A DNA stretch of 34,397 nucleotides from Actinomycetes bacterium. GTDB taxonomy: Bacteria > Actinomycetota > Thermoleophilia > Solirubrobacterales > Solirubrobacteraceae. The position numbers and the translations under genes were made by a program. Of the stretch, positions 1 through 34,397 are shown piece by piece (positions within the stretch are counted from its first letter, which is position 1; each line of letters starts with the position of its first letter). The stretch is taken from assembly GCA_021846845.1 (NCBI GenBank), contig JAJZWB010000029.1, positions 1 through 34,397 on the forward strand, in the 5' to 3' direction. Below the pieces are notes generated by a model. That model saw only the letters and a list, made by a program, of their open reading frames with translations, was not told where the DNA came from and searched no databases.

Positions 1-2
1 TC

Positions 3-338
3 GCGCTGGTGGCGGTGCTCGTGCGGGCGTCGCGGCATCCCGGGCTGGGGCGAGCGCAGGCGCGGCGGCGGCCGGGCGCAGCGCGCTCCGCGCGCCGCCG
101 GAGCGCCGGAGCCAGAGGGCGAGCCGGGCGCGGGGCCACGATCCGGGATCGTTCGGCGGTGCTCGTCGGACGTGACGCGATCGTCGTCGAGCGGATCGCC
201 AACCGTCACGGCGTCGGGATCGTCGACATCGGCGGTCAGGTGTGGAACGCCAGGGCGCTGCACGAGGACGACGAGATCGACGCCGGCGAGCGCGTCGAGG
301 TGGTAGGGGTTCGCGACACCACGGCGCTGGTGGCGTAG
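3..338 (+). CDS. NfeD-like membrane protein, C-terminal part (5' end outside window)
   Basis: The reading frame is already open at the left edge, so the gene is truncated by the window. The visible product begins with a short hydrophobic stretch, then an Arg/Ala/Gly-rich linker, then about 60 residues that resemble the OB-fold domain at the end of NfeD proteins (alternating Val/Ile strands, a GQVWNARA segment, and an ending like VEVVGVRDTTALVA). NfeD proteins are membrane partners of stomatin/SPFH proteins or of ClpP-like proteases; no partner is visible here. The stop lies 2 nt before the ffh start, so the two genes are probably co-transcribed. Family assignment rests on the C-terminal pattern only. 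Confidence 0.6.
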   Translation, partial: ALVAVLVRASRHPGLGRAQARRRPGAARSARRRSAGARGRAGRGATIRDRSAVLVGRDAIVVERIANRHGVGIVDIGGQVWNARALHEDDEIDAGERVEVVGVRDTTALVA

Positions 339-340
339 CG

Positions 341-1675
341 ATGTTCGACTCGCTTGCCGAGAAGCTGCAGGCGACGCTCGCGGACGTTCGCGGCCACGGC
401 ACGCTGACCGAGGGCGACGTCAACGCCGCGATGCGCGAGATCCGGCTCGCGCTGCTCGAGGCCGACGTGAACTTCAAGGTCGTGCGCAGCTTCACGGCGA
501 CCGTCAAGGAGCGGGCGCTGGGCGCCGGCGTGATCGGGCAGCTGAATCCCGGTCAGCAGGTCGTGAAGATCGTCGCCGAGGAGCTGACCGAGCTGATGGG
601 GGGCGCGGCCCGTGAGCTCTCCTTCTCGCCGCGTCCGCCGACGATCGTGCTGATGGCCGGGTTGCAGGGCTCCGGCAAGACCACCGCCACCGCCAAGCTG
701 GCCCGGTACCTGCGTGAGCAGCACGGCTCGTCGGTCGCCGTCGCCGCCTGCGACGTCTACCGCCCGGCGGCCGTCGACCAGCTGATCAAGGTCGGCCGGC
801 AGGCGGGCGCCGACGTCTACGAGCAGGGCACCGACGCGAACCCGGTCCAGATCGCGAAGTGGGCGGCGGACAGGGCGCGCACCGAGGGCAAGGACGTGCT
901 GATCGTCGACACCAGCGGACGGCTGCACGTCGACGAGCAGCTGATGGACGAGCTGGCGCAGATCAAGCGCGCGGTCAAGCCCCACGACATCCTGCTGGTG
1001 GTCGACGCGATGACCGGCCAGGACGCGGTCAACGTCGCCGAGCAGTTCGCCAGGGTCGTCGACTTCGACGCCGTCGTGATGACCAAGCTGGACGGCGACG
1101 CCCGGGGTGGCGCCGCGCTGTCGGTCAAGGCGGTCACGGGCAAGCCGATCATGTTCGCCTCCACCGGCGAGAAGCTCGATCAGTTCGAGCGCTTCCACCC
1201 GGACCGCATGTCGCAGCGGATCCTCGGCATGGGCGACGTGATGACGCTCATCGAGAAGGCCGAGGCGCAGTACGACGCCGGCCAGGCCGCGGAGCTCGAG
1301 CGCAAGCTGCGCAAGCAGGAGTTCGGGCTCGACGACTTCCTCGAGCAGATGCGCCAGGTGCGTCGCCTGGGGCCGCTTCAGTCGCTGCTCGGGATGATCC
1401 CCGGGCTCGGCAAGGAGCTGCGCGGCGTCAAGATCGACGAGCGTGAGTTCGATCGCCTCCAGGCGATCATCCTCTCGATGACGCCGGATGAGCGCCGGCA
1501 CCCGGAGCTGATCAAGGGGTCGCAGCGGCTGCGCATAGCGCGGGGCTCGGGAACCAACGTGCAGGCGGTCAAGCAGCTGATCAAGCAGTTCGAGCAGATG
1601 CGCAAGGTGATGCGCCAGGTGTCACAGGGCAAGATGCCCGACCTCGGGGCCCTGATGCGCCAGGCGGGACGCTGA
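341..1675 (+). CDS. ffh: Signal recognition particle protein Ffh (SRP54)
   Basis: The 444-residue GTPase subunit of the signal recognition particle binds 4.5S RNA and signal sequences and docks with FtsY to deliver nascent membrane proteins. Visible are an N-terminal helical domain, the P-loop GLQGSGKT (residues 107-114), the DVYRPAAVDQL segment, DTSGRL, and TKLDGDARGGAALS of the G domain. A Met-rich M domain follows, with FLEQMRQVRRLGPLQSLLGM and a basic C-terminus. The ATG at 341 starts with the typical FDSLAEKLQ; an in-frame upstream ATG at 242 lies inside the preceding gene and was rejected. Length is normal. A strong hairpin at 1807-1848 probably ends the transcript. Confidence 0.97.
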   Translation: MFDSLAEKLQATLADVRGHGTLTEGDVNAAMREIRLALLEADVNFKVVRSFTATVKERALGAGVIGQLNPGQQVVKIVAEELTELMGGAARELSFSPRPPTIVLMAGLQGSGKTTATAKLARYLREQHGSSVAVAACDVYRPAAVDQLIKVGRQAGADVYEQGTDANPVQIAKWAADRARTEGKDVLIVDTSGRLHVDEQLMDELAQIKRAVKPHDILLVVDAMTGQDAVNVAEQFARVVDFDAVVMTKLDGDARGGAALSVKAVTGKPIMFASTGEKLDQFERFHPDRMSQRILGMGDVMTLIEKAEAQYDAGQAAELERKLRKQEFGLDDFLEQMRQVRRLGPLQSLLGMIPGLGKELRGVKIDEREFDRLQAIILSMTPDERRHPELIKGSQRLRIARGSGTNVQAVKQLIKQFEQMRKVMRQVSQGKMPDLGALMRQAGR

Positions 1676-1806
1676 GGCTGCCGCCGCACCCCTGTTCCCA
1701 GTCCGCTGACCGGCTTGCGATTCGGGCGAGATCTGATGCTGTGCGGCGCCCGGGGGCCGATCGCATCGGTCGCGCCATCTGGGCCAGCGACGCGGCTCCG
1801 GTGCCG

Positions 1807-1848
1807 GCGCGGAGCGGCCCTGCGTAGCTGTGCCGTGCCGCTCCGCGC
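1807..1848 (+). terminator. Terminator-like hairpin after ffh
   Basis: A perfect 12-bp inverted repeat (arms 1807-1818 and 1837-1848, GCGCGGAGCGGC and its complement) encloses an 18-nt loop and is followed by CTCGTTTCG, a weak T-rich tract. It lies in the 255-bp gap between ffh and rpsP, before the rpsP promoter. Stem length and place suggest an intrinsic terminator of the GC-rich actinobacterial kind. The rest of this gap (1676-1930) holds no gene I can recognise. Confidence 0.55.
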
Positions 1849-1913
1849 TCGTTTCGCCGTCCCGATCGCGGACCTGTCCCCATGCCGTCCTGCTCTTCCG
1901 GCGCCGAGCACGC

Positions 1914-1919
1914 TAAGCT
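1914..1919 (+). promoter_or_regulatory. -10-like box of rpsP
   Basis: TAAGCT ends 11 nt before the rpsP ATG, so the transcript would start within about 5 nt of the start codon. No Shine-Dalgarno sequence and no clear -35 box are seen. The same hexamer stands 7 nt before the thiD ATG. Confidence 0.55.
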
Positions 1920-1930
1920 GAGCGGCCGCT

Positions 1931-2173
1931 ATGGCAGTCAGACTCAGATTGACCCGCGTCGGCGGGCGCAAGAACCCCATCTGGCGCGTGGTCGTTGCCG
2001 ATCAGCGTGCCAAGCGCGATGGACGGGTGATCGAGACCGTCGGGCACTACAACGCCCAGACGGAGCCCTCGACGATCGTCCTCAACGAGGACCGGATCCG
2101 CGATTGGCTCGCGCGAGGCGCGCAGCCGTCGGACAGCGTTCGCAAGCTCCTGCGCACGCAGGGCATCGGCTGA
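1931..2173 (+). CDS. rpsP: 30S ribosomal protein S16
   Basis: An 80-residue S16, a small-subunit protein needed for 30S assembly. The N-terminus MAVRLRLTRVGGRKNPIWRV and the following VVADQRAKRDGRVIETVGHYN are diagnostic, and the length is normal. It is the first gene of the rpsP-khpA-rimM-trmD-rplS run, an order widely conserved in bacteria. The ATG at 1931 is the only good start and is probably used with little or no leader. A 19-nt gap separates it from khpA. Confidence 0.97.
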   Translation: MAVRLRLTRVGGRKNPIWRVVVADQRAKRDGRVIETVGHYNAQTEPSTIVLNEDRIRDWLARGAQPSDSVRKLLRTQGIG

Positions 2174-2192
2174 CCCGGAGCCGGGCGCGGGC

Positions 2193-2429
2193 ATGCGGGA
2201 GCTGCTCGAGTACCTGGCCAAGGGCCTCGTTGAGCACCCTGATCTGGTCCGCGTCACCGAGGTCCCGGAGGACGACGGGGCGACGCTGCTGGAGCTGTCG
2301 GTGGGCGACGACGACTACGGCAGCGTGATCGGTCGAGGCGGACGGACGGCGAGCGCGCTGCGCACCGTGATCAAGGCGGCCGCCGCCGGCCAGCGGCGGC
2401 GCGTGTTCGTCGACATCGTCGACGCGTGA
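2193..2429 (+). CDS. khpA: KH-domain RNA-binding protein KhpA
   Basis: A 78-residue single type II KH domain protein (YlqC/KhpA family). The GXXG RNA-contact loop is seen as IGRGGR, followed by helical TASALRTVIKAAA and a strand VFVDIVD. In Gram-positives, KhpA works with KhpB/Jag in RNA binding and envelope growth control. Its place between rpsP and rimM is typical. The stop overlaps the rimM GTG (GTGA), implying translational coupling. Start ATG 2193 fits the family length. Confidence 0.92.
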   Translation: MRELLEYLAKGLVEHPDLVRVTEVPEDDGATLLELSVGDDDYGSVIGRGGRTASALRTVIKAAAAGQRRRVFVDIVDA

Positions 2430-2935
2430 ACGGCGCTGACACCTCGGGCGCTTGGCTGCGCGCAGGCGTGGTCGGGCGACCGCATGGGCTCGACGGCAGC
2501 TTCCATGTCAACGCGCCCGTCGCCGGTCTGCTCGGACTCGGGGTCTCGGTCGTGGTCGCGGGCGGGCCAAGGACGATCGAGAGGCTGGCGGGGCACGAGG
2601 CGCGGCCGATCGTTCGGCTTGAGGGATGCATCAGCCGTGATGCCGCCGAGCTGCTTCGCGGCCAGGAGCTGCTCGTGGCGCGCGCCGATGCGCCCCAGCT
2701 GGGAGACGACGAGTGGTGGGCGTCGGACCTGGAGGGGTGCGCGGTCCGTGACGGCGACCGGGAGGTGGGGGTGGTGGCGCGCCTGCTGGCACTGCCGTCG
2801 TGCGAGGTGCTCGAGGTCCGGCGCGCCGAGGGCCGGAGTGCGCTGCTGGTGCCTCTCATCCGGGATGCCGTGCGGTTCGTGGATACCGGCGCGCGCGTGA
2901 TCGACGTCGACCTGCGGTTCCTCGGCGAGGGTTGA
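2426..2935 (+). CDS. rimM: Ribosome maturation factor RimM
   Basis: A 169-residue 16S rRNA processing factor that assists maturation of the 30S head. The N-terminal domain begins with the family motif GRPHGLDGSFHV. A linker, DDEWWASDLEG, leads into the C-terminal PRC-barrel domain, which ends with LLVPLIRDAVRFVD. GTG at 2426 overlaps the khpA stop by 4 nt. Length and position before trmD are typical. The N-terminal domain is rich in Arg and Ala but has no obvious loss. Confidence 0.93.
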   Translation: MNGADTSGAWLRAGVVGRPHGLDGSFHVNAPVAGLLGLGVSVVVAGGPRTIERLAGHEARPIVRLEGCISRDAAELLRGQELLVARADAPQLGDDEWWASDLEGCAVRDGDREVGVVARLLALPSCEVLEVRRAEGRSALLVPLIRDAVRFVDTGARVIDVDLRFLGEG

Positions 2936-2978
2936 TGGGCGACCGCCGGGCCGCCGGCGCGGCTGCAGCGAGGCGATG

Positions 2979-3713
2979 ATGCGGATCGACGTCTTCACGC
3001 TGTTTCCCGAGGCGTTCGCCTGGCTGCTCTCCCAGCGCCACGTGACCAACGCGATCGGCGCCGGCCACGAGCTGCGGTGCGTCAACTACCGTGATCACAC
3101 GCCGCTGAGCGGGGGCCAGGTCGATGACACGCCATTCGGGGGCGGCGCCGGGATGGTGCTGCGGGTCGACGTGGTCGAGGCGGCGCTGCGTGCCACCTAC
3201 GGCGAGGACCCGGTGGCGCTGCGCGAGCGGCGGCGCGTGATCGCGCTTGATCCGGCGGGACAGCTGCTGGACGACGGGCTCGTGGACGAGTTGACGGCCG
3301 AGCCCGCCCTGACGCTGCTGTCTGGACGCTACGAGGGCTTCGACGAGCGGATCCTCGAGCACTTCTGCTCGGAGCGCGTGTCGATCGGGCGCTACGTGCT
3401 GGCCGGGGGCGAGCTTGCGGCGATGGTGCTCTGCGACGCGGTGCTGCGCAAGCTTCCGGGGGCGCTCGGGGACGAGCGGTCCGCGCGGGAGGAGTCGTTC
3501 AGCGCCGCGCTCCAGGGCCGTCCGGAGTACCCGCACTACACGCGTCCAGCCGAGCACCGCGGCTGGCGCGTGCCCGACGTGCTGCTCTCCGGCCACCATG
3601 CCCGAATCGCCGAGTGGCGCGCCGAGCGCAGCCGCGCGCGTGCGGGCGAAGCGGCCCAGAGCCTAGGCCGCGGATCTGGCGCCGAGCTCTCCTCCGGCGG
3701 TTCGCTACCATAG
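2979..3713 (+). CDS. trmD: tRNA (guanine-37-N1)-methyltransferase TrmD
   Basis: A 244-residue SPOUT-class enzyme that uses S-adenosylmethionine to make m1G37 in tRNA and so prevents frameshifting. MRIDVFTLFPEAF, VDDTPFGGGAGMV, LSGRYEGFDERI and EYPHYTRP are diagnostic. There are two adjacent ATG codons; the second (2979) lies 5 nt after GAGG at 2970-2973 and matches the family N-terminus. Three places differ from the usual pattern: SIGRYVL instead of SIGDYVL (Arg138), GGELAAM instead of GGELPAM (Ala147), and Glu172 where the E. coli catalytic Asp169 would align. The stop codon overlaps a -10-like box for rplS. Confidence 0.95.
   Translation: MRIDVFTLFPEAFAWLLSQRHVTNAIGAGHELRCVNYRDHTPLSGGQVDDTPFGGGAGMVLRVDVVEAALRATYGEDPVALRERRRVIALDPAGQLLDDGLVDELTAEPALTLLSGRYEGFDERILEHFCSERVSIGRYVLAGGELAAMVLCDAVLRKLPGALGDERSAREESFSAALQGRPEYPHYTRPAEHRGWRVPDVLLSGHHARIAEWRAERSRARAGEAAQSLGRGSGAELSSGGSLP
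3706..3711 (+). promoter_or_regulatory. -10-like box of rplS, overlapping the trmD stop
   Basis: TACCAT runs into the first base of the trmD stop codon. A start about 7 nt downstream would give rplS a leader of about 90 nt, unlike most promoters here. The leader holds GCACGG (3720-3725), which can pair with CCGTGC at 3727-3732 or with the identical CCGTGC at 3776-3781. No Shine-Dalgarno sequence precedes the ATG. Confidence 0.4.
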
Positions 3714-3809
3714 CCCAGCGCACGGTCCGTGCCGCGTAATCAGCGCGCCGGCGATCGGCGGCAGCGCGGAGCCAGCCGTGCGTCAGGCGAGTCCCCACCC
3801 CCAGACAAC

Positions 3810-4448
3810 ATGAGCACAGTCATCGAAAGCCTGGAGCGATCCCAGCTCCGACGGATCCCCGCGTTCGACGCGGGCGATCGCCTACGAGTCCACTTCCAGG
3901 TGATCGAGGGGACGCGACGCCGCACGCAGGTGTTCGAGGGCGTCGTGATCAAGCGCCAGGGCCATGGCGCTCGTGAGACCTTCACGGTGCGCAAGCAGTC
4001 CTTCGGGGTCGGTGTCGAGCGCACCTTCCCGCTGCACTCGCCGAAGATCGAGCGGATCGAGGTGGCGGCGCGAGGCGATGTCAGGCGGGCCAAGCTCTAC
4101 TACCTTCGCGGACGGGTCGGCAAGCGCGCGCGTGTGCGCGAGCGGCGGTCAACCGGTCCCGAGGTCGCGGTCGAGCGAGAGCTTCTCTACGGGCCGGATG
4201 GCGAGCCTCTCGCGTCTGGCGAGCCGGACGGGTCAGCGGCGGACGCGGAGGGCGTCGCCGGTGCCGCCGCGTCCCAGGTCGCGCAGTCGCCCGAGGTGAC
4301 CGACGACGCCGCGTCCGAGGGACAGGTGCGTGCGGCTCAGGACGATGGCGGCGCCGCCGATTCTGCGGGCGCCGTGACCGGAGAGGGCCCCGCCGACGGG
4401 GCGGGCGACACGGGCGAGAAGCCGGCGGCGGACGACGAGCAGGAGTGA
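3810..4448 (+). CDS. rplS: 50S ribosomal protein L19 with a long acidic C-terminal tail
   Basis: The first 115 or so residues are ordinary L19, a protein at the 30S-50S interface: [19 protein letters not shown], then [20 protein letters not shown], then [18 protein letters not shown]. The protein should end there but runs to 212 residues. The extra ~95 residues are rich in Ala, Gly, Asp and Glu (closing with KPAADDEQE) and look disordered. ATG 3810 matches the family N-terminus; an in-frame GTG at 3729 would add 27 unrelated residues. The stop overlaps the first lepB GTG by 4 nt, so the tail is read through to the true end of the frame and is not an annotation artefact. Confidence 0.95.
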
Positions 4449-5065
4449 CGAAGACCAGGAAGCCGCTGCTGCGCTCGGCGGCGGAGCTGGTCGTTATCGT
4501 CGCTGTCGCGCTCGGCCTGGCGCTCGGGATCCAGGCCTACATAGTCAAGCCATACGAGATTCCGAGCGGGTCGATGATCCCGACCCTCGACATCAACCAG
4601 CGGATCCTCGTCGACCGCATCGGGACGTCCTTCATGAGCCCGCAGATCGGAGACATATACGTCTTCCATCCGCCGGTGGTCGAGACGTGCGCCAACCCCA
4701 ACGAGGGGGAGAACGCGGCCGGCCAGGCGGCTCCGGCGGCGTGCGACGTGGCTCATCGGCGTGAGTCCTCGCAGACGTTCGTCAAGCGGATCGTCGGCTT
4801 GCCCGGAGACCGCCTCTCGATCGTCGGAGGTCACGTGATCCGCAACGGCGTGCCGGAGTCGGGCTGGCGAACCGAGCCGTGCGACGGCGCCGCCGAGTGC
4901 AACTTCCCCAAGACGATCACCGTGCCCAGGGGCGACTACTACATGATGGGCGACAATCGCGGCGACTCGCTCGACAGTCGCTTCTGGGGGCCGGTGCCCA
5001 GGTCATGGCTGATCGGACAGGCGTTCTTCACCTACTGGCCCCCGAGCCGAATCGGGACGCTGTAG
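4445..5065 (+). CDS. lepB: Type I signal peptidase (first of a tandem pair)
   Basis: A 206-residue membrane-bound serine protease that removes signal peptides on the outer face of the membrane. One N-terminal membrane segment (about residues 14-33) precedes the catalytic IPSGSM box (Ser43), the lysine box [12 protein letters not shown] (Lys114), and [17 protein letters not shown]. Four cysteines (82, 100, 146, 152) are kept in the next gene and probably form two disulfides outside the cell. The GTG start is coupled to the rplS stop. Tandem signal peptidases between rplS and rnhB are known from Streptomyces (sipW-X-Y-Z), which supports an actinobacterial origin. Confidence 0.94.
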
Positions 5066-5068
5066 CCG

Positions 5069-5692
5069 ATGGCGGCGCCGGAGAAGCCGAAGAAGTCGGC
5101 GCTCGGCTCGCTGGTGGAGCTGGTCGTGACGGTCGCGGTCGCGGTCGGGCTCGCGATCCTGATCCAGGCGTTCATCGTGAAGCCCTACCGGATACCCAGC
5201 CCGTCGATGGTCCCGACCCTGGTCCCTGGTCAGAGGATCCTCGCAGACCGCCTGATCGGCCATCCCAGCCTGTACGACATCGTGGTGTTCCACCCGCCGC
5301 ACGGAGCCGACTTCCAGACGCCGGTCTGCGGCAACCGCTCGCAGGGCACTCCGGGCGATGCCCAGGCCTGCGACCAGCCGACCGCGCAGGAGTCGACGCA
5401 GACCTTCATCAAGCGCGTGGTCGGTCTACCCGGCGATCTGATCTACATCAGGAACGGCCACGTGTACCGCAACGGCAAGGAGGAGCCGGCCCCGTACGCC
5501 GAGCCCTGCGGGGGCGGCGCGGCGTGCAACTTCACCAAGCCGATCAGGGTTCCGCCCGGCCACTACTTCATGATGGGCGACAACCGTGGGGTCTCCGACG
5601 ACAGCCGCTTCTGGGGACCGGTCCCCGACCGATGGATCATCGGTGTCGCGTTCTTCACCTACTGGCCGCCGGGCCGGATCGGGACGCTCTAG
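5069..5692 (+). CDS. lepB: Type I signal peptidase (second of a tandem pair)
   Basis: A 207-residue paralogue of the gene 3 nt upstream, with the same layout: basic N-terminus, membrane segment (about residues 14-36), catalytic IPSPSM (Ser46), TFIKRVVGLPGD (Lys115) and [17 protein letters not shown]. The four extracellular cysteines are conserved (87, 101, 147, 153), and both proteins end in FFTYWPP.RIGTL. The near-identical active-site and end segments point to a local duplication followed by divergence, mainly in the loop between the Ser and Lys boxes. Division of labour between the two enzymes is possible but cannot be read from sequence. Confidence 0.94.
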   Translation: MAAPEKPKKSALGSLVELVVTVAVAVGLAILIQAFIVKPYRIPSPSMVPTLVPGQRILADRLIGHPSLYDIVVFHPPHGADFQTPVCGNRSQGTPGDAQACDQPTAQESTQTFIKRVVGLPGDLIYIRNGHVYRNGKEEPAPYAEPCGGGAACNFTKPIRVPPGHYFMMGDNRGVSDDSRFWGPVPDRWIIGVAFFTYWPPGRIGTL

Positions 5693-6347
5693 GGGTCGCA
5701 GCGCCGATCGGCCCGGCCGCCGGCTGCTCGCGTTCGACCGGAGCCTCGGCCACCGGCTGGTGGCCGGTGCCGACGAGGCCGGACGGGGCTGCCTCGCCGG
5801 ACCGCTCGTCGCGGCGGCCGTGCTGCTCGACCTCGACCGGATCGGACCGGCCCAGGCGCGCGCGCTGGGCCGACTCAACGACTCAAAGCAGCAGAGCCAC
5901 GAGGCGCGGGCCGCGCTGTACCCCGTGATCCTCTCGATCGCCGCGAGGGTCAGCATCGTCAGTCGCTGCGCGCGTGGGATCGACGCCCGCGGCCTGCACC
6001 GCACCAACCTGGACGCGCTCCGCGACGCTTTGGCCGCTGTCGCCGTCGAGGGCTGCATCTGCCTCAGCGACGGCTTCCCGGTCGCCGGCCTGCCCCATAC
6101 GCAGCGCGCGGTGGTCGGCGGCGACGCCACCAGCGCGGCGATCGCGGCCGCCTCGGTGATCGCCAAGGAGACCCGCGACCGCTACATGCGACGCGCTGAC
6201 GCGACCCACCCGGGATGGCGGTTCGCCCAGCACGTCGGCTACTCGACTCCCGAGCACCGTGAGGCGATCGAACGGCTCGGCGTCTCGCCGCTGCACCGCC
6301 TCTCGTTCCAGTCGACCGCCTACCAGCAGCTCTCGCTCCACCCCTGA
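5643..6347 (+). CDS. rnhB: Ribonuclease HII
   Basis: RNase HII cuts the RNA strand at ribonucleotides in DNA. The DEAGRG active-site segment, SDGFPV (Asp) and GGDATSAAIAAASVIAKETRD (Asp) carry the acidic metal ligands, and HVGYSTPEH.EAI is also typical. Homology starts at about 5724 with LLAFDRSLG, but no ATG, GTG or TTG lies just before it. The nearest candidates are GTG 5643 (50-nt overlap with lepB) and ATG 5586 (107-nt overlap); an internal GTG at 5760 would cut off conserved residues. I give 5643, with the start uncertain. The gene converges on yraN across 26 nt. Confidence 0.9.
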   Translation: MSRSSPTGRRAGSGRSRGRSADRPGRRLLAFDRSLGHRLVAGADEAGRGCLAGPLVAAAVLLDLDRIGPAQARALGRLNDSKQQSHEARAALYPVILSIAARVSIVSRCARGIDARGLHRTNLDALRDALAAVAVEGCICLSDGFPVAGLPHTQRAVVGGDATSAAIAAASVIAKETRDRYMRRADATHPGWRFAQHVGYSTPEHREAIERLGVSPLHRLSFQSTAYQQLSLHP

Positions 6348-6373
6348 TCGACGCGGCGCCCCGGAGCATCGCC

Positions 6374-6748
6374 TCAGAACGCCCCCTGGAGATGCTCGAG
6401 CGCGACAAGCCGGCCGGCCGCGTCGACGGTTATCCCGATCGCGTCGAAGCGGATCTCCGTCGCGTATGGTCGCCCTCGCCGCTGCGCCAGCCAGCTTGAG
6501 GCCATCCGGCGCACCCGGGCCTGCTTGTCTGCGCTCACCGCCTCAAGGGGACCTCCGGCGCGACCGCCGGCCCGGCGCGTCTTGACCTCGCAGAACGCGA
6601 GCGTGCCTCCGTCGCGGGCGACGATGTCCAGCTCTCCCCAGCGCGTCCGGTAGTTGCGCTCGACGATCTCATAGCCGAGTCGCGTGAGGTGATCGGCGGC
6701 AAGCCGCTCGCCAGTCTCGCCGATCGCATGCCGCGGGTTGCGCTCCAT
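6374..6748 (-). CDS. yraN: YraN/UPF0102 family protein (Holliday-junction-resolvase-like nuclease fold)
   Basis: A 124-residue protein of the UPF0102 family, which has the PD-(D/E)XK nuclease fold; its exact substrate is not settled. Visible are GETGERLAADHLTRLGYEIV, RNYRTRWGELDIVARDGG and FCEVKTRR, which carry the acidic and Lys residues of the fold. Met at 6748 (MERNPRHAIGETGE) matches the usual N-terminus; an upstream ATG at 6829 would add 27 unrelated residues and run through the regulatory palindrome. It is transcribed away from comM; in many genomes the two lie in one direction. Confidence 0.9.
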   Translation of the reverse strand: MERNPRHAIGETGERLAADHLTRLGYEIVERNYRTRWGELDIVARDGGTLAFCEVKTRRAGGRAGGPLEAVSADKQARVRRMASSWLAQRRGRPYATEIRFDAIGITVDAAGRLVALEHLQGAF

Positions 6749-6755
6749 GAGCGGG

Positions 6756-6761
6756 ACGCTA
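6756..6761 (-). promoter_or_regulatory. -10-like box of yraN
   Basis: On the minus strand TAGCGT ends 7 nt before the yraN ATG, the same geometry as the plus-strand leaderless starts. No Shine-Dalgarno sequence is seen. Confidence 0.5.
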
Positions 6762-6797
6762 GGCGCCCGACGGACACGGATGTGTGACCGGCTGTGA

Positions 6798-6836
6798 CGA
6801 TTCGGTGCCGGTTCGGCCCGGACCGGCACCGAATCG
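6798..6836. promoter_or_regulatory. Perfect 15-bp inverted repeat between yraN and comM
   Basis: Arms 6798-6812 and 6822-6836 are exact reverse complements (CGATTCGGTGCCGGT and its complement) around the 9-nt centre TCGGCCCGG. The element lies between two divergent starts, so it cannot be a terminator for either neighbour. It is about 36 bp upstream of each -10-like box. TGTGAC occurs just to its left (6783-6788 and 6793-6798) and the complementary GTCACA at 6857-6862. A dimeric repressor or activator site shared by yraN and comM-dprA is the simplest reading. Confidence 0.6.
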
Positions 6837-6872
6837 ACACATTCCGTCGCCGTCCTGTCACAGGTCGCGCCG

Positions 6873-6878
6873 TAGCTT
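6873..6878 (+). promoter_or_regulatory. -10-like box of comM
   Basis: TAGCTT ends 8 nt before ATG 6887 but only 2 nt before the in-frame ATG 6881. This favours 6887 as the start, and it also matches the family N-terminus (MLARV). Confidence 0.5.
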
Positions 6879-6886
6879 CGATGGCG

Positions 6887-8458
6887 ATGCTCGCCAGGGT
6901 CAGAACGTTCGCGATCGACGGGATCGAGCCGCGCCCGGTGTGGGTGGAGGTGGACATCCGCAGCGGTCTGCCCTCGTTCACGATCGTGGGTCTGGGCGAC
7001 ATCGCCGTGCGCGAGTCGCGGGAGCGGATCCGCTCGGCGATCCTCAACTCGGGCTTCCGCTTCCCCGACGGCCGGATCACGGCCAACCTGGCGCCGGCCT
7101 CGTTGCGCAAGGCGGGCCCGGGATTCGACGTGGCCCTCGCGCTCGCGGTGCTGGCGGCCAGCGCGCAGCTTCCGGCCGAGCCGCTGCGGGCCTACGCGGT
7201 CTTCGGCGAGCTGTCGCTAGGCGGTGAGCTGCGCGACTCCCCCGGCGCCCTGGCCGTCGCCGAGGGGGCTCGCCGGTTCCGCTGCGAACGCCTGATCGTG
7301 CCGCACTCACGCGCGCGTGAGGCGGCCCTGGTGGACGGCGTCGTGGTGGTCGCCGCCGATGGCCTGCGATCCGCCGCCGCGGTCATCTCCGGGGAGCGCG
7401 CGGGCGCCGCGTTGACGGCCGACAGCGGCGGCGCGGAGCGCGCACCGACCGGAGCGGAGCGGCATCGCCCGTCTGCCGCCGTCGGTGGCATCGGTCGCAT
7501 CGACCTCCGCGACGTCCGCGGCCACTCGCTCCCCCTGCTGGCCCTGCTGATCGCCGCCGCGGGCGGTCACAACCTCCTGATGGAGGGCGCGCCCGGGACC
7601 GGCAAGACGATGCTCGCGCGGCGGCTGGCGACGATCCTGCCGCCGCTCTCCAGAGAGGAGGCGATCGAGGTGACGCGGATCCACAGCATCGCGGGCCTGC
7701 ACTCCGACGGCCTGATCTCGGACCGGCCGTTTCGCGCGCCTCATCACACCATCTCCGCCGCCGGCCTGGCGGGAGGAGGGTCGCCGCCCAGGCCGGGGGA
7801 GGCCACCCTCGCCCACAACGGCGTGCTGTTCCTGGACGAGCTGTCGGAGTTCTCACGCTCGAGCCTGGACGCGCTGCGACAGCCCCTGGAGGACGGCCAC
7901 GTGACGATCGTGCGCGGCCAGCGCGCGCTTCGCTTCCCGACCGGCTTCATGCTCGTGGCGGCCACGAACCCATGCCCATGCGGGTTCGCGGGGGTTGACG
8001 ATCGCTGCGGTTGCGCCGAGTCCGATCTGAGGCGCCACCGCCGGCGGCTGAGCGGGCCGCTGCTCGATCGCATAGACCTGCTGGTCGACGTGCGGCGCCC
8101 GGACGCGGACGAGCTGGAGGGGCCGCCGCAGACCACATCCGCGGCGGCTCGTGAGCAGGTGATCCAGGCCCGCGAACGTCAGCGCCGGCGGCTGGAGGGG
8201 ACCGGAGCAGGTCGCAACGGCGAGCTTGACGCCGCCCTGGCGCGCGCGACCATCCGCCTCGACGTCGACGCCGAGGAGCATCTCGGTCGCGCGTACGCCA
8301 GCGGGCTGCTGAGCCCGCGCGGGCGCCACCGGGTGCTGCGCGTGGCGCGCACGATCGCCGACCTCGGCGGCCGGGATCGCGTCTCGCGGGACGACGTCCT
8401 GCTGGCGCTCAGCTTCCGTCAGCGCACCGGCGCCGACCCGATGGCATCCGCGGCATGA
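6887..8458 (+). CDS. comM: ComM/YifB AAA+ ATPase (magnesium-chelatase-like)
   Basis: A 523-residue hexameric helicase of the ComM family, which in naturally competent bacteria drives branch migration during integration of incoming DNA. The N-terminal Lon-protease-like fold (SGLPSFTIVGLGD, SLRKAGPGFDVALALAVL) is followed by the AAA+ core with Walker A GAPGTGKT (residues 234-241), FRAPHHTISAAGL, Walker B VLFLDELSEF, and the Cys cluster NPCPCGF...RCGC. The C-terminal helical domain ends with SFRQR. The protein is full length. It is probably co-transcribed and coupled with dprA, whose ATG overlaps the comM stop by 4 nt. Confidence 0.95.
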   Translation: MLARVRTFAIDGIEPRPVWVEVDIRSGLPSFTIVGLGDIAVRESRERIRSAILNSGFRFPDGRITANLAPASLRKAGPGFDVALALAVLAASAQLPAEPLRAYAVFGELSLGGELRDSPGALAVAEGARRFRCERLIVPHSRAREAALVDGVVVVAADGLRSAAAVISGERAGAALTADSGGAERAPTGAERHRPSAAVGGIGRIDLRDVRGHSLPLLALLIAAAGGHNLLMEGAPGTGKTMLARRLATILPPLSREEAIEVTRIHSIAGLHSDGLISDRPFRAPHHTISAAGLAGGGSPPRPGEATLAHNGVLFLDELSEFSRSSLDALRQPLEDGHVTIVRGQRALRFPTGFMLVAATNPCPCGFAGVDDRCGCAESDLRRHRRRLSGPLLDRIDLLVDVRRPDADELEGPPQTTSAAAREQVIQARERQRRRLEGTGAGRNGELDAALARATIRLDVDAEEHLGRAYASGLLSPRGRHRVLRVARTIADLGGRDRVSRDDVLLALSFRQRTGADPMASAA

Positions 8459-9771
8459 CGATGTCGCACCGGTCCGGCGAGCCATCCGCGACCGCAGCGC
8501 GTGCCTGCCCTGGCTGCCTGGCACGCACGTGGCTGCTGGAGCGGCTGTCAGCGCACATCGACGTGCAGCGTGCGCGAGCCGCGGAGCTGCTCACGCTCGA
8601 CGATCACGCGCTGATCTCGGCGGTCGCCGGCCGTCACGCGCCGGAGGTGCGCGACGCGCTCGCCGACTTCGATCCCGACCGCGCGCTGCGCCGCTGCGCC
8701 GCTGCCGGATTGACGCCGCTGTGCCGCTGCGATCCCCGCTATCCGGCCCATCTCGCCACGCTGCCCGCGCCCCCGGCCGTGCTGCACCTGGTCGGGACCA
8801 CGAGCGCTGACGGCCGTGAAGCCGTCGGTCGTCTGGCGGCGTTCACGGGCGCGCCGACGGTGGCGATCGTCGGTGCCCGACGGGCCTCTCCCTACACGCT
8901 GGAGAGCGCGGCCATGCTCGCCAGCGGGGTTGCGGCTGCCGGGGTCACGGTGATCAGCGGACTCGCGGCCGGTGTCGACGCGGCCGCGCACGCGGGGGCG
9001 CTTGAGTCCGCCGGGGCGACGATCGCGATCCTCGCGTGCGCTCCGGAGCGCTCCTACCCCTCGGCGACCCGCGTCCTGCACCGGCGCATCGCGGCCGAGG
9101 GCATCCTCGTCTCGGAGCTGGGCCCCGGCGTGCGGCCTCGGCGCTGGATGTTCCCCGCGCGCAACCGGATCATCGCCGCGCTCGCCGCGGTCACGGTCGT
9201 GGTCGCGGCCCGTCGCGGCTCCGGGGCACTGCTGACCGCGGCCTGCGCGCGGGAGCTCGGGCGTGAGCTCGGAGCGGTGCCGGGTCCGGTGCTCGCGCCC
9301 CTGTCATGGGGACCGCACCGGGTGCTGAGAGACGGAGCTCGACTGATCGCCGAGCCGGAGGACATCCTGGCGGCCCTTGCGCAGGCGGGCCCCGACGCTC
9401 CGTCGGGTTCGCCTGGGCCGGTTTGTCCGCCTGCGCCGTCGCCGCCTGGGCCGCTTTGTCCGCCTGCGCCGTCGGGGCCGTCGGGGCCGTCGGGGCCGTC
9501 CGGGCCGTGGGGGCCGTCGGGGCCGTGGGGGCCGTGGGGGCCGTCGGGGCCGTCGGGGCCGTCGGGGCCGTCGGGGCCGTCGGGGCCGTCGAAGAGGCTG
9601 CTGGATGCGCTCGCGGACGGGCTCTCGCCGTCACAGGCGTTCGGTGCCGCCGGGCTGGGCACGGCCGCCGGGCTGGCTGAGCTGGCCGAGCTGGAGCTCT
9701 CGGGGCGGGTGCGGCGCGGACCCGGCGGCGCCGTGATCGTGAGGGCTGTGGACGCGCGGCGGCGCGTGTGA
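8455..9771 (+). CDS. dprA: DNA-processing protein DprA with a collagen-like linker
   Basis: DprA binds incoming single-stranded DNA and loads RecA. The 438-residue protein has a Cys-containing N-terminal segment (CPGCLART), a SAM-like helical region, then the Rossmann-like core (AIVGARRASPYTLESA, VISGLAAGVDAAAHAGALES, SELGPGVRP, FPARNRIIAALA, GSGALLTAACARELGRE). A C-terminal winged-helix domain (about residues 380-438) is also present. Between core and winged helix sits an unusual linker, residues 320-379: two near-identical PGP(V/L)CPPAPS units and thirteen Gly-Pro-Ser/Trp triplets. The frame stays intact across it. A flexible or triple-helix-prone spacer is inferred. Confidence 0.93.
   Translation: MTMSHRSGEPSATAARACPGCLARTWLLERLSAHIDVQRARAAELLTLDDHALISAVAGRHAPEVRDALADFDPDRALRRCAAAGLTPLCRCDPRYPAHLATLPAPPAVLHLVGTTSADGREAVGRLAAFTGAPTVAIVGARRASPYTLESAAMLASGVAAAGVTVISGLAAGVDAAAHAGALESAGATIAILACAPERSYPSATRVLHRRIAAEGILVSELGPGVRPRRWMFPARNRIIAALAAVTVVVAARRGSGALLTAACARELGRELGAVPGPVLAPLSWGPHRVLRDGARLIAEPEDILAALAQAGPDAPSGSPGPVCPPAPSPPGPLCPPAPSGPSGPSGPSGPWGPSGPWGPWGPSGPSGPSGPSGPSGPSKRLLDALADGLSPSQAFGAAGLGTAAGLAELAELELSGRVRRGPGGAVIVRAVDARRRV
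9412..9474 (+). repeat. Two 30-bp near-identical repeats inside dprA
   Basis: Copies at 9412-9441 and 9445-9474 differ at one base and have a 33-bp period. Each encodes PGP(V/L)CPPAPS, including a cysteine. They lead directly into the 9-bp repeat tract. Confidence 0.85.
9475..9591 (+). repeat. Thirteen tandem 9-bp repeats inside dprA
   Basis: Thirteen copies of GGGCCGTCG, in a few of which TCG is replaced by TGG or TCC, run without interruption and encode (Gly-Pro-Ser/Trp)13. The unit length keeps the frame, so copy number can change by slippage without breaking dprA. The complementary strand also reads as Gly-Pro-Asp/His triplets, which is a by-product of the repeat. Confidence 0.95.
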
Positions 9772-9772
9772 A

Positions 9773-9778
9773 TAAGCT
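9773..9778 (+). promoter_or_regulatory. -10-like box of thiD
   Basis: TAAGCT begins 2 nt after the dprA stop and ends 7 nt before ATG 9786. It is identical to the rpsP box. Confidence 0.45.
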
Positions 9779-9785
9779 CGCGCCG

Positions 9786-10643
9786 ATGGCACCCGCGTAC
9801 CAGAGGTCGGCGGCGGCCGGGATGAGCGCCGGGATCCCCTGCGTGCTCTCGATCGCGGGCTCCGACTCGGGCGGAGGGGCCGGCGTGCAGGCCGACCTGA
9901 AGGCGTTCGCCGCGTGCGGCGTGCACGGGATGACCGCCATCACCGCGATCACCGCCCAGAGCACGGTCGGCGTGGCCGGCGTCCAGCCCGTCGCGCCGGA
10001 GATGATCGTCGCGCAGGTGCGGGCCGTCGCGCATGACATCGGCGTCGACGCCGTGAAGGTCGGGATGCTCGGCGACGTGGCGACGATCGAGGCGGTCTCG
10101 AGGGTCCTTGACGAGCTCGGCGGCCGCGACACCGTGCCGATCGTGCTCGACCCGGTGATGGTGTCCGAGTCCGGGTCGCGACTGCTCGCGCAGGACGCCC
10201 TCGGCGCCATGGTCGACCTGCTGCTCCCGAGGGCTCTCGTGATCACGCCCAACCTGCCCGAGGCGCGGGCGCTCGCCGACGCGCAGGACGCCGACCCCGA
10301 GGCGCTGGTCCGCTCGCTGCGTTCGCTCGGGCCCGAGGTGGTCGTCGTGACCGGCGGCCACCGGGAGGTGGCGACCGACTTGTTCTTCGATGGCAGCCAG
10401 ACGGTCGAGATCCCGGGTGAGCGCTTCCCGAACACGGCGGCGCACGGTTCCGGCTGCACCCACTCGTCGATCCTCGCCGCGCGCCTCGCATGGGGCGACA
10501 CTCCGCTCGATGCGGCCCGCGAGGCCAAGCGCAGGGCCTCGATGGCGGTTCGCGACGGCCTGCAGGGGGTGGGAGAGGGGCCGGGCCCGGTGGATGTGCT
10601 GGGACTGTCGAGGCGCGGGCCCGCCGGCATCCAGGTGCCCTGA
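9786..10643 (+). CDS. thiD: Hydroxymethylpyrimidine (phosphate) kinase ThiD
   Basis: A 285-residue ribokinase-family enzyme that phosphorylates HMP and HMP-phosphate in thiamine diphosphate synthesis. Visible are SIAGSDSGGGAGVQADLKAF, GMTAITAITAQ, VDAVKVGMLGD, LDPVMVSESGSRLL, TPNLPEA and the ATP/anion-site segment HGSGCTHSS. ATG 9786 is chosen because of the -10-like box 7 nt upstream; GTG 9768 (overlapping the dprA stop) and ATG 9822 are alternatives. No other thiamine gene and no TPP riboswitch is seen. It stands between dprA and genes of unrelated function. Confidence 0.93.
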   Translation: MAPAYQRSAAAGMSAGIPCVLSIAGSDSGGGAGVQADLKAFAACGVHGMTAITAITAQSTVGVAGVQPVAPEMIVAQVRAVAHDIGVDAVKVGMLGDVATIEAVSRVLDELGGRDTVPIVLDPVMVSESGSRLLAQDALGAMVDLLLPRALVITPNLPEARALADAQDADPEALVRSLRSLGPEVVVVTGGHREVATDLFFDGSQTVEIPGERFPNTAAHGSGCTHSSILAARLAWGDTPLDAAREAKRRASMAVRDGLQGVGEGPGPVDVLGLSRRGPAGIQVP

Positions 10644-10654
10644 GCCGACGCGCC

Positions 10655-10672
10655 CCAGCCGGGCTCGGCTGG
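10655..10672 (+). terminator. Hairpin after thiD
   Basis: CCAGCC and GGCTGG (6 bp, 6-nt loop) lie 11 nt after the thiD stop. There is no T tract, so its role as a terminator is weakly supported. Confidence 0.25.
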
Positions 10673-10693
10673 CGGGTGCCGCGGGTCGGCCGG

Positions 10694-10765
10694 GCGCAGC
10701 GGTTGGCGGGTGCGCAGCGGTTGGCGGGTGCGCAGCGGTTGGCGGGTGCGCAGGGGCTGGCGGAA
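10694..10765 (+). repeat. 18-bp tandem repeat (three perfect copies plus one degenerate)
   Basis: GCGCAGCGGTTGGCGGGT is repeated exactly at 10694-10711, 10712-10729 and 10730-10747, with a degraded fourth copy at 10748-10765. It lies in the 216-bp gap between thiD and the next gene. The gap holds no convincing gene. Confidence 0.95.
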
Positions 10766-10847
10766 GGCCGGGACGGAGGCCTGAGCCGCGACCGTGGCGG
10801 CGCCCGCGAGGGCGCCTGAGCGGCTTTCGAACGCCCGGCCAGAGTGA

Positions 10848-10853
10848 CATAAT
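10848..10853 (+). promoter_or_regulatory. -10-like box CATAAT
   Basis: CATAAT, the closest match to TATAAT in the window, ends 6 nt before the GTG at 10860. A poor -35 candidate (TTTCGA, 10825-10830) stands 17 nt upstream. Confidence 0.55.
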
Positions 10854-10859
10854 CGTCCG

Positions 10860-11108
10860 GTGCGCTTCCTGAGGATGAAGCCCGGTCACGGAGAGGTCCT
10901 GATCGCCGAGGGGGACGTCGAAAGGATCGAGGACGAGCAGCGTCTGCTTGAGGAGTTCCGACGCCAGCTGGATGCCGGGCTCTGGGCAGCCGTGCCGACC
11001 ATGGACGCCTCCGGCAGACGCCGGGCCCAGATGGTGAGGGCCTTCGCAGACGTACCCCGCGACGCCGACCGCGTGATCTTCTTTCCGCGCGCGGCCGGAG
11101 GCCGGTAG
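10860..11108 (+). CDS. Uncharacterised 82-residue soluble protein
   Basis: I do not recognise this family. The product starts MRFLRMKPGHGEVLIAEGD, continues with a charged helical stretch (VERIEDEQRLLEEFRRQLD), then a probable strand AAVPTM, and ends VIFFPRAAGGR. It has no signal peptide, membrane segment or cysteine. Codon use is like its neighbours and the start has a good -10 box, so it is very likely real. The pattern resembles small conserved proteins with a mixed helix/strand fold. It is followed after 13 nt by a membrane-anchored protein and may be co-expressed with it. Confidence 0.75.
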   Translation: MRFLRMKPGHGEVLIAEGDVERIEDEQRLLEEFRRQLDAGLWAAVPTMDASGRRRAQMVRAFADVPRDADRVIFFPRAAGGR

Positions 11109-11121
11109 GCGGCCGGCGGCC

Positions 11122-11724
11122 GTGCTGCTGGCGCTGATCGCGACCGCGCTGGTGGCGGCGGCGCTGCTGTCCGAGGAGCTGCTGCCCTACATCTCCCGGG
11201 CATGGGAGCGCCATCGCGCCCGTCGGCGCGCGCTGCCGGCGGCGTCGTACGACCCCGGTAGGGAGCGGCGCGCGGAGCAGCGCGCGCGAACGCTGCTGCG
11301 GTCGTGCGTCAACGACGAGGAGTGGGCCATGTACCGGGACCTGGGGTTCCTGCGCGTCTGGGGAACCCAGCCCGGCGGACCGCCCTCGCCCGCAGGCGCC
11401 GGCGGAGCCGCGTACGCATACCTGATCTACCCGCATCGGCCGATCGTCGCCTACGTCGCCCAGACGCATCGCCTGCTAGCCGAGTACTGCGTCGAGTTCC
11501 CCGACGAATCGCGCCCCTACGGCAGCGTCCGCCTGCCTGACTCCGACGACGTGCTCGCCAAGTGGATGGCTCTGACAGGTGATGAGCGGCGTCTGATCGA
11601 GAGCGCCAACATGCACCTGCCCGGGCGGGAGCACGACCCGGCCCGCGTCAAGCGTGACCTCTGGCGGCTGTCGCAATGGGAGCGCGCGCGGTTGCGTGAC
11701 GCCGAGCACAGCCAGGCATCCTGA
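11122..11724 (+). CDS. Uncharacterised protein with an N-terminal membrane anchor
   Basis: A 200-residue product with one N-terminal hydrophobic segment (about residues 2-20, LLALIATALVAAALLSEELL), then a basic stretch (WERHRARRRA) and a cytoplasmic domain rich in Trp, Tyr and Arg. Recognisable landmarks are CVNDEEWAMYRDLGFLRVWG, AYAYLIYPHRPIVAYVAQT, and a C-terminal helix with WRLSQWERARLRDAE. The last eight codons and the stop lie in the first copy of a 34-bp repeat. The GTG start follows the previous stop by 13 nt. No function can be assigned. Confidence 0.75.
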   Translation: MLLALIATALVAAALLSEELLPYISRAWERHRARRRALPAASYDPGRERRAEQRARTLLRSCVNDEEWAMYRDLGFLRVWGTQPGGPPSPAGAGGAAYAYLIYPHRPIVAYVAQTHRLLAEYCVEFPDESRPYGSVRLPDSDDVLAKWMALTGDERRLIESANMHLPGREHDPARVKRDLWRLSQWERARLRDAEHSQAS

Positions 11725-11777
11725 GCTCCGGGCGCGTCCACCCGTGACGCCGAGCACGCTCCGGCATGCCGAGCTCC
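11696..11777 (+). repeat. Degenerate 34-bp direct repeat pair
   Basis: Copies at 11696-11729 and 11744-11777 (48-bp period) share GTGACGCCGAGCAC, GGCAT and GAGCTCC; a fragment of the unit (ATCCTGAGCTC) recurs at 11793-11803. The first copy overlaps the end of the membrane-protein gene. Confidence 0.7.
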
Positions 11778-11855
11778 CAAACACGGCCGGGGATCCTGAG
11801 CTCGTGCCGCGGCTGGCGCCGACCATCCGGGCCGCGGCACGAGACGGATCGTCGA

Positions 11856-11861
11856 TACAGT
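11856..11861 (+). promoter_or_regulatory. -10-like box of ilvD
   Basis: TACAGT ends 10 nt before the ilvD ATG. No Shine-Dalgarno sequence follows it. Confidence 0.5.
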
Positions 11862-11871
11862 TCCGGCCCCG

Positions 11872-13548
11872 ATGACCATCTCAGATCTAAAGCACCGCAG
11901 CCGGGCCCTGACCGACGGCCCCGAGCGCGCCGCCGCACGGGCGTACCTGAAGGGGATCGGCTACGACGACGAGGCGCTCTCCAAGCCGCTCGTCGCGGTC
12001 GCCAACACCTGGATCGAGACGATGCCGTGCAACTTCCACCTGCGCGCGCTGGCGGTCAAGGTCAAGCAGGGGATCCGCGACGCCGGCGGGACGCCGATGG
12101 AGCTCAACACGATCGCGATCTCCGACGGGATCACGATGGGAACCCCGGGGATGCGAGCCTCGCTCGTCAGCCGGGAGGTGATCGCCGACTCGATAGAGCT
12201 GGTCGTCGACGCGCACATGTTCGACGCCGCGATCGCGATCAGCGGATGCGACAAGACGATCCCCGCGACGGTGATGGCGCTCTGCCGACTCGACATCCCG
12301 AGCGTGATGCTCTACGGCGGCTCGATCCTGCCCGGCCACTACCGAGGCCGCGAGGTGACGATCGGGGAGGTCTTCGAGGCAGTGGGAGCCCACGCCGCGG
12401 GCAAGATCACCGACGCCGAGCTGTCGGAGATCGAGGGCGTGGCATCGCCCGGCGCGGGGGCATGCGGCGGCCAGTTCACCGCCAACACGATGGCGATGGC
12501 CTTCGAGGTCCTCGGGATATCACCGGCAGGCTTCTCGATGGTTCCTGCGGTCGACGCTCGCAAGGCCGAGGTGGCGCAGCAGGCGGGCGCGCTCGTGATG
12601 GACGTCCTGCGGCGTGGCCTGCGCCCCTCCGACATCATCACCCGCCAGAGCCTGGAGAACGCGATCGCAGGCGTCGCCTGCAGCGGAGGCTCCACCAACG
12701 GCGTGCTGCACCTGCTCGCGATCGCCAGGGAGATGGGGATCGAGCTGAGCATCGACGACTTCGACGAGATCTCGGCCCGCACCCCCCTTCTCTGCGACCT
12801 CAAGCCCGGAGGCCGTTTCACCGCGCCGGACCTGTACTCCGCCGGCGGCGTCCCGCTCGTGATGAAGCGCCTCAAGGACGCCGGACTGCTGCACGAGGAC
12901 ACGATCACCGTCACCGGCCAGACGATCGGGGAGATCGCGCAGGCCGCGACCGAGACGCCCGGGCAGGAGGTGGTCCGTCCGCTCGAGCAGCCCATCAGCC
13001 GGAACGGCGGGCTGGCGATCCTCCACGGCAACCTCGCGCCGGATGGCTGCGTGGTCAAGCTCGCGGGCTACGAGCGACGCAAGCAGACCGGGCCGGCGCG
13101 CGTGTTCGAGTCCGAGGAGGACGCGATGAAGGCGGTCATCGGGCGGCTGATCAAGCCCGGCGACATCGTCGTGATCCGCAACGAGGGCCCCGCCGGCGGA
13201 CCCGGGATGCGGGAGATGCTGGCGGTCACCGCGGCGCTCGTCGGCGAGGGCCTCGGCGGCGAGGTGGCGCTGATCACCGACGGGCGCTTCTCCGGCGCCA
13301 CCCGCGGCCTGATGGCCGGCCACGTCGCGCCGGAGGCCGTCAAGGGCGGCCCGATCGGGCTCGTTCGCGACGGCGACGAGATCACGCTCGACGTGACCAC
13401 TCGGCGCCTGGACGTGGCGCTCTCCGACGAGGAGCTGGCCGCTCGCCGCGCCGCCTACAAGCCGCCGACCAAGCCCTACCCCGGCGTCGCCCTGAGCAAG
13501 TATGCTCGCCTCGTCTCGAGCGCTGCCGAAGGGGCCGTCACGCTCTGA
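11872..13548 (+). CDS. ilvD: Dihydroxy-acid dehydratase IlvD
   Basis: A 558-residue iron-sulfur enzyme that dehydrates 2,3-dihydroxy-isovalerate and its homologue, the third step of Val, Leu and Ile synthesis. The three cluster cysteines are visible: Cys53 (MPCNFH), Cys126 (SGCDKTIPA) and Cys198 ([12 protein letters not shown]). Other landmarks are [29 protein letters not shown] and [17 protein letters not shown]. Length and domain order are normal. It stands alone, with no other branched-chain genes in the window and no leader peptide or T-box ahead of it, which fits a separately expressed housekeeping gene. Confidence 0.97.
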
Positions 13549-13586
13549 GTTCAGCCGCCGTCCACCCGGCCGGCGCAACGACAGAC

Positions 13587-13591
13587 AGGAG
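13587..13591 (+). promoter_or_regulatory. Shine-Dalgarno sequence deciding the start at 13598
   Basis: AGGAG lies 6 nt before ATG 13598. The longer frame from 13502 would overlap ilvD and hide the signal peptide. Confidence 0.75.
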
Positions 13592-13597
13592 CGGCAG

Positions 13598-14113
13598 ATG
13601 ATCGTAGTCCGCAATGCCCGCACGGTCGCCGGCGCGGCGCTCGCAGCCGGAGCCCTGGCCGCCGGCACCGGAGTGGCGCAGGCGCACGCCTCGCACCGGA
13701 CCCGTGCCAGGGTGGGCCCGCCGACGGCTGCAATGCACGACAGCGGCAAGACCTGGTTCTCGATCGTGCGCACAGCCGGCGGGATCGAGTACACCGCCGG
13801 GATCATCTCCGACCGGGCGCTCGGCAACGGCGCCATCACGTATCAGCTCGCGGTCCGCTCCGGCAGCGCCGGCACGATCGACGTGACCGCGCGCAGGGTC
13901 ACGCTCTACACGAAGAAGGGCTCGCTCAGCGGCACCGCCACCGCCACGATCAAGGCCGCGAACACCAACCAGCAGACCATCACCGGCAGCCTGGACCTGA
14001 CTCGCGGGACGGGCTCGCTGAGGGGAGACAGCCTGCAGGCGAACTTCTCGGGCACGGCGGACCTGGCGAAGAACCTGATCCAGTTCGACTACCGGGGCAC
14101 TCTCGGCCTCTGA
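13598..14113 (+). CDS. Small secreted protein of unknown function
   Basis: A 171-residue product with a signal peptide (MIVVRNARTVAGAALAAGAL, then a likely cut after AQA near residue 29). The mature part is rich in Thr, Ser, Gly and alternating beta pattern, with TWFSIVRTAGGIEYTAGIIS, GTIDVTARRVTLYTKKG, GTATATIKAAN and LIQFDYRGTLGL. An all-beta barrel or calycin-like fold is plausible, but I do not recognise the family. It has a clear ribosome-binding site, unlike ilvD 49 nt upstream. It may act in the envelope, next to the L,D-transpeptidase. Confidence 0.75.
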   Translation: MIVVRNARTVAGAALAAGALAAGTGVAQAHASHRTRARVGPPTAAMHDSGKTWFSIVRTAGGIEYTAGIISDRALGNGAITYQLAVRSGSAGTIDVTARRVTLYTKKGSLSGTATATIKAANTNQQTITGSLDLTRGTGSLRGDSLQANFSGTADLAKNLIQFDYRGTLGL

Positions 14114-14136
14114 AGCTCGGCGCGGCGCGGGCGGCA

Positions 14137-14215
14137 GCTCGGAACCGGCCCGCGCCGGACCCTTGATCGCTGGCGCGGCCGGCTCGGAACCGGCCCGCGC
14201 GGAACCCCTGATCGC
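14137..14215 (+). repeat. Direct repeat pair of about 34 bp before the L,D-transpeptidase
   Basis: Copies at 14137-14170 and 14182-14215 (45-bp period) share GCTCGGAACCGGCCCGCGC and end in CTTGATCGC or CCTGATCGC. They lie in the 224-bp gap 14114-14337, which otherwise holds the promoter of the next gene. Confidence 0.8.
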
Positions 14216-14301
14216 CCGCGGCGGCGAGGCGTCGACGTCCCGCCCGATCCCCCTGCGGGACGCAACCGAGCTTGCAGAACGGCCTTGCCGCCGCCTGCCA
14301 C

Positions 14302-14329
14302 TTGAACGCATTCGGTCCGTCTGTACCAT
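14302..14329 (+). promoter_or_regulatory. Promoter of the L,D-transpeptidase (-35 TTGAAC, -10 TACCAT)
   Basis: TTGAAC (14302-14307) and TACCAT (14324-14329) are 16 nt apart, the best primary-sigma promoter in the window. The -10 box ends 8 nt before GTG 14338, so transcription would begin at or next to the start codon. Confidence 0.7.
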
Positions 14330-14337
14330 TGATCGCA

Positions 14338-16014
14338 GTGGCGAACGTCTCGTACTACCGCGCCTCGGGGACTGGCAGCAGGTACCTCGGGAGCGGACGA
14401 GGGGGCCTTGGAACGTCGCGGCGTCGCTCCGGACGCGGCCGCTGGGCGGCGGGCGCCGCGCTGCTCGCCCTCGCCGCGGTCGTCGTCGCAGGCGGGGTCG
14501 CGCTGGCAACGGCGAAGGCGAGCCTGGCGCCCGTCAGGGGCGCGATCGCCCGGTTGCAGATGCCGTTCGGCGGCGGCACCGTGTCGCGCCTGAGCGTCGT
14601 CACCGGGCCGCACAGCCGGCCGGTCCCCGCGACCGTCCGCAACGGTCTCATCTACCCGGTCGGCCTGGTCGGGGCCGGGCAGCGCCTCCAGGTACAGGTC
14701 GACGTCGCACGACCAGGCTGGATGTCGTGGCTGACGGGGTCGACCGAGCGCCTGAGCCTGACCGTCACCACCCCCACCGCAAGCCTGCGCTCCCACTACG
14801 TCACGCTCGCGCCCGACGGATCGCTGCGGCTGCACTTCCGCGTGCCGATCGTCGCCTACTCCTTCGGCCCCACGAGTCGGCACATGCAGCGCCACGTGCT
14901 GGCGGTGCCGGCGAGCTCCATCGTCCTGCCGCACAGCGGTCCGGCGGGCGCGGTGATGGTCTCGGCCGCGCCGCTCGCCTGGGAGCGCGGTGGCCCCGCG
15001 CTGGTCAGCTGGTTCCCGCCGGGCAGCGCCGCTACCGCGGTCGCGAGCCCGTCCCCGGGCGCGAGGATCGGCCCGGCGACGCCGATCACCCTCACCTTCT
15101 CACAGCCATACGACCGCGTGCTGCACGGCCACATGCCGCCGGTCTCGCCGACCACGCCGGGAACCTGGCACCGCGTGAACAGCCACACGATCCGCTTCGA
15201 GCCGCAGGGCTACGGCTACGGCATCGGCGCCAGCGTGCAGATCCCGCTGCCAGGCGGCGTCCATCTCGCCGGCGGCCAGAACGGAGCCGACGCCAGCACC
15301 GGCACCTGGACGGTCCCGGCGGGCTCCACCGTGCGCCTGCAGCAGCTTCTGTCGACGCTCGGCTACCTGCCGTTGAACTTCACGGCCACAGGTCCGGCGA
15401 CGCCGCTGACCGACGCCGCGCAGGAGGCGGCGGCGCTGAATCCGCCGGCCGGCCGGTTCTCGTTCCGCTGGTCCAACATCCCGTCCTGGTACCGCGCCAC
15501 GTGGCTGCCAGGCGCCTTCGGCGAGCTGACGCGGGCCGCGGTGATGTCGTTCGAGAACGCCTCGGGCCTGCCCGCAGACGGAGTTCCCAGCCCGCAGGTC
15601 TGGAACGACCTGATCGCGGCGGTCATCCAGGGTCGCAAGAACACGTTCGGCTACACGATCGCCGACGTGAGCGAGGCGACGCCCGAATCGCTGACCCTGT
15701 GGCACAACGGTCAGGTCGTGCTCACCACGGCGGTGAACACGGGCATCCCGCAATCGCCGACGGCGCTGGGCACCTATGCGGTCTACGAGCACCTGCGCGT
15801 GACGACGATGAGCGGCACCAACCCGAATGGCACGCACTACAACGACCCCGGGATCCCGTGGGTGAGCTACTTCAACGGCGGCGACGCGCTGCACGGGTTC
15901 CTGCGCGCCCAGTACGGCTTCCCGCAGAGCCTGGGCTGCGTCGAGATGCCCTTCGCCACGGCCGGCAGGGTCTACCCGTACACCCCGATCGGCACGATCG
16001 TCCACGTAGCCTGA
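14338..16014 (+). CDS. Membrane-anchored L,D-transpeptidase (YkuD family)
   Basis: A 558-residue enzyme expected to form 3-3 cross-links in peptidoglycan or attach proteins to it. A basic N-terminus and one membrane segment (about residues 37-57) are followed by beta-rich Ig-like regions, a peptidoglycan-binding-like region (STVRLQQLLSTLGYLPL, then ITRAAVMSF-like ELTRAAVMSFENASGLPADG) and the YkuD domain. His519 (DALHGF) and Cys534 (QSLGCVEMP) form the catalytic pair; the usual S(H/R)GC reads SLGC here. GTG 14338 is chosen from the promoter; an in-frame ATG at 14272 precedes the promoter and is unlikely. A hairpin follows the stop. Confidence 0.9.
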   Translation: MANVSYYRASGTGSRYLGSGRGGLGTSRRRSGRGRWAAGAALLALAAVVVAGGVALATAKASLAPVRGAIARLQMPFGGGTVSRLSVVTGPHSRPVPATVRNGLIYPVGLVGAGQRLQVQVDVARPGWMSWLTGSTERLSLTVTTPTASLRSHYVTLAPDGSLRLHFRVPIVAYSFGPTSRHMQRHVLAVPASSIVLPHSGPAGAVMVSAAPLAWERGGPALVSWFPPGSAATAVASPSPGARIGPATPITLTFSQPYDRVLHGHMPPVSPTTPGTWHRVNSHTIRFEPQGYGYGIGASVQIPLPGGVHLAGGQNGADASTGTWTVPAGSTVRLQQLLSTLGYLPLNFTATGPATPLTDAAQEAAALNPPAGRFSFRWSNIPSWYRATWLPGAFGELTRAAVMSFENASGLPADGVPSPQVWNDLIAAVIQGRKNTFGYTIADVSEATPESLTLWHNGQVVLTTAVNTGIPQSPTALGTYAVYEHLRVTTMSGTNPNGTHYNDPGIPWVSYFNGGDALHGFLRAQYGFPQSLGCVEMPFATAGRVYPYTPIGTIVHVA

Positions 16015-16019
16015 GGACT

Positions 16020-16036
16020 CCGCGCGGCGCGCGCGG
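16020..16036 (+). terminator. Hairpin after the L,D-transpeptidase
   Basis: CCGCGCG and CGCGCGG (7 bp) enclose a 3-nt loop 5 nt after the stop. A run of A rather than T follows at 16048-16053, so terminator function is uncertain. Confidence 0.3.
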
Positions 16037-16078
16037 GCGCCGGCCCGAAAAAAGGAGGGTAGGCGGCGCCGGCGGCGA

Positions 16079-16095
16079 ATCTGCACGTCGCAGAT
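16079..16095 (+). promoter_or_regulatory. Small hairpin over the recombinase start codon
   Basis: ATCTGC and GCAGAT (6 bp, loop ACGTC) pair across 16079-16095 and take in the first two bases of ATG 16094. A purine-rich GGAGGG stands far upstream (16054-16059), about 34 nt from the start. The pairing could lower initiation, but this is only a structural observation. Confidence 0.3.
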
Positions 16096-17056
16096 GAGCG
16101 CGCAGCCGTCCAGGAACGCAGGGCCGATCGGTCCCTCCGACGCCTCGGCCGAGCTGTCCGCCGCCTGGCGGGGGGCGCTGGACGCCTTCGAGGCGGACCT
16201 GCGGCGACGCGCGGTTGCCGACCGCACTCGCACCGCCTACGCGATCGATTGCCACCAGTTCGCGCACTGGTGCCGCGCGCTCGGCCTCGAGCCCGCGAGC
16301 GTGGACGTGAGGGGCGTGCGCCGCTGGGTTGCGAGCCTCAGCTCGTCCGGTCTGGCGCCCGCGACCGTGAGCCGCAAGCTTGCGGCGGTCAGGGGACTGC
16401 TCGCGGTCGAGGTGATGCGCGGCGAGCGCTCCTCAAACCCGGCCGAGCTGGTCGGATCGCCCAGGGAGGCCAGGCGACTGCCGGTGGTGCTGCGTGAGGG
16501 CGATGTGGCGGCGCTGCTGGACCGGATCCCCACCGGCTCGCCGCTGCATCTGCGCGACCGCGCCCTGTTCGAGCTTGCGTACGCCTCCGGGCTGCGCGCC
16601 GAGGAGCTGGTCACGCTGGACACCGGCTCGCTGGACTTCGACTCCGAGACGGTCAGAGTGGAGGGCAAGGGGGGGCGCACGCGGATGGTGCCGGTCGGGG
16701 AGCACGCGCTGCGGGCACTGGATCAGTGGCTCCAGCGCGGCCGGCCGGCGCTCGCCGGCGCTCGGGAGCAGGCGCTGTTCGTGTCCAAGACCGGACGACG
16801 CCTGGGGACCTCGGACGTGCGCCGCAGGCTGCGGGTCTGGGTGTCGGCCGCCGCCAGCGCGCAGCCGTCGCTGGCCGGGGCGCACCCGCACGCCCTGCGC
16901 CATTCGTTCGCGACCCACCTGCTCGATGGCGGGGCCGATCTGCGGGCCATCCAGGAGCTGCTTGGCCACTCAACCATCTCGACCACCCAGGTCTACACTC
17001 GGGTAGAGTCGGCCCGTCTGCGCCGAGCTTACGCCAGCGCTCATCCTCGGGCGTGA
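16094..17056 (+). CDS. Tyrosine recombinase of the XerC/XerD type
   Basis: A 320-residue site-specific recombinase that probably resolves chromosome dimers at dif. An N-terminal SAM-like domain (RTRTAYAIDCHQFAHWC, LAPATVSRKLAAVRGLL) precedes the catalytic domain. The catalytic residues are seen as Arg in ASGLRAEEL, Lys in VEGKGGRTRMVPV, HALRHSFATHLLDGGADLRAIQELLGHS (His-x-x-Arg and His), and Tyr in TTQVYTRV. Its place before the sigma factor and in the same region as dprA is typical of Xer proteins; no mobile element surrounds it. XerC versus XerD cannot be decided here. Confidence 0.93.
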   Translation: MSAQPSRNAGPIGPSDASAELSAAWRGALDAFEADLRRRAVADRTRTAYAIDCHQFAHWCRALGLEPASVDVRGVRRWVASLSSSGLAPATVSRKLAAVRGLLAVEVMRGERSSNPAELVGSPREARRLPVVLREGDVAALLDRIPTGSPLHLRDRALFELAYASGLRAEELVTLDTGSLDFDSETVRVEGKGGRTRMVPVGEHALRALDQWLQRGRPALAGAREQALFVSKTGRRLGTSDVRRRLRVWVSAAASAQPSLAGAHPHALRHSFATHLLDGGADLRAIQELLGHSTISTTQVYTRVESARLRRAYASAHPRA

Positions 17057-17077
17057 GACTGGATTTGGGGTAGTCCA

Positions 17078-17857
17078 CTGGAAACGAACGTCAAAGCGAT
17101 CGAGCTGCAGGACCTGTGGCGCCGCTACAAGTCGACCGGGGACGAGCGGGCGCGGGAGCGGCTCGTGGTCGCCTACTCACCGCTGGTCAAGTACGTCGCC
17201 GGCCGTATGGGCTCGGGCCTGCCCGCGCACGTGGAGGAGGCGGACCTCATCTCCTACGGGCTCGGCGGCCTGATATCCGCGATCGAGCGCTTCGACCTCT
17301 CGCGGGAGATCAAGTTCGAGACCTACGCGATCACTCGGATCCGCGGCGCGATCATCGACGAGCTGAGGACGCTCGACTGGGTGCCGCGCTCAGTGAGGGC
17401 TCGCGCGCGCCAGTTCGAGCGCGTCAACACGAAGCTGGAGGCCAAGCTGCAGCGGGCTCCGACCGACGAGGAGATGGCCGCGGAGCTGGAGATCACGGTC
17501 GACGAGCTGCAGGAGGCGCTGGTCCAGATCTCCAACTCGACGATCGTCGCGCTGGACGAGCTCTGGAACGTTTCGGACGCCTCAGGCGACCAGGTGTCGC
17601 TGCTGGACACGCTGCCCGACCGGGGGGCGCCCGATCCGCAGGCGGTGGTCGACGAGTCCGAGCTGCGCGACCGGATCGCGGACGCGATCGCGGCGCTGCC
17701 GGAGCGGGAGAAGCTCGTCGTGGCGCTCTACTACTACGAGAACCTGACGCTGCGTGAGATCGGCGAGGTGCTCGGCGTGACCGAGTCACGTGTCTCGCAG
17801 CTTCACACCAAGGCGGTGCTGCGGCTGCGCTCCAAGCTCGGCTCCGAGCTGGAGTAG
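17078..17857 (+). CDS. whiG: WhiG/FliA-type RNA polymerase sigma factor
   Basis: A sigma-28-group factor that directs RNA polymerase to a special promoter set (motility or sporulation genes in relatives). Region 1.2/2 starts [19 protein letters not shown], then [49 protein letters not shown] and WVPRSVR; region 3 has [13 protein letters not shown]; region 4 has [20 protein letters not shown]. Homology begins at about 17108, but no ATG, GTG or TTG exists in frame between the upstream stop (17054) and GTG 17165, which lies inside conserved region 2. CTG 17078 (GGGG 7 nt upstream) or ACG 17084 could serve. With CTG the product has 259 residues. Confidence 0.9.
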
Positions 17858-17875
17858 GCGCCCCGGCCCGCGCCG

Positions 17876-17975
17876 GCGCCGTCCCCTCGCGGCAGGGCAT
17901 GCCCCGCTGACTGCGGGGCGTTCACCGCGAGCAGGTACCCGACCGCCTGCGCCGTCCCCTCGCGGCAGGGCATGC
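17876..17975 (+). repeat. Perfect 27-bp direct repeat pair
   Basis: The same 27 bases (core CCGTCCCCTCGCGGCAGGGC) occur at 17876-17902 and 17949-17975, with a 73-bp period and no mismatch. They fill much of the 221-bp gap 17858-18078. Their perfection beside otherwise diverged DNA suggests a recent duplication or a dispersed element. Confidence 0.95.
17901..17919 (+). terminator. Hairpin between the two 27-bp repeats
   Basis: GCCCCGC and GCGGGGC (7 bp, loop TGACT) lie 43 nt after the sigma-factor stop. No T tract follows. It may terminate the sigma transcript or be part of the repeat element. Confidence 0.4.
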
Positions 17976-18039
17976 GGCGGGGCGGGAGCGAGCATCGAGG
18001 GGCGGGCGCAGGCGGGCGGACCGGTGCAGCCCGAACCGG

Positions 18040-18045
18040 TAAGGT
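18040..18045 (+). promoter_or_regulatory. -10-like box of the EF-G paralogue
   Basis: TAAGGT would give a leader of about 27 nt, long enough to hold the strong AGGAG at 18067-18071, 7 nt before ATG 18079. This gene is thus an exception to the leaderless pattern. Confidence 0.5.
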
Positions 18046-18078
18046 CGCCTTTTCACCGCCAGTGAGAGGAGACCCGCC

Positions 18079-20160
18079 ATGCACAAGGCCGCGGATCGGA
18101 TCCGCAACGTGGCCCTCGTCGGCCACCGTGGCAGCGGTAAGACGTCGCTGAACGAGGCGCTGCTGTTCAGCGCCGGGGTGGTCAACCGGCTCGGAACGGT
18201 GCTTGACGGTACGACCGCGTCGGACTCCGATCCGGACGAGAAGTCGCGGCGGATGTCGATCTCGCTGGCGCTCAACTCGTTCGAGTGGCGCGAGCGCAAG
18301 GTGAACCTGATCGACTGTCCCGGGGACGCCAGCTTCATCGCCGACGCGCTAGGCGCGCTGCGCGTGTGCGAGTCGGCGATCTTCGTGGTCAACGCGGTGA
18401 TGGGCGTTGAGGTCCACACGACCAGGCTTTGGCGGCGGGCGCAGGAGCTGGACCTCGCCCGCCTGGTGTTCGTCAACATGCTTGACCGGGAGCGCGCCGA
18501 CTTCTTCCGCACGCTCGAGTCGCTCAAGGCCGCGTTCGGGCAGCACGTGGTCGCCACCGAGATCCCGATCGGGTCCGAGCACGAGGTCTCGGGCGTGATC
18601 GACCTGGTCGACATGAAGGCATACCGGTACGAGGGCGCGGGCCGCGACAACTGCGCCGAGATCCCGATCCCCGATGAGCTCGCCGAGCAGGCGCACGCGT
18701 ACCGGGAGCGACTGATGGACGAGGTCTCGGAGACCTCCGACGCGCTGATGGAGCGCTATCTGGAGGGCGACGAGATCTCCCATGACGAGATCGTCGCCGC
18801 GCTCAAGGAGGGGACCAACCACGGCTCGCTGCACCCGGTCACATGCGGCGTAGCGACTCGCAACCTCGGCACCAACCGGCTGCTGGACGCGATCGTCGAG
18901 GACCTGCCGTCCCCGGTCAAGCACGGAGGACTTGAGGTCGGCGAGATGACGTTGGAGGCGCTTGAGGACCGTGAGCTCTTCGCGTATGTCTTCAAGACCC
19001 GCGCGGACCCGTTCGCGGGCCGGATCAACATGTTCCGCGTGTACCAGGGAGTGGTCGGGCAGGACTCCCAGGTGCTCAACACCCGCAGCCATGCCAGGGA
19101 GCGGATCGGCCAGCTGGTCACGTTCGCGGGCGGGCAGACCGCCCACGTGACCGAGTTCGGACCGGGCGACATCGGCGCGGTCGCCAAGCTGAAGGAGACC
19201 CGGGCCGGAGACTGGCTCGCGGCTCGTGACGAGCCGCTCTCGATGCCCTCGATCAAGCTTCCAGCGCCCGTGATGGCCTTCGCGATCGAGCCGAAGGCCA
19301 AGGGCGATGAGGACAAGGTGTTCAGCGCGCTGCGCCGCCTCCAGGAGGAGGACCCGACGATCGACCTGCACCGCGACCCGCAGACCGGTGAGCAGATCGT
19401 CGCCGGCCTCTCCCAGGTTCACGTGGAGGTGATCGTCGGCCGCCTGCACGAGCGCTTCGGGGCCGACGTCAACCTCAAGCCGCCCCGGGTGCCCTACCAG
19501 GAGACGATCCGCAAGCCGGCCAAGGCTCACGGGCGGCACAAGAAGCAGACCGGAGGGCGCGGTCAGTTCGGGGACTGCCACATCGCGATCGAGCCGATGG
19601 AGTACGACCCCGCCAACCCGTTCGAGTTCGTCGACGAGATCAAGGGCGGCGTGATCCCGTCCGGGTTCATCCCCGCCGTGGAGAAGGGGATCCAGGAGGC
19701 GATGCAGGAGGGCACGGTCGCCGGGTATCCGGTCAAGGGCGTCCGCGTGCGGCTCTACGACGGCTCCTACCACACCGTCGACTCGTCCGAGATGGCGTTC
19801 AAGGTGGCCGGCTCCCTGGCGATGAAGCAGGCGCTCGAGCAGGCTGGGCCGGTGCTGCTGGAGCCGATCATGCTGGTCTCCGTGTCGGTGCCCGAGGAGG
19901 CCGTGGGCGACGTGATCGGCGACCTGAACGCCCGTCGCGGAAGGCCGCTGGGGATGGAGCCGGCCGGCGCGGGGATGACCGACATCAGGGCCGAGGTGCC
20001 GATGGCCGAGATGCTCTCCTACGCGCCCGACCTGCGGTCGATCACCGGCGGACAGGGCGAGTTCACGATGGAGTTCGAGCGCTACGAGGAGGTGCCGGCG
20101 CACCTCGCGTCAAAGGTCATCGACGAAGCGCGAGCCCGCAAGGAGCCTGTCAAGGCGTAG
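18079..20160 (+). CDS. EF-G-like translation GTPase (EF-G2 type paralogue)
   Basis: A 693-residue protein with the five-domain EF-G layout. G1 reads GHRGSGKT (15-22). Other GTPase motifs are altered: switch I has SRRMSISLAL instead of RGITI, G3 reads DCPGDASF with Asp83 in place of the catalytic His of DTPGHVDF, and G4 reads NMLD instead of NKMD. Domains III-V are well kept (GGRGQFGDCHIAIEP, GFIPAVEKGIQEAMQEG, DGSYHTVDSSEMAFK, RGRPLGMEP). This fits the EF-G2-like group, whose role is unclear (ribosome recycling, stress or tetracycline-protection-like functions have been proposed). A strong ribosome-binding site suggests good expression. Confidence 0.9.
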   Translation: MHKAADRIRNVALVGHRGSGKTSLNEALLFSAGVVNRLGTVLDGTTASDSDPDEKSRRMSISLALNSFEWRERKVNLIDCPGDASFIADALGALRVCESAIFVVNAVMGVEVHTTRLWRRAQELDLARLVFVNMLDRERADFFRTLESLKAAFGQHVVATEIPIGSEHEVSGVIDLVDMKAYRYEGAGRDNCAEIPIPDELAEQAHAYRERLMDEVSETSDALMERYLEGDEISHDEIVAALKEGTNHGSLHPVTCGVATRNLGTNRLLDAIVEDLPSPVKHGGLEVGEMTLEALEDRELFAYVFKTRADPFAGRINMFRVYQGVVGQDSQVLNTRSHARERIGQLVTFAGGQTAHVTEFGPGDIGAVAKLKETRAGDWLAARDEPLSMPSIKLPAPVMAFAIEPKAKGDEDKVFSALRRLQEEDPTIDLHRDPQTGEQIVAGLSQVHVEVIVGRLHERFGADVNLKPPRVPYQETIRKPAKAHGRHKKQTGGRGQFGDCHIAIEPMEYDPANPFEFVDEIKGGVIPSGFIPAVEKGIQEAMQEGTVAGYPVKGVRVRLYDGSYHTVDSSEMAFKVAGSLAMKQALEQAGPVLLEPIMLVSVSVPEEAVGDVIGDLNARRGRPLGMEPAGAGMTDIRAEVPMAEMLSYAPDLRSITGGQGEFTMEFERYEEVPAHLASKVIDEARARKEPVKA

Positions 20161-20173
20161 GGGTATGGCGTAG

Positions 20174-20179
20174 TAGCCT
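20174..20179 (+). promoter_or_regulatory. -10-like box of the zinc-ribbon gene
   Basis: TAGCCT ends 9 nt before GTG 20189, in the 28-nt gap after the EF-G paralogue. It would allow expression separate from that gene. Confidence 0.45.
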
Positions 20180-20188
20180 GAACCGCCG

Positions 20189-21058
20189 GTGAGCTCACGG
20201 GCGATACGAACCAGCCAGGCGCAGGAGTCCTGCGACGTCTGCGGGCGCACGCTTCTGCGCGGGGAGCGGGCGGAGATCTATGTCGGCGGTGGCGGCCGTC
20301 GCGCGGTGTGCCAGCTGTGCACGTCTCGAGCGCTGCATGAAGGCTGGGTCAGGGAGGGCGAGGTTCCCTCCTATGACGAGCGCGGCGCCCGTCCCGAGCG
20401 GCGCCGGTCTCTGCTTGACCGCCTGTTCGGCGGGCGGCGGGCGGGCGGCGGGAGGCGCGACGAGCCGGGCGACTGGCGCGACGACGACCCGCGCGCCCGT
20501 GAAGAGCTGGACGGCGTCCTGCTCGACGGCGACGCCGACGGCGACGACGCCGGCTGGGAGGGGCGTGCCAGGAGGCCATCCCGGCGAGGGGCCGGATCCG
20601 GTCGAAGGTGGCTGCCGGGCGCCGACTCCGAGCACGACGCGCCCGAGGCCGGCCGGGCCGGTCGCGCCCGTGCCGCCCAGGGCCGCGCGCAGCGCGCGCC
20701 TGGCCTGAGCGTGGGCCGGGAGCCGCGGCACGTGCATGCCGTCCCGACCAGCATCGAGCACCGGATCTCGTCGGCCGTCGAGCTGTTCAACGACTCCGAG
20801 CACACGCGCACGATCGCCGGGGTGGCGCGCTCCCTCGGCCTGCCGGAGGTTTCGGTGCACCCGTCGGGCATCGGCGGGAGCGTCGTCCTCCTGGTCGTCT
20901 CATGGGAGCTGTGCTGGTACCGATACGAGACCGACCTGTCCGAGGAGGTGCCCGCCGTCCGGCTCGCCGGGCAGGGGTACGAGCTCTCGGACCTGACCGA
21001 CACCGAGCGGCAGGTCAACGCGGTCGCGGATGAGCGCGGCCGCCTGCACCTGGCCTGA
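20189..21058 (+). CDS. Uncharacterised zinc-ribbon protein with a disordered middle
   Basis: A 289-residue protein I cannot name. The N-terminus has a treble-clef-like zinc site, Cys15-x2-Cys18 (CDVCGRTLLRGE) and Cys41-x2-Cys44 (VCQLC). Residues 65-175 are low-complexity Arg/Gly/Asp/Ala. A conserved-looking C-terminal domain follows (residues about 185-289): SIEHRISSAVELFNDSEHTR, GVARSLGLPEVSV, VVLLVVSWELCWYRYETDL and TERQVNAVADERGRL. It contains a buried-looking strand pair and no catalytic motif I recognise. Position directly after the EF-G paralogue hints at an RNA or ribosome link, which is only inference. Confidence 0.75.
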   Translation: MSSRAIRTSQAQESCDVCGRTLLRGERAEIYVGGGGRRAVCQLCTSRALHEGWVREGEVPSYDERGARPERRRSLLDRLFGGRRAGGGRRDEPGDWRDDDPRAREELDGVLLDGDADGDDAGWEGRARRPSRRGAGSGRRWLPGADSEHDAPEAGRAGRARAAQGRAQRAPGLSVGREPRHVHAVPTSIEHRISSAVELFNDSEHTRTIAGVARSLGLPEVSVHPSGIGGSVVLLVVSWELCWYRYETDLSEEVPAVRLAGQGYELSDLTDTERQVNAVADERGRLHLA

Positions 21059-21069
21059 GCGCGAACGGT

Positions 21070-21086
21070 CCGCCGCACGACGGCGG
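21070..21086 (+). terminator. Hairpin after the zinc-ribbon gene
   Basis: CCGCCG and CGGCGG (6 bp, loop CACGA) begin 12 nt after the stop. No T tract. The remainder of the 172-bp gap 21059-21230 holds only the next promoter. Confidence 0.3.
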
Positions 21087-21217
21087 TCAGCGCCACCGTC
21101 GCCCGCGATGACGCGCGGCTCGATATCGGCCGGGCCTCAGCGGTGCGCCGATCCGGAGTTGAGCGTCTCACCCGCTTCTAGACGGAAGTTCGATGGCGGC
21201 CCATGGTACGGCCGGGC

Positions 21218-21223
21218 TAGGAT
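21218..21223 (+). promoter_or_regulatory. -10-like box of the 76-residue gene
   Basis: TAGGAT ends 7 nt before GTG 21231. Confidence 0.5.
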
Positions 21224-21230
21224 CGGGCGC

Positions 21231-21461
21231 GTGATCTACTGCGTCGTTCCCGAGGCTCTGGCAGGCGAGCTGCTCCCCAAGCTGGAGGCCTACTACGCCG
21301 ACGACCCGCACGTCACCGTGATCGTCGATCGGCGCAGATCCTCACGCCGGGGATCGGACCCCTCCCGCCCGGCGGGCGGCGGCAAGCGTGAGCTCCGCGA
21401 TCGGCGGCGGCCACGGATACCCGGGGAGCTGCCCGGACTCGCCGGCGACCGGTCCTCGTGA
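21231..21461 (+). CDS. Small uncharacterised protein
   Basis: A 76-residue product whose first half looks conserved (MIYCVVPEALAGELLPKLEA, then YYADDPHVTVIVDRR) and whose second half is basic and probably disordered (SSRRGSDPSRP, KRELRDRRRPRIPGELPG). An alpha/beta mini-domain ending in a strand and an Arg-rich tail suggests nucleic-acid contact, but that is inference. GTG 21231 is chosen from the -10 box; an open frame extends upstream to 21030 but has no homology-like pattern. The stop overlaps the RNase HI start by 4 nt, so the two are translated together. Confidence 0.7.
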   Translation: MIYCVVPEALAGELLPKLEAYYADDPHVTVIVDRRRSSRRGSDPSRPAGGGKRELRDRRRPRIPGELPGLAGDRSS

Positions 21462-21871
21462 GCTCGGCGCCGGGGCGCGTCACGGTGAACGTCGACGGAG
21501 GGGCGCGCGGAAACCCCGGACCGGCGGCGATCGGGGTCGAGGTCCATGGCCCTGACGGTGTCCTGCTGGAGCAGCTGGCAGAGCGGATCGGGGTCGCCAC
21601 CAACAACGTCGCCGAATATCGCGCGCTGCTGCGCGGGCTGGAGCTGGCCGCGCGGCTGGGCGCGCGCGAGGTGGACCTCGTCAACGACTCCGAGCTGGTG
21701 GCTCGCCAGCTCACCGGTGCCTACAGGGTCAAGCACCCTGCGCTGAGGCCTCTCCACGAGCAGGCGATCGAAGCGCTTCGCGCCTTCGACGGATGGTCCA
21801 TCCGCAGCGTTCCCCGCGCGCAGAACGCGGGCGCGGACGCGCTCGTCAACAGGGCGCTGGACGAGCGCTGA
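21458..21871 (+). CDS. rnhA: Ribonuclease HI family protein
   Basis: A 137-residue RNase H of the short, archaeal-like type, which degrades RNA in RNA-DNA hybrids. The four acidic residues of the DEDD active site are visible: Asp13 (VDGGARGNPGPA), Glu53 (NNVAEYRAL), Asp77 (NDSEL) and Asp127 (NAGADAL). GTG 21458 overlaps the stop of the 76-residue gene. With rnhB at 5643 the window encodes both classes of RNase H. The protein lacks the N-terminal hybrid-binding domain and any fused phosphatase domain. Confidence 0.92.
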   Translation: MSSAPGRVTVNVDGGARGNPGPAAIGVEVHGPDGVLLEQLAERIGVATNNVAEYRALLRGLELAARLGAREVDLVNDSELVARQLTGAYRVKHPALRPLHEQAIEALRAFDGWSIRSVPRAQNAGADALVNRALDER

Positions 21872-21924
21872 GCAGCGCGCGGCCGCAGCTCACGCGCCGC
21901 CCGGCCAGGGCCGTTCGCGCCCGG

Positions 21925-21930
21925 TAACCT
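21925..21930 (+). promoter_or_regulatory. -10-like box of xseB
   Basis: TAACCT ends 7 nt before GTG 21938. Confidence 0.5.
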
Positions 21931-21937
21931 GTTCAGG

Positions 21938-22150
21938 GTGACAGACCCACTGCTGGAGCTGAGCGCCAGGCTGCACGACACCGCCGAGCGGCTGCGCAGC
22001 GGAGAGCTGGAGCCCGACGTGACGCTCACCCTCATCGAGGAGTGCGCGCGGCTCGCGTCCGAGGCCTCGGCCCAGGTCGACGAGCGGGTGCGCGCGGCGC
22101 TTGAGCCACTGCCCGATCTCCCCGGCCAGCTCCCGCTTCCGGCGGCCTGA
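21938..22150 (+). CDS. xseB: Probable exodeoxyribonuclease VII small subunit
   Basis: A 70-residue helical protein that matches the XseB pattern: LLELSARLHDTAERLRSGEL, then a second helix LTLIEECARLASEASAQVDE. XseB binds several-fold to XseA to form exonuclease VII. Sequence similarity alone is moderate, but the position directly before ispA-dxs-tlyA-nadK-recN is the classic one. No xseA lies next to it in this window, which is unusual because the two are often adjacent. The tail PDLPGQLPLPAA is Pro-rich and probably disordered. Confidence 0.7.
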   Translation: MTDPLLELSARLHDTAERLRSGELEPDVTLTLIEECARLASEASAQVDERVRAALEPLPDLPGQLPLPAA

Positions 22151-22193
22151 GCGGGCGCGACGGCGCCGCCTGCACCCGGAGCCGCACCCCAGC

Positions 22194-23180
22194 GTGTCCG
22201 CAGACGAGCATCCATCCCGCGACCGGACGCCCGGCTACCCCGACCACCTGCGCGACGAGGTTGAGGCGTACCTCGCGAAGGTCAGCTTCTCGCGGGAGTA
22301 CGCGACCGCGGGGCTGGAGGAGGCGATGCGCTACTCGCTGCTGGCCGGGGGCAAGCGGATCCGGCCGGTGCTGGCGCTCGCAACGGCGCGCGCGTTCGGC
22401 CGCCGCAGCTCGGATCTGCTGCCGTTGGCGGGTGCGATCGAGCTGATCCACACCTACTCGCTCATCCACGACGATCTCCCGGCGATGGACGACGACGACC
22501 TGCGCCGGGGCCGCCTGACGTGCCACAAGGCGTTCGGGGAGGACGTCGCGATCCTGGCCGGAGATGCGCTCTACGCGGAGGCGTTCCGGCTGCTGCTGAC
22601 CGAGCAGCGAGGCGAGCCCGAGCGGCTCCTCGCGGCAGCCCGCGAGCTGGCGGCGGCGACCGGCGTGCAGGGGATGGTGGGCGGGCAGTACATCGACGTC
22701 GCGGGCACGGCACCGGAGGGCGCCGCCGGGCTGCGCCGCCTGCACGAGCTCAAGACGGGCCGGCTGATCGCCGCCAGCGTGCAGTGCGCCGAGCTGCTCT
22801 GCAGCACACGCGATCCGAGCGCCGGGAGCGCGCTGGAGCCGTTCGCGCGAGAGCTCGGGGTCCTGTTTCAGATCGTCGACGACATCCTCGACGTGACCGG
22901 CTCGGCGCAGGAGCTCGGCAAGCAGCAGGGAGCCGACGAGAGGCTCGGGAAGAGGACCTACGTGACCGAGTTCGGGCTCGAGGGCGCGCGCGAGCTGGCG
23001 GCGCGATCGCACGCCCGCGCGCTCGAGGCGCTGACGGCCGCGTTCGCTGAGACGGTGCCGGGCGGCGCTGATCAGGGGACCGTCGGCGGCGGGGTCGAAC
23101 CCCGGGGCGACGGCGCCGCGGCCGTGGCGCCGTCCGAGCTGGCGCAGATCGCCGACTTCGTCGCCACGCGCAGCCATTGA
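22194..23180 (+). CDS. ispA: Polyprenyl diphosphate synthase (IspA/farnesyl or geranylgeranyl type)
   Basis: A 328-residue all-helical prenyltransferase that joins IPP to allylic diphosphates. The first Asp-rich motif is DDLPAMDDDDLRRG, the second is DDILD; GGKRIRP, HKAFGEDVAILAGDAL and GGQYIDVAG are also diagnostic. Product chain length cannot be told. GTG 22194 is preferred because it follows the xseB stop by 43 nt, while ATG 22101 would overlap xseB by 50 nt. A Gly/Ala-rich insert (TVPGGADQGTVGGGVEPRG) interrupts the last helices. It supplies prenyl chains from the pathway begun by dxs downstream. Confidence 0.92.
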   Translation: MSADEHPSRDRTPGYPDHLRDEVEAYLAKVSFSREYATAGLEEAMRYSLLAGGKRIRPVLALATARAFGRRSSDLLPLAGAIELIHTYSLIHDDLPAMDDDDLRRGRLTCHKAFGEDVAILAGDALYAEAFRLLLTEQRGEPERLLAAARELAAATGVQGMVGGQYIDVAGTAPEGAAGLRRLHELKTGRLIAASVQCAELLCSTRDPSAGSALEPFARELGVLFQIVDDILDVTGSAQELGKQQGADERLGKRTYVTEFGLEGARELAARSHARALEALTAAFAETVPGGADQGTVGGGVEPRGDGAAAVAPSELAQIADFVATRSH

Positions 23181-23358
23181 CGGCGAGCGGTGCCCCACTC
23201 GTCAGGGATCGACGGGGGCGGCGATCCGCGCCGCGGGCAGCACGCGGCGCCGACGAGGGCGCGGCCTCGCGCGCCGCGCGCCTCCGTATCAGCGGCCCGG
23301 ATGAGCACTGCGCGGGCCGCTCCGGAAGGGGATCGGCGACGACCGTGCGCCGTGTCGC

Positions 23359-23364
23359 TAATGT
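23359..23364 (+). promoter_or_regulatory. -10-like box of dxs
   Basis: TAATGT ends 10 nt before the dxs ATG. The rest of the 194-bp gap 23181-23374 holds nothing I recognise. Confidence 0.5.
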
Positions 23365-23374
23365 GTGAACGCCG

Positions 23375-25339
23375 ATGTCGGAACTCCTAGCGCTGATCGA
23401 CGGCCCGCAGGACCTCCACGGCCTCACCGACGAGCAGCTGGCGCAGCTGGCGCAGGAGGTCCGCGAGCACATCATCGACACCGTCGGGGAGATCGGCGGT
23501 CACTTCGGCGCCAACCTGGGCACGTGCGAGCTGGCGGTCGCGCTGCACTCGCTCCTTGACTCGCCCCGCGACAAGGTGATCTGGGACGTGGGGCACCAGG
23601 CCTATCCGCACAAGATCCTCACCGGTCGTCGCGATCGTCTCGCGACGATCCGCAGCTACGGCGGGCTCGCGCCGTTCTGCTCGATCTCCGAGTCCGAGCA
23701 CGACATCATCGGCGCCGGACACGCGTCCACCGCGATCGGCTATGCGGTCGGTATCAAGGAGGCGATGCGCCAGGGCCATGGGGAGGACGGTCACGTGGTC
23801 GCCGTGGTGGGGGACGGCGCGATGACCGGCGGCGTCGCGTTCGAGGCCGTCCACCAGGCCGGCGGCGCCGGCACCCCGATCGTGGTCGTCCTCAACGACA
23901 ACGGGATGTCGATCGCGCCCAACGTCGGCGCGCTGAGCCGTTACTTCAACCGGGTGCGGCTCAATCCGAAGCTCTGGCACGCCCGGGAGGGGGTCGAGGG
24001 GGGCCTGACCAAGCTCCCCGTCGGGATCGGCAACGCGTTCGAGCGCCTGGGCCCGCACTTCAAGGAGTCGATCAAGGCCTTCTGGGCCCCAGGCCTGTGG
24101 TGGGAGGAGCTGGACTTCGCCTACATGGGGGTCATCGACGGGCACGACATACGCGCCCTGCGCCGCGCCCTGCGCGAGGCGCTGGCCGCGGAGCGCCCCG
24201 TCGTGGTCCACTGCGCGACCGTCAAGGGCAAGGGCTTCGCCCCCGCGGAGGAGGGCGGCCTGGAGGGGATGGAGAGGTGGCACGCGGCGAAGCCGAAGTC
24301 GATCGCCAACGGTGCGCCGTGCGACGCGCCGGCCGCTCCTGCCAGCGGGCGCAGCCCGGCCGCCAAGCCGGCGCCGCCGGCCTACACGCAGGTGTTCGGC
24401 GAGGCGCTGGTCGCCGAGGCACGGAGTGACGAGCGCGTCATCGGGATCACCGCGGCGATGAACTCCGGAACCGGGCTCAACCTCCTCCAGCGCGAGCTTC
24501 CAGACCGCTACTTCGACGTCGGGATCGCCGAGCAGCAGGCGATCCTGTTCGCCTGCGGCCTCGCGCTCCAGGGCTGCAAGCCGGTGGCGGCGATCTACTC
24601 GACCTTCCTGCAGCGCGCCTACGACCAGATCGTCCACGACGTCTGCCTGCAGAAGCTGAACGTCGTGCTGGCGATGGATCGCGCCGGCCTGGTCGGCGAC
24701 GATGGGCCCACCCACCACGGGGCGTTCGACATCTCCTATCTGCGCTGCCTGCCCAACATCGTGCTGATGGCGCCGCGCGACGAGGCGATGCTGGTCCACA
24801 TGCTGCGCACGGCGCTGGCCTACGACGACGGTCCTGTCGCGCTGCGCTACCCGCGCGGCGGGGGAGTCGGGGTGCCGCTGCCGGCTCGGGCCGAGGCGAT
24901 CGAGATCGGCACCGGCGAGATCCTGCGGGAGGGCGGCGGCACCGCGCGGGTCGCGCTGCTCGGCTACGGAACCGGGGTGGGGAAGGCGCTCGACGCCGCC
25001 GACCTGCTCGCCGCGCACGGGATCCAGGCGACGGTCGCGGACGCGCGCTTCGCCAAGCCGATCGACGCCGGCCTGGTGGCACAGCTCGCGTCCGAGCACG
25101 AGCTGCTCGTGACGATCGAGGAGGGCGTGCTCGCCGGTGGCTTCGGGTCCGCCGTCTGGGAGACGCTGTCGGACTCCGGCACGGTGGTCGGGGCGACCCG
25201 GATCATGCGCGTCGGGCTGCCCGATCGCTACGTGACCCATGGAGCCCCGGCAGCACTGCACCAGGAGGTCGGGTTCACCGGCGAGCGGATCGCCGAGCGG
25301 GTCCTGGCCGCCGTATCCGAGCGCAGCGGCGTCGCCTGA
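23375..25339 (+). CDS. dxs: 1-deoxy-D-xylulose-5-phosphate synthase
   Basis: A 654-residue thiamine-diphosphate enzyme that condenses pyruvate and glyceraldehyde-3-phosphate, the first step of the MEP isoprenoid pathway. Landmarks are HQAYPHKILTGRRD, GAGHASTAIGYAVG, the ThDP site beginning G146-D-G148 (VVGDGAMTGGVAFEA), LNDNGMSIAPNVGALS, the pyrimidine-domain segment YFDVGIAEQQAILFACGLA, and DRAGLVGDDGPTHHGAFD. All three transketolase-like domains are intact. A variable Ala/Pro-rich linker at about residues 310-330 joins the first two. thiD in the same window makes part of its cofactor. Confidence 0.97.
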   Translation: MSELLALIDGPQDLHGLTDEQLAQLAQEVREHIIDTVGEIGGHFGANLGTCELAVALHSLLDSPRDKVIWDVGHQAYPHKILTGRRDRLATIRSYGGLAPFCSISESEHDIIGAGHASTAIGYAVGIKEAMRQGHGEDGHVVAVVGDGAMTGGVAFEAVHQAGGAGTPIVVVLNDNGMSIAPNVGALSRYFNRVRLNPKLWHAREGVEGGLTKLPVGIGNAFERLGPHFKESIKAFWAPGLWWEELDFAYMGVIDGHDIRALRRALREALAAERPVVVHCATVKGKGFAPAEEGGLEGMERWHAAKPKSIANGAPCDAPAAPASGRSPAAKPAPPAYTQVFGEALVAEARSDERVIGITAAMNSGTGLNLLQRELPDRYFDVGIAEQQAILFACGLALQGCKPVAAIYSTFLQRAYDQIVHDVCLQKLNVVLAMDRAGLVGDDGPTHHGAFDISYLRCLPNIVLMAPRDEAMLVHMLRTALAYDDGPVALRYPRGGGVGVPLPARAEAIEIGTGEILREGGGTARVALLGYGTGVGKALDAADLLAAHGIQATVADARFAKPIDAGLVAQLASEHELLVTIEEGVLAGGFGSAVWETLSDSGTVVGATRIMRVGLPDRYVTHGAPAALHQEVGFTGERIAERVLAAVSERSGVA

Positions 25340-25381
25340 GCGCAGAGCAACAGCATCGCCGGGGTTCGGCGGCCGATCCCG

Positions 25382-25387
25382 TACCGT
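25382..25387 (+). promoter_or_regulatory. -10-like box of tlyA
   Basis: TACCGT ends 7 nt before ATG 25395. Confidence 0.5.
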
Positions 25388-25394
25388 TCCGCGG

Positions 25395-26183
25395 ATGAAG
25401 CGGGTCAGGCTCGACCAGCTGCTCGCCGAGCGTGGCGCGTTCCCGTCGAGGACGCGGGCCGCCGCATCGGTGCTCGCCGGCGAGGTGCTTGTCGGACCGC
25501 AGCGCGCGCGCGCCGCCAAGCCTGGGCAGCTCGTCGCGGAGGACGTGCAGCTGGAGCTGGAAGCCGCGCCGGCGTTCGCGTCACGTGGCGGCATCAAGCT
25601 CTCCAACGCGCTGGACGCGCTCGGCCTCGAGGTCGCAGGCCGGCTGGCGCTCGATGTCGGCGCGTCGACCGGCGGGTTCACGGACTGCCTGCTGCAGCGC
25701 GACGCGGCGCACGTGGTCGCACTGGATGTGGCCTACGGCCAGCTGGACTGGTCGCTGCGGACCGATCCGCGGGTCACCGTCATCGAGCGCTGCAACGCGC
25801 GCTCGCTGGGCGCGGGAACGCTCCCGTACGCCCCCGATCTGATCGTGATCGACGTCTCGTTCATCTCCCTGACCAAGGTCCTGGGAGCGGTGCTGAGCTG
25901 CGCCGCCGAGCGGTTCGACTGCCTGGCGCTGATCAAGCCTCAGTTCGAGGTCGGGCGCGCGGCGGTCGGGAAGGGCGGGGTGGTCCGCGATCCGCATCTG
26001 CGGCGCGGCGCCCTGGTGTCGGTCGGACAGGCGGCCACCGCGCTCGGCGCCGCCGTGCTGGGGTACGTCAGCTCGGGGCTTCCGGGCCCCAAGGGCAACC
26101 TTGAGAGCTTCATCGCGCTCGCGGAGCGCGATCGGGGAGGGGTGCCCGATCTGGATGCGGCTGCGCGGGAGGCCGAGCCGTGA
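25395..26183 (+). CDS. tlyA: TlyA family rRNA 2'-O-methyltransferase
   Basis: A 262-residue protein with an N-terminal S4 RNA-binding domain (RLDQLLAERGAFPSRTRAAA) and a FtsJ-like methyltransferase domain: SRGGIKLSNAL, the SAM-binding LDVGASTGGFTDCLLQ, VIDVSFISLTKVL, and LIKPQFEVGR. TlyA of mycobacteria methylates 16S and 23S rRNA and affects capreomycin sensitivity; whether this enzyme has both targets is unknown. An upstream in-frame ATG at 25239 lies inside dxs and is rejected. The stop overlaps the nadK GTG by 4 nt. Confidence 0.94.
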   Translation: MKRVRLDQLLAERGAFPSRTRAAASVLAGEVLVGPQRARAAKPGQLVAEDVQLELEAAPAFASRGGIKLSNALDALGLEVAGRLALDVGASTGGFTDCLLQRDAAHVVALDVAYGQLDWSLRTDPRVTVIERCNARSLGAGTLPYAPDLIVIDVSFISLTKVLGAVLSCAAERFDCLALIKPQFEVGRAAVGKGGVVRDPHLRRGALVSVGQAATALGAAVLGYVSSGLPGPKGNLESFIALAERDRGGVPDLDAAAREAEP

Positions 26184-27043
26184 GGCGGATCAGGACCGCG
26201 ACGGTGCTCACCCACCGGCGGCCGTCGGACACCGAGCCGGCCGTCACGATGCTGACCGAGCTCGCCCGGGAGGCGGGGGTGACGCTGCGCTTCGACCCCG
26301 AGGAGACGGCCAAGCACGAGCTGCCGAGCGACCCGCTGGTCGTACGCGACGCGGAGCTGGACACGCGCGCCGACATCTGCTTCGCGCTCGGGGGCGACGG
26401 CACGATCCTCACGGCGCTGCGCCTCTACGCCGGCACCGGCGTGCCGGTGTTCGCGATCAACTTCGGCGAGATGGGATTCCTGGCGACGGTCGATCGCGAC
26501 GAGGCATGGGCCGGCACGCTGCGCGCGCTCGCGGGGGACTTCGAGGTCCTCTCGCTCCCCGGGATCGAGCTGCGCGTGGAGGGGTTCCGGGCGCTGGCGT
26601 TCAACGACGTCTCGATCCACCGCCGGCAGGGGCTTAGGGTCGCCGACCTGGCGTACGCGGTGGCCGACGACGAGGTCGGCCGCGTGCGCTGCGACGGTCT
26701 CGTGATCTCCACGCCGGCCGGGTCGACCGGCTACAACCTGGCCAACGGCGGTCCGGTCATGGCCTGGGGCGTGCACGGCTACGTCGTGTCGTTCATCTCG
26801 CCCCACTCGCTGACGGCGCGAACCCTGGTGGTCGCGCCGGGAGACCGCCTTGCGGTCGAGAACCGGTCCAGGGAGGAGCCGGTCGACGTCATCGTCGACG
26901 GGCGCCCCGTCTGCGACCTCGCGGCCGGAGATCGCGTCGAGACACGGTTCGTGATGGACCAGGGCGCGCTCGCGCAGGTGCCGGGAACGACCTTCTACCA
27001 CCGGCTTCGCCAGAAGTTCGGCCGTCTGGCGACGCCGTTCTAG
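26180..27043 (+). CDS. nadK: NAD kinase
   Basis: A 287-residue enzyme that phosphorylates NAD to NADP. The GGDGT motif (FALGGDGTILTALR), the NE/D motif in its Asp form (AFNDVSIHR), and the Gly-rich segment ISTPAGSTGYNLANGGPV are visible, as is AINFGEMGFLATV. Length is normal and the GTG start is coupled to tlyA. In the next 600 bp there is no intact gene before recN, although tlyA-nadK-recN is usually compact; a decayed regulator occupies the space. Confidence 0.95.
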   Translation: MRRIRTATVLTHRRPSDTEPAVTMLTELAREAGVTLRFDPEETAKHELPSDPLVVRDAELDTRADICFALGGDGTILTALRLYAGTGVPVFAINFGEMGFLATVDRDEAWAGTLRALAGDFEVLSLPGIELRVEGFRALAFNDVSIHRRQGLRVADLAYAVADDEVGRVRCDGLVISTPAGSTGYNLANGGPVMAWGVHGYVVSFISPHSLTARTLVVAPGDRLAVENRSREEPVDVIVDGRPVCDLAAGDRVETRFVMDQGALAQVPGTTFYHRLRQKFGRLATPF

Positions 27044-27050
27044 CCGTCCC

Positions 27051-27421
27051 TCAATCCCCGGTCGCCGCCAGGAGCGAACCGAGCTGCGTCCTCGAGTCGA
27101 CGTCGAGCTTCTGGAACACGTGTCGAAGATGGAACTCGACGGACTTGGCTGGCGGCGAGGAGTGGGCTGTGCGATACCGCACACCCGGAGCGCCATCCCG
27201 ACGAGGCGGGCCACCCCGATCGCGTCGCAGCGCTCCAGCTCGTCATGCGCGAAGCCCATCGCCAGGCGACGGTCACCCAGCGCCAGCGCTGCCTCGACCG
27301 CCACGACCCGCCACGGGACGGGGCGGCTCGAGACGCCCTGACGCTCGAGCTGCGCAGCGCAGCAACGCAGATCCCGGAGCGCGCCCTTCGGATCGTGGAC
27401 GGCCAACCTCAGCCGCGCGCC
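27051..27421 (-). pseudogene. Remnant of a large LuxR/MalT-type transcriptional regulator
   Basis: The minus strand of this otherwise empty gap translates in two frames into pieces of one known protein type. In one frame (27421 downward) it reads ARLRLAVHDPKGALRDL, then VPWRVVAVEAALALGDRRLA, then AHDELERCDAIGVARLVGMA, the TPR-like region of large LuxR ATPases. In another frame it ends KSVEFHLRHVFQKLDVDSRT, then QLGSLLAATGD and a stop at 27051, the C-terminal half of the LuxR helix-turn-helix. The ATPase, most TPRs and the first half of the DNA-binding domain are missing, and the frame shifts near 27150-27170. Bases 27422-27646 may hold further unrecognisable remains. Confidence 0.75.
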
Positions 27422-27634
27422 GCAGCTAGGAGGCCGCGATCTCCGGGGAACCGCGTGGACGGCCTGCGGCTCAGCGGTCGCCTGTCTGGCCGCGTACGAC
27501 TCGACCGGCAGCGCCGAGAGCGGCAGCCCCCCACGCCGGGCACGCCCGAGTTCATGCTCCAGGGGCTCGGCTACAGGTAGCCGCGAAGGGGTCCCGCGCG
27601 GCCGCGCGCGCCGGCTTCCGTCCTGCGGTCCTGG

Positions 27635-27640
27635 TAGACC
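27635..27640 (+). promoter_or_regulatory. -10-like box of recN (weak)
   Basis: TAGACC ends 6 nt before the recN ATG; the last base departs from TANNNT. Confidence 0.35.
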
Positions 27641-27646
27641 CAGACC

Positions 27647-29389
27647 ATGCTGTACGAGCTGCGCGTCGAGAACCTGCTGCTGATGGAGCGGGCCCAGCTG
27701 CGGCTGGCCCCGGGGCTGAACATGCTGACCGGTGAGACGGGAGCCGGGAAGACGCTGCTGGCCCATGCGCTCGACCTGCTGCTCGGCGGCCGGGCGCGGC
27801 GCGGGATCGTGCGAGCCGGCGCCCAGGAGGCGTACGTCGAGGGCGTGTTCGCGCTCCCTTCGAAGCTGGCCGGCGACGAGCGGCTGCCATCCGGAGCCGA
27901 AGAGATCGTCCTCGCGCGGCGCGTTTGGCCGGACGGCCGCACGCGCGCGTACGTGTGCGGGCGGGCGGCGACGCTGGCCGACCTGCAGGAGCTGGGCGGC
28001 CTGCTGCTCTCGTTCTACGGCCAGCACGAGCACCGGCGCCTGATGCTCGCGACAGCTCAGCTGGAGCTTCTCGATGCCTTCTGCGGCCAGGAGCAGACGC
28101 GGCTGCGCACGGCGATGCTGAAGCTGCACGAGCGGGTCCGGTCGCTAGAGACCGACTCGGCGCGGCTTCGCGAGCTGGCGGGCGCGCGCGAGCGCGAGCT
28201 CGACCTGCTCACGTTCGAGCTCCAGGAGATCGAATCGGCCGCCCCGGCCGAGTCGGAGCGGGAGTCGCTCGGCGCCGAGCGCGACCGCCTGCGCCACCGC
28301 GAGGCGCTCGCGCAGGCTGCCGCCTCGGCGCTTGGGAGCCTGACGGGGGTGCTTGACGGGGGCGCGCCCGGCGACGGACCCGGCGCTCGCGCGGGCGCGG
28401 GTGAGCTGCTGGCGGCGGCGGCGACGGAGCTGGCGCACGCCGGGGAGCTTGACCCTCGCCTCGGCGAGCTGGCCCAGCGGCTCGTGGCGCTTCGCTACGA
28501 GGCCGAGGATGTCGCCGGCGAGCTGCGCGGGCAGCTGCACGAGCTGGAGGCCGAGGACGAGCTCGGCGTGGCAGCGCGACTGGAGCTCGTGGAGGAGCGC
28601 CTGGCCCTGCTGGCGCGGCTCGAGCGCAAGCACGGCGGCACGATCACGGCCGTGCTCGAGCATGCGCGGCGTTGTCGCGAGCGACGCGCCGAGCTCCAGG
28701 ACGCCGACGGCGCCCTCGCCGACGTGGACGCGCGGCTGGCCGAGGCGCGGGCGGAGCGCGCGCGGGTTGCCCGCGAGCTGAGCGCGGCGCGGCGGGCCGC
28801 CGCGCCGGTGCTGTCGGCCGCGGTGCGCGACCGGCTCGCAGAGCTGGCGATGGAGGGTGCTCGGTTCGAGATCGGGTTGACCGACCGCAGCGACGGGTGC
28901 GGCCCGCGGGGCGCGGACTCGGTCGAGATGCAGATCGCCCCCAACGCAGGTGGAACGCTCGGCCCGCTGCGTGAGGTGGCCTCCGGCGGGGAGCTGTCAC
29001 GCGTGATGCTGGCGCTGCTGAGCGTCGCCCACGCTCCCCCGGAGCCGGCGGAGCCGAGCCTAGGCGCGGGCGTCGCGGAGTCCGGCCTGCTCGTGTTCGA
29101 CGAGATCGACGCCGGGATCGGCGGCCACACGGCGCGCGCCGTCGGGGAGCAGCTGCGGCGGCTGGCCAGCGGCCGTCAGATCCTGTGCATCACGCATCTT
29201 CCGCAGGTTGCGGCGCTCGCCGATCGCCACTTCACGATCGTCAAGGACGCGGCGGCGACGCCAGCGACGACGACCGTGAGCGCGCTGGAGGGCGACGGGG
29301 TCGTCGCCGAGCTGGTGAGGATGCTCGGCGGGGAGGCGGGCGACCGAGCGGCCAGCGACCACGCCAGGGAGCTTCTGCGTGCGGCGTGA
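27647..29389 (+). CDS. recN: DNA repair protein RecN
   Basis: A 580-residue SMC-like ATPase that acts early in double-strand-break repair. Walker A is GETGAGKT (29-36), and the two halves of the nucleotide-binding domain flank a long coiled coil rich in Glu, Arg, Ala and Leu (about residues 150-370). The ABC signature ASGGELSRVMLAL and Walker B LLVFDEIDAGIGG are near the end, followed by the His-loop region ILCITHLPQVAALADRH. Length is slightly above usual. It follows the conserved xseB-to-recN order, displaced by the pseudogene. A hairpin follows the stop. Confidence 0.96.
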   Translation: MLYELRVENLLLMERAQLRLAPGLNMLTGETGAGKTLLAHALDLLLGGRARRGIVRAGAQEAYVEGVFALPSKLAGDERLPSGAEEIVLARRVWPDGRTRAYVCGRAATLADLQELGGLLLSFYGQHEHRRLMLATAQLELLDAFCGQEQTRLRTAMLKLHERVRSLETDSARLRELAGARERELDLLTFELQEIESAAPAESERESLGAERDRLRHREALAQAAASALGSLTGVLDGGAPGDGPGARAGAGELLAAAATELAHAGELDPRLGELAQRLVALRYEAEDVAGELRGQLHELEAEDELGVAARLELVEERLALLARLERKHGGTITAVLEHARRCRERRAELQDADGALADVDARLAEARAERARVARELSAARRAAAPVLSAAVRDRLAELAMEGARFEIGLTDRSDGCGPRGADSVEMQIAPNAGGTLGPLREVASGGELSRVMLALLSVAHAPPEPAEPSLGAGVAESGLLVFDEIDAGIGGHTARAVGEQLRRLASGRQILCITHLPQVAALADRHFTIVKDAAATPATTTVSALEGDGVVAELVRMLGGEAGDRAASDHARELLRAA

Positions 29390-29404
29390 GCGCCGGACAT
29401 CCGT

Positions 29405-29433
29405 GCGAGCGGGCCGCAGCGGCTTTCGCTCGC
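29405..29433 (+). terminator. Hairpin after recN
   Basis: GCGAGCG (29405-29411) and CGCTCGC (29427-29433) form a 7-bp stem; the 15-nt loop contains a second short stem (GCCGC and GCGGC). It sits 15 nt after the recN stop and before the pyrG promoter. No T tract. Confidence 0.45.
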
Positions 29434-29474
29434 ATCGAGCGGGACCGGTGGCGGGAGGACGCCGGGGCCGCCGT

Positions 29475-32329
<2,855 letters not shown>

Positions 32330-32359
32330 AGCTGATCGCGGACGGGAGGCTGCGAACCG

Positions 32360-32908
32360 ATGAGCGCTCGATTCGAGCTGATCGACTCAGAGGTGCGGTG
32401 GCGCGGGCGGATCATCAGCGCCGGTGTGGAGCGCTTCAGATACGTCGACGGCGAGAGCGTCAAGCGAGACAAGGTCTGGCACCCCGGTGCCGTCGGAGTG
32501 ATCGCGACCGACGAGCACGCCGTATGGCTCACGCGGCAGCCACGCGAGGCCGCGCGGCTGACCGACTCGCTGGAGATCCCGGCCGGGAAGCTCGACGTCG
32601 AGGGGGAGAGCCCGCTCGAATGCGCCAGGCGCGAGCTGGCGGAGGAGGTCGGTCTGCGCGCCGAGGTCTGGGACCCGGTGCTTGACTTCCACACAAGCCT
32701 AGGATTCTGCGACGAGCGGATCTGGCTGTTTCACGCCACCGGTCTCTCGCCGGCCCCGGGGGGCGCGATGCCGGACCACGACGAGCGGATCGAGACAGTC
32801 CGCTGGCCCTTGGATCGCATCGACTCGGCGATCGGCGAGTCGACCGACTCCAAGACCCTGATCGCCCTGCTCTGGTTGCTCACCGGGCGGCAGGGTGTGC
32901 GGCGCTAG
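32360..32908 (+). CDS. Nudix hydrolase, ADP-ribose pyrophosphatase type
   Basis: A 182-residue Nudix protein, probably hydrolysing ADP-ribose to AMP and ribose phosphate. The Nudix box is AGKLDVEGESPLECARRELA followed by EEVGL; it is one residue longer than the textbook box between the first Gly and Glu, as seen in other ADP-ribose-type members. LEIPAGKLD and the earlier AVWLTRQPREAARLTDSLE also fit that subfamily. GGGAGG at 32342-32347 precedes the ATG by about 12 nt. The gene ends 20 nt before the convergent collagen-like gene. Confidence 0.9.
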   Translation: MSARFELIDSEVRWRGRIISAGVERFRYVDGESVKRDKVWHPGAVGVIATDEHAVWLTRQPREAARLTDSLEIPAGKLDVEGESPLECARRELAEEVGLRAEVWDPVLDFHTSLGFCDERIWLFHATGLSPAPGGAMPDHDERIETVRWPLDRIDSAIGESTDSKTLIALLWLLTGRQGVRR

Positions 32909-32927
32909 GCGCCGTCCGCCCGGCGCC
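32908..32927. terminator. Hairpin between convergent genes
   Basis: GGCGCC at 32908-32913 and 32922-32927 can pair around an 8-nt loop. It spans the 20-nt space between the Nudix stop and the collagen-like stop and could serve both strands. No T tract. Confidence 0.35.
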
Positions 32928-32928
32928 G

Positions 32929-34107
32929 TCACCGCAGCCGGATCATTCCGCGCCACGTGGACCGGTGCGGGCGGGTTCCGACGGTGACTCTCAACAGATA
33001 GGTGCCGCTGCGAATCCGATGCTCGCCCTGCAGCACGATCGTCGCCACGCCGGAGCGAGACAGCCGGGCGCTCCCGCGCGCGAGGATCAGGTTCCGGCGA
33101 GCGAGGGTGAGCGAAGCTTCGCCGTGTGCCGCAGGCTTCCATGTTCCGTCGGCGGGCACCAGTCGGCACACGATCTTGCCACTCGGCGCCTCTCGACAGG
33201 TCGGGACCTCGATCGGCCCTCGTGGCCCACTGGCGCCGCGACGGCCTCTGGCGCCGCTGGGTCCCGTGGCACCGCGGGGACCTGCCGCCCCCCGCGGTCC
33301 GGTCGCTCCTGGAGGTCCGGTCGCTCCCTGCGGACCGGTCGGCCCTGCCGGACCGGCGGCTCCCTGCGCCGCAGAGGCGCCGGCCGGTCCCGCTGGGCCC
33401 TGCGGTCCGGCGGGGCCCTGCGGTCCCGCCGGACCGGCGGGCAGTTGGGCGACCACCTCCAGACAGGCCTGGCAGCCCACCCGGTCGCCGAGGGCGCCGG
33501 TGACGAACACGTCATAGAACCCTGGGGCGGTCGAGGCGCCGATCGTGATCGGGACGTCCATCCGCTGATTGCTCAAGTCCGTGGGGGTGCCCACGCCGAT
33601 CCCGGACCCGGTGACCGCCACGCTCGCGCCCTTGAGTCCCGTGCCGAAGATCGTCAGGTCCTGGCTGGACCCTGCCGGCGCGATCTGCGCCGGAGAGACG
33701 GCCGTGATCGTCAGCCCGGCGGACGCGCACGCGGGTCCGAACTCCCAGAGGGCGGGATCCGCGTCGAGGGCGAGGGTGTAGCCGTTGAAGGCCCACTGGT
33801 TCACCGAGCCGACCGGGACCGTCACCGAGAACTGGGTCACACCAGGGAAGAACAGGGTCGGCTGTCCGCGATCGGCAGGGTTGGGGAGAAACCTATTGTC
33901 GACTCCGACCAGGATCTGGACGATGTTCTGCTCCTGACTCGTCGTCTGGAGCCCGAAGGTCATCGTGCCCGCTGCGGGGTTGTAGCTGACGCAGGCGATC
34001 GACGGCGTGATCGCGTAGGTCGTCGCCGACGCGCCGGCGGCTGTGAACGCCAGCGTGGACGCGAACGCGAGCACCGCTGCGAACGCCCGCAAGGCCCTGA
34101 TGCACAT
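32929..34107 (-). CDS. Secreted collagen-like repeat protein
   Basis: A 392-residue product with a signal peptide ([20 protein letters not shown], cut near ASA), a beta-rich N-terminal domain with two cysteines, an IPT/TIG-like region ([20 protein letters not shown]), then about 28 Gly-X-Y triplets ([19 protein letters not shown] and onward, with [19 protein letters not shown]) and a C-terminal beta domain ending [13 protein letters not shown]-like. Such Gly-X-Y tracts form triple helices in bacterial surface proteins. Met at 34107 follows a purine-rich AGGGG and gives the signal peptide at once; the frame open to 34227 is rejected. Unlike the dprA tract, the triplets here are not near-identical DNA repeats. 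Confidence 0.88.
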
Positions 34108-34208
34108 CCTGATCTCGATCCCCTCGACGGTTTTTGCGCACCTACGCTGCCGCCGCTCCGCGATCCAGCGGCCCGAGCCGCAGCGAGACGCATTATGGTG
34201 CAACCGCG

Positions 34209-34316
34209 GCCGCCGGACATCGGGCAAACGCCCGTCTCAGGAACGGTCAGAAGGGCCTCGTGAGCGTCGTGGCGCGCGTGCCGCCGCACATCGGGCAAAC
34301 GCCCATCTCATGAACG
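34209..34316. repeat. Two 37-bp direct repeats with an internal hairpin
   Basis: Copies at 34209-34245 and 34280-34316 differ at three positions (71-bp period). Each contains CGGGCAAACGCCC, in which GGGC and GCCC pair around AAAC. They lie upstream of the collagen-like gene, near the window edge, so further copies could exist outside. The 290-bp stretch 34108-34397 holds no gene I can support; a CCTGGGCCCAGG palindrome stands at 34321-34332. Confidence 0.85.
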
Positions 34317-34397
34317 CCCTCCTGGGCCCAGGGGGCCGGTCCTCAGACGCTCGGCCCGTCCGAGCATCGTCGTCCGGCGCCACGCGCGCGAGCAGAT

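What the first reader, a model, noticed from the sequence alone, without database searches (positions are those of the whole stretch)
9412..9591. DprA interrupted by a repeat-encoded collagen-like linker
DprA cores are usually joined to the C-terminal winged helix by a short linker. Here 60 residues are inserted, encoded by two 30-bp repeats (each with a Cys) and thirteen near-identical 9-bp repeats giving Gly-Pro-Ser/Trp. The 9-bp unit keeps the frame, so strains may differ in linker length, possibly tuning DNA uptake or RecA loading.
Basis: seen in the sequence. Interest (0 to 1): 0.6.

Follow-up and report, generated by a model that had tools for sequence, protein, structure and literature searches.

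The report
Repeat-lengthened linker in DprA
In one uncultured soil-type bacterium, the floppy joint between the two halves of the DNA-handling protein DprA has been stretched by a stuttering DNA repeat; the genome holds perhaps a hundred or more similar repeats, so this looks like tolerated genome noise rather than a device for tuning DNA uptake.

Summary
dprA (8455-9771, +, 438 aa) has a 73-residue linker between its Rossmann core and winged helix, made by a 33-bp unit (not 30) in two copies plus thirteen GGGCCGTCG/TGG/TCC units. Linkers in 24 congeners are 21-27 residues, none repetitive; the 9-bp array occurs nowhere else in 28 genus genomes. It is not an obvious assembly error: the longest exact internal repeat is 46 bp. 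AlphaFold predicts the linker disordered between two well-folded domains.

(1) This genome is packed with minisatellites, about 43 strong arrays per Mb in samples, against none in 300 kb of a single-contig congener. Arrays inside coding-like ORFs are mostly multiples of three; others sit in FtsK, an HD-domain protein, an oxidoreductase and a P-type ATPase. (2) ComEC, the DNA-uptake channel, was not found in any of 28 genus genomes, though 105 of 119 in the class have it. (3) It misses Pfam's collagen cut-off, and DprA is dimeric, not trimeric.

Most likely: a recent, private, frame-preserving minisatellite expansion tolerated in a disordered linker; the precedent is Borg-element tandem repeats. 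Length variation between strains is plausible but untested.

The parts
8455..9771 (+). dprA, 438 aa
   Evidence: ORF; PF02481 E 1.2e-56 at aa 82-299, DprA_WH at aa 374-425; 41-53% identity to relatives
9403..9594 (+). expanded inter-domain linker, about aa 317-380
   Evidence: 73 aa between anchors ILAAL and LLDAL against median 22; AlphaFold pLDDT 41-60 for aa 311-370, over 90 on both sides
9410..9474 (+). 33-bp repeat, 2 copies, one Cys in each
   Evidence: TRF, 96% matches
9475..9591 (+). 9-bp minisatellite, 13 in-frame copies of GGGCCGTCG/TGG/TCC giving GPS/GPW
   Evidence: TRF score 220; units listed; only place in own genome with this unit and in 28 genus genomes apart from isolated 2-mismatch hits
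9474..9585 (+). G-quadruplex-like motif: 13 runs of 3 or more G on the + strand
   Evidence: Regular-expression scan, the longest of 4 such tracts in the window
6794..8458 (+). comM/yifB-type Mg-chelatase-like ATPase upstream of dprA
   Evidence: PF01078, PF13541, PF13335
9768..10643 (+). thiD downstream of dprA
   Evidence: PF08543 E 2.3e-76

Best explanation
A recent, lineage-private minisatellite expansion inside dprA. Shown: an in-frame 9-bp unit (plus a duplicated 33-bp unit) sits exactly in the predicted-disordered linker between the DprA Rossmann core and its winged helix, in a genome unusually rich in such arrays. Inferred: slipped-strand replication or unequal recombination at a GC-rich, G-run sequence made and copied the units; selection removed changes that broke the frame or a folded domain, and the linker tolerated the rest. 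The protein is probably still a working DprA whose winged helix is tethered more loosely. Because the genus appears to lack ComEC, its job is more likely RecA loading or other DNA handling than uptake of DNA by transformation.
For: Near-identity of 13 units with a single synonymous change and three copies of one nonsynonymous change points to recent copying. Linkers of 24 congeners are 21-27 aa and non-repetitive. The unit is private to this genome. Genome samples (489 kb) hold 21 arrays of TRF score 200 or more, about 43 per Mb and about 158 by extrapolation; the Markov null run on the first 237 kb sample gives none, and the single-contig congener G012 has 0 in 300 kb. Periods are multiples of three in 27/33 arrays in coding-like ORFs against 18/43 elsewhere, Fisher p 4e-4. 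Other arrays sit outside the Pfam domains of FtsK (just before FtsK_alpha), an HD protein, an FAD oxidoreductase and a P-type ATPase. The linker is predicted disordered, both domains folded. Motifs GAR and RNRIIAAL are intact. NucS mismatch repair, present here, is reported not to correct indels (PMC8228993).
Against: NucS is also present in repeat-poor G012, so it does not explain why this genome is repeat-rich. No second strain or raw reads were available, so recency and variability are inferred. dprA departs from 6 of 73 otherwise conserved positions, second most of 28 sequences, which could mean relaxed constraint or partial loss of function. The coding test used a GC3 rule, not a gene caller.
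Confidence: 0.8

Rival explanations
1. Functional variable linker (contingency-type device): copy number changes tune the reach of the winged helix and hence higher-order DprA assembly or RecA loading, and variation is selected.
For: The unit keeps frame and lies in the linker. In H. pylori DprA the C-terminal domain drives higher-order assembly and is joined by an 8-residue linker (PMC4489622), so reach could matter. Intragenic repeat number varies with source in Legionella (PMC2639597).
Against: No copy-number variation could be observed. Linker length varies widely without repeats in the order (19 to 86 aa), which suggests tolerance. Similar arrays are all over this genome. ComEC was not found in the genus.
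Confidence: 0.1
2. Assembly or collapse artefact: the repeat is real but its copy number is wrong, or it is chimeric.
For: The window is from a 219-contig draft assembly; tandem repeats are a known source of assembly errors (title and abstract of PMC6868369).
Against: Longest exact internal repeat is 46 bp; no k-mer of 51 or more recurs, so an assembler with larger k passes through uniquely. The frame continues into an intact winged helix.
Confidence: 0.07
3. True collagen-like triple helix that trimerises DprA.
For: 13 perfect Gly-Pro-X triplets and a sub-threshold Pfam Collagen match.
Against: Below the Pfam cut-off (20.4 against 27.2 bits). DprA dimerises, in H. pylori through its Rossmann fold (PMC4066776, PMC4489622). 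Replacing Hyp at the Y position lowers triple-helix Tm by 0 to 21 C (PMC7824840); that Ser and Trp are poor Y residues is from my own knowledge. Predicted disordered, although a monomer model cannot show a trimer.
Confidence: 0.03

Closest known systems
DprA/Smf (PF02481 core with C-terminal DprA_WH/DML1 domain)
   Same: N-terminal helical region, Rossmann core with GAR and RNRIIA motifs, C-terminal winged helix
   Different: Linker 73 aa with tandem repeats; the reported linker in H. pylori DprA is 8 aa (PMC4489622), congeners have 21-27 between the anchors used here
Borg-element amino-acid tandem repeats (aaTRs; PMC9879509)
   Same: Pervasive recent repeats, units private to a locus, divisible by three in ORFs, making disordered regions
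   Different: A bacterial genome assembly at about 72% GC, not an archaeal extrachromosomal element; some arrays in coding-like ORFs here are not multiples of three
Bacterial intragenic VNTRs such as those of Legionella pneumophila (PMC2639597)
   Same: In-frame tandem repeats inside a gene
   Different: Strain variation is documented there, not testable here
Bacterial collagen-like proteins
   Same: Gly-Pro-X triplets
   Different: Below Pfam cut-off, short, in a cytoplasmic dimeric protein; a better candidate of that kind lies at 32929-34227

Membership tests
DprA | Rossmann-type DNA_processg_A core over the gathering score | tested here: met
   PF02481 191.7 bits against 29.6
DprA | C-terminal winged helix | tested here: met
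   DprA_WH 22.0 bits, just under the 22.9 cut-off, but aligned along its length with relatives and folded with pLDDT 89-97
DprA | RecA and ssDNA binding, dimerisation | not testable with these tools
   Only motif conservation seen
Minisatellite / intragenic VNTR | Head-to-tail units of 9 bp or more, high identity | tested here: met
   TRF score 220, 94% matches
Minisatellite / intragenic VNTR | Copy number varies between strains | not testable with these tools
   One genome of the species held; array absent in the other genus genomes
Collagen-like protein | Pfam Collagen over cut-off | tested here: not met
   20.4 against 27.2 bits
Collagen-like protein | Triple helix | not testable with these tools
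   Monomer model only, disordered
Natural-transformation system | ComEC channel in the genome | tested here: not met
   PF03772 0/28 in genus, ComEC protein query 0/23 in genus against 14/14 in the order, PF03772 105/119 in class

The most novel reading that the evidence does not exclude
A bacterial lineage whose genome continually makes private, frame-preserving minisatellites (Borg-like), so that linkers of housekeeping proteins such as DprA and FtsK are being lengthened adaptively; the DprA linker is one selected outcome.
Probability: 0.12. Interest if true: 0.55.

Novelty: new member of a known kind. Interest (0 to 1): 0.2.

Why it matters
As a DprA feature it matters little: it shows that the linker tolerates large, recent insertions. 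The wider pattern is more useful. A Solirubrobacterales genome with tens of strong minisatellites per Mb, next to a congener with almost none, gives a natural comparison for asking what controls repeat formation in bacteria that use NucS-type mismatch repair, and how repeats seed disordered linkers. A genus that keeps DprA and RecA but apparently lost ComEC also bears on what DprA does outside transformation.

Tried and rejected
DNA folding of the array gave no excess structure on either strand (z 0.67 and 1.11), so hairpins are not a special cause; only the G-run pattern stands out. Mismatch-repair content does not explain the repeat density, because NucS is present in both repeat-rich and repeat-poor congeners and MutS_V matches occur only in 6 of 28, always as paired ORFs. 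Strict literature searches for DprA linker work and for 9-bp bacterial minisatellites returned nothing useful. The genome-contig scan returned mostly unrelated Gly-Pro-rich proteins but named close relatives as Solirubrobacterales MAGs. Phage, plasmid and viral collections were not searched, since nothing pointed to mobile DNA.

Full report
Observation. The ORF 8455-9771 (+) encodes 438 aa with a DprA core (PF02481, aa 82-299, E 1.2e-56) and a C-terminal winged helix (DprA_WH, aa 374-425, 22.0 bits, just under its cut-off). Between them lie two tandem arrays: a 33-bp unit in two copies at 9410-9474 (96% matches) and a 9-bp unit at 9468-9591 (13.8 copies, 94% matches). In frame there are 13 triplets Gly-Pro-Ser/Trp, encoded nine times by GGGCCGTCG, once by GGGCCGTCC and three times by GGGCCGTGG. 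Chance is excluded: a 21-bp repeat pattern gives 13 hits where shuffles give 0.08.

Is it an assembly error? The longest exact repeat inside is 46 bp and no k-mer of 51 or more recurs, because the Trp and TCC variants break the array. An assembler using larger k has one path. The frame then enters an intact winged helix. Reads could not be inspected, so copy number is not proven.

Comparison with relatives. Sixty-one whole genomes were searched and DprA tails recovered for 52 relatives besides this one. Between fixed anchors, linkers have a median of 22 residues; 24 congeners span 21-27; only three genomes of the order, all outside this genus, exceed 40 (44, 56 and 86 aa), without repeats. The nearest DprA, 53-54% identical, has a 27-residue Pro-rich linker. 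The 9-bp unit occurs nowhere else in its own genome and in no other of 28 genus genomes beyond isolated hits at two mismatches. So the feature is private and the linker position tolerates length change.

Structure. AlphaFold2 with 28 sequences (mean pLDDT 86.2) gives both domains above 90 for most residues and the linker at 41-60, without secondary structure. The GAR and RNRIIAAL motifs are kept; six of 73 otherwise conserved positions differ, second most among the 28 sequences, two of them at the start of the linker.

The genomic setting changes the reading. TRF on 489 kb of the own genome found 21 arrays of score 200 or more and 63 of 120 or more; this extrapolates to about 158 and 474. Short and long contigs agree (41.5 and 45 per Mb). 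A first-order Markov null run on the first 237 kb sample gave none. G011, a congener, has 26.7 per Mb; G012, a single-contig congener, has 0 in 300 kb; G037 has one in 300 kb, which is a CRISPR-like array of 55 regularly spaced repeats. Of 76 arrays with score 100 or more, 45 have a period divisible by three (p 3e-6 against one third). Within ORFs that look coding by GC3 the figure is 27 of 33, elsewhere 18 of 43 (Fisher p 4e-4). Such arrays lie outside the Pfam domains of FtsK (aa 299-332, ahead of FtsK_alpha at 370), an HD-domain protein tail, an FAD oxidoreductase tail and a P-type ATPase tail. The dprA array is therefore one of many. The coding calls are heuristic.

How it arose (inferred). 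Slippage or unequal exchange of a GC-rich unit, followed by loss of frame-breaking variants. The + strand of the array has 13 runs of three or more G, the longest G-quadruplex-like tract in the window; G-quadruplex-forming minisatellites are unstable in yeast lacking Pif1 (PMC2673046, abstract), but this is only an analogy. Ordinary hairpin folding is not in excess. NucS is found in this genome and is reported unable to correct indels (PMC8228993), but it is equally present in the repeat-poor G012, so it cannot by itself explain the density. MutS_V matches are paired ORFs in 6 of 28 genomes; whether they are canonical MutS was not tested.

Does it tune DNA uptake? The Pfam ComEC family was found in none of 28 genus genomes but in 105 of 119 of the class, including 13 of the 15 same-family genomes searched. 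A ComEC protein from the same family found nothing in 23 genus genomes and hit all 14 genomes from other families of the order. RecA is present in 27 of 28. Transformation through ComEC is therefore unlikely here, and DprA is more likely a RecA mediator or has another role. Published work assigns dimerisation, DNA binding and RecA contact to the N-terminal and Rossmann parts, and higher-order assembly to the C-terminal domain (PMC4066776, PMC4489622, PMC9769556), so a longer tether could affect assembly, but nothing here shows it.

Is it collagen? The Pfam Collagen match is below its cut-off. DprA is a dimer, and substitution of Hyp in the Y position generally lowers triple-helix stability (PMC7824840). 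I reject this reading, with the caveat that a monomer model cannot exclude a trimer.

Known kinds. The best precedent is the Borg element study (PMC9879509): pervasive recent repeats, private to each locus, divisible by three in ORFs, creating disordered regions. Intragenic repeat variation in bacteria is established (PMC2639597). This case is a new member of a known kind. Verdict: real, private, probably neutral; interest 0.2.

Noticed in passing
whole genome samples, e.g. L166 9834-10052, L218 10707-10869, L229 7521-7652: The genome is unusually rich in minisatellites (about 43 per Mb at TRF score 200 or more), as are congener G011 and perhaps G016 (one 20-kb sample), while G012 and G015 samples have none at that score.
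   Followed up: partly
genus of G000 (28 genomes): ComEC was not found in any genome of the genus although it is common in the class; RecA is kept in 27 of 28 and DprA in most.
   Followed up: partly
10666-10763: A second tandem array (18 bp, 5.6 copies, score 124) lies just after thiD, about 1.1 kb from the dprA array.
   Followed up: no
32929-34227 (-): A 432-aa ORF with a signal-peptide-like stretch and a GPAGPQ-type collagen-like region, a better candidate for a real bacterial collagen-like protein.
   Followed up: no
L260 (G000:C43:32000-36500): Two adjacent ORFs each with a MutS_V match, with two such matches also in five congeners, in a genus where NucS is the common mismatch-repair enzyme.
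   Followed up: no
L138 and L136: DprA of two genomes in another family of the order has long, non-repetitive linkers of 86 and 56 residues.
   Followed up: no
L217 11041-14945: A CRISPR-like array of 55 repeats spaced 69-75 bp in genome G037.
   Followed up: partly
L142 (G000:C138): A second, 37% identical DprA-like protein in the same genome, with counterparts in many relatives.
   Followed up: no
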